Below are positions 1-64,000 of a stretch of DNA of 64,000 nucleotides, in pieces. Position numbers and translations under genes: made by a program. Where the stretch lies: the NCBI RefSeq assembly GCF_018448785.1, contig NZ_JAHCLU010000004.1, forward strand, positions 124,001 through 188,000, given 5' to 3'. Every line of letters begins with the position of its first letter. Position 1 is the first letter of the stretch. The stretch is from Halomonas jincaotanensis (GTDB taxonomy: Bacteria; Pseudomonadota; Gammaproteobacteria; Pseudomonadales; Halomonadaceae). The notes beneath the pieces were generated by a model. That model had not been told where the DNA came from. It was given only the letters and a program-made list of their open reading frames with translations, and searched no databases.

Positions 1-1
1 G

Positions 2-505
2 CGGGTCGCCGGCCTGGTGGTGGGGATGCGCACCATGAAGTCCAAGCGCGGCGACACCATGGCCTTCGTCACCCTCGATGACCGTACCGGACGCATCGAG
101 GCTTCGATGTTCGGTGAGCTCTACCATCAGCTGCGCGGCCGCATCGAGCCCGACCAGGTGCTGATCGTCGAGGGCGAGGTGTCCAGCGACGACTACTCGG
201 GCGGGCTGCGCCTGCGCGGCAAGGAGATCACCCCCATGGTGGCGGCGCGTGCCCGCTACGGTCAGGCGGTGGAGCTCTCGCTGGACGGCGCCCTGGCCAA
301 CGGACGCCTGATCGACAGCCTGCGCACGAGCCTCGCGCCCTGGTGCGATGCCGAGGGTCTGCCGGTGCGTCTGCGCTATCGCAACGCCGAGGCGTCCGGC
401 TGGCTGGAGCTCGACGACGCATGGAAGGTGACGCCCAGCGATGAACTGCTGATCAGCCTGCGCGAAGTGCAGGGCCAGGAGGGCGTGCACCTTAAATACC
501 GCTGA
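2..505 (+). CDS. dnaE: DNA polymerase III alpha subunit, C-terminal fragment (partial)
   Basis: The frame is open from the window edge and ends at TGA, giving 168 codons. It is the C-terminal part of the replicative polymerase catalytic subunit: an OB-fold (VGMRTMKSKRGDTMAFVTLDD, a run typical of DnaE OB domains, begins near base 20) followed by the tail domain. The palm and PHP domains lie upstream of the window. An internal ATG at base 26 should not be taken as the start because the frame reads back to base 2. accA follows on the same strand after 103 bases with its own promoter, the usual dnaE-accA order in gammaproteobacteria. Confidence 0.9.
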   Translation, partial: RVAGLVVGMRTMKSKRGDTMAFVTLDDRTGRIEASMFGELYHQLRGRIEPDQVLIVEGEVSSDDYSGGLRLRGKEITPMVAARARYGQAVELSLDGALANGRLIDSLRTSLAPWCDAEGLPVRLRYRNAEASGWLELDDAWKVTPSDELLISLREVQGQEGVHLKYR

Positions 506-521
506 CGCCCCCGGGGCCGCC

Positions 522-549
522 TTGCGTGGGACTCTCAGGGTGCGATAAT
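522..549 (+). promoter_or_regulatory. Sigma70-type promoter for accA
   Basis: TTGCGT at 522-527 and GATAAT at 544-549 are separated by 16 bases, and TG sits two bases before the -10 (extended -10). The predicted start is near 556, giving a leader of about 50 nt to accA. Assigned from motif match and position only. Confidence 0.6.
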
Positions 550-608
550 GCACGCTATTCGACGTTTCGCCGCAGTCAAGCCCCGGCTGACGAGGACAAG
601 GCAAGCCC

Positions 609-1562
609 ATGAATCCCAATTATCTTGAATTTGAACAACCCATCGCCGAGCTCCAGGCCAAGATCGAGGAGCTGCGCCTGGTCGGCAACGACGGCCAGGT
701 CAATCTCAACGATGAGATCAGCCGGCTCGAGGAGAAGAGCCGCAAGCTTACCGAGTCCATCTTCAAAGGCCTGAGCCCCTGGCAGGTTTCACAGCTCTCG
801 CGCCATCCCCAGCGGCCCTACACGCTGGATTACCTGGAACACGTCTTCACCGATTTCGACGAACTCCACGGGGATCGACATTTCGGTGACGACGCGGCCA
901 TCGTCGGTGGTGTCGCCCGGCTCGACGACAAGCCGGTCATGGTTATCGGCCATCAGAAGGGCCGCGACGTCAAGGACAAGGTACGACGCAACTTCGGTAT
1001 GCCGCGCCCCGAGGGCTATCGCAAGGCGTGCCGGCTGATGGAGATGGCCGAACGTTTCGCCATGCCGGTGCTGACGTTCATCGATACGCCAGGCGCCTAT
1101 CCGGGGATCGACGCCGAGGAGCGGGGCCAGTCAGAAGCCATCGCCTATAATCTGGCGGTGATGTCGCGCCTCAAGACACCGATCCTGGCCACCGTGGTGG
1201 GCGAGGGTGGCTCCGGCGGGGCACTGGCCATCGGCATCTGCGACGAGCTGTCGATGCTGCAGTTTTCCACCTATTCGGTCATCTCGCCGGAAGGCTGCGC
1301 CTCCATCCTCTGGAAAAGCGCCGAGAAGGCGTCCGACGCCGCCCAGGCCATGGGCATCACCGCCGAGCGCCTGAAGGAGCTCGGTTTTGTCGACAACCTG
1401 ATTCCCGAACCGCTGGGTGGCGCGCATCGCCATCCGGTAACGACCGCCGAACGTGTCAAGTCCTCCCTGCTGGCTAGCCTCGAGCGCCTGGAAGCGATGG
1501 ATACCGATGCGCTGCTTGAAAGGCGGTACCAGCGGCTGATGAGCTATGGCGCCCCCGTCTAA
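609..1562 (+). CDS. accA: Acetyl-CoA carboxylase carboxyltransferase subunit alpha
   Basis: The protein has 317 residues, the usual AccA length (about 319 in E. coli). With AccD it forms the carboxyltransferase half of acetyl-CoA carboxylase, moving the carboxyl group from biotin-BCCP to acetyl-CoA to give malonyl-CoA in the cytoplasm. Visible family segments include the N-terminal helix [16 protein letters not shown], the [10 protein letters not shown] stretch, and the Gly-rich oxyanion region [12 protein letters not shown] near residues 199-210. The ATG follows an AAGG-containing site. tilS begins 6 bases after the stop, so the two are probably cotranscribed. Confidence 0.97.
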
Positions 1563-1568
1563 GCGGCC

Positions 1569-2849
1569 ATGTCCCTTCAGCTCCTTATCGATGACGCACT
1601 GGCCCAGACCCTGCCGGGGCATGACGTCTGGGTCGCCCTGTCCGGCGGACTCGACTCCTCGCTGCTGCTGACGCTTGCCGCCAGGGCACGCGATCGCCAT
1701 CCGCGCCCCTTGCGCGCCATTCACGTTCACCACGGTCTGCAGGACGCGGCCGACGACTTCGAGGCGCATTGCCGCCGCCTAGCTGCGCAACTGGACGTCC
1801 CGCTGAGCGTCGAGCGGGTCGCGGTCGATTCAGAGGGCGGTTGTGGGTTGGAAGGCGCGGCCCGGGAGGCGCGCTACGCGGCCTTAGCGCGTCACGTGCC
1901 CGCCGGCGATACGCTGTGGCTGGCGCAACATCGTGACGACCAGGCCGAGACCTTCTTGCTCGCGGCCTTGCGCGGGAGCGGCGTGCGAGGCCTTGCCGCC
2001 ATGCCGAGCGAGCGCGACTGGCAGGAGCGCGAGCTGGGCCGACCGCTGCTCGGCGTGTCGCGAGCCGATCTCGAGGCCGAGGCAGAAAGACTTGATCTGA
2101 CCTGGATCGAGGACCTGTCCAACGCTGACTTGACGCTGGATCGCAACTTCCTGCGCCGCACGATCCTGCCGCGACTCGAGACCCGCTGGCCCCAGGCGGG
2201 CGCCTCCCTGGCGCGCAGCGCGACCCTGGCCGGGGAGGCAGATACTCTGCTGGCCGAGCTGGCCGAGCTGGATCTGCAGCGCCTCGGAGGCGACCCGGGG
2301 CGGTTGCCGATTTCGGGCCTGACGGCGCTTTCGCCGGCGCGGTGCCGGTTGTTGATCCGCCACGCGTGCGCACTGAGCGGGCTTCCTACGCCGCCGGCCG
2401 GGCGCCTGGCGAGCCTGCTGGATCAGCTCGAGGCCCGGCGCGATGCCGAGGTGCACATTGCCTGGCCGGGCGCGTCGGCGCGCCGCTGGAACGGAGAGCT
2501 GTACCTCATGGCAACGGTAGTCGCTATACCGTCAGATTGGTCGTCCGAGTGGGATGGCCGAGCGCCGCTCGTGACCCCACTCGGTGAGGCAAGTGTCGGG
2601 GTGACGCCGCATTCGACGCGGCCGGTTCGGCTGCGTGTGGCGCCACGCCGAGGTGGTGAGCGGCTGCGGTTGGCGGGGCGCGGCAGTCGGGATCTCAAGC
2701 GGTTGCTGCAGGAGGCGGGTCTGCCGCCCTGGGAGCGTCAACGGGTATTGGTCGTGCACCATGGCGACCAGGTGGTCGCCGTGGTGGCGCCCACGCTGGC
2801 GAACTGGCTGGCCTGCGCTGAGGGTTGGTCAGGCCTGAGCGAGGCGTAG
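1569..2849 (+). CDS. tilS: tRNA(Ile)-lysidine synthase
   Basis: TilS uses ATP and lysine to convert the wobble cytidine of the AUA-reading tRNA-Ile to lysidine. The 426-residue protein has the N-type ATP pyrophosphatase P-loop SGGLDSS at residues 25-31, then HVHHGL, RYAAL and the AQHRDDQAET stretch of the catalytic domain, and a C-terminal TilS substrate-recognition domain (VAPRRGGERLRLAGRGSRDLK). It lies just downstream of accA. Its last 21 bases overlap the 3' end of the convergent ppx gene. Confidence 0.95.
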   Translation: MSLQLLIDDALAQTLPGHDVWVALSGGLDSSLLLTLAARARDRHPRPLRAIHVHHGLQDAADDFEAHCRRLAAQLDVPLSVERVAVDSEGGCGLEGAAREARYAALARHVPAGDTLWLAQHRDDQAETFLLAALRGSGVRGLAAMPSERDWQERELGRPLLGVSRADLEAEAERLDLTWIEDLSNADLTLDRNFLRRTILPRLETRWPQAGASLARSATLAGEADTLLAELAELDLQRLGGDPGRLPISGLTALSPARCRLLIRHACALSGLPTPPAGRLASLLDQLEARRDAEVHIAWPGASARRWNGELYLMATVVAIPSDWSSEWDGRAPLVTPLGEASVGVTPHSTRPVRLRVAPRRGGERLRLAGRGSRDLKRLLQEAGLPPWERQRVLVVHHGDQVVAVVAPTLANWLACAEGWSGLSEA

Positions 2850-4376
2850 CGAGAACCCGGCGGCCTGCTGGAAGCCGATCTCCTGTTCCAGATCGGTCAT
2901 CAGCAACGACGGCGTATCGTCGGTCGCGAAGGCCACGATCAGTTCTTCGTTGTCCGCCGTGAGGCGCGGCAGCGCGGGCACCTGTTCGGGGCGCGAGTGG
3001 TTGATCAGCACGGCCAGGCGCAGCAGTCGCACCAGGCGGGCGTGGGAGCGCTGTTCGGCGGCGGGCAGGGCCTTCCATTCCTTGAGCGGGAACTTGCGGC
3101 GATGGCCGCGCACCAGGAAGGCCAGCAGGCGTTGCTCCGGTCGCGAAAAACCCGCCAGGTCGGAGTATTCCAGCAGATAGGCGCCGTGGCGGTGGAACTG
3201 ACTGTGCGAGATCGCAAGGCCAATCTCGTGCAGGCGGCTCGCCCAGCCGAGAAACCGCGCCTGATTCTCATCCAGCGACCAGGCGTCACGCACCTGGGCG
3301 AACAGCGCCAGGGCGGTATCGGTCACATTGTCGGCCTGGCGGGTATCTACGCCATAGCTGCGTTCGAGGTTCTCCAGGCTCTTGAGTCGCGAGTCTTCGG
3401 GGCTGTTGCGACCAACCATGTCGTACAGTACCCCTTCGCGCAGGGCGCCATCGGCGTAGCGCATCGTCTCCAGTTCGAGTGCTTCGAAGATTGCGCAGAG
3501 GATCGCCACGCCGGCGGGAAAGACGCGTGCCCGATCGGCCTTGAGCCCCTCGAGAGAGACCTTGTCGAGGCGTTTGAACTTGACCAGGCGATCTCGCAGG
3601 GCGAAGAGCCCCTTGCGGGTAATCACGCCCTCGGGTGCCTCGCTGGCAGCCGCGATCACGGTGGCGGCCGCCTTGATGGTGCCGCTGGAGCCCACCGGGT
3701 CGGACCAGCCCAATCGGAGGTAAGGCCGCTGAATATTGGCGAGCTCCGACAGCGCCGCCAGTTCCGCCTTGCGAAACCGCTTTTCGCTGATGTCGCCGTT
3801 GGCGAAGAAACGCCGGGTATAGGTCACACACCCCATGCCCAGGCTCTCCAGCGCCAAGGGCTCGAAACGTTCGCCGATAATGAACTCCGTAGAGCCTCCG
3901 CCGATATCGACAATCAGGCGTCGTCCATTCTCGGCCAGGGCATGCGCGGCTCCCAGGTAGATAAGACGGGCTTCTTCGCGGCCGGCGATGATTTCGATGC
4001 GCGTTCCCAGTAGGGCCTCGGCGCGCTCGATGAACTCCTGATTGTTGTCGGCGTCGCGCAGCGCGTTGGTCCCCACGACGCGCAGATGTCCGGGCTGGAT
4101 GTCGCCGAGAAAGGGCGCGAAGCGCGATAGACATTCCAGGGCGCGCTGCATGGCCTCTTCGCTGAGTCGGCCGTCATCGCCGAGCCCTGCCGCCAGCTGT
4201 ACCTTTTCACCGAGCCGCGCCACCACCTGCAGATGCTCGTCCTGATAGTTGGCCACCAGCAGGTGGAAGCTGTTGGAGCCCAGGTCGATGGCCGCCAGGC
4301 GATGGGGGGCGGCAGGTGGCGTCTCGGGTGAGTCGGCAGCGTTGCGCTCGTTGGCCGAGCCCATGGACGGAGTCAT
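2829..4376 (-). CDS. ppx: Exopolyphosphatase (Ppx/GppA family)
   Basis: Removes terminal phosphates from polyphosphate (GppA relatives hydrolyse pppGpp). ASKHA-fold signatures are visible: AAIDLGSNSFHLL near the N-terminus, and LIVDIGGGSTEF for phosphate binding. A C-terminal HD-like helical region contains RLHEIGLAISHSQFHRHGAYL. I chose the ATG at 4376 because AAGGAT precedes it at good spacing; it gives 515 residues, close to E. coli Ppx (513). An upstream in-frame start at 4433 would add 19 unconserved residues. It is divergent from rho and convergent with tilS. The length and two-domain form favour Ppx over GppA, but the split is not certain. Confidence 0.9.
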   Translation of the reverse strand: MTPSMGSANERNAADSPETPPAAPHRLAAIDLGSNSFHLLVANYQDEHLQVVARLGEKVQLAAGLGDDGRLSEEAMQRALECLSRFAPFLGDIQPGHLRVVGTNALRDADNNQEFIERAEALLGTRIEIIAGREEARLIYLGAAHALAENGRRLIVDIGGGSTEFIIGERFEPLALESLGMGCVTYTRRFFANGDISEKRFRKAELAALSELANIQRPYLRLGWSDPVGSSGTIKAAATVIAAASEAPEGVITRKGLFALRDRLVKFKRLDKVSLEGLKADRARVFPAGVAILCAIFEALELETMRYADGALREGVLYDMVGRNSPEDSRLKSLENLERSYGVDTRQADNVTDTALALFAQVRDAWSLDENQARFLGWASRLHEIGLAISHSQFHRHGAYLLEYSDLAGFSRPEQRLLAFLVRGHRRKFPLKEWKALPAAEQRSHARLVRLLRLAVLINHSRPEQVPALPRLTADNEELIVAFATDDTPSLLMTDLEQEIGFQQAAGFSLRLAQA

Positions 4377-4464
4377 GATATATCCTTGTGGTATCCTTGC
4401 CCGCAGGTTGCGATGGTGTGCCAACGCTGTCAATCAATGATGCGCTGCGGGATCAGCCGGGGGC

Positions 4465-4493
4465 TTGCGTTTGCCAACGGCCTTGGCTAGTAT
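4465..4493 (+). promoter_or_regulatory. Sigma70-type promoter for rho
   Basis: TTGCGT (4465-4470) and TAGTAT (4488-4493) are 17 bases apart. The predicted start near 4500 leaves a leader of about 330 nt before rho. No better-matched promoter was seen closer to the gene. Confidence 0.5.
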
Positions 4494-4499
4494 CGAGTC

Positions 4500-4828
4500 G
4501 TTCGCTTGTTCCGAATGCTTACCGACCGTTTCATGGCGTTTACGCCACGGTCAATTTCCAAGTCGTCAGACAGCCCTCTGCATCAGTCCGTGAACAGGCC
4601 ACTTGGCCGCGATCCGCTGATCAGGCGAAAACGAACCTGCTCCCTCGATTCCGATATCGGCCCGGCTACCCCTCTCGTGCGGTTTCCTGCCCATGGCCAT
4701 ATGAAGCAACGCGACGAGTGGCAGTCTGTCCGGGCTCTGAACGCATCCACACGGCGTAATCGTCTCGCCTCCTGTCTTTTCACGGCGCATGGCCGCCCGG
4801 CTTCCACGAGCAACCTCTGAACACACCG
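4500..4828 (+). promoter_or_regulatory. Long untranslated leader of rho
   Basis: About 330 bases lie between the predicted promoter and the rho start. I see no ORF here with a ribosome site and family resemblance. Near its 5' end is a stacked hairpin: GACCG 4524-4528 with CGGTC 4548-4552, and inside it TGGCG 4534-4538 with CGCCA 4543-4547. In E. coli rho is autoregulated by termination in its leader, so a similar role is plausible here but is inference. Confidence 0.4.
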
Positions 4829-6088
4829 ATGAATCTTACCGAACTCAAGCAAAAGCCCGTGCCGGAACTTCTGGAGACTGCCCGCGAGATGGGCATCGAC
4901 AATCTGGCACGCTCCCGCAAGCAGGACATCATCTTTGCTATCCTCAAGAAGCACGCCAAGAGCGGCGAGGACATCTATGGCGATGGTGTGCTGGAAATCC
5001 TCCAGGATGGCTTCGGGTTCCTGCGCAGTGCCGATAGCTCCTATCTGGCCGGCCCCGACGATATCTATGTATCGCCTTCGCAGATCCGTCGCTTCAACCT
5101 GCGCAAGGGGGACTCGATCTCCGGCAAGATTCGCCCGCCGAAGGAAGGAGAGCGCTATTTCGCGCTACTCAAGGTCAGCCAGATCAACTTCGACCGGCCG
5201 GAAAACGCCAAGCACAAGATCCTCTTCGAGAACCTCACGCCGCTGTTCCCCCAGGAACGCATGCGCATGGAGATCGGCAACGGCTCCACCGAGGATCTGA
5301 CCTCGCGGATCATCGATCTGGTCGCACCCATCGGCAAGGGCCAACGCGGCCTGCTGGTCTCCCCGCCCAAGGCGGGCAAGACGCTGATGCTGCAGAACAT
5401 CGCCACCTCGATCACGCGTAACAACCCCGAGTGTCACCTGATCGTGCTGCTGATCGACGAGCGTCCGGAGGAAGTCACCGAGATGTCGCGCACCGTGCGC
5501 GGCGAAGTGGTCGCTTCGACCTTCGATGAGCCGCCTGCGCGTCACGTTCAGGTCGCCGAGATGGTTATCGAGAAGGCCAAGCGCCTGGTCGAGCACAAAA
5601 GGGACGTGGTGATCCTGCTCGACTCCATCACGCGTCTGGCACGCGCCTACAACACCGTGGTGCCAAGTTCCGGCAAGGTACTCACCGGCGGTGTCGACGC
5701 CCATGCCCTGGAAAAGCCCAAGCGCTTCTTCGGCGCGGCGCGCAATATCGAGGAGGGCGGCAGCCTGACCATCATCGCCACGGCGCTGGTCGACACAGGC
5801 TCCAAGATGGACGAGGTGATCTTCGAGGAGTTCAAGGGCACCGGCAACATGGAGGCACACCTGGACCGCAAGCTGGCCGAGAAGCGCGTCTATCCGGCGA
5901 TCAATATTCGCCGTTCGGGCACCCGTCGCGAGGACCTGATCGCCTCCGAAGATGAGATGCAGCGCATGTGGATCCTGCGCAAGCTGCTCAACCCCATGGA
6001 CGATACCGCCGCCACGGAATTCCTCATCGATCGACTCAAGGATACCAAGACTAACCTGGAATTCTTCGAGGCCATGAAACGTCGGTAA
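4829..6088 (+). CDS. rho: Transcription termination factor Rho
   Basis: Hexameric RNA-dependent ATPase helicase that releases transcripts. At 419 residues it matches E. coli Rho (419) with no insertion domain. The N-terminal helical bundle is followed by the cold-shock-like RNA-binding domain ([15 protein letters not shown], about 54-68). The ATPase core has Walker A PPKAGKT near 179-185, Walker [16 protein letters not shown] near 263-277 and the Q-loop/R-loop region after it. The usual neighbour trxA is absent between ppx and rho. ubiD follows after a hairpin. Confidence 0.98.
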
Positions 6089-6108
6089 GATCGGCGTCGC
6101 GGCATCGT

Positions 6109-6137
6109 AAAGGGGCGGCATGCTATGCTGCCCCTTT
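6109..6137 (+). terminator. Stem-loop after rho
   Basis: AAAGGGGC with GCCCCTTT pair across a short loop, with three further inner pairs (GCA/TGC). Only a short T tract follows (CGTCATT), so it may be a weak terminator or partial attenuator in front of ubiD. Confidence 0.5.
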
Positions 6138-6163
6138 CGTCATTCTGGAACCGGGAACTCCGA

Positions 6164-7660
6164 ATGAAGTACAAGGATCTGCGTGATTTCATCGCGGCGC
6201 TGGAGACCCAGGGTGAACTCGTGCGCATCAGCGCCGAGGTCGACCCCTACCTCGAGATCACCGAGATCTGCGATCGCACGCTGCGCGCTGGCGGGCCGGC
6301 CCTGCTGTTCGAGAACGTCAAGGGGCACCGCATGCCGCTGCTCGGCAATCTCTTCGGTACGCCGAAGCGGGTCGCCATGGGCATGGGGCAGGAAGACGTG
6401 GCGGCCCTGCGCGAAGTGGGCGAGCTGCTGGCCTTCCTCAAGGAGCCCGAGCCGCCCAAGGGCTTTCGCGACGCCTGGGACAAGCTGCCGGTCTTCAAGC
6501 AGGTCATGAGCATGGGCCCCAAGCGTGTGCGCTCGGCCCCCGTGCAGGCACTGGTCTACGAGGGCGACGATGTCGACCTCGGGCGGCTACCGATCCAGCA
6601 CTGCTGGCCTGGCGATGTAGCCCCGCTGATCACCTGGCCGCTGGTGATCACCAAGGGGCCCCACAAGACCCGTCAGAATCTGGGCATCTACCGCCAGCAG
6701 AAATTATCGAAAAACCGCCTGATCATGCGCTGGCTCTCCCATCGCGGCGGGGCGTTGGACTTCCAGGAGTTTCAGAAGGCCCACCCGGGTGAGCCTTTTC
6801 CAGTGGCCGTGGCCCTGGGCGCCGATCCGGCGACCATCCTCGGGGCGGTAACGCCGGTGCCGGACTCGCTTTCCGAGTATGCCTTCGCCGGGCTGCTCAG
6901 GGGCTCGCGTACTGAGCTGGTCAAGTGTGGCCATGCCGATCTGGAGGTGCCGGCTTCGGCGGAGATCATCCTGGAGGGCTTCATCTACCCCGATGACACG
7001 GCGGCAGAAGGCCCGTATGGCGATCACACCGGTTATTACAACGAGGTCGACCATTTTCCGGTCTTCACCGTGACGCGCATGACCATGCGCGAGTATGCCA
7101 TTTATCATTCCACCTATACCGGTCGTCCGCCCGACGAGCCGGCGATCCTGGGACTGGCGCTCAACGAGGTGTTCGTGCCGATCCTGCGCCGCCAGTTTCC
7201 CGAGATCGTCGACTTCTACCTGCCGCCGGAGGGCTGCTCCTACCGCATGGCCGTGGTCACCATGAAGAAACAGTACCCGGGTCATGCCAAGCGCGTGATG
7301 ATGGGGGTATGGAGCTTCCTGCGCCAGTTCATGTATACCAAGTTCGTGGTGGTGCTCGATGATGACGTCAGCGCCCGCGACTGGAAGGACGTGATCTGGG
7401 CCATTACCACCCGCATGGATCCGGCCCGCGATACCGTGCTGGTCGAGAACACCCCCATCGACTACCTGGACTTCGCTTCCCCTGTCACCGGCCTGGGCTC
7501 CAAGATGGGGCTCGATGCTACCAGCAAGTGGCCGGGGGAAACCGATCGCGAGTGGGGTACGCCAATTGTCATGGACGCGTCCGTCAAGGCACGCGTCAGT
7601 GAACGCTGGAAAGAGCTTGGCATCACGCTATCCCCCGACAACGACACGAGGCATTCATGA
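6164..7660 (+). CDS. ubiD: 4-hydroxy-3-polyprenylbenzoate decarboxylase
   Basis: Prenylated-FMN-dependent decarboxylase of ubiquinone synthesis. The start at 6164 gives 498 residues, close to E. coli UbiD (497); an upstream in-frame start at 6125 lies inside the rho hairpin and is rejected. Visible family motifs are NLGIYRQQ (about 172-179, cofactor binding), [11 protein letters not shown] (about 282-292, with the catalytic acid) and [13 protein letters not shown] near the C-terminus. Its stop overlaps the next start by 4 bases, so the reductase after it is translationally coupled. The prFMN synthase UbiX is not in the window. Confidence 0.96.
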
Positions 7661-8454
7661 CGGCAAGGACCCTGACCTGCCAGGTCGCAGAGGTCGAGGA
7701 CCTCACCCCGGACGTCTTTCGCGTCACCCTGGAGGGTCGACCCCAAGCGGTGGCTCACGCGCCGGGGCAGTATCTGGAGATGCGGCTCGATGACGCCACC
7801 TGGGTGCCCTTTTCCATCGCCAACGCCCATGGCGGCGACGGCATCATCGAGCTGCATATCCAGCACTGGCCGGAGCGGGACAACTCGGCGCGACTGCGCG
7901 AGATCCTGCAGGTTGCCGAGCGGCTTACCCTGCGCTTGCCCGGCGGCGACTGCCAGCTCGACCCGGACAGTCGCCGGCCGCTCTTGCTGATCGCGGCCGG
8001 CACCGGTTTTTCCCAGATGAAGGCGATTGTCGAGGCGGCGCTGCATGCCGACCCGCAGCGCGAGATCGACCTGTGGTGGGCGGCGCGCGAACGCCGCGAC
8101 TTCTACCTCGAGCGCCTGCCCCTCGAGTGGGCCGCGACGCATGACAATGTCCGCTTTCACGCCGTGACCGAGATCGCACCGGAAGCGCCTGTCGTGGGCG
8201 AGCGGGTCACGACCCACCGAGGGCGGATCGACCAGGCGCTGGCCGCCACCCTCGATGATGTCTCGGGCCACGATGTCTATGTTTCCGGCTCGCCGGGCAT
8301 GGTTTATGCCTGCGTCGACGTGCTGGCTTCGCTGGGGCTCAAGGCCAGTCGGGTCTTTTCCGATGTCTTTGCCTATGCGCCTCGCGACCCGCTGGTACCC
8401 ACCGCGGGCAGCCTGGTGGGCAAAAGCACGCAGGAAAGGGAAGACAGCCGATGA
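7657..8454 (+). CDS. fre: NAD(P)H-flavin reductase-like oxidoreductase (Fre/LuxG type)
   Basis: A 265-residue ferredoxin-reductase-fold protein. It has the flavin-binding motif VPFSIAN (about 50-56; RPFSIAS in Fre), the nucleotide-binding AAGTGFSQM (113-121), the [11 protein letters not shown] pyridine-nucleotide segment and the C-terminal [10 protein letters not shown] seen in Fre. It probably reduces free flavin. Placement directly after ubiD, with a 4-base overlap, is common in gammaproteobacteria and suggests a supply of reduced flavin for the UbiX/UbiD branch; that link is inference. Confidence 0.85.
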
Positions 8455-9164
8455 GCGCCTCGCCGATCCTGATCACCGGTGGAGCCCAGCGTCTGGGCCG
8501 CCACTGCGCCGAACGCCTGCGCGACGACGGTCACCCGGTCATCATTACCTATCGCCGTGAGCGCCCCGCCCTCGAGGCGCTGCGCGGACGTGGCGTTATC
8601 ACGCTGCAGGCAGATTTCGAAACGGAAGCAGGCATTATCGATTTCATCGCCCGACTCAAGGCCAAGACGCCGTCGCTGCGCGCCATCGTCCATAATGCCA
8701 GCGACTGGGCACCGGACAGCAGCGGCAGCGAGGCGGGTGGCAATTTCGAGCGGTTGTTCCGGGTACACATGCTGGCGCCTTATCTGATCAATCTGCAGGC
8801 CCGCGTTCTTCTTGAGGCCTGCACCGAGCCGCACCGCGATATCGTCCACATGACCGATTACGTGGTGCAGAAGGGCTCGAAGAAGCACGCCGCCTATGCC
8901 GCCAGCAAGGCCGGGCTCGACAATTTGACCCTGTCGTTCGCCGCCATGTATGCGCCGACGATCCAGGTCAACGCCATCGCCCCGGCGATGATCATGCTCA
9001 ATGAAGGCGATGACGAGGCCTATGCCGCGAAGGTGAAGGCCAAGTCGGTCATGGACATGGTGCCGGGGCCGGGGGTGATCTACCAGAGCCTGCGTTACCT
9101 GCTCGACAACCGGTACGTGACCGGCGTGACGCTGCCGGTCGATGGCGGCCGGCATCTTCGCTAG
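8451..9164 (+). CDS. folM: Dihydromonapterin reductase FolM (short-chain dehydrogenase)
   Basis: A 237-residue SDR. It has the dinucleotide motif TGGAQRLG (9-16) and the catalytic pair Tyr149/Lys153 in YAASK. FolM-specific stretches are HNASDWAP, MTDYVVQKGSKKHAAY, VNAIAP and the C-terminal DGGRHLR, which closely follow my recollection of E. coli FolM. It reduces dihydromonapterin to tetrahydromonapterin and can act on dihydrofolate. The start overlaps the preceding gene by 4 bases, placing it at the end of the ubiD-fre-folM unit. Confidence 0.9.
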   Translation: MSASPILITGGAQRLGRHCAERLRDDGHPVIITYRRERPALEALRGRGVITLQADFETEAGIIDFIARLKAKTPSLRAIVHNASDWAPDSSGSEAGGNFERLFRVHMLAPYLINLQARVLLEACTEPHRDIVHMTDYVVQKGSKKHAAYAASKAGLDNLTLSFAAMYAPTIQVNAIAPAMIMLNEGDDEAYAAKVKAKSVMDMVPGPGVIYQSLRYLLDNRYVTGVTLPVDGGRHLR

Positions 9165-9217
9165 AATAGGCTCATCGTGATCATCCCCCTGAGAATTTCC
9201 CTTGAGAGGACATCGAG

Positions 9218-9346
9218 ATGACCGGACATGACGAGAACGTCAAGGACGGAAGTGGCCTGCTTTCCGTGGTGCTGGGCCTGGTGGTGCTAGTGGGCATGAG
9301 TGCTCTGCCGGTGACCGTCGGCATCGTGCAAATTTTCACCGGCTGA
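9218..9346 (+). CDS. 42-residue single-pass membrane protein, unknown function
   Basis: A short ORF with a clear ribosome site (GAGAGGA at 9204-9210, 7 bases before ATG). The product has a charged N-terminus (MTGHDENVKDGSG) and then a continuous hydrophobic stretch from about residue 14 to 40, ending QIFTG. It looks like a small inner-membrane peptide with the N-terminus in the cytoplasm. It starts 53 bases after folM and may be cotranscribed. I do not recognise a family. The good ribosome site plus a clean membrane segment make it more than a chance ORF. Confidence 0.6.
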   Translation: MTGHDENVKDGSGLLSVVLGLVVLVGMSALPVTVGIVQIFTG

Positions 9347-9413
9347 GGTTGCCGGTGTGCCTTGTACACGAGTGGATGTCCTCATGTCGGTAATGACCCC
9401 GCTGGCCCTTGCG

Positions 9414-9442
9414 TTTCGCCGGCCACAGCGGCACGATAGGAT
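9414..9442 (+). promoter_or_regulatory. Possible promoter upstream of the aromatic leader region
   Basis: TTTCGC (9414-9419) and TAGGAT (9437-9442) are 17 bases apart, about 34 bases before the first leader peptide. An overlapping alternative is TTGCGT 9409-9414 with CACGAT. Neither match is strong; the position is the main argument. Confidence 0.3.
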
Positions 9443-9475
9443 TGGTTTAACGATGTCAGCTGACAGGAAATACAC

Positions 9476-9613
9476 ATGACCCCGACGCGTTTCGTTGCAC
9501 TTCGCCAGACGGCTGGCCATGCGGCGGTGCCAGTCGGTCGTGCAAGCGTTACGGGTCGTGATTATGGGTTTGGCTATTGGTTTAGCACCGGCGTGCCGGA
9601 GGCCATGTCCTGA
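9476..9613 (+). CDS. Aromatic-rich leader peptide 1 upstream of DAHP synthase
   Basis: A 45-residue ORF with AGGA 7 bases upstream (9465-9468). Codons 30-36 read Tyr-Gly-Phe-Gly-Tyr-Trp-Phe, all three aromatic amino acids in one run (9563-9583), followed by STGVPEAMS and TGA. A chain of alternative RNA pairings begins 7 bases after this run and ends in a strong hairpin. This is the architecture of ribosome-mediated attenuation: stalling at scarce aromatic tRNAs would change the downstream fold. The peptide itself probably has no function after translation. Confidence 0.75.
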   Translation: MTPTRFVALRQTAGHAAVPVGRASVTGRDYGFGYWFSTGVPEAMS

Positions 9614-9710
9614 CCCACTCCCACTAGAGACCAGCGACATCGCCACGAGGCACGCCCAGCAGGGTTGCCTCCCCCAGAACCCCCGGACGGCAACCCCGCC
9701 CGGGGGTTCT
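9590..9710 (+). promoter_or_regulatory. Attenuator with alternative pairings (aromatic leader 1)
   Basis: Five segments can pair in exclusive ways, all perfect complements. Segment 1 GGCGTGCC (9590-9597, inside leader 1) pairs with segment 2 GGCACGCC (9649-9656). Segment 2 can instead use GAGGCA (9647-9652) to pair with TGCCTC (9666-9671). Segment 3 GGGTTGCC (9662-9669) pairs with GGCAACCC (9689-9696), which blocks the terminator. Terminator arms are 9676-9686 and 9700-9710. Predicted logic: stalling early in the aromatic codons leaves 1:2 and 3:4 to form (read-through); full translation hides segment 1, so 2:3 and the terminator form. Confidence 0.7.
9676..9710 (+). terminator. Hairpin terminator of the attenuator
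   Basis: AGAACCCCCGG (9676-9686) and CCGGGGGTTCT (9700-9710) form an 11-base perfect stem with a 13-base loop. The tract after it (GCGTTACAC) is poor in T, so termination efficiency is uncertain. Confidence 0.65.
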
Positions 9711-9757
9711 GCGTTACACACCACTCGACAATACAGATGACATCCAGGAGAGAGATC

Positions 9758-9916
9758 ATGACTGCATCAATCGCCATCCGTCTGACACGGGGCTTCGCGG
9801 GCTATTACGGCTATTGGCGATTTAGCGAACTGCGGTCGGCCCAGCGCGCCACCTCCGACCGTAGCGCTATCGGTGGTAACCCCACGCTACGATGTTTGCC
9901 TTGTTCACGGAGTTGA
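9758..9916 (+). CDS. Aromatic-rich leader peptide 2 immediately before DAHP synthase
   Basis: A 52-residue ORF with a strong ribosome site (AGGAGAG at 9747-9753, about 4 bases before ATG). Residues 13-22 read FAGYYGYWRF, six aromatics in ten positions. Its TGA lies 4 bases before the DAHP synthase ATG, in another frame, so termination could feed re-initiation on the enzyme gene. Its second half can fold: CGGTCGG 9833-9839 with CCGACCG 9855-9861 and GTAGCG 9861-9866 with CGCTAC 9885-9890, against CCACC 9849-9853 with GGTGG 9872-9876. CTCCG at 9853-9857 could also pair with the enzyme's ribosome site (CGGAG 9908-9912). Confidence 0.7.
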   Translation: MTASIAIRLTRGFAGYYGYWRFSELRSAQRATSDRSAIGGNPTLRCLPCSRS

Positions 9917-9920
9917 TTCG

Positions 9921-10988
9921 ATGACCGCCTCACTTGCCACCGCCCCGTTATCCGCCCCCGCTTCTCAACCCGACGCGCCGCCCAAGCAGGTGCTGCCGAC
10001 GCCGGGCGAGTTGCACCGCGCCCGGCCGCTTTCGGCCGAGCTCGCGGCGCGTATCAATCATCAGCGTCAGTCGATCCGCGATATTCTCGATGGCCGCGAC
10101 GACCGCCTGCTGGTGGTGGTCGGCCCCTGTTCGATCGAGGATCCGGCGGTCGCGCTGGATTATGCCCGTCGCCTGGTCGAGATGTCGGCGAAGGTCGAGG
10201 ATAGGTTGCTGATTGTGATGCGGGTCTATGTCGAGAAGCCGCGCACCACCGTGGGCTGGAAGGGACTCGCCTACGACCCAGATCTTGACGGCCGTGGCGA
10301 TATGGCCCGCGGCATTCGCGTCTCCCGCTATCTGATGCACGATATCGCCGAGCTCGGGCTGCCCGTGGCCACCGAACTGCTGCAACCGATGTTGGCACCC
10401 TACCTGGATGACCTGCTCGCCTGGGTGGCGATCGGCGCTCGTACGACCGAATCCCAGTTGCATCGCGAGCTTGCCAGCGGCCTCGAGGCCGTGGTGGGGT
10501 TCAAGAACGCCACTAACGGCGATATCGGCGTGGCGCTAGATGCAATCGCTGCCGCTGGCCATCCGCATAGTCACTTCGGTCTCGACGCCGAGGGGCGGCC
10601 GACGGTTCAGGAGACGGCGGGCAATGTCCATACGCATCTGGTGCTGCGGGGCGGACATGGCGAGCCCAATTATCAGGCAGCGCACGTGACCCGCGCTCGG
10701 CGTGCCCTGGAGGCAGCCGGACTGACGCCTCGGTTGATGGTCGACTGCAGCCACGCCAACGCGCGCAAGGATCATCACCGCCAGGGCGAGGTACTGCGCG
10801 ATGTGCTGGCCCAGCGCCTGGCGGGGCAGACGGCGCTGTGCGGCCTGATGGTCGAGAGCCATCTCCATGAGGGTAAGCAGCCGCTCATTCCCGGCCAGCG
10901 ACGTTATGGAGTCTCGGTCACCGATGCCTGCCTCGGTTGGGAGGCCACCGAAGACCTGTTGCTGACCGCCGCTCAGCGCCTGCGCTAG
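9921..10988 (+). CDS. aroG: 3-deoxy-7-phosphoheptulonate (DAHP) synthase, class I
   Basis: Condenses phosphoenolpyruvate and erythrose-4-phosphate, the first step of the shikimate pathway. From ATG 9921 it has 355 residues, like E. coli AroF/G/H (350-356). Metal and active-site positions are visible: Cys70 in GPCSIED, His278 in DCSHANARKDH, Glu312 in MVESHLHEG and Asp335 in SVTDACLGW; also KPRTTVGWKG and GARTTESQ. The in-frame codon at 9873 is rejected because GGAG at 9909-9912 fits 9921. The feedback type (Phe, Tyr or Trp) cannot be read from sequence alone, so the symbol is a family label. The two leaders upstream suggest control by aromatic aminoacyl-tRNA supply. Confidence 0.93.
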   Translation: MTASLATAPLSAPASQPDAPPKQVLPTPGELHRARPLSAELAARINHQRQSIRDILDGRDDRLLVVVGPCSIEDPAVALDYARRLVEMSAKVEDRLLIVMRVYVEKPRTTVGWKGLAYDPDLDGRGDMARGIRVSRYLMHDIAELGLPVATELLQPMLAPYLDDLLAWVAIGARTTESQLHRELASGLEAVVGFKNATNGDIGVALDAIAAAGHPHSHFGLDAEGRPTVQETAGNVHTHLVLRGGHGEPNYQAAHVTRARRALEAAGLTPRLMVDCSHANARKDHHRQGEVLRDVLAQRLAGQTALCGLMVESHLHEGKQPLIPGQRRYGVSVTDACLGWEATEDLLLTAAQRLR

Positions 10989-11046
10989 CGGTCATCTGTT
11001 CACCGGCGGCGAATGTGGGGATATTCCCTGCCTCCCCCGTCTTGCC

Positions 11047-11104
11047 CTTGAGCGCCAGGGCTTGTTCAGGCGCTGCACAGGGGTGCTCAAGAGGGGCGCT
11101 CAAG
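11047..11104 (+). repeat. Inverted repeat between DAHP synthase and DUF3087 gene
   Basis: CTTGAGCGCC (11047-11056) and GGCGCTCAAG (11095-11104) are perfect complements across 38 bases. A second GCTCAAG copy at 11085-11091 can also pair with the left arm. The right arm ends 2 bases before the AAGGAG of the next gene, so it could be the 3' end structure of the DAHP synthase transcript or could affect access to that ribosome site. Confidence 0.45.
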
Positions 11105-11117
11105 AAAAGGAGAAACA

Positions 11118-11636
11118 GTGCCGATGCCGTTTCATTTCGAGGATCATGACCCCGAGGACTATCGCCGCAAGGCGAAGATCATCAGTGTGGCCATGGCCGG
11201 GCAACTGATCGTGTTCGGATTGGTGTTTTCGCAGCTGCTGACCGCTGTCTTCGAGGGCGGGTTCTGGTGGAATGTGCTGGGCGTGCTGCTGGGCCTGGTG
11301 ACCACCAGTTTGGTATTCGCGGTGCTCCGGGAGCGGCCCTGGATGCGCGAGATGCGCTATGTCTGGCAGCTCAAGCATCACCTGTCACGGGTCAGCGCCT
11401 ATCTGCCGGCGCTACGCCGCGGCATGGGCGAGGGCAACGATACCGCCCTGGCACTGCTGGCCTTCTATCACCAAGGCATGTTGCAACTCGCCGAGCTCAA
11501 CGGGCGAACACTGGACGACGATGCCGAGCTGCTCAACGAGCGAGAGGTAGTTCGCAATGCCCGACGGGAACGCGGGCTGCCCGAACGTGTCGATGGGCTC
11601 GACCCGCAAGACCTCGCCGCCTTCCGCAAGGGATGA
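11118..11636 (+). CDS. DUF3087 family inner-membrane protein
   Basis: A 172-residue protein beginning with GTG, 5 bases after AAGGAG (11107-11112); an ATG two codons later is possible. Two hydrophobic helices lie at about 25-44 and 51-70. They are followed by RERPWMREMRYVWQLKHHLSRV and a soluble C-terminal half, LLAFYHQGMLQLAELNGRTL. This pattern matches the DUF3087 family as I remember it. Function unknown. It is convergent with gspM, with only 10 bases between the stops. Confidence 0.7.
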   Translation: MPMPFHFEDHDPEDYRRKAKIISVAMAGQLIVFGLVFSQLLTAVFEGGFWWNVLGVLLGLVTTSLVFAVLRERPWMREMRYVWQLKHHLSRVSAYLPALRRGMGEGNDTALALLAFYHQGMLQLAELNGRTLDDDAELLNEREVVRNARRERGLPERVDGLDPQDLAAFRKG

Positions 11637-11646
11637 CGGAATACGT

Positions 11647-12042
11647 TCAGGGAGCGCTGCGTACGAAGCGGGCTTCGAGCTTCAGCCTGCCGGCCTGCCG
11701 GGTCAGTGACCAGTCCAGCGCCCACCAGCCCTGGTTGACGGCCCAGTCGGCGAAGCCCGTGAAGGTCTCCGGTGTCTGCAACGTGCCGGTCACTCGCAGA
11801 TTGGTACCTACCGTGTCGACGCGGGCGTCTCGTATGCCCAGTCGTTCGGCCGCCGACTCCCAGGCGGCCGGTGAGGCAGTGGGGGTCGTTTCTTCCACGG
11901 GAAGCGGCAGCCGCCAGGGACTATGCTCCATCGCCAGATAGGCGAGCATGGCCAGAATCACCAGTCCGCCTCCCAGCAGGCGATAGCGTTCCCCGGCGGG
12001 GCGTTGTCGCCACCCCGATCGTAGTCTCCCCAAGGGGTTCAT
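11647..12042 (-). CDS. gspM: Type II secretion protein GspM
   Basis: A 131-residue protein with a short cytoplasmic N-terminus, one membrane helix (LLGGGLVILAMLAYLAM, about 22-38) and a small periplasmic ferredoxin-like domain (LRVTGTLQTPETFTGFADWAVNQGWWALDWSL). GspM and GspL together anchor the assembly ATPase at the inner membrane. Sequence similarity of GspM proteins is low, so position (last gene after gspL, 4-base overlap) is part of the identification. It closes the operon. Confidence 0.8.
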   Translation of the reverse strand: MNPLGRLRSGWRQRPAGERYRLLGGGLVILAMLAYLAMEHSPWRLPLPVEETTPTASPAAWESAAERLGIRDARVDTVGTNLRVTGTLQTPETFTGFADWAVNQGWWALDWSLTRQAGRLKLEARFVRSAP

Positions 12043-13148
12043 GGTGTGGCTCGCGTTGTCGATGGTTCGCCGTCGAGGTCGACGTCCAGGGTCAGATGGT
12101 CGGCACCCCGCGACACCTGCCCCAGGCCCGCCAGGCGTTGCTCCAGCGCGGCCGGATCGCGCAGCTTCTCGAGCGGCCAGGCGAGGATGAGGCCCTGGCC
12201 CGTGACGGCGAATCGATCGAGGGTCAGCGTGGCCTCCCCCAGCGCCTCATCCAATCGTTCCAGTACGGCTTCGAGGCGTACGTTGCGCTGTATCAGCCGG
12301 TCTGTCTCCCCGGCGATTCCCGAGGGTGGCCGGAGAATCGACCAAGCCCCAAGGGCGCCGTGGGCCAGCAGCAGGGCGGTCAGGACCAGCGCCAGGCGTC
12401 CAGGCGTTCGCCGTGTGGCTCCTGCGCTCGGCATTTGGGGTAGGCGAGCCGGGAGGTGACGTCCGAAGAGGGCTAGCCGCTGGCCCGGGACGAGAGGGGT
12501 TTCGATTCCAAAGCCTTCGACGGGCTGCCAGCTGTGTTCACGCAGGTCGGGTGGCAGCATATCGCCCCAGCCTCTGGGCCAGGTCAGCCAGTGCACAACC
12601 CCCGGTTCCTCCGGCTCCAGTGACGTGATCATCCAGTGCGATTCGTCGGCCAGTACCCGGAGTTGGTCAAAGCCGTCGGGCGCGGGCATGCCCATGAAGC
12701 CGCTTGCCCAGCAGGTTATCACCAGACCGTGTTCGGCGAACCAGGCCTGCCACGCCTGAAGTACATGGCGATCCACCGCCACCAGTTCCAGGCGATCCGG
12801 CCGCTGCTCGATGGCGGCCAGGATGAGTTGTGATATCTCCGTAGCGACCCGGTCCTCGATCAGCACTGGCCACTCGCTGTGCTTGAGACCCTTGGGATGG
12901 GCGGGGCAGAAATGGCTGACGGCATCCGGCGGCAGTATCAGCACGGTGAGATGTTCGCGGGATAGGGTGACGAGCCGCGCGTCCAAGGTATCACCGGTCA
13001 GATACCCCTCTTCCAGAGGAGGAGAGCCGGAGGGACTGTCGGGTTCGACCAAGGCCCAGGCGAGCGTGGCCTCGGGTGTCGGCTCTCGCTCGGTGGCCTG
13101 AAGCAGCACCCGCAGGCTCGTGCGTCGGCGTAATAGTGAGAGGGTCAT
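12039..13148 (-). CDS. gspL: Type II secretion protein GspL
   Basis: A 369-residue bitopic inner-membrane protein: an N-terminal actin-like cytoplasmic domain (to about 245) that binds the ATPase GspE, one membrane helix near 252-270 (LALVLTALLLAHGALGAW), and a periplasmic coiled-coil plus ferredoxin-like domain. Its start overlaps the gspK stop by 4 bases and its stop overlaps the gspM start by 4 bases. Confidence 0.88.
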   Translation of the reverse strand: MTLSLLRRRTSLRVLLQATEREPTPEATLAWALVEPDSPSGSPPLEEGYLTGDTLDARLVTLSREHLTVLILPPDAVSHFCPAHPKGLKHSEWPVLIEDRVATEISQLILAAIEQRPDRLELVAVDRHVLQAWQAWFAEHGLVITCWASGFMGMPAPDGFDQLRVLADESHWMITSLEPEEPGVVHWLTWPRGWGDMLPPDLREHSWQPVEGFGIETPLVPGQRLALFGRHLPARLPQMPSAGATRRTPGRLALVLTALLLAHGALGAWSILRPPSGIAGETDRLIQRNVRLEAVLERLDEALGEATLTLDRFAVTGQGLILAWPLEKLRDPAALEQRLAGLGQVSRGADHLTLDVDLDGEPSTTRATP

Positions 13149-14128
13149 GGCGGAAACTCCTGGAAGACCGGGAGGCTGCTGCGTGCCAGGACGCGAACGC
13201 GGGCGGCCGGCACCGAGGGGGTCCAGTTACTGACGCCCTCGGCCTGAAGCAGCCGGGTGAAGCGAAAACGCTGACCGCTTACCTCGATCTCGATGTGGAG
13301 CGTCACATAATCGGGGGAGAGGGTGAGACGGTCTCCCAGCTCCCGCAACCACTCTGCCTGGCCGCCCAGTCGGGCTTGCAGATCGTCGAGCCCGGTGAAG
13401 CCTGCCTCAGGGCGGGCGGCGATCAGTCGCGAGAGGCTGTCCCGGGAAATTTGTCCTTCGAAGAGCGCATCGAGCAGGGGCAACTGGTCAGCCGCCAGGG
13501 TATTCAAGTTGAGACGCCAGGGCCCGCGGTCGGGGAGAACGCAGAGAGACGGGTGCCGCCGTACGCGGGAGGGGTCCAGGGGCTCCACCCAGTTGATCTC
13601 GCTGATATCGGCGAGGGGCATGTCGGCCGAGGTGCGTGAGGGGACGCTGCTGACGTAGTCGACCCCGTCGAGGCTGCCGGGACGTGGTTGGGCATCGGCG
13701 TCGATCCAGTCCGCCAGGCGCGCCACCAGGCGGTCTGGGTTCTCCTGGGCGCCTTCCAGCGTCAGCAGCCGGCGAAGCTGACGCTCGACCAGAGCCGTCT
13801 CCTGCTGCGCCAGGGCGTTGAGGTTGAAGCAGGTGCGCTCATCCTGGAGGCGCAAGACCACCTCACCCTCATCCGTGGGCAGGCGTCTCGGTTCCCCGCC
13901 CAGCCAGCGCCACCACTGGGCGGATCGTCGTCCGGTGGGGTCGGTGAGCATCCGCTGGGCCAGCAGTTCCGCCCCCTGTGCATGGAAGCGTGCCTGAGTC
14001 TCGGCCTGCAGGCGTGCGAGGCGTTGGATGTCGCGACGGCCCTGTTCGGTGAACTCGGTCATCAGGAAGGCGACCAAGGCCAGGCACAGCAGCACCATGA
14101 TCAGGGCCACACCACGCTGTCGCCTCAT
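13145..14128 (-). CDS. gspK: Type II secretion minor pseudopilin GspK
   Basis: The largest minor pseudopilin, 327 residues, thought to cap the pseudopilus tip. The leader is short and basic (MRRQRG) with the prepilin peptidase site before VALIMVLLCLALVAFLMTEF. As usual for GspK the mature residue 5 is not Glu. The large globular part includes TCFNLNAL and LNLNTLAADQLPLL segments typical of GspK. I chose ATG 14128 because it forms an ATGA overlap with the gspJ stop; the frame is open further upstream but carries no conserved sequence. Confidence 0.92.
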   Translation of the reverse strand: MRRQRGVALIMVLLCLALVAFLMTEFTEQGRRDIQRLARLQAETQARFHAQGAELLAQRMLTDPTGRRSAQWWRWLGGEPRRLPTDEGEVVLRLQDERTCFNLNALAQQETALVERQLRRLLTLEGAQENPDRLVARLADWIDADAQPRPGSLDGVDYVSSVPSRTSADMPLADISEINWVEPLDPSRVRRHPSLCVLPDRGPWRLNLNTLAADQLPLLDALFEGQISRDSLSRLIAARPEAGFTGLDDLQARLGGQAEWLRELGDRLTLSPDYVTLHIEIEVSGQRFRFTRLLQAEGVSNWTPSVPAARVRVLARSSLPVFQEFPP

Positions 14129-14721
14129 GGTGCCTCCAGGAGGGGCAGCGGCACCACGACGCCATGGCGCTGTCCCGACTGCCACCAGTCGAGACGCACC
14201 GCGCGTGCCCGACCGTCCGGGGCCGGGGTAGCCCGCCACTGCTGGCCGTCATGAAAGGAGAAGACCAGCCGCTCAAGCCCCTCGAGGTGGGACGAGGCGT
14301 GCCAGGTCGGCCGGCCTGCGGCATCGAGCTCGCCGCTGGATAGCAGGCGCAGTTCACCGATGTCGGGTTGCCACTCCAGGCGCTGGCGACGTAGCCGGGT
14401 GTAGTGATCGCCCAGCGGCAGTGGCCAGCCGCTGGCGGCCACCCACTCGAGTGGTCCCGTGTCGGCCTGAAAGTCCAGGGGACGGTTCAGGCGTGGCTGG
14501 CCCCCCTCGTGAAGGGGGCGCACCACCAGGCTCTCCAGGCGTCGTTCCAGGAGCTGGGCGAAGTGCAGGTGCTGGCGCATCGGTGGCGGCGTTGCCAGGC
14601 GCTCCCGGGCATCGACCAGACCCGTGACCAGGGTGGCCACGCTGATGCTGATCAGCGCCGTCAGCCCCAGGGCCACAAGCACTTCGAGCAGCGTAAACCC
14701 CCGTTCGCGAGGCCTCATCAT
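14125..14721 (-). CDS. gspJ: Type II secretion minor pseudopilin GspJ
   Basis: A 198-residue prepilin-like protein with the cleavage/methylation motif RERG-FTLLEVLVALGLTALI at the N-terminus (Glu at mature position 5). The C-terminal domain contains the LERLVFSFHDGQQW strand region of GspJ. Start 14721 overlaps the gspI stop (ATGA); a second Met follows at once. It assembles with GspI and GspK at the pseudopilus tip. Confidence 0.92.
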   Translation of the reverse strand: MMRPRERGFTLLEVLVALGLTALISISVATLVTGLVDARERLATPPPMRQHLHFAQLLERRLESLVVRPLHEGGQPRLNRPLDFQADTGPLEWVAASGWPLPLGDHYTRLRRQRLEWQPDIGELRLLSSGELDAAGRPTWHASSHLEGLERLVFSFHDGQQWRATPAPDGRARAVRLDWWQSGQRHGVVVPLPLLEAP

Positions 14722-15086
14722 GGACCCAGGAAGAGCGTAAAGGAGATCGTGGGAGGCGACGCCTTTTGTCGAGAAACGTCCAGCCTCCCCCTGCGAAGTG
14801 CCGGAATGCCGGTTTCCTCCACCTCGAGTCGCCAGTGGCAGCCGAGGGGGGACTCTCCCTGGTGCTCCCCGGTGTCGGGCCAGAAGCGTGTCGTGGCGAA
14901 CTCGCCGGCCAGGGAGCGCGCGCACAGCAGCAGAGGAAGACGCTCCTGCTCGACGAGGGCGATGCGGGTGCGCATCTGCAGCCCTTGGCTGACGCTGAGG
15001 GTCAGCAGGGCAAGGATGAACAACGCCACCATGACCTCGATCAGCGTGAAGCCTCTGCTCCGGGCGGGCCATGGTCTGCGGCTCAT
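14718..15086 (-). CDS. gspI: Type II secretion minor pseudopilin GspI
   Basis: A 122-residue prepilin-like protein with the motif SRG-FTLIEVMVALFILALL (Glu at mature position 5). The small C-terminal domain has HWRLEVEETGIPALRRGRLDV. The start at 15086 overlaps the gspH stop by 4 bases. Length and order (H-I-J-K) are standard. Confidence 0.92.
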   Translation of the reverse strand: MSRRPWPARSRGFTLIEVMVALFILALLTLSVSQGLQMRTRIALVEQERLPLLLCARSLAGEFATTRFWPDTGEHQGESPLGCHWRLEVEETGIPALRRGRLDVSRQKASPPTISFTLFLGP

Positions 15087-15547
15087 CGGGCATCGCCCAC
15101 GGTGAGCTCGAGCCGCTGGCCGGCGTGGTGCAGCACGAGCGTCGCGCCGATGTTCTCCCCGTCGGGCCACCAGACTACCCAAGGAGTGTCGGATGAGGCG
15201 GGCGCCGATTCGCGGCGCGTGACCGTCAGGCCGTCCGGCCAGGCTCGTTCGGGCAGCCATCGAGACGCCAGCGGCTGCCAGTGGCCGCCTTCGCCGGGGT
15301 GCCAGGAGAGGAAGCGGTAGCCAGCCTCTCGCGGCTGCCAGCCGATCAGTCGCTGGCGCTGCACCGCCTGGTCGCCGGCCTCCGCCAGGTCCCGTCGCAG
15401 CTGTTCTCGTGCGGTCTCCAGCGGCTGGCGCTGGGCGCGGTCCAGCAGGGCCACGCTGAGGGAGGCCACCACGCCCATCACGGCCAGCACCACCATCAGC
15501 TCCAGCAGGGAGAAACCGCCGTCCGGCAGCGGGGAACGCGTTTTCAC
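15083..15547 (-). CDS. gspH: Type II secretion minor pseudopilin GspH
   Basis: A 154-residue prepilin-like protein with DGG-FSLLELMVVLAVMGVVA at the N-terminus. The start codon is GTG at 15547, overlapping the gspG stop (GTGA). It links the pseudopilus shaft to the I-J-K tip in known systems. Confidence 0.9.
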   Translation of the reverse strand: MKTRSPLPDGGFSLLELMVVLAVMGVVASLSVALLDRAQRQPLETAREQLRRDLAEAGDQAVQRQRLIGWQPREAGYRFLSWHPGEGGHWQPLASRWLPERAWPDGLTVTRRESAPASSDTPWVVWWPDGENIGATLVLHHAGQRLELTVGDAR

Positions 15548-15987
15548 AACATCCAGTTGCCGATATCGGCATCCAGTCCCTCCCCGCCGGGACGCGCGTC
15601 GGCCCCCAGGGTATAGATATCAATGTCGGCGTGCTCGCCCGGCTGCCGGTAGTGATAGGCGTTGCCCCAGGGATCGGTGGGTAGCCGGCGGACATAGCCC
15701 CCTTGCCGGTAGTTCTCCGGCTGTGGCGGCTTTGCGGGCCGCTTGATCAGGGCCTCCAGCCCCTGATCGGAGGTCGGATAGCGCAGGTTGTTCAGGCGGT
15801 ACATATCCAGGGCCTGCTCAAGAGTAGCGATATCGGCACGCGCCTTCTGGCGCATGGCGTCATCCTGGTTGCCGATGACGTTGGGAGCGACGATGGCTAC
15901 CAGTAGGCCGATGATGAAAATCACTACCATGATCTCCAGCAGGGTGAAACCGGACTGGCGAAGGGGCTTGGAATATTGGGTGTTCAT
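15544..15987 (-). CDS. gspG: Type II secretion major pseudopilin GspG
   Basis: A 147-residue major pseudopilin: leader MNTQYSKPLRQSG, cleavage before FTLLEIMVVIFIIGLLVAIV, then the conserved KARADIATLEQALDMYRLNNLRYPTSDQGLEAL and the WGNAYHYRQPGEHADIDIYTLG calcium-binding region. It polymerises into the piston-like pseudopilus. Maturation needs a prepilin peptidase (GspO/PilD), which is not encoded in the window. Confidence 0.97.
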   Translation of the reverse strand: MNTQYSKPLRQSGFTLLEIMVVIFIIGLLVAIVAPNVIGNQDDAMRQKARADIATLEQALDMYRLNNLRYPTSDQGLEALIKRPAKPPQPENYRQGGYVRRLPTDPWGNAYHYRQPGEHADIDIYTLGADARPGGEGLDADIGNWML

Positions 15988-16003
15988 AGAGTTGTCTCCG
16001 CGG

Positions 16004-17206
16004 TCAAGGGGAAAGTGAGCCGTTGAGGCTCATGATCGGCAGCAAGATGGCCAGCACGATGACCAGGACCACCCCACCCATCACCAGGATCAACAAGGGC
16101 TCAAAGAGCCCCAGGGCGGCATCGACGCGGCGGTTGAAGGTGATCTCCCGCGAGATGGCGATGCGCTCGAGCATGCGTTCGAGACGACCGCTCGCCTCGC
16201 CGCTGGCGATCATGTGAAGCAGGGTGGGGGAGAAGCGACCGGTGCGGGCCATGGCACGGTGCAGACTGATGCCGCTGGATACGTCAGCGACGATGGCGTC
16301 CACCGCCTCGCGCAGCACTTGATTGCCCAGGGTATTGCGGCTGACCTTCAGGGCATCCAGCAGGGGGATGCCACTGCCGGTCAGGATCGCCAGGGTGCGG
16401 GTCAGGCGGGCGGTGTCCAGTAGCGAGAGGAGCTCCCCTATATGCGGCAGGCGCAGCGCCATTGCATGCCAGCGACGGCGAGGTTCAGGCTGGCGCAGCA
16501 GGTGTTGTACCAGCAGGCCCCCCACTATCAGTGCCGCGGCCAGCCAGCCTGCCGTGGCCTGCAGCAGGTCAGAGAAGGCGATCAGCGCCCGGGTCAGGGT
16601 GGGCAGGGTCATGTTGGAGTGCTCGAACTGCTCTGCCAGGCGGGGAACCACGTGCACCATCAGGCCCGTCACCACCAAGATCGAGACCAGGATCAGCACG
16701 CTGGGATAGATCAGCGCGGTACGCGCCCGGGAGCGTTGCTGCTGCACTCGTTCGAGATGGTCCGCCAGCTGTTCGAGGATTCCTGCCAGGCGACCAGCAC
16801 GCTCCCCGGCGGCGACCAGGCTGCGGTAGAGGTCATCGAAGGTGCCCGGGTGGGCCGCGAGACTGTCTGCCAGGGCGTGGCCCTCGCGTACCCGGCGCAG
16901 GACATCCAGCAGCAGCCCGCGCGCCTTGTGCTCCTCGGTCTGCTGAACCAGGGCATCCAGGGCGTCGCCGATGGAGATGCCGGCCTCGACCAGGGTCGCG
17001 AGCTGGCGGGTCAGCATGGCCAGCGTCTCAGCGTCGAGGGCGCGCTGGCGTCGAATCCGCGGGCGATGGCCCACGGCCACCAGTCGCCTCGGAAACAGTC
17101 CTTGGTCACGCAACAATTGCCGGGCATGCCGCTCGCTGTCGGCCTGAAGCACATTGCGCAAGCGTGCCCCGTCGGGTTTTAGGGCCAGGTAGCGATAGGT
17201 GGGCAT
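16004..17206 (-). CDS. gspF: Type II secretion inner-membrane platform protein GspF
   Basis: A 400-residue polytopic protein with two GspF/PilC repeat domains (about 68-190 and 270-392) and three membrane helices (near 168-190, 218-238 and 370-392). It starts MPTYRYLALKPDGARLRNVLQADS as in the family, and a GAAGGAG site precedes ATG 17206. There are 90 non-coding bases between gspE and gspF, the largest gap in the operon, and 16 between gspF and gspG. Confidence 0.95.
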   Translation of the reverse strand: MPTYRYLALKPDGARLRNVLQADSERHARQLLRDQGLFPRRLVAVGHRPRIRRQRALDAETLAMLTRQLATLVEAGISIGDALDALVQQTEEHKARGLLLDVLRRVREGHALADSLAAHPGTFDDLYRSLVAAGERAGRLAGILEQLADHLERVQQQRSRARTALIYPSVLILVSILVVTGLMVHVVPRLAEQFEHSNMTLPTLTRALIAFSDLLQATAGWLAAALIVGGLLVQHLLRQPEPRRRWHAMALRLPHIGELLSLLDTARLTRTLAILTGSGIPLLDALKVSRNTLGNQVLREAVDAIVADVSSGISLHRAMARTGRFSPTLLHMIASGEASGRLERMLERIAISREITFNRRVDAALGLFEPLLILVMGGVVLVIVLAILLPIMSLNGSLSP

Positions 17207-17296
17207 GGTCTTTTCGAATCTCCTTCGTCCTGCGGTGCCATTCTGTCCGCCAGACGTTACAGTTTGTTGTCGGGCTGCTGATTGTTGGTTATCGGC

Positions 17297-18802
17297 CTAT
17301 TGATGGATGGCGCGCAGGATTTCGTCGGGGCTGGTTTCCCCGCTGGCAAGGCGCTCCAGCGAGGCGGCGGCGAGGGAAGCGCTCCGGCGGAAGGCGTGGC
17401 GTGACATCTCGGATTCGGTGGCCCGGTCATGGATCATGCCGGCCAGGGCCTCGTCGATGTCGATAAACTCGTAGATGCCCAGGCGGCCACGGTAGCCGGC
17501 GCCTTCACAGGTATCGCAACCGACGGCCTCGGCCAGCCGTGTCAGCGTGGCTACGCCGACGATGCTCTCTGCCTCGATGGGGGTGGGGGGGCGCCAGCAC
17601 CGGCAGTCGGGGCACAGCCGTCGAACCAGGCGCTGTGCCATCACGCCCTTCAGGCTGCTGGCGAGCAGGTAAGGCTCGATCCCCATGTCCCGAAGCCGGG
17701 TGACCGCGCCCAGGGCGCTGTTGGTATGCAGCGTTGAGAGCACAAGGTGGCCGGTAAGGCTGGCCTGGACGGCGATTGTGGCGGTCTCAAGGTCGCGGAT
17801 CTCGCCGATCATGATGACATCGGGATCCTGTCGGAGGATGGCCCTCAGTCCGTGGGCGAAGGTCAGGCCGGCCTGGGGGTTCACCGGCGTCTGGCCGATC
17901 CCGGGCAGGGCGTACTCGACCGGGTCCTCTACGGTGAGGATGCTGCGTCGGCTGTCGTTGAGCCGCGCCAGGCTGGCATAGAGCGTGGTGGTCTTGCCGG
18001 AGCCGGTCGGGCCGGTATTGAGCAGGATGCCGTTGGGCCGAGCGAGCAGGCGGCGGAAGGTGCCCAACACGGCCGGCGGCATGCCGAGGGCATCTAGGTC
18101 GAGGAGCGCGGCCTGCTTGTCAAGCAGGCGCATCACCACTCGTTCACCATAAATCCCCGGCAGGGTGGAGACGCGGATGTCGACGCCTCGGCCACCCAGC
18201 CGCACACTGATGCGGCCGTCTTGGGGTTGGCGCTTCTCGGCGATGTCAAGCTGTGCCATCACCTTGATGCGCGAGATCAGCATGGGGGCCAGCACCCGGG
18301 GAGGACGCAGCGCCATCCGCAGGGCGCCATCCACCCGCAGCCGAACGCTGAGCTCCTTCTCGAAGGGCTCAACGTGGATGTCTGAGGCACCGAGCCGTAG
18401 CGCCTCCGAGAAGATGCCGTTGATCAGGCGGATGACCGGCGCCTCGCTCTCGCTATCGAGCAGGTCCTCGGAGCGGGGCAACTCGTGCAGCAGACTGTCG
18501 AGGTCCACCTCCTCGGCGAGCCCCTCCATCAGGCTCTCGGCAGTGTCCCGGCCAGCATCGTGCAGTTCACCCAGCCTCGCCTCGAACGCCTCCGGTCCCA
18601 GCCACTCGCAGGCGAGCGGCTGGCCATACTGTCGCTGCGCTTCCTGAAGGGCTTCCAGGGTGGCATCACGGCGGCAGAACAGGCAGTAGCCGGCCTCCTG
18701 CCAGTCGAGGGCTACCCCGCTGCGTCGCGACAGTCGATAGGGCAGCAGTGTCCGTGGTGTTGCGGGGAGGGCTGCGGCCCCGTTGTCTTGCAGCAGGGTC
18801 AT
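17297..18802 (-). CDS. gspE: Type II secretion assembly ATPase GspE
   Basis: A 501-residue cytoplasmic ATPase. Walker A is GPTGSGKT (264-271), the Asp box is VEDPVEY (291-297) and the Walker B region is VIMIGEIRD (329-337). His-box residues follow in GHLVLSTLHTNSA. Four Cys (397, 400, 429 and 432, in CPDC and CDTC) form the zinc element typical of GspE. The N1E domain binds GspL. The start overlaps the gspD stop by 4 bases. Confidence 0.97.
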   Translation of the reverse strand: MTLLQDNGAAALPATPRTLLPYRLSRRSGVALDWQEAGYCLFCRRDATLEALQEAQRQYGQPLACEWLGPEAFEARLGELHDAGRDTAESLMEGLAEEVDLDSLLHELPRSEDLLDSESEAPVIRLINGIFSEALRLGASDIHVEPFEKELSVRLRVDGALRMALRPPRVLAPMLISRIKVMAQLDIAEKRQPQDGRISVRLGGRGVDIRVSTLPGIYGERVVMRLLDKQAALLDLDALGMPPAVLGTFRRLLARPNGILLNTGPTGSGKTTTLYASLARLNDSRRSILTVEDPVEYALPGIGQTPVNPQAGLTFAHGLRAILRQDPDVIMIGEIRDLETATIAVQASLTGHLVLSTLHTNSALGAVTRLRDMGIEPYLLASSLKGVMAQRLVRRLCPDCRCWRPPTPIEAESIVGVATLTRLAEAVGCDTCEGAGYRGRLGIYEFIDIDEALAGMIHDRATESEMSRHAFRRSASLAAASLERLASGETSPDEILRAIHQ

Positions 18803-20778
18803 GGGGCTAGCTCCCCCAGGCGCTCACGGCCGGAAGGGTAGAGGGTGTCGAGGCTCACGACCTGGCTCTCCAGCGGCGCCAGGACCTGATCCTCATCGAG
18901 ATCCCTGAGTAGCTGCTGAGCCCGCATGTGGCGGTACTTTCTGGCCGTCCCGGCATCCAGGGTGCGGTCGTCGCGAATGACCCGGGCGCGAATGAAGACC
19001 ATCAGGTTCTGCTTCTCGCGGGAGGTGTCGGAGTAGCGGAAGAGGTTGCCGACCAGTGGGATCCCGCCCAGCACGGGGACCTGCTGGCGAGCGCTGCTGC
19101 TCTGGTTGCTGATCAGCCCCCCCAGCACCACGATGCCGCCGTCCTGGGTGCTGACGGTGGTCTCGATCTCCCGCTTGTTGGTCACCACATCGCTGGCATT
19201 GACGTTACTGTCCACCGAGGAGACCTCCTGGGCAATGGCCAGGCGGATGGTGTTGTCGGCACTGATCTGCGGGCGGATGCGCAGCTTGATGCCGACGTCC
19301 TCGCGCTGGATCGTCTGGAAGGGGTTGGCATTGTCGACGGTGGTGGAACCGGTGATGAAAGGCACCTCCTGGCCCACCAGGATGTAGGCCTCGGCGTTAT
19401 CGAGGGTCGTCAACGACGGGGTGGAAAGCAGGTTGGTGTCGGCATCGCTGCGCAGGGCATTGAGCAGGGCGGCAAAGCTGATGCCGTTGCTGTCCAGGCG
19501 ACCGATTCCCGTGGTGATGCCGTTGAGACCGCCAAGCAGGTTGCCCAGTGTCGAGGTGTCCTCGCTGGCGACGGCCGTGGCCAGTGCATTGATGCCCGTC
19601 GACCCCGAGGTGGCGAAATTGACGCCGGCTACCGGGACAGTACTGCCCGACCCCGAGTCGGCGAAGAGCCACTGCATGCCGAGCTGGCGGGCCCGGGACT
19701 CGGTAATCTCGGCGATGATCGCCTCCACCGCGACCTGGGCGCGTCGAATGTCGAGTTGCTCGATGATGCTCAGGTAAGCCTCCAGCTTATCCGGGGGTCC
19801 GGTCAGTACCAGGGCATTGGTGGAGGGGTGCACTGCGAAGGCAGTCTCATCGACTCCTCCCGGCAAGGGAAGGGCCACATTCTGCACTTCCTCGTTCACC
19901 GACGTGATCGCACTGGTGTTAAGCTCCTCCAGGACCTCCAGGACATCCTCGGCGGCGGCATGGTTGAGATAGACGACGCGGGTACGCACGTGGCGTTCGA
20001 TCGAGGTATCCAGGCCGACCACCAGTTCGCGTACCCGCTGGCGTTCCGTCGGGCTGCCGAGTACCAGCAGGGCACCGGCACGCGGTGCCGCGATGATCCG
20101 AGGGCCACGCCCCTCACCCTCTCTCAGGAGGCCGTCCAGGGTCTCTGCCAGTTCGTCGGGACTCGTGTGCTCGACGGGGATGACCTCTGCCTGGCTCTCC
20201 TGGCGCTCGTCGAGCAGCCTGGCCAGCCTGGCCAGTCGATCAAGGTTGTCCTGCCAGTCGGTAATGACCACCTGGCGGCCCGAGGGGTTGGTGGTGATGG
20301 TACCGGTTCGGGCATCCACCAAGGGTTCGAGGATAGAGGCCAGCACCGTGGCATCGAGGTGTCGCGTCTCGATGATCCGGGTGGCCACACCACCGCCTTG
20401 TCGATCGCCAACCCCGGTGGGAATCGGCTGCGTCCTGGCCAACTCGTCCGGCACGATCCTGACCTGGCCATCGGGCAGCTCCACGACTGCATAGCCGTTC
20501 ACCTGTAGTTCGCTCTGAAAGACACGGTAGAGCTCGTCTCGGGTCAGCCCCCCCTGGGGGGTCAGTGTGATAGTGCCTTGAACCCGAGGGTCCACGACGA
20601 AAGGGCGCCCCGTCAGCCGCGAGATGCTGGCAATGAACTCGCGGATACTGGTGTCCCGGAACTCGACCTCGTAACGTTCTTCCTCGGGCAGGGCATCCGG
20701 CACCTGGGCGGTGGAAAGCGTGGAGAGCGAGGAGAGGGCCAGCAGGCAGACGGTGGCGACCAGTGGGTGAGACTTCAT
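18799..20778 (-). CDS. gspD: Type II secretion outer-membrane secretin GspD
   Basis: A 659-residue secretin. The signal peptide is MKSHPLVATVCLLALSSLST with likely cleavage after STA. The N0 domain begins at YEVEFRDTSIREFIASISR, then N1-N3 repeats (ETRHLDATVLASILEPLVD, VEHTSPDELAETL, VYLNHAAAEDVLEVL). The secretin core carries VPFITGSTT, the VGIKLRIRPQI stretch and IVVLGGLISNQ. A C-terminal S-domain-like tail follows. I chose ATG 20778 (GGAG 8 bases upstream) because it exposes the signal peptide. It forms the outer-membrane channel; no pilotin gene was seen nearby. Confidence 0.96.
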   Translation of the reverse strand: MKSHPLVATVCLLALSSLSTLSTAQVPDALPEEERYEVEFRDTSIREFIASISRLTGRPFVVDPRVQGTITLTPQGGLTRDELYRVFQSELQVNGYAVVELPDGQVRIVPDELARTQPIPTGVGDRQGGGVATRIIETRHLDATVLASILEPLVDARTGTITTNPSGRQVVITDWQDNLDRLARLARLLDERQESQAEVIPVEHTSPDELAETLDGLLREGEGRGPRIIAAPRAGALLVLGSPTERQRVRELVVGLDTSIERHVRTRVVYLNHAAAEDVLEVLEELNTSAITSVNEEVQNVALPLPGGVDETAFAVHPSTNALVLTGPPDKLEAYLSIIEQLDIRRAQVAVEAIIAEITESRARQLGMQWLFADSGSGSTVPVAGVNFATSGSTGINALATAVASEDTSTLGNLLGGLNGITTGIGRLDSNGISFAALLNALRSDADTNLLSTPSLTTLDNAEAYILVGQEVPFITGSTTVDNANPFQTIQREDVGIKLRIRPQISADNTIRLAIAQEVSSVDSNVNASDVVTNKREIETTVSTQDGGIVVLGGLISNQSSSARQQVPVLGGIPLVGNLFRYSDTSREKQNLMVFIRARVIRDDRTLDAGTARKYRHMRAQQLLRDLDEDQVLAPLESQVVSLDTLYPSGRERLGELAP

Positions 20779-20783
20779 GCAAG

Positions 20784-21215
20784 TCACTCCGTGTCGAACA
20801 TTAGGGGAGGGGCCGAGGGCTCCGGCCAAGGCAGCCGCTCTCGCCGCCCCTGGTGATCCAGGATCAGGCCGTCGGGGGTGATGGCCTCCAGCGTGACGCT
20901 GTCGGTGACCCTCTCACCTTCGCCCACGACCCGCTGCCCTTCGGGCGTGTCGAGGACCAGGATGGTGTGTCTTTCCTCGGCATGGCGCAGGCTGCCGACG
21001 ATGGTGAGCGGCAGTCGGGGTATCTCCTGAGGGGGAGGCTGGGTGGCAGGCGGGGGCTTCAGCCAGGCCTCGGGAGGAACGGGGGGAAGGACTCGCTGCC
21101 CCAGCGGCTCGCTCGTGGCCGAGGAAGTCGAAAGGGCCAGACGGATCGCCAGCGTGGCCAGTAGCACGCCCACGGCCAGCCAGCCGAGCCAGCGGGGTAG
21201 CGCCATCAGCCTCAT
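20784..21215 (-). CDS. gspC: Type II secretion protein GspC, short form
   Basis: A 143-residue protein with an N-terminal membrane helix (LGWLAVGVLLATLAIRLAL, about 9-27), a Pro-rich linker, and one HR domain (LPLTIVGSLRHAEERHTILVLD to ITPDGLILDHQGRRERLPW). It stops right after the HR domain, so it lacks the C-terminal PDZ or coiled-coil of larger GspC/XcpP proteins. GspC links the inner platform to the secretin and helps select substrates. Start 21215 makes an ATGA overlap with the preceding gene. Confidence 0.85.
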   Translation of the reverse strand: MRLMALPRWLGWLAVGVLLATLAIRLALSTSSATSEPLGQRVLPPVPPEAWLKPPPATQPPPQEIPRLPLTIVGSLRHAEERHTILVLDTPEGQRVVGEGERVTDSVTLEAITPDGLILDHQGRRERLPWPEPSAPPLMFDTE

Positions 21216-22912
21216 TCCCGGGCTCCGGGCCGCTGTCCGGGGTGCCAGCCAGGATGGCCCGAGACCCCGGCCAGTCGCACCGTGGGCATCGGTGGCAGCG
21301 TCCAGCCCTCGGGGCGCTCCCCGAGGTAGACTTCCAGGCGCTGCCACAGGCTTTCGCCCGCATTCGTTCCAGGCTGCCAGGTTGCAAGTCGCGTGCCGGG
21401 AAGGTCGCCGAGCTCGATACGTCGGCCAACCTCGGCTGTGTAGCGACACCCCCACTCCGCACCCCGCAGTCGTGGCAGGTCCTGGGAGGTATCGAGCAGA
21501 GAAGGTGAGCCGAAACAGTGGTCACTGGCTCGTTCGAGCAGGGGGCGCAGGTCGTGTGCCTTGGTTTCCAGTTCCACCAGGCGGGCCTCGTGGCCCCCGG
21601 TGAGGCTGACCAAGTGGTCGCGCGTGATGGGGCTTCCGGGAGGCAGCACGACGTCGTGACGCCACCCGGGAGAGAGGGCCAGGTCGGCGCTGCCCTGGCT
21701 CAGCAGGGCGTCATTGATCACGGCGTCCCAGCTGCCACCGACGGTGTCTCGGCGCCAGAGCCAATGCGGGGCCCACGCCAGGGGCGTATCCAACCAGTTT
21801 GCGAAGGGGGCGCGGTCGGCCTCCAGGCGCTGCTGAAGCTCGCCGGCTAGGCGGCGAGCCTCGCCCTCCAGCTGGCCGGCGTCGGCTAGGTGGAAGCGCG
21901 TCTCGACCCGCCAGCCCTGCCCCCCGGGTGAGCAGCTTAGCTGGAAGGCCCCCGCGGCTCGGCACCCCGGGAAGCAGACCGGCAGGGTGCGGCCCTCGGG
22001 CTGGCGCACCGACACCAGCGCCGGCCAGAAATCCTGCCCACGGGCACACAGCAGGAGGTCGGCTGCCGCTAGACGCTCGGCCAGCCATATGCCAGCGCCG
22101 GTTCCGCAATCGGCCAGGACGATGACCAGGTCAGCCTGGTCGCTCGCCTCGCGGGTGCGGCGTTCGACATCCCGGTACCAGGCGTCGAGCGGGCGCGTCT
22201 CGTCGGCGGCATGCGGGTCCGTGACGCCGACCACCGCGACCCTCGCTCCTCCCCGGTCGAAGAGGGCCAGGGGACGCACCGCACTGGCCGGGTTGGGTTC
22301 CTCCCCAAGCAGGCCGAGCACGGGGCCCTCGAAGGCCCGGTACAGGCCGGCGACCTGATCGGGCCAGAGCAGGCGTTCGTCACTGCTGACGCGAGCCTCG
22401 GCCCCCAACATGCGGCTGGCCGCCAGGCCGGCCTCACCCCGAGTGAGGTGACACAGGCCGCTGCCGTTCCAGCACTGGCCATTCTCCAGGGTCAGGGTGC
22501 GAGCCTTTCCCAGAGTGTCGCGCAGTCCCTCGAGGTGCGCAGCCAGCGCGGCATGGCCGCCGACGGGGGTGTGCCTTGCCTGGTGTGGCAGGAGCAGCGA
22601 CTGCGGACCGGAGGTCATGGCCATCGCCGAGTCGGCGGTGAGCCAGGGTGGCTGGCCCAGGCGCTGTGCCGGGCCCAAACGAGTGGCCGGCACCACCGGG
22701 AACCCCGGGGCGCGGGCGTCCAGTGTGTCGGCGTAGTAGAGGAGCTCCACGCGGGCCTGCGCGGGCAGTGTCCGTCTCTGCGGCGTCGTCGATACGGCAC
22801 AGCCACCAAGCCAGGAGGTAGCGAGGCCGAGAGCCCCGCCCCGTACCAGGTCGCGTCGGGTGATGCCGAGAGCGTCATCGTCTGAGAAGTGAGAGGGAGG
22901 CTGTAGCGTCAT
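21212..22912 (-). CDS. Tat-type lipoprotein related to SoxB/5'-nucleotidases, metal ligands apparently lost
   Basis: A 566-residue protein. Residues 18-24 TRRDLVR form a twin-arginine motif, and LGGC ending at Cys38 looks like a lipobox; residue +2 is Ala, compatible with outer-membrane sorting. The body aligns by eye with SoxB and 5'-nucleotidase-type metallophosphoesterases: VGGHAALAAHLEGLRD, ENGQCWNGSG, a nucleotidase C-terminal-like region GGSWDAVINDALL and PITRDHLVSLTGG. Metal-binding motifs are changed: D-T-L (62-64) for D-x-H, Gln146 for the Asp of GGDxW, no GNHE/GHWE-like motif, and ARGQD in place of GHTHD. It leads the T2SS operon, coupled to gspC by a 4-base overlap. A role as a surface or assembly partner of the secretion system is inference. 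Confidence 0.7.
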   Translation of the reverse strand: MTLQPPSHFSDDDALGITRRDLVRGGALGLATSWLGGCAVSTTPQRRTLPAQARVELLYYADTLDARAPGFPVVPATRLGPAQRLGQPPWLTADSAMAMTSGPQSLLLPHQARHTPVGGHAALAAHLEGLRDTLGKARTLTLENGQCWNGSGLCHLTRGEAGLAASRMLGAEARVSSDERLLWPDQVAGLYRAFEGPVLGLLGEEPNPASAVRPLALFDRGGARVAVVGVTDPHAADETRPLDAWYRDVERRTREASDQADLVIVLADCGTGAGIWLAERLAAADLLLCARGQDFWPALVSVRQPEGRTLPVCFPGCRAAGAFQLSCSPGGQGWRVETRFHLADAGQLEGEARRLAGELQQRLEADRAPFANWLDTPLAWAPHWLWRRDTVGGSWDAVINDALLSQGSADLALSPGWRHDVVLPPGSPITRDHLVSLTGGHEARLVELETKAHDLRPLLERASDHCFGSPSLLDTSQDLPRLRGAEWGCRYTAEVGRRIELGDLPGTRLATWQPGTNAGESLWQRLEVYLGERPEGWTLPPMPTVRLAGVSGHPGWHPGQRPGARE

Positions 22913-22996
22913 GCGTGGCTTCGATTCCTGCGGTGGTGTGTCGGTCCGGAGATGGCTGCCGGCGATATGAGTCAGGAAGCTTGCACCAGCATGAAA

Positions 22997-23031
22997 ATAT
23001 TAATGAATGATGCGTGACGTTTTCGTGACAC
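22997..23031 (-). promoter_or_regulatory. Pho-box candidate and -10 for the T2SS operon
   Basis: On the minus strand, GTGTCAC-GAAA-ACGTCAC (23031 to 23014) has two GTCA cores 11 bases apart, matching the direct-repeat layout of the PhoB consensus CTGTCAT-N4-CTGTCAT with two or three mismatches per half. TAATAT (23002-22997) follows 11 bases after the box, close to the 10-base spacing at E. coli phoA. The predicted transcript would reach the lipoprotein start at 22912 after about 75 nt. The whole 22913-23178 region is clearly richer in A+T than its surroundings. Confidence 0.55.
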
Positions 23032-23178
23032 TTGGCGGACGTTTATTTGAAGAATTTTCCTCAGCCAAGAAACGTCTTTTTTTGTTAACCAGTTTGTCAC
23101 CTTGCCTGACTACTTTTTCCTAGCGACCCGGAGACCTGTCGATTTCGGGAGTTAACCAACTGCGTTGGAGGGTGAAGC

Positions 23179-25332
23179 ATGAGCAAGGAAATCGAGGATC
23201 ATCGCAACTTCAATCGGAGCGGTAACGAGCCATTTTCTTCCGTCCTGGAAAAGCACGTATCGCGTCGTGACATGATGCGGGGTGGCCTTGGCCTTGCCGC
23301 CGTGTCGGTGATGGGTTTCGGTTCGGCAAGCGCCCTGGCCGCCCCGGATGCCCGAACCGGCATGAAAGGCACCAGCGCGCCGGGGAAGAAGCCCCTGACC
23401 CTGGCGTTCGACTCCATTCGCGGCGCGAAGCTCGACAGCGTCGTGGTACCAGCCGGCTACACGGCCCAGGTGCTGATTCCCTGGGGTGCCGGGCTCACCA
23501 GTGATGTGCCCGATTGGAGTGACGATCTCGAGATGACGCCGGAGATTCAGGCTAATGCTATCGGCATGCACCACGACGGGATGTACCATTTCCCGATGAA
23601 CAAGGGCAGCGCATCTCGCGAGTTCTTGCTCGCCATCAACCACGAGTACATCGATCAGAGTGCCCTCTGGGCGCCCAAGGGCGGCCCGACCAATGCCCGC
23701 TCAGGGGATCGTCCGGCCGATGAAGTGCGTACCGAGATCAATGCTCACGGTGTCGCCGTCGTGCACGTGAAGAAGCAGGCTGATGGCCGCTGGACTCACG
23801 TGGTCGATTCACCCTATAACCGGCGCATCACCAATGCCACCGAGATAGAACTCGGCGGCCCGGTCGCCGGCAGCGACTACGTCAAGACGAAGTTTTCCAC
23901 GGATGGCCTGTTGACCCGCGGGACGACCAACAACTGCGCCAATGGCTACACGCCCTGGGGCACCTATCTGGCCTGCGAGGAGAACTGGCCCGGCTACTTC
24001 GTGCGCAACACTGACCGTCAGCTGGACGATGACCGCCTGGGCGTCTCGAGGGGGCGCGGTCGCTACGGCTGGGAGACCGCCGCCGGCGATGGCTCCGAGC
24101 AGAACGACGAATTTGCCCGCTTCAACACCGACCCCAACGCAGCCGACGCCACCGGTGACTACCGCAACGAGGCCCGCGCTTACGGCTACCATGTCGAGGT
24201 CGACCCCTACGACGGCAGCCGCCTCGCCGTCAAGCGCACCGCCATGGGCCGCTTCCGCCACGAGGGTTGCTGGCCGGGCAAGCTGGAGCCGGGCAAGCCG
24301 GTGGTCTTCTACTCCGGCCACGACGCCCGTAACGAGTACATCTACAAGTTCGAGTCTAGGGCGCCCTGGAGCCCGGCGGATGCCAGCCGTCCGGGTGCCA
24401 ACTTCGATCGCCTGGCGATCGGTGCCAAGTACCTGGACGAGGGCATCCTGTACGTGGCGCGCTTCGATGCCGACGGCCGCGGCGAGTGGCTGCCGCTGAC
24501 GCCGAAGGCCAGGACCCAGGATGGGCGGCTCCTGCATCAGGCCCTGAACCTGGCGGCCGACGACCAGGCCGGCATCATTATCCATACCTGTGACGCCGCC
24601 GACCTGATGGGCGCGACGCCCATGGACCGGCCCGAGTGGGGCGCCGTGGACCCGACCTCCGGCGATGTCTACATGGCCCTGACCAACAACAGTGATCGTA
24701 CCGCCGAGGGAACCGATCCTACCTACACCAACGGCGGCAGCCGCGTCGAGGAGTTGGGCGTCGGCTACGATACCGCGCCGGTGAATGCCTCCAACCCCCG
24801 AGCCGACAACGGTGCCGGCCAGGTTATTCGCTGGCGCGAGGACGACAACGCCACTGGTTTCGACTGGGAGGTGTTCGTCTTCGGTGCTGCTGCATCAGAT
24901 CCCGACAACTTCTCCAGCCTGACCGAGCTCAACCAATTCGCCAGTCCCGATGGCCTCTGGTACGACGATCGCGGCAATGGCGATGGCATCCTGTGGATCG
25001 AAACCGACAACGGCTACGACCCGGTCGAGGAATACACCAACGACCAGCTGCTGGCCGTGGTACCCAAGGCCCTAGAGCGCGATGGGAATGGGAAGGCAGT
25101 GGTCAATGCCCATAACCAGAAGCATCTCAAGCGCTTCGCCGTGGGGCCCAACGGCTGTGAGGTGACCGGGATATTTGCCACACCGGACAAGACTGCGCTG
25201 TTCATCAACATCCAGCACCCGGGCAACTGGCCGGCGTCCAAGGATGCTACCGAACAGACCCAAGGCAGCATACGCCCGCGCGCTTCCACCGTGGTGATCC
25301 AGAGAGAAGACGGCGGTCAGATCGGTGTCTGA
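23179..25332 (+). CDS. phoX: Alkaline phosphatase PhoX (Tat-exported)
   Basis: A 717-residue PhoX-family (DUF839) phosphomonoesterase that releases phosphate from organic esters using Fe/Ca cofactors. A Tat signal is present: SRRDMMR (28-34), hydrophobic core GGLGLAAVSVMGFGSA, likely cleavage after ALA near 54. Family landmarks include the iron-ligand region TTNNCANGYTPWGTYLACEENWPGYF (about 249-274 with Cys253, Cys266, Glu267/268; quoted in part as NNCANGYTPWGTYLACEEN), HEGCWPG and YSGHDARNEYIYKFES. GGAGG precedes the ATG. It is divergent from the T2SS operon. PhoX-type enzymes are known T2SS or Tat substrates, so secretion through the adjacent system is likely but not shown. Confidence 0.95.
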   Translation: MSKEIEDHRNFNRSGNEPFSSVLEKHVSRRDMMRGGLGLAAVSVMGFGSASALAAPDARTGMKGTSAPGKKPLTLAFDSIRGAKLDSVVVPAGYTAQVLIPWGAGLTSDVPDWSDDLEMTPEIQANAIGMHHDGMYHFPMNKGSASREFLLAINHEYIDQSALWAPKGGPTNARSGDRPADEVRTEINAHGVAVVHVKKQADGRWTHVVDSPYNRRITNATEIELGGPVAGSDYVKTKFSTDGLLTRGTTNNCANGYTPWGTYLACEENWPGYFVRNTDRQLDDDRLGVSRGRGRYGWETAAGDGSEQNDEFARFNTDPNAADATGDYRNEARAYGYHVEVDPYDGSRLAVKRTAMGRFRHEGCWPGKLEPGKPVVFYSGHDARNEYIYKFESRAPWSPADASRPGANFDRLAIGAKYLDEGILYVARFDADGRGEWLPLTPKARTQDGRLLHQALNLAADDQAGIIIHTCDAADLMGATPMDRPEWGAVDPTSGDVYMALTNNSDRTAEGTDPTYTNGGSRVEELGVGYDTAPVNASNPRADNGAGQVIRWREDDNATGFDWEVFVFGAAASDPDNFSSLTELNQFASPDGLWYDDRGNGDGILWIETDNGYDPVEEYTNDQLLAVVPKALERDGNGKAVVNAHNQKHLKRFAVGPNGCEVTGIFATPDKTALFINIQHPGNWPASKDATEQTQGSIRPRASTVVIQREDGGQIGV

Positions 25333-25350
25333 TACCGGGATACGCCCGGA

Positions 25351-25359
25351 GCTTGAAGC
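25351..25359 (+). repeat. Intergenic GCTTGAAGC motif (3' flank of phoX)
   Basis: GCTTGAAGC lies here, CTTGAAGC recurs at 25381-25388, and the same 9-mer is found after elbB at 29682-29690. It is a short near-palindromic motif in 3' intergenic DNA. Confidence 0.3.
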
Positions 25360-25394
25360 GCGGCGCTATGCGCCTGGAAACTTGAAGCAGGAAG

Positions 25395-25432
25395 AAAAAA
25401 CCGCCTCCATGGTCCTGCCATGGAGGCGGTTT
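25395..25432 (+). terminator. Bidirectional terminator between phoX and ppk
   Basis: CCGCCTCCATGG (25401-25412) and CCATGGAGGCGG (25418-25429) form a perfect 12-base stem with a TCCTG loop. It is flanked by an A run (25395-25400) on the left and TTT on the right, so it can serve phoX on the plus strand and ppk on the minus strand. Confidence 0.85.
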
Positions 25433-25445
25433 CATTCAGGCTGTC

Positions 25446-25481
<36 letters not shown>

Positions 25482-25489
25482 ATATAGCT

Positions 25490-27709
25490 TCACGCCCTGG
25501 CAGCATAGGCGTAGAGCAGGGTCTCCTGGGCGCTGATCGCGGCGACATCGCCGGGTTGCTGCTTGACATAGTGGCCGTCGGGTTGCAGCCGCCAGCTTTG
25601 GCAGTTGTCGACCAGATAGGTCTCGAGATCCTTGCGCACCCGGGCGGCGATCTTTTTCTCCAGCAGCGGAAAGCAGGTCTCCACGCGATGGAACATGTTG
25701 CGGGCCATGAAGTCGGCGCTCGAACACCAGGTCTCGGGCTTGCCGTCGTTGTGGAAGTGGAACACCCGGGTGTGCTCCAGGAAGCGTCCGACCACCGAGC
25801 GCACGCGGATATTCTCCGATATGCCCGGCAACCCCGGACGCAGGCAGCACATGCCACGGATGATCAGGTCGCATTCGACCCCGGCTCGCGAGGCGTGGTA
25901 GAGCGCCTGGATCAGCCGCGGCTCGGTCAGCGCGTTGCACTTGATGATCAGGTGGGCGCGCTTGCCCTGGCCGGCGTGTTCGGCCTCCCGTTCGATCATT
26001 TCCACCAGCCGCTCGTGGAGAGTGAAGGGCGCGTGCAGCAGCGTATCGATCTGTCGGGCACGGCCCATCCCCGAGAGCTGCTGGAAGACGCGATGCACGT
26101 CCTCGCAAAGCCCCGGACGCGCGGTGAGCAGGCTGTAATCGGTGTAGAGCTTCGCGGTCTTGGAGTGGTAATTGCCGGTCCCGAGATGGGCATAATGGCG
26201 TAGTTTGCCCCGCTCGCGCCGCACGATATGCATCATCTTGGCGTGGGTCTTGTAGGCCATCACGCCGTAGATGACGATGGCGCCGGCCTCCTGCAGGCGC
26301 GAGGCAAGCGCGAGGTTGTCGGCCTCGTCGAAGCGCGCACGCAGCTCGATTACCACCGTGACCTCCTTGCCATTGCCGGCCGCCTCCACCAGCGCGTTGA
26401 CGATCGGCGAGTCGGCCCCGGTGCGGTAGAGGGTCTGCTTGATGGCCAAGACATGGGGGTCACGGGCTGCCTCACGCATCAATTCTTCCACTGGGGTGAA
26501 CGTCTGGAAGGGATGATGCAGTAGGATGTCACCCGCGGCGATGGCGGCAAACAGACTCTCGTGTCGGCTCAGCGCCTTGGGCACGCCTGGGGTGTAGGAG
26601 CGGTAGAGCAGCTCGGGTCGGTCGACATCGCCGAGCACCGACATCATGCGAGTGAGGTTGACCGGACCGTCGACGCGGTAGAGGTCGGCCTCATCGAGGA
26701 CGAACTGCTTGAGTAGAAAGTCCGTCAGCACGTCAGGACAGTTACTGGCGACCTCAAGGCGGACGCCACTACCGTAACGCCGTGCCAGCAGTTCGCCACG
26801 CAAGGCGGAGGCGAGGTCGGAGACTTCTTCCGGGTCTACCGAGAAGTCGGCGTTGCGTGTCAGTCGGAACTGATAGCAGCCGCGTACCTCCATTCCCGGG
26901 AAGACCTCGTCGGCATGGGCATGGATCATCGACGAGAGAAAGACATACTCGGTGAAACCGGCCTCGCACAGCGCCTCCGGCAGCGCGATCACGCGCGGCA
27001 GTGAGCGCGGCGCCGGCAGAATCGCCAGTCCGCCTTCGCGGCCGAAGGCATCCTTGCCTTCTAGCTGAACGATAAAATTCAGGCTCTTGTTGACCAGCCG
27101 GGGAAAGGGGTGGGATGGATCGAGCCCGATCGGGCTGATCACCGGCATGATCTCGGCTTCGAAGTATTCGCCGACCCAGGCATGTTGCTCTGCAGTCCAT
27201 TGCGTGCGGCGGCGAAAGCGCAGGCCCTGGCTTTCGAGGGCGGGTATCAACACTTCGTTGAGAATCCGGTACTGTCGCTCGACCTGTCGGTGGGCAGCTT
27301 GACCGATCTCGGCAAGTACCGAACGTGGCGAACGGCCGTCGGCACCAGTCGATTCGTCGCCCAAGGCAACCTGGTTCTTGAGCCCGGCCACGCGGATCTC
27401 GAAGAATTCATCCATGTTGGAAGAAAAGATCAGCAGGAACATCAGCCGGTTGAGCAGCGGATGCGCCTCGTCGAGCGCCTGTTCGAGGACCCGGATATTG
27501 AACTGCAGCTGGGAAAGCTCGCGATTGAAATACAGTCCTGGATCCGAGAGGTCGGCCTCGGGATCAGGAATCGCCTTGGGCTTGATGCCAGCACGGGTCT
27601 GATTCAACCTCGGCGCGGGTTGCTCGCTGACCGTTTCGCCGGCGAGGTTCTCGACCGGCAAGGCGTTGTCGGGGTGATCATGCTGATCGGGGTTGCGCGA
27701 GTCTTCCAT
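25490..27709 (-). CDS. ppk: Polyphosphate kinase 1
   Basis: Membrane-associated kinase that makes long-chain polyphosphate from ATP. ATG 27709 has GAGGAA just upstream and gives 739 residues; about 50 residues precede the conserved N-domain (YFNRELSQLQFNIRVLEQA). Catalytic His489 lies in YKTHAKMM (the HxK pair of the phospholipase-D-like fold), followed by GTGNYHSKTAKLYTDYSLLT; the second catalytic His is in GRFLEHTRVFHFHND. It is transcribed 56 bases after hemB, probably in one unit. Together with ppx it sets the polyphosphate level. Confidence 0.97.
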   Translation of the reverse strand: MEDSRNPDQHDHPDNALPVENLAGETVSEQPAPRLNQTRAGIKPKAIPDPEADLSDPGLYFNRELSQLQFNIRVLEQALDEAHPLLNRLMFLLIFSSNMDEFFEIRVAGLKNQVALGDESTGADGRSPRSVLAEIGQAAHRQVERQYRILNEVLIPALESQGLRFRRRTQWTAEQHAWVGEYFEAEIMPVISPIGLDPSHPFPRLVNKSLNFIVQLEGKDAFGREGGLAILPAPRSLPRVIALPEALCEAGFTEYVFLSSMIHAHADEVFPGMEVRGCYQFRLTRNADFSVDPEEVSDLASALRGELLARRYGSGVRLEVASNCPDVLTDFLLKQFVLDEADLYRVDGPVNLTRMMSVLGDVDRPELLYRSYTPGVPKALSRHESLFAAIAAGDILLHHPFQTFTPVEELMREAARDPHVLAIKQTLYRTGADSPIVNALVEAAGNGKEVTVVIELRARFDEADNLALASRLQEAGAIVIYGVMAYKTHAKMMHIVRRERGKLRHYAHLGTGNYHSKTAKLYTDYSLLTARPGLCEDVHRVFQQLSGMGRARQIDTLLHAPFTLHERLVEMIEREAEHAGQGKRAHLIIKCNALTEPRLIQALYHASRAGVECDLIIRGMCCLRPGLPGISENIRVRSVVGRFLEHTRVFHFHNDGKPETWCSSADFMARNMFHRVETCFPLLEKKIAARVRKDLETYLVDNCQSWRLQPDGHYVKQQPGDVAAISAQETLLYAYAARA

Positions 27710-27765
27710 GCTAATTCCTCGTCGCGGTGGAAGGGGCTCTGCACTTGCGCCGCCGAGCCCCTTGT

Positions 27766-28950
<1,185 letters not shown>

Positions 28951-28988
28951 TTACCAGCCGGTGGGGGCAGGTTTTCAAGGAGAACGTC

Positions 28989-29651
28989 ATGAGCAAGCAG
29001 GTAGCGGTCATCCTCTCGGGCTGCGGCGCGTTCGATGGCTCGGAGATCTACGAGACCACGTTGACGCTACTTCGGCTGGATCAGCTGGGCATTGGCTATC
29101 GCTGTTTCGCTCCTGATATCAGCCACCATCACGTCATCGATCATCGCAATGGCGAAGTGGCCCAGGGTGAGAGCCGCAACGTGCTGGTCGAATCCGCTCG
29201 GCTGGCACGCGGCGAGATATCACCGCTGAGCGATCTCGAGGCAGAGGAGTTCGACGCGGTGATTCTGCCCGGTGGATTCGGCGCCGCCAAGAACCTATCT
29301 ACCTTTGCCGAGGCCGGCAGTGACATGGTGGTGATCGACGAGTTGGTCGAGGCACTCGGCGGATTCCGGGAATCACGCAAGCCAATCGGCCTGATGTGCA
29401 TCAGTCCGGTGATGGTGCCGCGCCTGCTGGGGCAGGGGATCGCCGTAACCGTCGGACACGACCCCGGCGTTTCCGGTGTGATCAGTGCTATGGGTGGGCT
29501 GCATCGCGGTTGCGGCGTCGAGGATATCGTGGTCGATTACGAGAACCGGGTGGTGACCACGCCCGCCTATATGCTGGCAACGCGGCTCAGCGAGGCGGCC
29601 ACCGGCATCTTCAAGCTGGTCGACCGACTCGATAAGATGATGGATCTGTGA
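28989..29651 (+). CDS. elbB: ElbB, glyoxalase III-like DJ-1/PfpI family protein
   Basis: A 220-residue protein of the sigma cross-reacting/ElbB group. Landmarks are VILSGCGAFDGSEIYE at the N-terminus, DAVILPGGFGAAKNLSTFA, and the nucleophile-elbow Cys in GLMCISPVMVP. E. coli ElbB has weak glyoxalase activity and its physiological role is unsettled. AAGGAG precedes the ATG. It is divergent from hemB and convergent with tatC. Confidence 0.92.
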   Translation: MSKQVAVILSGCGAFDGSEIYETTLTLLRLDQLGIGYRCFAPDISHHHVIDHRNGEVAQGESRNVLVESARLARGEISPLSDLEAEEFDAVILPGGFGAAKNLSTFAEAGSDMVVIDELVEALGGFRESRKPIGLMCISPVMVPRLLGQGIAVTVGHDPGVSGVISAMGGLHRGCGVEDIVVDYENRVVTTPAYMLATRLSEAATGIFKLVDRLDKMMDL

Positions 29652-29681
29652 CCCGGCTTCGCCGGAAGCTGTGAGGTATAA

Positions 29682-29690
29682 GCTTGAAGC
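29682..29690 (+). repeat. Intergenic GCTTGAAGC motif (3' flank of elbB)
   Basis: Same 9-mer as at 25351-25359, embedded in AAGCTTGAAGCTG between elbB and tatC. Confidence 0.3.
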
Positions 29691-29708
29691 TGTAAAGAAG
29701 GACGACGT

Positions 29709-29734
29709 TGCCACTGGCTAGGTCGGTGGCAGTT
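29709..29734. terminator. Possible terminator between elbB and tatC
   Basis: TGCCAC (29709-29714) and GTGGCA (29726-29731) with an 11-base loop, followed by GTTT. The stem is short; low confidence. Confidence 0.35.
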
Positions 29735-29741
29735 TCACGGC

Positions 29742-30518
29742 TTACGGCTCGTCGTGTTCCGCTTCCTCGATATCCTTGCCCTTGCGCACCAGGCGGCCGA
29801 ACAGCAGGCCGATTTCATAGAGCAGGTACATCGGTATCGCAAGCAGGCTCTGCGAGACCACGTCCGGCGGGGTCAGCAGCATGCCGATGACGAAGCAGCC
29901 CAACACCACATAAGGCCGTTTCTTCGACAGGCTTTCCACGGTCGTGGCACCCGAAAGGATGAGCAGGAAGGTGGCGATGGGAATCTCGAAGGCCACGCCG
30001 AAGGCGAAGAACAGCTTGAGCACGAAATTAAGGTATTGATTGATATCGGTCATTATCGCCACGTCCTCCGGCCCCGTCTGGGTGAAGAACTTGAACAGCA
30101 GCGGGAAAACCACGTAGTAGGCGAAGGCGGCACCGCCATAGAACAGCGCTACACTCGAGGCCAGAATCGGAATCGCCAGCGCCTTCTCGTTGTCGTAGAG
30201 CCCTGGGGCAACAAAGGCCCAAGCCTGGTGCAGCACGTAGGGCACAGCGATGAACACCGCGACCACCAGCGTCAGCTTGAAAGGGGCGAGGAAGGGCGAG
30301 GCCACTTCGGTCGCGATCATCTGCGAGCCTTCTGGCAGCAGTGCCATCAATGGCTGGGCGACGAAGCTGTAGATATCGTTGGCGAAGGCATAAAGCCCGA
30401 GAAAAATCACCAGGATGGCGACCACGGCGCGCATCAGGCGTGAGCGTAGCTCGATCAGATGTTCAATCAGTGGGGCCTGGGGCTGATTGTGATCCTGCGA
30501 GTCACCGGTCTTGCTCAT
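29742..30518 (-). CDS. tatC: Sec-independent protein translocase TatC
   Basis: A 258-residue six-helix inner-membrane protein that recognises the twin-arginine motif. It begins after a short acidic tail with PLIEHLIELRSRLMRA, the conserved cytoplasmic N-terminal signal-binding site, and has FAFGVAFEIPIATFLLILSG and LTPPDVVSQSLLAIPMYLLYEIG in later helices. It overlaps tatB by 4 bases. Two predicted Tat substrates (phoX and the SoxB-like lipoprotein) lie in the same window. Confidence 0.97.
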   Translation of the reverse strand: MSKTGDSQDHNQPQAPLIEHLIELRSRLMRAVVAILVIFLGLYAFANDIYSFVAQPLMALLPEGSQMIATEVASPFLAPFKLTLVVAVFIAVPYVLHQAWAFVAPGLYDNEKALAIPILASSVALFYGGAAFAYYVVFPLLFKFFTQTGPEDVAIMTDINQYLNFVLKLFFAFGVAFEIPIATFLLILSGATTVESLSKKRPYVVLGCFVIGMLLTPPDVVSQSLLAIPMYLLYEIGLLFGRLVRKGKDIEEAEHDEP

Positions 30519-30919
30519 CGGGAGGAAGCATCCTTGTCGGCGTGATCACCGTCAGTGGCGTCCGTCCGGGCGTGGCTCAAAGCCTCGTCGAGGCGACTCT
30601 CGGGGCTCGCGACGTTGGCATCCGGTTTCGCCTTGGCAGCACTGCGAGACTCGGCGGGGTCATCGCCGATGCTCTCCACGCCGCGCTTGACCTTATTGAC
30701 GCTTTCGTCGAGCTTTTTCTGTTGCTCGTCGAGTTTCTGGCGCAGCTCTTCCGCCTCGAGTTGAGAACTTATTTCGCGCTGCATGCCCGAAACCGTGCGT
30801 TTAATCTTGCCGATCCACAGGCCCACGGTGCGCGCCGCCTTGGGCAGACGCTCGGGTCCCAGCACCAGCAGGCCGACCACGCCAATGATCAGCAGCTCGA
30901 GAAATCCCATATCGAACAT
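30515..30919 (-). CDS. tatB: Sec-independent protein translocase TatB
   Basis: A 134-residue protein: short N-terminal membrane helix with the family start MFDMGFLELLIIGVVGLLVLG, then PERLPKAARTVGLWIGKIKR amphipathic helix, a charged coiled region (ISSQLEAEELRQKLDEQQKKLDE) and a variable Ala/Asp-rich tail. It forms the receptor complex with TatC. Confidence 0.95.
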   Translation of the reverse strand: MFDMGFLELLIIGVVGLLVLGPERLPKAARTVGLWIGKIKRTVSGMQREISSQLEAEELRQKLDEQQKKLDESVNKVKRGVESIGDDPAESRSAAKAKPDANVASPESRLDEALSHARTDATDGDHADKDASSR

Positions 30920-30925
30920 GGCGGG

Positions 30926-31183
30926 TTATTTTCGCTCTTTTTGATCTTCGGCCTGCGTGGCCTTGACGTCGTAGGTTTCACCCTCGTCTTCGTGGCTAAC
31001 GCGAGCCTGAGGGTCATCCTGCTTCTCGTCATCGCCCTTGCCGTCTTCGTTCATGGCTTTCTTGAAGCCTTTGACGGCGCCACCTAGGTCGCCACCGACG
31101 TTACGCAGCTTCTTGGTGCCGAAAATCAGGATGATGATGCCGAGTACGATCAGCAGCTGCCAGATACTGATACCACCTAACAT
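30926..31183 (-). CDS. tatA: Sec-independent protein translocase TatA
   Basis: An 85-residue pore-forming component: [20 protein letters not shown] membrane helix, [24 protein letters not shown] amphipathic helix (FGxKKLxxxGxDLG pattern), acidic tail. AGGAAA precedes ATG 31183. tatB starts 6 bases after the stop. Confidence 0.97.
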
Positions 31184-31242
31184 ATGTGTTTCCTCTCATT
31201 TAGGGTGCAGCGCGGCGCCCGGGCCATGTCGTGCGGTTGCGT

Positions 31243-31578
31243 TTACGGTTGTCTGGCGGCCTTCTCGTCATGGCCGGAGACCCCAAATCGCCGGCTCAGT
31301 TCATCGAGTATTGCCCGGTGATCGAGATCGAGATGCGACAGCATCACCAGGCTATGAAACCACAAGTCGGCCGTTTCAGCGATCAACGCTTGGCGTGATG
31401 CGTCGTCGCCATGTTCGGCGTCCTTGGCGGCCAGCAGGGTTTCAGTCGCTTCCTCACCCACTTTCTCGAGTATCTTGTTCAACCCCATGTGGTGCAAGGA
31501 GGCCACGTAGGAATCCTGTGGCTCCGCCCGGCGGCGTTCTTCGAGCACGACATGAATACGGTCTAGTATATCGCTCAT
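31243..31578 (-). CDS. hisE: Phosphoribosyl-ATP pyrophosphatase
   Basis: A 111-residue MazG-like helical protein that hydrolyses phosphoribosyl-ATP to phosphoribosyl-AMP, second step of histidine synthesis. The metal-binding signature is [15 protein letters not shown] and a later [13 protein letters not shown]. It lies between ubiB and tatA. The usual partner hisI (cyclohydrolase), which precedes hisE in Pseudomonas, is absent here. Confidence 0.95.
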
Positions 31579-31623
31579 AGATGAAGGTTCCGTTGCAGTG
31601 GGTGGAAGGGCGGGAACAGGTCA

Positions 31624-33246
31624 TCAGTGCCAGGCCAGCAACAGGACGCCGATGGCAGCCGCGGCCAGCAATGGTAGTGGCTGTTGGCCGGCCCATTCTG
31701 TCAGCGGACGCCAGGCCAGTGCCAGAGCGACCAACACCAGGCCCAGGCGCAGGCGTCGCTGGCCGCGGCCCTGGCGGATCAGCTGCTGGCGAATGCCGCT
31801 TATTGCCTCTGCCTGACGGTGTCGTTGACGATGGTCTTGGTCGGCGCGTGAGAGCACGCGGTAGGCCAGTACAGGCAGTTCCGGAAGCTGGTGCGAGAGT
31901 TCGGGTGACTGTCGCTTGAGCGAATCCCAGAAGCCGCGAGGGCCGGCCCGATCCTTCATCCATTGTTCGAGATGAGGCTTGGCCGTGCTCCACAGGTCGA
32001 GATCCGGGTAGAGTTGGCGGCCCAGCCCCTCGATGTTGAGTAGCGTCTTCTGCAATAGCACCAACTGGGGCTGCACTTCCATGTTGAAGCGCCTGGCGGT
32101 CTGAAACAGCCCGAGGAGCACCTGGCCGAAGGAAATATCCTTGAGCGGTTTTTCCAGGATCGGCTCGCATACGGTACGAATCGCCGCGGCGAACTCGTTG
32201 GCGCGCGTGTTTTCACCGACCCAGCCCGACTCGATATGCAGTGACGCGACTTCGTAATAATCCTGGTGAAAAAATGCCAGCAGGTTGCGGGCGAGATAAT
32301 CCTGATCCTCTCGCGTCAGGCTGCCGACAATGCCGCAGTCGATGGCGATGTACTGCGGATCATGGGGATGCGCGTAGGAGACGAAGATGTTGCCGGGGTG
32401 CATGTCAGCATGGAAGAAGTTGTCGCGGAATACTTGAGTGAAGAAGATCTCCACACCGCGTTCGGCGAGCTTCTTTAGATCGGTGCCCTGGGCGAGCAGG
32501 GCGGCAGTATTGGCCACCGGGACGCCATAGATGCGCTCCTGAACCATGACGCGGTGACGGGTCAGCTCCCAATGAATGCCCGGCACGTAGAGCAGCGGCG
32601 AGGCCTTGAAGTTGCGCTTGAGCTGGGAGGTGTTGGCGGCTTCCTTGGTCAGGTCGAGCTCGTCGAAGAGTGTCGCTTCATAGTCGCGGACTACTTCCAC
32701 CGGACGCAACCGGCGCGCCTCGGGGATGCGCGCCAGCACGTGGGCGAAACGGAACATCACCAGCATGTCCTGGCGCATCACCCGCTCGATGCCGGGACGA
32801 ATTATCTTGACGACTACCTCCTCGCCGCTATGCAACCTTGCGGCGTGCACCTGGGCAATGGAAGCCGACGCCAGGGGTTCGGGCTCGAAATGAGCGAAGG
32901 CTTGGTCGGTACTCATGCCGAGCTCGTCCTCCACGCGTGCCCGGGCCAGCGGGCCGGGGAAGGGCGGCACCTGATCCTGCAGGCGCCTGAGCTCATCGGC
33001 GATGTCTTCGGGAAGCAGGTCGCGACGGGTGGAAAGCACCTGACCGAACTTGACGAAGATCGGCCCGAGGGACTCCAGCGCCAGGCGCAGGCGCTCGCTG
33101 CGCGGGCGCTGGCCGATTGGCACCAGGCGCAGCGGCGAGAGCTTGAACATCAGCCGCAATGCCCAGGGGAAACGCTCCAGCGGCAGCAGGGTGTCGAGCC
33201 GATAGCGGGTGATCACCCATAAGATGCGCAGAAGCCGAAGGATCAT
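31624..33246 (-). CDS. ubiB: UbiB family ATPase/kinase-like protein of ubiquinone synthesis
   Basis: A 540-residue atypical kinase-fold protein required for aerobic ubiquinone synthesis. Family motifs are visible: KxGQ region [16 protein letters not shown], the Ala-rich loop [13 protein letters not shown], the catalytic [11 protein letters not shown] and IDCGIVG (IDFG-like). Two C-terminal membrane helices ([14 protein letters not shown] and [16 protein letters not shown]) anchor it. Its start overlaps ubiJ by 4 bases. Confidence 0.96.
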
Positions 33247-33905
33247 GAGCGTATTCCCTCGAGGCGTCGTCGCAGCTTCGCCAGGCGGGCCTCCAGCCGG
33301 TCGGTGGCGATCTCAAGCTCGGTGAGGTGATCGCGCGTGGCGGAGAGCTGATGACGGCCAGGCAGCAGGCGTGCCTCTTCGAAGACATATTCGGAGATAT
33401 CGGCGTGCAGCTCCTGACGGGCTCTCACCCCCCAGCGCCCCATGCGACGCAGCCCCTCGGCCAGGCCATGGGCGGGAATGTCGCCCAGCCAGCGAGCCAG
33501 CTCGCCCTCCCAGTCCAGGTCGAGGTCGACCAGCAGCTCCCTGGTGGCCTCCAGCAGCTCGACACGGCCGCGCACCGAGAGCTTGCCCTGGAACATCAAC
33601 CGCTCCGGCGAAGCACCGCCGAGCAGGGCGCCCGCCGTCTCGGCGTCAAGTTCGACCACCGCATCATAGGACGGCTTCGGCGCCTCATGGGTCGTCTTTG
33701 CAGCGTTGTCGGCTTGCGCCGACGCGTCATCGGGTCGCAGCAGATCGAGGCCTGTAGCATGAAAATGCACAGCCAATGCGAGCGGGGGCTGTTGCAGGCG
33801 TATCAATATGCGCTGACCGGCCAGGCGTGCCAGGCGGCCAGGTGCTGCAGGGTCGCGGGCCAACAGGGTGTTCAGCGTCCGCTCGGGGCCGGCCAGTAAT
33901 CGCAT
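33243..33905 (-). CDS. ubiJ: Ubiquinone biosynthesis accessory factor UbiJ (SCP2 domain)
   Basis: A 220-residue lipid-binding protein of the cytosolic Ubi complex. The N-terminal SCP2-like domain ([46 protein letters not shown]) is followed by a C-terminal coiled coil ([25 protein letters not shown]). I chose ATG 33905 because it overlaps the ubiE stop by one base (TAATG); the frame is open upstream but without similarity. Order ubiE-ubiJ-ubiB is standard. Confidence 0.92.
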
Positions 33906-34660
33906 TACAGCTTGATGCCGCGGTGCAGGGCGACGATGCCCCCGGTGAGGTTGGTGTACTCGACCCGCTCTAGCCCGGCGGTTTCCATCATCGCCTTGAG
34001 CGTTTCTTGATCCGGGTGCATGCGGATCGATTCCGCTAGGTAGCGATAGCTGTCGGCGTCGTTGGCCACCAGCTCGCCGATCTTCGGCAGCAGGCGGAAG
34101 GAGTACTCGTCGTAGGCTCGATTGAGCAGCGCGCTGGTCGGCTTGGAGAACTCCAGCACCAGCAGCCGCCCCCCCGGCTTGAGCACCCGCGTCATCGAGG
34201 CGAGCGCCGCGTCCTTGTCGGTCACGTTGCGCAAGCCAAAGGCAATGGTGATGCAATCGAAGGTGTTGTCGGAGAAGGGCAGGCACTCGGCGTTGGCCTG
34301 GACGTACTCGACATTACCGCCGGCGCCGCGGTCGAGCAGCTTGTCGCGACCGACGCGCAACATGGACTCGTTGATGTCGGCCAGTACCACGCGGCCTCGC
34401 GGCCCTACCATTTGCGAGAACTTCAACGTCAGATCGCCGGTGCCGCCGGCGATATCGAGCACGCTATGCCCGGGACGGACCCCGGCACGCTCGATGGTCA
34501 GGCGTTTCCACAGGCGGTGGATACCCATCGACATCAGATCGTTCATGACATCGTAGCGGGCCGCTACCGAATGGAAGACGTCGGCCACGCGCGAGGCCTT
34601 TTCTTCGACCGGTACTTCCTGATAGCCAAAGTGGGTGGTGCGCTTGTCACTGGGGCGCAT
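33905..34660 (-). CDS. ubiE: Ubiquinone/menaquinone biosynthesis C-methyltransferase
   Basis: SAM-dependent methyltransferase of the quinone ring. Start 34660 gives 251 residues, the same length as E. coli UbiE. Motifs are [29 protein letters not shown] motif [12 protein letters not shown], and [20 protein letters not shown]. An upstream TTG start (34714) would add 18 unconserved residues. Confidence 0.96.
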
Positions 34661-34760
34661 TCGCTTGGGGCTCCCGAATCGCTGCGGTGATAGGAGGCCG
34701 CTCGGCCTCGACAATGAGCGATATTGTAGCCTTCCCCACCCTTGCTTGTCTTGGCGCTGA

Positions 34761-35144
34761 CTAGAGCTGCTTGATCTCGATGCTCAAGGGTTCTCGCGAG
34801 GCACCGGCCGCGTCCAGGCGGCGCAGGTAATCCTCCCAGTTGGCTTTTTGATCACGGATCAGCGCGTAGAGATAGTCCCAGCTGAACAGACCGCTGTCGT
34901 GGCCATCGTCGAAATGCAGCTTGAGGGCATAGCGCCCGGCCTGGGTAATGTCCTGCAGGCCGACAAATTTCTTGCCGACCTGCAGCGTGGCGGTATCAGG
35001 GCCATGACCGCGAACCTCGGCGGAGGGAGAGAAGACCCGCAGGTACTCCACCGACAGCCGATAGGACTCGCCCTCGCCATAGGTGAGCTCGAGCTCACGG
35101 TCATGCTTGTGATAGTGCACCCTGGTGGGAATCGGAACGCTCAT
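34761..35144 (-). CDS. DUF971 (GBBH-like N-terminal domain) protein
   Basis: A 127-residue protein with GGAGG just before ATG 35144. Typical stretches are [64 protein letters not shown]. The fold resembles the N-terminal domain of gamma-butyrobetaine hydroxylase. Exact function unknown; it is regularly found beside hslVU and ubiE in gammaproteobacteria. Confidence 0.88.
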
Positions 35145-35177
35145 GGCGGCCTCCTTCGCTCGCGGTGTGCCGTTACC

Positions 35178-36500
35178 CTAGAGAATATACCGCGACAGAT
35201 CCTCGTCCATCGCCAGCTCGCCCAGTTGGGAGTCGACATAGGCGGCATCGATCACCAGCGGTGAGCCGATGTCCGCGCCACTGAACGAGGCTTCTTCCAG
35301 GAGGCGCTCCATGACCGTGTGCAAGCGCCGGGCCCCGATGTTCTCGGTGCCCTCGTTGACTTTCCAGGCGATCTGGGCGAGACGCTCGATGCCGTCCTCG
35401 GTGAAGCTGATGTCGAGCCCTTCGGTGGCCAGCAACGCCTCGTACTGCTTGGTCAGCGAGGCAGAGGGCTCGGTGAGGATGCGCTTGAAGTCATCCGGGG
35501 TCAGGGCATTGAGTTCGACACGGATCGGCAAGCGACCCTGCAGTTCCGGAATTAGATCCGAGGGCCGCGACAGGTGGAAGGCGCCGGAGGCGATAAACAG
35601 CACATGATCGGTCTTGACCATGCCGTACTTGGTCGAGACGGTGGAGCCTTCGATCAGCGGCAACAGGTCGCGCTGCACGCCTTCGCGGGAGACTTCCCCG
35701 CCGCTGGATTGCCCGCTGCCCTTGGTAACCTTGTCGATCTCGTCGAGGAAGACGATGCCGTTCTGCTCCACGGCGTCGATGGCGCGGCGCTTGATCTCCT
35801 CCTCGTTGACCAGCTTGGCGGCCTCCTCGTCGCGCAGCAGGCCGAAAGCGTCCTTTACCGCCACTCGGTGGGTCTCGCTCTTCTGCTTGCCCATACCGGC
35901 AAACATGCTTTGTAGCTGGCTGGTCATTTCTTCCATGCCTGGCGGGGTCATGATGTCGATGCCCTGGCTCTGGGGCGTGATCTCGATATCGATTTCCTTG
36001 TCGTCGAGCTGGCCCTCGCGCAGTTTCTTGCGGAAGGTCTGGCGCGTCGAGCTGTCCTGGCGCGGCTCATTCTCCTGCCCACGCGGCGGCGGCAGCAGGG
36101 CGTCGAGGATGCGATCCTCGGCGGCATCCTCGGCGCGGTGGCGCACCTCGTCCTTGGCGTGCTCGCGCACCAGCTTGATGGCGGCCTCGGTGAGGTCGCG
36201 TACGATCGACTCGACATCGCGGCCTACATAGCCCACCTCGGTGAACTTGGTGGCCTCGACCTTGATGAAGGGCGCCCGGGCGAGCTTGGCCAGGCGCCTG
36301 GCGATCTCCGTCTTGCCGACCCCGGTTGGGCCGATCATCAGGATATTCTTGGGCGTGACTTCTTGTCGCAGGTCGCCATCGAGCTGCATGCGCCGCCAGC
36401 GATTGCGTAGTGCGATTGCCACAGCACGTTTGGCGTCCTGCTGGCCGATGATGTACTGGTCCAGGGCGTGGACGATCTCGCGGGGGGTCATCGAGGTCAT
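35178..36500 (-). CDS. hslU: ATP-dependent protease ATPase subunit HslU
   Basis: A 440-residue AAA+ unfoldase partner of HslV. Walker [16 protein letters not shown] near 55-69, the pore motif GYVGRD near 91-96, the intermediate I-domain (about 110-240), Walker [11 protein letters not shown], and the conserved C-terminus LSRYIL that activates HslV. The start at 36500 is 2 bases after the hslV stop. A second Met lies 3 codons in. Confidence 0.98.
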
Positions 36501-36502
36501 GA

Positions 36503-37021
36503 TCAGAGCTCTTCGAGGGTGACGTGATGGTTGGTGAACACGCAGATGTCACCGGCGATCTCGAGAGACTTCTCGGTGATCTCGCGGGCACCGAGGTCGG
36601 TGTTCTCAAGCAGCGCGCGGGCGGCCGCAAGGGCAAAATTGCCGCCCGAGCCGATGGCGATGATGCCGCGCTCGGGCTCCACCACGTCGCCGTTGCCGGT
36701 AATGATCAGCGAGGCATCCTTGTTGGCCACCGCGAGCAGGGCCTCCAGGCGACGCAGGGCACGGTCGGTGCGCCAGTCCTTGGCCAGCTCCACGGCGGCC
36801 TTGACCAGGTTGCCCTGGTATTTTTCCAGCTGGGCTTCGAAACGCTCGAACAGCGTGAAGGCGTCGGCGGTACCGCCAGCAAAACCTGCCAGCACTTCGC
36901 CGCGATACAGGCGACGAACCTTGCTGGCATTGCCCTTCATGACGGTGTTACCCAGCGAGACCTGGCCATCGCCGGCCAGTGCGACATGGTCACCGCGTCG
37001 CACGGAAACGATCGTGGTCAT
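36503..37021 (-). CDS. hslV: ATP-dependent protease proteolytic subunit HslV
   Basis: A 172-residue threonine protease of the proteasome fold. Removal of Met exposes the catalytic Thr ([11 protein letters not shown]). [21 protein letters not shown] and the [14 protein letters not shown] stretch match the family. Start 37021 is required to place the nucleophile; the upstream in-frame start at 37045 is rejected. A heat-shock-type promoter and a hairpin lie upstream. Confidence 0.98.
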
Positions 37022-37037
37022 GGAGTGAACTCCTTGG

Positions 37038-37053
37038 GGGAGCAAAGGCTCCC
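37038..37053 (-). promoter_or_regulatory. Hairpin in the hslVU 5' untranslated region
   Basis: GGGAGC and GCTCCC form a perfect 6-base stem with a 4-base loop, placed just before the AAGGAG ribosome site of hslV. A stable leader hairpin is reported for E. coli hslVU mRNA; here it is seen only as sequence. Confidence 0.5.
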
Positions 37054-37107
37054 GTTGACATTCGGCGCCGCGAGTTCCGCCCGAGCGCCTTGACTAGGCT
37101 TTCAATG

Positions 37108-37136
37108 AAATGCGGGCGGAGGGGGTGGAATTCAAC
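37108..37136 (-). promoter_or_regulatory. Sigma32 (heat-shock) promoter for hslVU
   Basis: On the minus strand, GTTGAAT (37136-37130) and CCGCATTT (37115-37108) are separated by 14 bases, matching the RpoH consensus CTTGAAA-N11-16-CCCCATNT (TTGAA exact, seven of eight in the -10). It lies about 90 bases before hslV. Confidence 0.65.
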
Positions 37137-37177
37137 CGGCGATACGCCAGCGGCCACTGCAACGGCCAGGCGCCAGG

Positions 37178-37903
37178 TCAATTCTGCAGGCGAATGACCA
37201 GGGGTTCGATGCCCTGGGTCGTCATCAGATCCTGGGCGCGATTGAGTTCGCGGGTATCGTCGTAGGGGCCGACCTGGACGCGGTGCCAGGTCTCGTTGCC
37301 GCCTGCCTGGACTTCGCTGACGCGCGCCAGCAGGCCGAAATCGCTCAGTCGGCTCCTGAGCTGCTCGGCATCGCCGGACTCGCGGAAGGAGGCGGCCTGC
37401 AGCATGTAGCGATCTCCGGCGCCGATGGTCTGCGAGTCGGTCGAGGTGTCGTCAGCCGCTGTCTCGTCCTCGGGGCGCGCATTGGCTGCAATCACCTGCG
37501 CGATGGGATCGTCGACGGTCTCGGTCGTTGGCTCGGCCGGCGGTGCTGGAGCGCGGGCGGCCGTGTCGGGGAGTTCGCTGCGGGGCGCGATCACCTCGGA
37601 CTCCGGCAGCAGGGTATAGAACTCGAAGGTCGGCATCGGGGATTCTTCCGACGCCGAATCAGTCGTGGTATCGGGCGTGGCGGTCGGGTCATCCGCGGAG
37701 AAACGCGGCATCACCGTCGCCATGGGCGAGTCCTGCTCGTCCTGCCAGGGCGCCGACCCATGCTGATGCTGGGAGAGCAGAAAGCCTGCCACCAGGCCGG
37801 CCAGCGCCCACAGCCAGCCCGGGAAGGTGGGCCGTGACCGCGACGACGAGCGTCGCCGGCTGGTGGTGGCGCCGCGTTTCTTCGGAGTGGGACGAGTAGC
37901 CAT
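37178..37903 (-). CDS. SPOR-domain protein (FtsN-like)
   Basis: A 241-residue bitopic protein: a basic cytoplasmic N-terminus (PKKRGATTSRRRSSSRSRP), a membrane helix (PGWLWALAGLVAGFLL, about 28-43), a long Pro/Thr/Asp/Glu-rich periplasmic linker, and a C-terminal SPOR domain (YMLQAASFRESGDAEQLRSRLSDFG to VQVGPYDDTRELNRAQDLM). SPOR domains bind denuded septal peptidoglycan. It occupies the position of the FtsN-like gene between argS and hslV in related bacteria, and starts 3 bases after argS. Confidence 0.88.
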   Translation of the reverse strand: MATRPTPKKRGATTSRRRSSSRSRPTFPGWLWALAGLVAGFLLSQHQHGSAPWQDEQDSPMATVMPRFSADDPTATPDTTTDSASEESPMPTFEFYTLLPESEVIAPRSELPDTAARAPAPPAEPTTETVDDPIAQVIAANARPEDETAADDTSTDSQTIGAGDRYMLQAASFRESGDAEQLRSRLSDFGLLARVSEVQAGGNETWHRVQVGPYDDTRELNRAQDLMTTQGIEPLVIRLQN

Positions 37904-37906
37904 GAC

Positions 37907-39592
37907 TCACATCTCCTCGGGGGCGCCGACACCCATCAAATCGAGGCCGTTACGCAGCACCTGGCGTGTGGCCAGGCCCAGCCCCAGTCGGGCGTTGCGC
38001 AGGGCGTCATCCTCGACCATGACCTTCACGGCGTTATAACAGGTGTGGAAGTCGGCGGCGAGGGCGAGCAGGTGCTGGGCGATCTGCTGAGGTTCGCGAG
38101 ACGCGGCGGCATGCTCGACGACGCCGGGGTAGCGTGCCAGGCGGTTCATCAGGGCCTTTTCCTGCGGTTGATCGAGTTTGGCGAGATGGCTCACGGCCAT
38201 GGCGTGATCGAAGGCCATATTCCCGGCCTCGGCCTTGCGCAGCATGCTGCATACCCGGGCATGTGCATACTGGATGTAGTAGACCGGGTTGTCGTTGGAC
38301 TGCGAACGCGCCAGATCGATATCGAAGGTGAGCTGCGAGTCGGCGCGCCGCGCGGCGAGGAAGAAACGGGTGGCGTCGCGTCCCACTTCGTCGATCAAGT
38401 CGCGCACCGTGACGTAGCTGCCGGCGCGCTTGGAGAGCTTCACCTCGACACCCGAGCGCGTCACCATGACCATCTGGTGCAACACGTATTCCGGCCAGCC
38501 GGCGGGGATGCCGGTTTCCAGCGCCTGCAGGCCAGCCCGCACGCGGGTCACCGTTGAGTGATGGTCGGCACCCTGCTCGTTGATCACCTCGGTGAAACCG
38601 CGCTGCCACTTGTCCAGGTGATAGGCCACGTCGGGGAGGAAGTAGGTATAGCTGCCGTCGGACTTGCGCATCACCCGGTCCTTGTCGTCGCCGAAGTCGG
38701 TGGTGCGCAGCCAGATGGCGCCATTCTGCTCGTAGGTATGTCCCCCCGCGATCAGTTGTTCGACGGTGGCCTCGACCTTGCCGGATTCGTAGAGCGATGA
38801 CTCCAGATAGTAGATGTCGAATTCGACACCGAAGGCCTTGAGGTCGAGATCCTGCTCGCGGCGCAGCCAGGCGACGGCGAACGCCTGTATGGCCTCGAGG
38901 TCCTGTGGGTCGCCCTTGGCGGTCACGTGGCGGTCGTCGGCGTGCACCGTCTCACCGGCCAGGTAGGCGTTGGCGACATCGAGGATGTAGCCGCCACGAT
39001 ATCCATCGGCCGGCCAGTTCGCGTCATCGCTGTCGATGCCCTGGGCCCTCGCCTGCACGGAGAGGGCCAGGTTGGCGATCTGGGCGCCGGCATCGTTGTA
39101 GTAGAACTCGCGGGTCACGTCATGGCCGGTGGCTTCGAGCAAGCGGCATATGCAGTCGCCGATCGCCGCGCCGCGTCCGTGGCCGACGTGCAGCGGGCCG
39201 GTTGGGTTGGCAGAGACGAACTCCACCTGCACCTGGCGCCCACGGCCGGTGAGGCTGCGGCCATAGGCGTCGCCCGAGTCGAGCACGGTGCGCACGATCT
39301 GCGCCACGGCGTCGGTGGCAGCAAAGAAGTTAATAAAGCCTGGGCCGGCGATCTCCACCCGGCTCACGGCGTCGCTTTCCGGCAGGGCGGCGACCAGCAT
39401 CTCGGCAAGCTCACGCGGCTTGCGGCCCGCGGGCTTGGCGAGCATCAAGGCCAGGTTGGTGGCGTAGTCGCCGTGGGCCTTGTCCTTGGCTGGGTCGACC
39501 TTGATGGTTGGGGCGAGATCGGCGGGCAGAATGTCCTGGCGCTTGAGTTCGTTCAGGGCGCCTTCGAGCAGCGAGATGAGGGTGTCTTTCAT
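37907..39592 (-). CDS. argS: Arginyl-tRNA synthetase
   Basis: A 561-residue class I synthetase. The N-terminal Add1 domain begins [19 protein letters not shown]. The HIGH motif is in [16 protein letters not shown] and a KMSKS-like segment is [11 protein letters not shown]. The C-terminal anticodon domain ends with [16 protein letters not shown], as is typical for ArgS. Start 39592 is chosen from the family N-terminus; the frame stays open 45 codons upstream without similarity. No strong ribosome site is visible. Confidence 0.97.
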
Positions 39593-39690
39593 GAAGGATT
39601 CCGGTGTCCAGTGTCGCGGGTCGCGAAGAGGCCGCTTGGCAGTGCGGCGTATTATCGGCAATCGGGGCCGGGCTTTAAACCCTCCCGCTG

Positions 39691-41931
39691 TCAGCTCAGG
39701 GTCTGCGGATCGATATCCAGCGACCATCTCACCCGTCGCGCCTCGGGCGACGCCTCCAGCCAGGCGGTCAGCCAGGCGCCGGCCTCGTGGAGGCGGCTGC
39801 GGCGCTCGCTGGTAAGCATCAGCTGGGCATGATAGCGGTTCTGGCGGCGCTCCATGGGCGCGGGTACCGGCCCCAGGCAGCCGACCTTGAGCTCACGGGA
39901 CGCGAGCCATTGGCGCAGCGCCTCGGCCGCCTGATGGCCCAGGGCGCTGACCGCGTCCTCGCGAGGGCTTTCCAGGCGCAGCAGGGCGAGAAAACGGAAG
40001 GGCGGCAGGCCGGCGGCGCGCCGCTCCTCCAGCATTTGATCGGCCAGTGCCGCATAGCCCTGCTCGGCCAGCATCTGCAGATGCGGGTCGTCGCCGTGCA
40101 GGGTCTGCACCAGCACACGACCGGGGTGGTCGGCGCGCCCGGCCCGGCCGGCCACCTGGATCAGCAACTGAGCGCTCTGCTCCAGGGCGCGGAAATCGCT
40201 GGCGTAGAGTCCCGCATCGGCGTTGACCACCACCACCAGGGTGACATGGGGCAGATGGTGGCCCTTGGCGAGCATCTGGGTACCCACCAACAGGCAGGGT
40301 TCGCCGCGGCGCAGCTCGGCCAGCACCTGTTCGAAGGCGTCGCGGCGACGCGTGCTGTCGCGGTCGATGCGATGCACCGGCACCTTGGGAAAGAGGCCGG
40401 CAAGCGTCTCCTCGGTGCGCTCGGTGCCGCTGCCCAGTGGGCGCAGGTCGATGCTGGCGCACTTGGGGCAGGCCTCGGGCAGGGCGCGCCGCCGGTCGCA
40501 GTGGTGGCAGGCCAGCAGGGGCGGCTGACGGTGCAGGGTCATGCGGGCGTCGCAGTGGTCGCATTCGGCGAGCCAGCCGCAGGCGTGGCAGGCCAGCGTC
40601 GGGGCGAAGCCGCGGCGGTTGATGAACACCAGGACCTGATGCCCGGCCGCCAGTGTCTCGCCGATGGTCTCGATGACCGGTGGGATCAGCCCGCCTTGGC
40701 GGGGCCTGCCACGCATGTCGATCAGCTCCAGCCGCGCCGGGGCATGGCGGCTGGCGCGTTGGGTCAGGGTGAGGTGGCGCCAGTCGCCGTTGCGGGCCCG
40801 TGAAAGGCTCTCGAGCGATGGCGTGGCGCTGCCCAGTATCAGCGGGATGGCGTGTCGATGGGCACGCGCCACGGCAAGATCGCGGGCGTGGTAGCGCAGG
40901 CCGTCCTGCTGCTTGAAGGAGCCGTCATGCTCTTCATCGACGATGATCACCCCGGGGCGCGCCAGGGGGGTGAAGATCGCCGAGCGGGTGCCGATGACGA
41001 TAGGCGCTCGCCCGCTCGCCGCGGCCGCCCAGGCATCGAGGCGCTCGTGGTCGCTAAGCCCCGAGTGCAGCGCCACGACCGAGACGCGAAAACGTTGGCG
41101 AAAACGCGCCAGGGTCTGGGGGGTGAGGCCGATCTCGGGCACCAGCACCAGCGCCTGACGGCCCTGGCCGACCACGGCTTCGATCAGTTGCAGGTAGACC
41201 TCGGTCTTGCCGCTACCCGTCACGCCTTCCAGCAGGCAGGGGTGATAGCGGTCAAGGCCTTCATGGAGCGCGGCCAGCGCCACGCTCTGCTCGCCATTAA
41301 GGGGCATGGCTGGCTCGGCGAGCCGAGGGCCGGCGCTATCCGCTCGGTGGGCGGTGACCGGCTCATCAACGCGGCTGAGCAAGCCCTTGTCGACCAGTGC
41401 GCGCAGCTGCTCGCGGGTGAACGACTGGGCGAGGATCGCCTGTGTACCCAGGCCATGCGGGTGCTGAGTCAGCATTGCCAGAAGCGCCGCCTGACGCGGT
41501 GCGCGCGCAAGCTCGGAGGCGTCGACTACCTGCCCGGCGGCGGTGAGCTGCCAGCGTTCCCGCGTGCGGGCGGTCAAGGGACGGCCCTGGCGCAGCAGAA
41601 CCGGCATCGCCTGGTGCAGGGTGTCGCCCAGCGGATGCTGGTAGTAACGCGCAGTGAAATGGCATAGCCATAGCCAGTCCGCTGGCAAGGGGACGGGGTC
41701 GAGGCAGGCCTCGATGGGCTTCAGTTCTTTCAGCGGCAGCTCGCTATCATCGCGACATTCGATCACCACGCCGACGAGTTGACGCCTGCCGAAGGACACG
41801 CGAACGCGAAAGCCGGGCTGCCAGCCGCCACTGGGCGCCTCGCCGTAGGGGCGATAGTCGAACAGCCGACGCAGCGGCGACGGAATGGCAATGCCCAGCA
41901 CGCGTGGTGCTGGATAAGGGGTATGTGGCAA
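39691..41931 (-). CDS. priA: Primosomal replication protein N' (PriA helicase)
   Basis: A 746-residue SF2 helicase that restarts collapsed replication forks. N-terminal DNA-binding domain ([16 protein letters not shown]), Walker [16 protein letters not shown] box [16 protein letters not shown], and eight Cys in two zinc clusters ([34 protein letters not shown]). The start appears to be TTG at 41931, 4 bases after GGAGG; no suitable in-frame ATG is nearby. Divergent from rpmE. Confidence 0.95.
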
Positions 41932-42054
41932 TTGGCCTCCGGCGGCGGACCTGCTAAAATGCTGCGCCTCCCTCGGGTACGCGAGCGGTAAAGCACGCGC
42001 GAGTACGCAAGAAGAAAGTACGCCAGAAAAAAGGGCAGGGGGAGAAAACCGGTT

Positions 42055-42097
42055 CGCATGTACGGTTCACGGACAACCGATAGTCAACCCGTATGCG
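42055..42097 (+). promoter_or_regulatory. Stem-loop in the rpmE leader, possible L31 autoregulatory site
   Basis: CGCATGTACGGTT (42055-42067) pairs with AACCCGTATGCG (42086-42097) with a small bulge, about 50 bases before rpmE. Autoregulatory leaders for L31 are known in several bacterial groups including Gammaproteobacteria; I cannot tell from this sequence whether it matches that model. Confidence 0.4.
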
Positions 42098-42146
42098 GTG
42101 CCTGGCAGACGATCAGGTGGCGGCATACCGCTCCATGAGGCTCAAG

Positions 42147-42362
42147 ATGAAACAAGCTATCCATCCGAATTACAAGACGGTCAACGCGACCTGTTCCTGT
42201 GGCGCCACCTTCGAAGTGGGCTCCACCTCCAACCACGATTTCTCTCTGGACGTCTGCTCGCAGTGCCACCCCTTCTATACCGGCAAGCAGAAGCAGGCGA
42301 CCACCGGTGGTCGCGTCGAGCGCTTCAACAAGCGTTTCGGTGCGGCCGTCAAACGAGGCTGA
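42147..42362 (+). CDS. rpmE: 50S ribosomal protein L31 (zinc-binding form)
   Basis: A 71-residue L31 with the C+ zinc motif: Cys16 and Cys18 (CSC) and Cys37 and Cys40 (CSQC). It starts [20 protein letters not shown] with GAGG 7 bases upstream. Longer in-frame starts before 42147 have no family similarity. This zinc form is replaced in many bacteria by a paralogue under zinc shortage; no paralogue is in the window. Confidence 0.97.
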
Positions 42363-42408
42363 TAAGGCGTCGCGAAGCGTGTGCCCTATCGTCGCCATCG
42401 CTTGCACG

Positions 42409-42436
42409 AGACCCGCCACCGGCGGGTCTTCTTGTT
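42409..42436 (+). terminator. Rho-independent terminator of rpmE
   Basis: AGACCCGCC (42409-42417) and GGCGGGTCT (42421-42429) form a 9-base stem with a 3-base loop, followed by TCTTGTTT. Confidence 0.85.
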
Positions 42437-42542
42437 TCAGGCCGTTCGGGTATCGTCATGCGAAAGGCACCTTGTGTCATACTTGATGCGTAACCCTGCT
42501 TGGGTTTCCCGCCTGCGCAATGCTGGCGAAAAATCGCCTTCG

Positions 42543-42569
42543 TTGAGAAATGGAAACATTTTCTATACT
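42543..42569 (+). promoter_or_regulatory. Promoter candidate for maeB
   Basis: TTGAGA (42543-42548) and TATACT (42564-42569) are 15 bases apart, slightly short. It lies about 40 bases before the ATG and downstream of the rpmE terminator. Confidence 0.45.
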
Positions 42570-42607
42570 CTGGCTTCACCTTTGCCACTGCATATCGGAC
42601 CTTCCGC

Positions 42608-43876
42608 ATGACTGACGCAAGAAAGGCCGCATTGGACTATCACGCCAAGCCGATCCCCGGAAAACTCTCGGTGGAGCTGACAAAGCCCACGGCCACGGCC
42701 CGGGACCTTTCCCTGGCCTACAGCCCCGGTGTCGCCGAGCCGGTGCGCGAGATCGCCCGCGATCCCGAGAACGCTTACCGCTATACCGGCAAGGGAAACC
42801 TGGTGGCGGTCATTTCTGACGGCAGTGCCATCCTCGGTCTCGGCAACCTGGGACCGCTGGCCAGCAAGCCGGTGATGGAAGGCAAGGGAGTGCTGTTCAA
42901 GCGGTTTGCCGGTATCAACTCGGTGGATATCGAGGTCAATGCCGAGAGTCCGCAGGCCTTCATCGATACCGTGGCGCGCATCGCCGATACCTGGGGCGGG
43001 ATCAATCTCGAGGACATCAAGGCGCCCGAGTGCTTCGAGATCGAGCAGGCGCTCATCGAGCAGTGCAGCATTCCGGTCTTTCACGACGACCAGCATGGCA
43101 CGGCTATCGTCACCGTTGCGGGAATGCTCAATGCGCTGGAGATCGCCGGCAAGTCACTGGACAGCGCCCGCATCGTCTGCCTCGGCGCCGGCGCCGCGGC
43201 GATCGCCTGCATGAAGCTGCTGGTATGCTGCGGCGCGCATGCCGACAATATCGTGATGCTCGACCGCAAGGGGGTTATCCACGCCGGCAGGACGGATCTC
43301 AATCAGTACAAGGCGATGTTTGCCATGCAGACCGATCATCGTACGCTTGCCGATGCCATCGATGGCGCGGACGTCTTCATCGGCCTCTCGGGCCCGGGCC
43401 TGATGACCGCCGAGCATATGCGCAAGATGGCGCCCAACCCGGTGGTATTCGCTTGTACCAATCCAGATCCGGAAATTCATCCCGCCGTGGCACGCGAGGC
43501 GCGACCGGACGTGATCATGGCGACCGGTCGTTCCGATTATCCCAATCAGGTCAACAATGTGCTGGGCTTTCCCTTCATCTTCCGTGGGGCCCTCGATGTA
43601 CGGGCGACGCGGATCAACGAAGAGATGAAAGTGGCGGCCGTACATGCACTCAAGGACCTGGCGCGTGAGCCGGTACCTGCCGAGGTGCTCGAGGCCTACG
43701 AGATGCAGGGCATGCGTTTCGGCCCCGACTACATTATTCCCACGCCGGTGGATGTGAGGCTGCTCGACAGGGTGTCCTCGGCCGTTGCCCAGGCCGCGGT
43801 AGACTCCGGCGTGGCGCGCAAGCCCTATCCGACGCACTATCCGCTCAGAACGGTGGATGACGTCTACGGCGGCTGA
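42608..43876 (+). CDS. maeB: NADP-dependent malic enzyme, short form
   Basis: Oxidatively decarboxylates malate to pyruvate with reduction of NAD(P). At 422 residues it has only the malic enzyme N- and C-domains and lacks the phosphotransacetylase-like C-terminal domain of E. coli MaeB (759 residues). Visible segments include SLAYSPGVAEP, VAVISDGSAILGLGNLGPLASKPVMEGK, NLEDIKAPECFEIE, the HDDQHGTAIV metal site and the nucleotide-binding LGAGAAAIACMKLL. Cofactor preference is by family and not certain. Confidence 0.93.
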   Translation: MTDARKAALDYHAKPIPGKLSVELTKPTATARDLSLAYSPGVAEPVREIARDPENAYRYTGKGNLVAVISDGSAILGLGNLGPLASKPVMEGKGVLFKRFAGINSVDIEVNAESPQAFIDTVARIADTWGGINLEDIKAPECFEIEQALIEQCSIPVFHDDQHGTAIVTVAGMLNALEIAGKSLDSARIVCLGAGAAAIACMKLLVCCGAHADNIVMLDRKGVIHAGRTDLNQYKAMFAMQTDHRTLADAIDGADVFIGLSGPGLMTAEHMRKMAPNPVVFACTNPDPEIHPAVAREARPDVIMATGRSDYPNQVNNVLGFPFIFRGALDVRATRINEEMKVAAVHALKDLAREPVPAEVLEAYEMQGMRFGPDYIIPTPVDVRLLDRVSSAVAQAAVDSGVARKPYPTHYPLRTVDDVYGG

Positions 43877-43902
43877 GCCCTGACGCGACGCGATTGACCT
43901 TG

Positions 43903-43934
43903 AAAACGCCGCCTCCGGTTTAGGGGGCGGCATC
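43903..43934. terminator. Bidirectional terminator between maeB and the DUF481 gene
   Basis: GCCGCC (43908-43913) and GGCGGC (43926-43931), with further CC/GG pairs inside, preceded by AAAAC on the left; read on the minus strand the stem is followed by GTTTTC, which suits the DUF481 gene. Confidence 0.65.
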
Positions 43935-43956
43935 ATCATGTCTAGGCTGACTGGCA

Positions 43957-44721
43957 CTACCAGCTGTACAGCAGCGAGAAGCTGGTGGTCTGATCGGTGT
44001 GGGCATCGGCACTGTCAGGTGGGTTGGTATTATCCTTGATTTCGTGCGAGAGCTTCAGCGCCAGGTGCGAGTTGATCCGGGCCGTGAGGGACGAGAGCGA
44101 GCGTGATGTCACGTTCGCGCTGGTCCCTTCTACCGAGAGTTCCTGTTCCACGCTGGAATGTTCCGAGAAGGCCCATTCATAGGCCAGGGCGCCGTAGCCC
44201 ACACCACGAAACTCACGCTGCCCCTCATCAAGACGGTCATGGCGGAAGCCCAGGCCGCTCTCGAGCGAGAGCAGTTGGCGCTCGCTATCGATCAGGTCGC
44301 GACCATAGCCGCCAATGGCCGTTGCCTGCTGGTCGTAACCGCTGAATCGGTCCTTTTCCCAGCGAGCGAAGCCGAATGCATAGTGCGGGCCATCGAGTTC
44401 GTAGCGTTCGCGACCGGCGACAATGTACTGTTCGGCGCTGGTCCCGCCGTTGCGGGAGACGTTGCGCACTTCGCCGCGCAGGGTGTGGGTCCAGTCGCCG
44501 GTCAGCCAGGTCAATCGACCCTTGCCGATGAGGGTTTGGCTGTTGGTATTGCCGGAGAGGTGAGTGAAACCCAGTTCAACGTCTCCGGTGAAGCTGGCGG
44601 CATCCTCTCCGGGGGGTGGTGGGGCATAGAACGGATACGCGTGTGCTCTGCCGGCGATGACCGCAAGGGCGCACAAGGACAGCCACGCGAACATCGAGTG
44701 GCGTATTTCAGGGTGAGGCAT
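43957..44721 (-). CDS. DUF481 family outer-membrane beta-barrel protein
   Basis: A 254-residue protein with a signal peptide (FAWLSLCALAVIAGRAHA, cleavage near residue 28) and alternating strands ending in the aromatic outer-membrane signature LLYSW. Typical DUF481 stretches are GDVELGFTHLSGNTNSQTLIGKGRLTW and SLESGLGFRHDRL. It probably forms a salt-related or general outer-membrane barrel, as in the YdiY group; function unknown. Confidence 0.85.
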   Translation of the reverse strand: MPHPEIRHSMFAWLSLCALAVIAGRAHAYPFYAPPPPGEDAASFTGDVELGFTHLSGNTNSQTLIGKGRLTWLTGDWTHTLRGEVRNVSRNGGTSAEQYIVAGRERYELDGPHYAFGFARWEKDRFSGYDQQATAIGGYGRDLIDSERQLLSLESGLGFRHDRLDEGQREFRGVGYGALAYEWAFSEHSSVEQELSVEGTSANVTSRSLSSLTARINSHLALKLSHEIKDNTNPPDSADAHTDQTTSFSLLYSW

Positions 44722-44782
44722 GTCAGCTTCCCGGTTGACCGGTAATCAACTCGTGTGACGTGTTCGGCGATGAGAGGAGAAC

Positions 44783-44801
44783 GGCGGCATTCCTTGCCGC
44801 C
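44783..44801 (-). terminator. Possible terminator of mrcA
   Basis: GGCGGCA and TGCCGCC form a 7-base perfect stem with a 5-base loop 9 bases beyond the mrcA stop; the tract that follows on the minus strand is GTTCTCC, only partly T-rich. Confidence 0.5.
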
Positions 44802-44809
44802 GGGGGACG

Positions 44810-47362
44810 CTAGAAGATGGCTTCGTAGTTGCCGGTACCCTCAGAGCCGCTCTGTTGCTCGACCTCCCTGTCGACGCGGCGCGACTCGTAGTCGGGCAGG
44901 TAGTCGGTATGAAATATCTCCTGCATGCCACCGCCCTGGTTATCGTCGAGGCGACGTCCGGTGCGAGGGTCGATACGGGCGCTGACGATCTCCTCGGGCG
45001 CTTCTGGCATGGCCAGCGGACGATCCTCGAGTGCTGTGCCCATGAAATCCATCCAGATGGGCAGGGCGGCACTGCCGCCATACTCGGCGATGGTCTCGTT
45101 GTTGTCCTTGCCGACCCAGACGGTGGTCACCAGGTCGCTGTTGTAACCGGCAAACCAGGCGTCGCGATAATCGTTGGTGGTGCCCGTCTTGCCGACGATG
45201 TCATCGCGATTCAAGGCCATTGCCGCGCGGCCGGTGCCGTTCTCGATCACGTCGCGCAGCATGTCGCGCAGGATGAACACCGCACTGGGATCGGCGACAC
45301 GAGGCGCTATGGGGTAGGTGCGGCCGTTGATTTCCACTTGATCCTGGCCTTCGGGGCAATCACGACAAGCGACCATCGGTGTGGCTTCGTCCAAGACGTT
45401 GTCTTCCTCGCTACGGCTGATGCGCTGGATAAACCAGGGCGAGACCTGAAAGCCGCCATTGGCCAGTACCGCATAGGCATTGGTCATTTCCAGCGGTGTC
45501 AGTCCGGCACTGCCCAACGCCAGGGAGAGCCCGCGTGGGAGACGATTCTCGGCGAAGCCGAAGCCTGCCAGGAAATCGATGGTAGCGTCCAGGCCGACCT
45601 GCTGGAGCACGCGGATGGTGACAAGGTTGCGCGAGCGGGCCAGCGCCTCCCGTAGCCGGATGGGGCCCAGGAAGTCCCCGCTCGAGTTGACCGGTCGCCA
45701 GAGTTCGTTGCTGCCATCCTGCTGCACTACCGGCGCATCGTTGACTACGCTGGCAGCCGTCATCATGCCGCCGTCCAGGGCCGCCAGGTAGATGAAAGGC
45801 TTAAAGATCGAGCCGGACTGGCGCTGTGCCTGCACTGCCCGGTTAAACTTGCTGGCCTCGAAGCTGAACCCGCCCTGCAAGGCAAGGATGGCCCCGGTAT
45901 CGGGCTCCATGACCACCAGCGAGCCTTCGGCATCCGGGCGCTGGGAAAGTCGATAACTTTCGTCCTCGTCCTCGTCCTCGTCCTCGTTTCGCTCGAGAAT
46001 GCGTACCAGGTCGCCCGGCGCGGCGATCTCGGCGGCGGTGCCCGGCTCAGGACCACGAGAGCGTGGCCCGCGATAGGCGCGGGCCCAACTGAGCCCCTCC
46101 CAGTCGAGCGTATGCAGCTCGCCACCGCGGGCCATGACCTGCATCTCGCGGCCTTCGGCGGCGACCACGATGGCGGGTTCCAGCGGACCGAGGGAAGGCG
46201 TGCGCTCCAGCACCTGTAGCCAGTTGCTGACATCCCCCTCGATGCCCTCTACCTCCGTCTGGCTACTGGCGGCCGCGCGCCTGGCGGTTTCCATCACCTC
46301 GGGGGATTCGCTGAGTTCCTCCTCAAGCCCTTCGCGTTCTGTACGATCCTGGGCCTCCACTAGGCTTTGGGGAATGTCCTGTTCTTCGGGCCCGCGCCAG
46401 CCGTGTCGGGTATCGTAGGCGATCAGGCCATCGGCGAGTGCGCGCCGCGCATAGGGCTGAAGCTCGCTGTCCAGGGTGGTATGGATCTGATAACCGCCAG
46501 TATAGGCCGCCTCTGTGCCAAAGCGCTCGACGGCGAACTGGCGCGCCATCTCGGCGACGTAATCGGCCTCGACTTCGGTCCGGGCGACATAGCGGCGCGC
46601 GGTTATCGGCGCCTGGACGGCCTCCTCATAGGTCGGCGAGTCGATATAGCCCTGTTCACGCATGCGAAACAGGATCCAGTTGCGTCGGATCAGCGAGCGC
46701 TCGGGGTTGGCCAGCGGATTGAAGGTCGAGGGAGCCTTTGGCAGGCCAGCGATCATCGCCGTCTCAGCCAGTGTCAGTTCCTCGAGAGGGCGGCTGTAGT
46801 AGGTTTCCGCCGCCGCAGCGATGCCGTAGGCGCGATTGCCGAGAAAGATTTTGTTGACGTAGAGCTCGAGGATTTCCTCCTTGGTAAGAATCTGCTCCAT
46901 CTGCAGTGCCAGCAGGATCTCGCGGATCTTGCGAGTGAATGTCTGTTCCAGGGTGAGGAGATAGTTTCGCGCTACCTGCATGGTGATGGTCGAGCCGCCG
47001 GAGCGAATGTCACCGCCACTGGACGCCAGTTCCACCGCGGCCCGCACCAGGGCCTTGGGCTCGACACCGCGATGATCGAAGTAGCCGGCATCCTCGGCCG
47101 ACAGCAGGGCGTGAATCATTTCTTCGGGGATCTGCTCGTACTCAATAGGCATGCGCCGTTCATTACCGTACTCGCCGATCAGCTTGCCGTCCCGGGTAAA
47201 AATGCGCAGAGGCGTATGCAGTTCGAAATCCTGTAGCTGGCGCACATCGGGCAGGCCGGGGGCGAAGTAAAGCCCGGCGCCGACGACCCCCAGGCCGGCG
47301 GCGGCGATCAACGAGATCACCAGCCACACGGCCGAAAGGATCAGTGTTCTGAGATACTTCAT
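44810..47362 (-). CDS. mrcA: Penicillin-binding protein 1A (transglycosylase/transpeptidase)
   Basis: An 850-residue bifunctional peptidoglycan synthase. N-terminal membrane anchor (about 7-33), glycosyltransferase domain with catalytic Glu90 in SAEDAGYFDHRG, OB-like domain, and transpeptidase with Ser518-x-x-Lys521 (GSIFKPF), SRN and KTGTT motifs. An acidic tract from Glu460 to Glu468 (EDEDEDEDE) is encoded by a GAGGAC-type hexamer repeat inside the OB-like region. Divergent from pilM, the standard arrangement in Pseudomonas-like genomes. Confidence 0.97.
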   Translation of the reverse strand: MKYLRTLILSAVWLVISLIAAAGLGVVGAGLYFAPGLPDVRQLQDFELHTPLRIFTRDGKLIGEYGNERRMPIEYEQIPEEMIHALLSAEDAGYFDHRGVEPKALVRAAVELASSGGDIRSGGSTITMQVARNYLLTLEQTFTRKIREILLALQMEQILTKEEILELYVNKIFLGNRAYGIAAAAETYYSRPLEELTLAETAMIAGLPKAPSTFNPLANPERSLIRRNWILFRMREQGYIDSPTYEEAVQAPITARRYVARTEVEADYVAEMARQFAVERFGTEAAYTGGYQIHTTLDSELQPYARRALADGLIAYDTRHGWRGPEEQDIPQSLVEAQDRTEREGLEEELSESPEVMETARRAAASSQTEVEGIEGDVSNWLQVLERTPSLGPLEPAIVVAAEGREMQVMARGGELHTLDWEGLSWARAYRGPRSRGPEPGTAAEIAAPGDLVRILERNEDEDEDEDESYRLSQRPDAEGSLVVMEPDTGAILALQGGFSFEASKFNRAVQAQRQSGSIFKPFIYLAALDGGMMTAASVVNDAPVVQQDGSNELWRPVNSSGDFLGPIRLREALARSRNLVTIRVLQQVGLDATIDFLAGFGFAENRLPRGLSLALGSAGLTPLEMTNAYAVLANGGFQVSPWFIQRISRSEEDNVLDEATPMVACRDCPEGQDQVEINGRTYPIAPRVADPSAVFILRDMLRDVIENGTGRAAMALNRDDIVGKTGTTNDYRDAWFAGYNSDLVTTVWVGKDNNETIAEYGGSAALPIWMDFMGTALEDRPLAMPEAPEEIVSARIDPRTGRRLDDNQGGGMQEIFHTDYLPDYESRRVDREVEQQSGSEGTGNYEAIF
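45961..45987. repeat. Hexanucleotide repeat inside mrcA
   Basis: CGTCCT repeats about four and a half times on the plus strand (GAGGAC/AGGACG on the coding strand), encoding alternating Glu-Asp. Six bases per unit keeps the reading frame whatever the copy number. Confidence 0.85.
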
Positions 47363-47431
47363 GAAATCGCGGTACCCGTGCTGTGAACTGGAGCGCTAGA
47401 AAGCGACAAGAAAGCAATCCGATGCGCCGCC

Positions 47432-47455
47432 ATTATAGGAAGCCAAGCCGCTAGT
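47432..47455 (-). promoter_or_regulatory. Promoter for mrcA (consensus -10)
   Basis: The minus strand carries a perfect TATAAT at 47437-47432, about 70 bases before the mrcA ATG. The -35 (near 47455-47460) is poor (TGGTGA at 17 bases). Confidence 0.5.
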
Positions 47456-47554
47456 CACCAGCGTTGACATTCGGAGACAGCATGGGTCGTGTGAGTTTCT
47501 TCATGATCATGTAATCTCTCGTTAAGGTAATGGGGTATGACATTCGACGTCTAT

Positions 47555-47583
47555 TTGACTTAGCACGCGAGCCTTCCTAACGG
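47555..47583 (+). promoter_or_regulatory. Weak promoter candidate for pilM
   Basis: TTGACT (47555-47560), 17 bases, TAACGG (47578-47583). The -35 is good but the -10 is poor, so this is tentative. The rest of the 280-base mrcA-pilM region holds the mrcA promoter and a CATGATCATG palindrome near 47502; I see no gene in it. Confidence 0.3.
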
Positions 47584-47642
47584 ATGAGTGGCGTAGCATT
47601 ATGGGCGGCAAGTCGTGTAAACCAGTGTGGGACAAGGCCTAG

Positions 47643-48704
47643 ATGCGATTAAGAGTGTCCGGAAAGGGGCTGATCGGCGTCGATATCACCTCGGCGACCG
47701 TCAAGCTCATCGAGCTTCGGCAGACCGGTAACCGTTATCAGGTGGATAGCTACGCGGTCCGCCCGTTGCGAGAAGGCGCGGTTGTCGAGCGGCGCATCCG
47801 TGACAAGGATGAGGTGGTCGATGCGCTGACGCGTGCCGTACAGCAAGCTCGGCCCACCTCGCGCAATGTGGCCGTGGCCGTTCCGTCCAGTGCGGCTATC
47901 ACCAAGACGCTCACGTTGCCCGCTTCGTTGAATGACGATGAAATCGAGGCGCGTATCGAGCTCGAATCAGACAAGCATATTCCCTTTCCGTTCAGTGAAG
48001 TCGCCTTCGATTTCCAGCGACTGGGCCTCAATGCCCGCTACGGTGACCAGCAGGACATCCTGCTGGTCGCCTGTCGCCAGCAGGATGTCAGCCAGCTCAC
48101 CGATGTCTTGCTGCAGACCGGCTTGACCCCCGCGGCAGTGGATGTGGAATCGTTCGCGATGGAGCGGGGCTTTACCGAGCTGCGTCACCAGCTGCCGGAT
48201 GCCAGCGGTCAAGAGGACTGTGTGGCGCTAGTGGACATCGGCGCTAACATGAATGCTTTTCATGTGCTTCGCGAGGGACGCATTGTCTATAGCCGAGATA
48301 CCGTTTTCGGTGGCCGCCAGTTGACCGATGAGATTCGCAATCGCTATGGCTTGACACTCGAGGAGGCGGGGCTTGCCAAGAAACGTGGGGGCTTGCCCGA
48401 GGATTATCAACTCAGCGTGCTCGACCCTTTCCTCGATACCCTCGTGCAGCAGGTCGGTCGCTCGCTGCAGCTCTACTACACGGCGGGACGCAAGCTTGAG
48501 GTCAAGCGCATGGTACTGGCGGGTGGGTCCAGTGTGATTCCCGGCCTGGCCGAACGCCTGGCCCAGGAAAGCGGCATGGACGTCGTGACTGCCAATCCGC
48601 TGCAGCGCATGAAGGTCAGCGCGCACATCGACGTGCAGACCCTGGCAGGCGATGCGCCGGCCATGATGACGGCGTGCGGCCTGGCGATGAGGTCACGCTC
48701 ATGA
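47643..48704 (+). CDS. pilM: Type IV pilus assembly protein PilM
   Basis: A 353-residue actin-like cytoplasmic ATPase of the alignment complex. It has GLIGVDITSATVKLIEL (phosphate 1-like), ALVDIGANMNAFHVL (phosphate 2-like) and the VLAGGSSVIPGL adenosine-like motif. It binds the N-terminal NLLPWR segment of PilN. First gene of pilMNOPQ; stop overlaps the pilN start by 4 bases. Confidence 0.96.
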   Translation: MRLRVSGKGLIGVDITSATVKLIELRQTGNRYQVDSYAVRPLREGAVVERRIRDKDEVVDALTRAVQQARPTSRNVAVAVPSSAAITKTLTLPASLNDDEIEARIELESDKHIPFPFSEVAFDFQRLGLNARYGDQQDILLVACRQQDVSQLTDVLLQTGLTPAAVDVESFAMERGFTELRHQLPDASGQEDCVALVDIGANMNAFHVLREGRIVYSRDTVFGGRQLTDEIRNRYGLTLEEAGLAKKRGGLPEDYQLSVLDPFLDTLVQQVGRSLQLYYTAGRKLEVKRMVLAGGSSVIPGLAERLAQESGMDVVTANPLQRMKVSAHIDVQTLAGDAPAMMTACGLAMRSRS

Positions 48705-49273
48705 CCATCGACATCAATCTCCTGCCCTGGCGAGAAGAGCAGCGCGGGCGGCGTAGCCGACGGTTCTACCTGACGCTTGGACTGATGGCACTGCTCGGGC
48801 TCGGTGGCGGCTACGCCATGAGCCGCTATTACGCTCACCAGTATGAGGCCCAGCAACAACGTAATGCTCATGTCCGGCAGGAGACCCGTCAGCTTGACAG
48901 CGCGCTCCTCGAGCTCGACGAGCTCGAGTCGGTACGCGAGCAGATGCTGGAGCAGGTCGAGATATTCACGAACTTGCAGCTGGGGCGCGCCCAGACCGTG
49001 CATGTGTTCAGCGATCTGGTCACGAGCCTGGTCGACGGGGTTCGCTATACCAGCCTGCGTCGCCAGGGGGGTAACCTGAGTCTCTCGGGCCTGGCAGATA
49101 ACAATCGGCAGGTCTCCGATCAGTTGCGTGGGCTGGATGCGGCGGCGTCATTATCCGAGCCGTCGCTTTCCGAAGTGGAGGCACAGGAAGGGGGGGAGCG
49201 CCGCAGCTTCAGTCTGAGCGTCAGCCAGCAAATGCCCGAGAGTGGCTCGGATGCCACGGAGGAATCGCCATGA
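48701..49273 (+). CDS. pilN: Type IV pilus assembly protein PilN
   Basis: A 190-residue bitopic protein beginning MTIDINLLPWREEQRGRRSRRF, the PilM-binding motif, then a membrane helix (YLTLGLMALLGLGGGYAM, about 24-41), a coiled coil and a periplasmic ferredoxin-like domain. Start 48701 gives the ATGA overlap with pilM and places the family motif at the N-terminus. Confidence 0.95.
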   Translation: MTIDINLLPWREEQRGRRSRRFYLTLGLMALLGLGGGYAMSRYYAHQYEAQQQRNAHVRQETRQLDSALLELDELESVREQMLEQVEIFTNLQLGRAQTVHVFSDLVTSLVDGVRYTSLRRQGGNLSLSGLADNNRQVSDQLRGLDAAASLSEPSLSEVEAQEGGERRSFSLSVSQQMPESGSDATEESP

Positions 49274-49893
49274 GCCTCAAGGGCGAACTGCGCAGGCTGC
49301 GCGAGCTCGATTGGCGCGAACTGGATATCAAGGAGTCCGGCAGCTGGCCGTGGTCATTGCAGACCCTCTGTTGCCTGCTGGTGCTGGGCCTGACCTTCTT
49401 CGCGCTGCACTGGTATCTGGCCCTCCCCAAGGCCGAACAGCTCGATCAAGCGCGCGCCGAAGAACATGGCCTGCTGGAAGGCTATCGCAGCAAGGCGGCG
49501 CAAGCCGCCAATCTGCCGGTGATGCGCGAGCAGATGGAGAGTCTCGAATCACGCATGGGAACGCTGCGCGAAATGCTGCCGACCGGTGCCGAGGTGCCCT
49601 CCCTGATCGACAACATCAGCGAGACCGCGATCGAGCATCAGCTCACGATCGATTTCATTCGGCTGCGCAGCACGGTGGCACAGGATTACTACATCGAGCA
49701 GCCCTTCGACATTCAGGTTCAGGGCGATTACCACCGGGTAGCAGCCTTCCTGGCGGGTGTCGCGGGGTTATCACGCATCGTGACCCAGCATGATTTTACT
49801 CTCGAACCGCAGAACGGTGACGGCCAGCAGCTGCGGTTGTCGATGTTGGCCCGGACCTACAGTTACCGGCCCAGTGCGGAGGGCTCGCCATGA
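49270..49893 (+). CDS. pilO: Type IV pilus assembly protein PilO
   Basis: A 207-residue bitopic protein with a membrane helix near 34-53 (WSLQTLCCLLVLGLTFFAL), coiled coil and periplasmic domain with LTIDFIRLRSTVAQDYYIEQPFDIQVQGDYH typical of PilO. It pairs with PilN. Both ends overlap neighbours by 4 bases. Confidence 0.94.
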   Translation: MSLKGELRRLRELDWRELDIKESGSWPWSLQTLCCLLVLGLTFFALHWYLALPKAEQLDQARAEEHGLLEGYRSKAAQAANLPVMREQMESLESRMGTLREMLPTGAEVPSLIDNISETAIEHQLTIDFIRLRSTVAQDYYIEQPFDIQVQGDYHRVAAFLAGVAGLSRIVTQHDFTLEPQNGDGQQLRLSMLARTYSYRPSAEGSP

Positions 49894-50411
49894 GCGCGAC
49901 AGGCAAGCGTTGGCTGTTCGCCGGCGTGCTCGGCTTGCTGGGTGGCTGTAGCGACCCGCAGCTCGGCAGTCTCGATCGAGAGCTCACGGCAATCCGCAAT
50001 GACCCCGGTAAGGTGCCGAAGGTGGTGCTGCCGGAAATTCCCGACTACGAGACCGTCGCCTATACCTTGGCCGACCAGCGTAGCCCGTTTCTTGCCCGAT
50101 CGCGTCAAGACGGGGGTCCGACGCCGCACGACAGTGATCTGGCCCCCAATCCCGACCGGCCCAAGGACGTGCTGGAGGCCTATGCGCTCAGCGAGCTCGA
50201 GCTGGTCGGGACGCTGACGGTCGAGGGGCGGCCATCGGCCCTCGTGCGGGCGCCGAACGGTCAGGTACATCGTCTGACGACTGGCCAATACATGGGGCAG
50301 GATAACGGCCGGATCGTGACGATTACCGAGGCCTCCGTAGGACTGGTCGAAACCGTGCTGGATCAGAATACCTGGGTCGAGCGCAACCACACCTTAAAGC
50401 TGGAAGAATGA
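49890..50411 (+). CDS. pilP: Type IV pilus assembly lipoprotein PilP
   Basis: A 173-residue lipoprotein with lipobox LGGC (Cys22 or so, LFAGVLGLLGGCSDPQ) and Ser at +2. The C-terminal HR-like beta domain (LELVGTLTVEGRPSALVRAPNGQVHRLTTGQYMG) links PilNO to the secretin PilQ, analogous to GspC. An unstructured Pro-rich stretch joins the two parts. Confidence 0.94.
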   Translation: MSATGKRWLFAGVLGLLGGCSDPQLGSLDRELTAIRNDPGKVPKVVLPEIPDYETVAYTLADQRSPFLARSRQDGGPTPHDSDLAPNPDRPKDVLEAYALSELELVGTLTVEGRPSALVRAPNGQVHRLTTGQYMGQDNGRIVTITEASVGLVETVLDQNTWVERNHTLKLEE

Positions 50412-50472
50412 CAACCAGCCTGTCGTCCCGCCCGGCACTCTGTGGACGACGCGGCAGCAGGGGAAGGCAACC

Positions 50473-52590
50473 ATGACAGCAATGATGCGCGGATTCGCGA
50501 CACTGGCGATGCTGGCGGTGTCCTCGTCCGCCTTGGCGGCGAGCACCCTGGACAATCTGGATTTTCGTCAGGGTAGCGGGGGAGAGCTCGAGGTCGATCT
50601 CGACTTCAGTGGCCCCATCCCCGAAGTCAGGGGGTATCGCCTCGATGACCCTGCGCGGTTGACCATTGACCTGGTCGATACCGCCAGCCGGCTGGAACAG
50701 CGGCGTTTCGAGTTGGGGATCGGCGGCGTCGAAGACGTGACCGCGCTGGAAGCCGGTTCCCGGACACGCCTGGTCTTTGCGCTGGAGGGCCCGCTGCCCT
50801 ACAACACTCGGCAGCAGGGCGATCAGCTACAATTGGTCATCGGCGGGGCCGCCGGTAGCGCCCCGAGTCCTCAGAATGCGTCGGCTACCAGTGTGTCGGA
50901 CGAGACGCGTACATCATCGGTTGCCGCCAGCGGTCCGAGCGTGGCCGATATCGATTTTCGCCGCGGTGAGGGGGGTGCCGGTCGGCTGGTGGTCACCTTC
51001 GACCGTGCCGGCGTTGACGCGCGAGTGCGCGAGAGCGGCGGCAATCGTATCGTTGCCGAACTGCGCGATGTCGAGCTGCCGGCATCGCTCGACCAGGTCT
51101 ACGACGTCAGCGATTTTGGTACCCCGATCACGCGCGTCACGCCACGGGTTGGGCGTGATGGCGTGACGCTGGACATCGAGGGCAGCGGCGATTATGCCCT
51201 GGTGTCGACACAGAGCGGACGCCAGTTGACCATCGAGGCCCAGCCGGTCGCTCAGCAGGCCCGCGAGGAACGTGATCGCGAGCAGTTTTCCTACACCGGT
51301 GAGCGCATCACCCTCAATTTCCAGGACATCGAAGTGCGCTCGGTGCTGGCGATCATTGCCGACTTCACCGGCCTCAACCTGGTGGCGAGCGACAGCGTTA
51401 CCGGCAGCGTCACGCTGAATCTCGAGGACGTTCCGTGGGACCAGGCGCTGGACTTGGTGCTAAAGAGCCATGGCCTGGCGAGCCGCCAGGAGGGCAATGT
51501 CATCGTGGTGGCGCCGGCCAGCGAGCTGGCCAGTCGAGAGCGCCAGGAGATCGAGTCACGTAACCAGATGGAGGACCTGGCGCCGCTCACCTCGGAGTAT
51601 GTCCAGGTCAAGTACGCCAAGGCCGATTCACTGGCTCAGCTGCTGCGGGGTGGCGAAGGCTTCGGTCTGCTTTCCGAACGCGGCCGGGTGGCGGTGGATC
51701 AGCGCACCAATACCCTGTTGATTCAGGATACCGCCGAGCAGATCGACGAGATCATCGCCACCCTGGATCGTCTGGATATCGCCGTTAGGCAAGTGCAGAT
51801 CGAGGCGCGCATCGTGATCGCCCGCGACAGCGCCACTCGGGAGTTGGGGGTCAATTGGGGGCTGTCGGGGAATCGTGAAGCGGGAAGTCGAGGCTTTAAC
51901 CTTGGTGATGAAGCGTCAGGTAGTGGAGCAGCCTCGGGAGACGTCCCGCAGCAAGCCTTCTTCGACCCCGTGGCAGATGAGCTGGTGAATCGGCAGCGGG
52001 GGGGGCTGGCCGTCGACCTGGGCGGTGACGGGCGCAATAATCTGTCTTCCTTCGCCTTCGGCTACCTCTCCGGCGATATCCTGCTTGATCTCGAGTTGCG
52101 TGCCCTGGAGAGCGAGGGCAAGAGCCAGACCATCTCGCAGCCACGGGTGATCACCGCCAACCAGGGCACCGCCGTCATCAAGCAGGGCACGGAGATTCCC
52201 TATCAGGAAGCCGCCTCCAGCGGGGCGACCAATGTCGAGTTCAAGGAGGCCGTGCTGTCCTTGGAAGTGACACCACAGATCACCCCCGACAATCGCATCA
52301 TCATGGACCTGGTCATCAACAACGATACCGTCGGTGAGCTCTTCAACGGTGTACCCTCGATTGACACCAACGAGATCACTACCCAAGTATTGGTGGATAA
52401 CGGCGAGACCGTGGTGCTGGGCGGCATCCTCACCACCGAGGAGGTGCGCAGCCTGTTCAAGACACCCTTCCTGGGCGATCTGCCGGTGCTGGGCAACCTT
52501 TTCCGCTATACCGAGAACACCAACGATAAGGTAGAGTTGTTGGTATTCATTACCCCTCGAATCCTCGACGACAGTATGGCCATTCGCTGA
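50473..52590 (+). CDS. pilQ: Type IV pilus secretin PilQ
   Basis: A 705-residue outer-membrane secretin. Signal peptide [20 protein letters not shown] with cleavage near ALA. Two AMIN domains (about 25-115 and 155-245) bind peptidoglycan. The STN/N0 domain starts [22 protein letters not shown], then N1 ([16 protein letters not shown]), and the secretin core has [20 protein letters not shown] and [11 protein letters not shown]. It starts 61 bases after pilP, the only sizeable gap in the cluster. TGATG links its stop to aroK. Confidence 0.97.
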
Positions 52591-53132
52591 TGCAGGATTT
52601 ACCCAACCTGATATTGATCGGCCCCATGGGAGCCGGAAAAAGCACCATCGGCCGCCTCTTGGCGGCCGAACTGTCACGTGATTTCCATGACAGCGATCAC
52701 GAGATCCAGTCGCGCTGCGGCGCCGATATTCCGTGGATCTTCGATGTGGAGGGCGAGGCGGGGTTTCGCGACCGCGAAGCGCAGATGATCGACGAACTGA
52801 CCCGCCTGCAGGGGGTGGTCATCGCCACCGGCGGCGGCGCCGTGCTGCGCAAGGCCAATCGCTGCCTCCTGAGCGAGCGAGGTACCGTGATCTATCTCTT
52901 TACCACTGTTGAGCAACAACTGCGTCGCACCGCCAAGGACCGCAACCGGCCGCTGCTTCAGCACCCCGACCGCGAGGCGGTGCTGCGCGAGATGTTCGCC
53001 CTGCGCGACCCGCTCTACCGGGCGACTGCCGATATTGTCGTGCGCACCGATCGTCGCGGCCCCCGCTCGGTGGTCAACGATATCGTTCGACGCGTCACCC
53101 GTCTGGTGGATCCCCTACAATGCAAGGCCTGA
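52590..53132 (+). CDS. aroK: Shikimate kinase
   Basis: A 180-residue P-loop kinase that phosphorylates shikimate. Walker [13 protein letters not shown] (11-22), shikimate-binding DSDHEIQ and RDREAQ regions, GGGAVLR motif, and lid residues [11 protein letters not shown]. Its start overlaps the pilQ stop by one base. With aroB next door it forms the usual pilQ-aroK-aroB arrangement. Confidence 0.96.
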
Positions 53133-53134
53133 CC

Positions 53135-54241
53135 ATGACCGCAACCCCGCAGGCCCAGTGCACCCTTGAGGTAGCGCTGGGCGATCGCAGTTACCCCATT
53201 CACATCGGCCCCGGGCTGCTGGGCGACACGCGCTGGATCGCGCCACATCTGGCGGGAAAGCAGGTGATGATCGTCACCAACACGGTCGTGGCGCCGCTCT
53301 ACCTCGAGCGCCTCAAGGCCGGCCTGGCGGATGATCTTGAGGTTTGCGAGGTCGTGTTGCCGGATGGCGAGGCGACCAAGAACCTGGCCCATGTCGAGCG
53401 CATCTGGGACGCGTTGCTCGATGCCGGTTTCAATCGTCGCTGCACCCTGATCGCCCTCGGCGGCGGCGTGATCGGTGACATGACCGGCTTCGCCGCTGCC
53501 TGCTACCAGCGTGGCGTGGCCTTCGTGCAGGTGCCGACGACCCTGCTTGCGCAGGTGGATTCTTCCGTCGGTGGCAAGACCGGCGTCAATCACCCGCGCG
53601 GCAAGAACATGCTGGGCGCCTTCTGGCAGCCGCGTGCCGTGCTGGTCGACACCGACACCCTGGCGACGCTGCCGCCCAGCGAGCTTTCCGCCGGGCTTGC
53701 CGAGGTGATCAAGTACGGCCTGATCCGCGACGCCGATTTCCTGGGCTGGCTGGAAGAGGCCATGCCGGCGCTGCGCGGTCTGGATGTGGCCGCGCTGACC
53801 CAGGCCATCGAGCGCAGCTGCGCGATCAAGTCCGCCATCGTTGCCGAGGACGAAACCGAGCAGGGCGTGCGGGCGCTGCTCAACCTGGGTCATACCTTCG
53901 GTCATGCCATCGAGGCGCACCAGGGCTATGGCAACTGGCTGCACGGTGAAGCGGTAGGGGCCGGCATGCTGATGGCGGCAACGCTTTCGGCGCGCCTAGG
54001 CTGGCTCAGTGCCGCCGACGTGGCTCGGGTCGACGCGATTCTCGAGGCTGCCGGCCTGCCGCGAGAGGCGCCGAGCAGCATGGGAACCCAGGCCTTTCTG
54101 GGTCTCATGCGACGCGACAAGAAGAATCTCGATCATCGGCTGCGGTTGATTCTGCTACGCTCGCTCGGTGATGCCTGTATTCACGATGAGACGCCACACG
54201 GGACGCTGGTCGAATGCCTTGAAGCGTTTCCGCGTAACTGA
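53135..54241 (+). CDS. aroB: 3-dehydroquinate synthase
   Basis: NAD- and metal-dependent second enzyme of the shikimate pathway, 368 residues from ATG 53135 (AAGG 8 bases upstream, 2 bases after the aroK stop). An in-frame ATG at 53120 overlaps aroK and lacks a ribosome site. Visible motifs are [49 protein letters not shown], and metal ligands in [12 protein letters not shown]. Confidence 0.97.
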
Positions 54242-54276
54242 GGTCAAGCTGAGGTCGAGCCGGCTCCTGATACCAT

Positions 54277-54300
54277 GACGCCCACCTTCGAGTGGGCGTC
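54277..54300 (+). terminator. Hairpin after aroB
   Basis: GACGCCCAC (54277-54285) and GTGGGCGTC (54292-54300) form a perfect 9-base stem with a 6-base loop. The tract that follows is CTCGTGT, not a true T run, so strength is uncertain. Confidence 0.6.
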
Positions 54301-54377
54301 CTCGTGTCATGGCGGGTGTCATGACCTCACGCATGCGCATGCCTCATGCAGGATCGGCATGGGGTTGGGCGCTATAT

Positions 54378-54478
54378 CTAGACGAAAGTCTAGCATGAGG
54401 GGGCGGCCAAGCGTTACGTGCCAGGCTCGCTGCAAGTCGTTGACCTGAAGAGGGTTTTTTCTTGCATCTAAGTGCAAG
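54378..54478 (+). promoter_or_regulatory. Hairpins and direct repeats upstream of gltB
   Basis: The 430-base aroB-gltB region holds a perfect hairpin CTAGAC-GAAA-GTCTAG (54378-54393, GNRA-type loop), a second stem CTTGCA/TGCAAG (54461-54466 with 54473-54478), and two copies of TGCAAGTCG (54431-54439 and 54473-54481). A run of six T lies at 54455-54460. I see no gene here and no convincing gltB promoter, although an A+T-rich stretch at 54585-54655 is a likely place for one. Confidence 0.45.
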
Positions 54479-54669
54479 TCGCGGATTTGCAGCGGATTTC
54501 CCCTGCGTGACTTAGGCTGGATATTGCGTGGAGGGCCAGGAGTTGGCTATGCTGGTCGGCCTTTTGCCTTGCAGCCGACATGAGTTTTATTGTCACCATA
54601 AAATAAGATTAACCTACTAGCATATCACTTATCCGCTGCTATTAAAATACCCCATCGCGAGGCACGCTC

Positions 54670-60582
<5,913 letters not shown>

Positions 60583-60589
60583 TCGTCAA

Positions 60590-64000
<3,411 letters not shown>

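Follow-up and report, generated by a model that had tools for sequence, protein, structure and literature searches.

Genomic context of the DAHP synthase gene

The 64,000-nucleotide stretch of Halomonas jincaotanensis DNA analyzed here, hereafter termed the window, encodes on its forward strand a type I 3-deoxy-7-phosphoheptulonate (DAHP) synthase (positions 9921–10988, with an ATG start at 9921 and the Shine-Dalgarno (SD) sequence CGGAG at 9908–9912). In agreement with the original prediction, the identity of this gene was confirmed by the profiles NF009395 (490 bits, cut-off 343), TIGR00034 (433.6 bits, cut-off 173) and PF00793. A dihydromonapterin reductase (FolM-like) gene (8451–9164; NF005066, 334 bits, cut-off 249) is located directly upstream, and the intervening DNA harbors two consecutive leader peptide ORFs with aromatic runs which, judging from the sequence comparisons described below, appear to form a real tandem, ribosome-sensed attenuator region in front of the DAHP synthase gene. 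Between the reductase gene and the leader lies a 42-residue, membrane-like ORF (9218–9346; MTGHDENVKDGSGLLSVVLGLVVLVGMSALPVTVGIVQIFTG); several relatives carry a similar stretch, and a family search with this ORF returned no match.

The DAHP synthase gene was sought in 58 relatives, in 201 genomes of the family and in named genomes, and its upstream region was read in more than 130 distinct loci, the named ones including representatives of Halomonas, Vreelandella, Billgrantia, Chromohalobacter, Cobetia, Salinicola, Halotalea, Pseudomonas, Stutzerimonas and Halopseudomonas. Halomonas korlensis provides the best named match, its DAHP synthase being 87% identical. The region upstream of the other DAHP synthase gene of the same genome (contig C1, ~50% identical) was found to be without an aromatic leader. 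Of note, one locus (L030, genome G003) lacks both leaders and carries an internal TGA in the DAHP synthase frame, i.e., leaders and gene seem to decay together.

The first leader peptide and its RNA segments

The first leader ORF (9476–9613, forward strand) consists of 45 codons, starts with ATG and specifies the product MTPTRFVALRQTAGHAAVPVGRASVTGRDYGFGYWFSTGVPEAMS, in which the aromatic codons (9560–9583) encode the run DYGFGYWF. It is preceded by the SD sequence AGGAA (9465–9469; AGGAG in relatives), and both the 45-residue ORF and its ribosome site are thereby as had been predicted. Further upstream, alignment of 30 relatives points to a promoter-like element, TTGCGT-N17-CACGAT (9409–9437, forward strand), which takes the form TTGCCA-N17-CAGGAT at the same place in these relatives and which a stricter consensus scan did not call. 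An in-frame ATG and an SD sequence for the predicted translation of the leader were present in 123 of 132 distinct loci, and a run with Phe, Tyr and Trp codons together was present in 131 of the 132. The peptide ending ...GYWFS, or a similar one, was found in nearly all loci read.

Downstream of the aromatic run, the RNA contains four segments, all on the forward strand. Segment 1 (GGCGUGCC, 9590–9597), which starts 9 nt past the first base of the last Phe codon, pairs with segment 2 (GAGGCACGCC, 9647–9656); the latter has segment 3 (GGGUUGCCUC, 9662–9671) as its alternative partner, and segment 3 may in turn pair with segment 4 (9689–9696), which lies in the loop and inner stem of an intrinsic terminator (9676–9717), 3:4 being the presumed antiterminator. 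The four pairings that had originally been proposed are all present and perfect, i.e., GGCGTGCC:GGCACGCC for 1:2 (9590–9597 with 9649–9656), GAGGCA:TGCCTC for 2:3 (9647–9652 with 9666–9671), GGGTTGCC:GGCAACCC for 3:4 (9662–9669 with 9689–9696) and AGAACCCCCGG:CCGGGGGTTCT for the 11-base terminator stem (9676–9686 with 9700–9710), while the 2:3 helix extends beyond the version first described (GAGGCA.GCCC...GGGUUGCCUC). The 3:4 helix and the outer terminator stem have no bases in common; they are mutually exclusive because the full terminator hairpin takes in the bases of segment 4. The RNA from 9578 to 9715 folds with a predicted energy of −67.4 kcal/mol, as against −49.0 kcal/mol for dinucleotide shuffles (z = −4.9). 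Past the terminator, the window has a weak U-tract (TTCTGCGTT) and Pseudomonas a strong one; the terminator of the window was not called by a simple terminator scan.

Covariation was assessed in an alignment of 52 Halomonadaceae loci, in which standard pairs account for 98.1% (1:2), 93.2% (2:3), 96.2% (3:4) and 99.4% (terminator) of cells, compared to maxima of 60.3%, 55.9%, 63.5% and 74.5%, respectively, in slid controls. For each of the four helices the covariation score was attained by none of 500 shuffles, which ignore relatedness, as opposed to the slid controls, which retain it. Changes on both sides of a helix were observed, for example U-A for C-G in 19 loci and C-G for U-A in eight loci in 1:2, C-G for U-A in 11 loci in 3:4 (12 doubly changed cells), and G-C or A-U for C-G in seven loci in the terminator, three pairs of which show double changes. 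Among Halomonadaceae relatives, the leader peptide is kept and all four pairings covary. Leader 1 thus displays the hallmarks of an attenuator, i.e., a coding leader with codons for the amino acids of the pathway, mutually exclusive and covarying helices, a terminator and a downstream gene of the same pathway, all of them conserved. These features strongly support the proposal of a ribosome-mediated attenuator in front of the DAHP synthase gene, and on their basis leader 1 is highly likely to act as an aromatic-sensing transcription attenuator of that gene.

Proposed switch logic of the first leader

When Phe-, Tyr- or Trp-tRNA is in short supply, a ribosome would be expected to stall on the aromatic codons at 9563–9583, its front edge stopping just short of segment 1, in which case segments 1 and 2 would pair, segment 3 would be free to pair with segment 4, the terminator would be delayed and the gene would be transcribed (antitermination). 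When aromatic amino acids are plentiful, the ribosome would reach the stop codon and mask segment 1, the 2:3 hairpin would form, segment 4 would be taken up by the terminator, and transcription would end with the release of a short RNA, presumably the counterpart of the Pseudomonas P15 RNA discussed below. With the Trp codon at 9578 or an earlier aromatic codon in the A site, the front edge of a ribosome lies at approximately 9590 or before, short of segment 1, and at the stop codon (9611–9613) part of segment 1 is covered and all of it has just been traversed. Folding with segment 1 available and the 3' arm of the terminator unmade gave mean probabilities of 0.95 for 1:2 and 0.97 for 3:4 (0.99 and 1.00 in the window), and folding with segment 1 masked gave means of 0.87 for 2:3 and 0.99 for the terminator. 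From these footprints and the state-dependent folding we infer that stalling should give read-through, which is the sign expected for a biosynthetic gene. With segment 1 masked and the terminator unfinished, the model still favors 3:4 (0.76 on average), and therefore 2:3 must form first; moreover, the finished terminator wins in both states at equilibrium, so that the switch must be kinetic. The proposed wiring predicts that the gene is on if leader 1 is not translated.

Neighboring pairings do exclude each other, as was originally stated, but the classical logic that was attached to them does not appear to apply, since a stalled ribosome seems to leave segment 1 free. In the trp leader, the stalled ribosome hides segment 1; were leader 1 wired in this manner, 2:3 would be the antiterminator. 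Part of segment 1 would indeed be covered by a ribosome stalled at the last Phe codon (9581), and 2:3 and 1:2 are mutually exclusive, yet 2:3 makes no contact with the terminator, and segment 3 has segment 4 as its partner, from which it follows that 2:3 would promote rather than prevent termination. Furthermore, standard ribosome footprints place segment 1 in the open on stalls at the Trp or earlier codons, and a trp-type wiring is considered improbable.

Relationship to the Rfam family P15

The best Rfam match, to the family P15 (RF00627), was identified at 9559–9706 on the forward strand (33.9 bits, E value 7.9e-5). As this score does not reach the gathering cut-off of the family (70 bits), the window element cannot be filed as a P15 member. 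Full members of P15 share the genomic context of the window element and its leader peptide: they are located at the same site before the same DAHP synthase gene, and possess a leader ending in GYWFS, the same segment layout and a CCCCGG-type terminator, the Halomonadaceae element being distinguished by a longer stretch between segments 1 and 2. The two elements are very probably homologous. A search of positions 9000–10500 against 4227 families returned no riboswitch or T-box family at E ≤ 5, with only weak sub-threshold matches.

P15 matches were obtained in 19 of 195 genomes of the order (12 read as loci, three as fetched regions and four, i.e., G000, G006, G110 and G191, by coordinates), in all 19 cases upstream of the same DAHP synthase gene. 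In one Pseudomonas genus a single strong match was found in 25 of 25 genomes, a short distance before the same gene and in the same orientation. Second, weak P15 matches in Pseudomonas genomes were dismissed as chance hits, being positioned between RNA polymerase and ribosomal protein genes, on the other strand and without an aromatic leader.

P15 is catalogued as an sRNA gene rather than as an attenuator. It was detected as a P. aeruginosa transcript or sRNA by Livny et al., as cited in PMC2375449, and its observation as a transcript fits a terminated leader RNA. A cis element was suspected for P15 in PMC2527527, where a riboswitch was guessed from synteny. The comparative data say that P15 would represent the attenuator leader of the DAHP synthase gene, which offers a role for a Pseudomonas RNA that is listed as an orphan sRNA. 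That the terminated RNA is instead a trans-acting small RNA with an incidental peptide ORF, in line with the listing of P15 by Rfam as a gene and not a cis-regulator and with its origin in an sRNA screen, is very improbable, given that every P15 match examined (the weak second Pseudomonas matches aside) immediately precedes the same DAHP synthase gene and is collinear with it, that 131 of 132 loci retain the ORF together with its aromatic run, and that a cis element had already been suspected (PMC2527527).

A second leader peptide followed by a pseudoknot

The original prediction ended at 9710; it holds for the leader 1 part but not for the extent of the region, as a second aromatic leader ORF and a pseudoknot, both missed, lie beyond that point. 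The second ORF (9758–9916, forward strand; 52 residues) sits between the terminator and the DAHP synthase gene, is preceded by the SD sequence AGGAG (9746–9750) and ends with a TGA codon (9914–9916) just past the DAHP synthase SD. Its product begins MTASIAIRLTRGFAGYYGYWRFSELRSAQRATSDRSAIGG and includes the run FAGYYGYWRF (9794–9823), the sole stretch with at least six aromatics per ten residues in the six frames of the window. Leader 2 (...WRF) was found in 144 distinct loci, 143 of which possess both ATG and SD, and 143 of which contain all three aromatics. Because Phe, Tyr and Trp codons co-occur in leader 1 as well as in leader 2, the suggestion that a shortage of any aromatic tRNA is sensed, rather than that of a single amino acid, fits the data. 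The ten bases TGGCGATTTA are identical in 63 of 63 aligned sequences, wobble bases included, an invariance that is partly due to selection, as the loci were gathered with a pattern including most of these bases.

Most of the 144 loci carry an H-type pseudoknot, which in the window starts 11 nt past the first base of the last aromatic (Phe) codon. Stem 1 is formed by GCGGUCGG (9832–9839) and CCGACCGU (9855–9862) and stem 2 by GCCACC (9848–9853) and GGUGGU (9872–9877), all on the forward strand, and the strands of both stems covary. Across 63 loci, 97.2% of cells are paired, as against 92.7% in shuffles and 23–49% in slid controls; six of the 14 pairs are doubly changed (39 doubly changed cells), and this covariation was attained by none of 500 shuffles. 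In Cobetia (L060), for example, the pairs are intact despite a different peptide and changes to most letters of the stems (CCUGCCUC:GGGGCAGG and GUCACC:GGUGAC), indicating that it is the RNA, and not the peptide, that is conserved there. In both leaders the first pairing strand begins at a nearly constant distance from the last aromatic codon, 9 nt in leader 1 and 11 nt in leader 2, and each element is therefore argued to be read by a ribosome stalled at that codon.

A model of the leader 2 element, searched against 195 genomes of the order and 229 of the class with stricter filters that may miss weak members, matched only before this DAHP synthase gene, in Halomonadaceae and Pseudomonas, and a search of Rfam returned no family at the pseudoknot. 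A short leader 2 without pseudoknot is present in the P. nicosulfuronedens type, Stutzerimonas and Halopseudomonas, and no clear leader 2 was seen in the Salinicola upstream region. In the Pseudomonas fluorescens group, one stem 1 pair (alignment A1, columns 21/45) is mismatched nearly throughout (U-U, C-U, C-A, U-C). In one further locus (L010, genome G036), leader 2 has lost its Trp codon and some aromatics (GGGCGATTTAGCG) and has retained the pseudoknot strands, thus providing a natural test of what the pseudoknot structure needs.

Comparison with known attenuation systems

The leaders of the enteric trp, pheA, his and leu operons act by transcription attenuation, and entry into the shikimate pathway is tuned in enterics by TyrR and TrpR. 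The present region resembles the enteric leaders in its leader peptide rich in the amino acids of the pathway, its alternative hairpins and its intrinsic terminator, and differs from them in that three amino acids would be sensed, in that the gene encodes the common-pathway entry enzyme, and in that stalling is proposed to favor 1:2 and not 2:3. The tandem attenuators of Salmonella mgtCBR likewise comprise two leader ORFs in one leader mRNA; however, mgtM and mgtP answer different signals, i.e., ATP and proline (PMC3641672), whereas both leaders described here contain the same three aromatics and the second is accompanied by a pseudoknot. The ermB leader, which exerts antibiotic-induced control at the level of translation, also possesses two leader peptides and differs in gene and signal (PMC8274638). 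For DAHP synthase genes, attenuation has been proposed for the uORFC-13-1 motif before aroF in Acholeplasma (PMC8632094), and aroF attenuators have been predicted in Shewanella (PMC2659441); these are set apart by their descriptions, with a single leader, mainly Phe or Tyr, and other phyla or orders.

A literature search, the scope of which excluded most subscription papers, including older comparative surveys of proteobacterial attenuators, retrieved for Pseudomonas and Halomonas no report of either an attenuator or a double leader at this gene. As far as the accessible literature shows, and with priority not certain, the link between P15 and attenuation of the DAHP synthase gene, the reversed helix parity and the second aromatic leader with its pseudoknot are new. 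The fuller proposal, to which we give about even weight, is that two aromatic-sensing leaders gate the gene twice, by termination and then by translation through a pseudoknot at the edge of the stalled ribosome, that this gate is ancestral to Halomonadaceae and Pseudomonas, and that P15 is its cut-off product. Such an arrangement would show how, in bacteria other than enterics, shikimate pathway entry can be tuned to all three aromatic amino acids together, and the same codons coupled to different RNA architectures in consecutive leaders constitute a directly testable case of two-level ribosome sensing. DAHP synthase is, moreover, a key target of metabolic engineering in both Pseudomonas and Halomonas.

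Possible modes of action of the second leader

Leader 2 (9758–9916) again presents a predicted aromatic stall site, here immediately before a conserved H-type pseudoknot, and may well add a second, translation-level control of the DAHP synthase gene; the case for its acting at translation is about evenly balanced. The DAHP synthase SD region is, in many Halomonadaceae, complementary to stem 1 (3' strand) and the following loop, the strand itself matching the SD in several relatives, which suggests one possible, albeit doubtful, role: a stalled ribosome would preserve the pseudoknot, keep the anti-SD strand busy and so free the DAHP synthase start. Consistent with such sequestration, binding of the pseudoknot strand in 61 loci, almost all of them from Halomonadaceae, is stronger to the SD region of the same species than to those of other species (−15.5 versus −13.5 kcal/mol; permutation p < 0.0002, relatedness not controlled), and lineage-specific matching changes, e.g., GUAGCG:CGCUAC and GUGAG:CUCAC, are observed. 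However, the corresponding pairing in the window is weak (−10.0 kcal/mol), opening the start site is predicted to cost the same whether or not the pseudoknot is formed, both in the window (−0.1 kcal/mol) and in Pseudomonas, and the leader 2 ORF spans the whole structure. Neither the window nor Pseudomonas thus upholds SD sequestration as a general function of the pseudoknot, and such a function would have to be a different one, for example pausing at the aromatic codons combined with translational coupling.

An alternative, put forward equally tentatively, is that the pseudoknot acts as a mechanical barrier and keeps ribosomes on the aromatic codons, control being exerted by translational coupling where stop and start overlap, or else that it is an aptamer for an aromatic metabolite. 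The spacer between the last Phe codon and the pseudoknot is that generally known from frameshift-type pausing pseudoknots, the invariance of TGGCGATTTA in the 63 sequences extends to wobble bases, and in Halomonas the leader 2 stop overlaps the SD region. Coupling is at odds with the Pseudomonas arrangement, in which the leader 2 stop is found ~50 nt before the DAHP synthase start, and the conserved unpaired bases of the pseudoknot are few, unlike those of an aptamer. A frameshift from leader 2 into the DAHP synthase gene was also considered and rejected: the frame is open upstream in the window and contains stops in most relatives, i.e., the fusion is not conserved. Finally, the hexamer CGATGT (9890–9895 in the window), located between the pseudoknot and the SD, is kept in most relatives and opens a short alternative frame, in some species the same as that of DAHP synthase and in others a different one.
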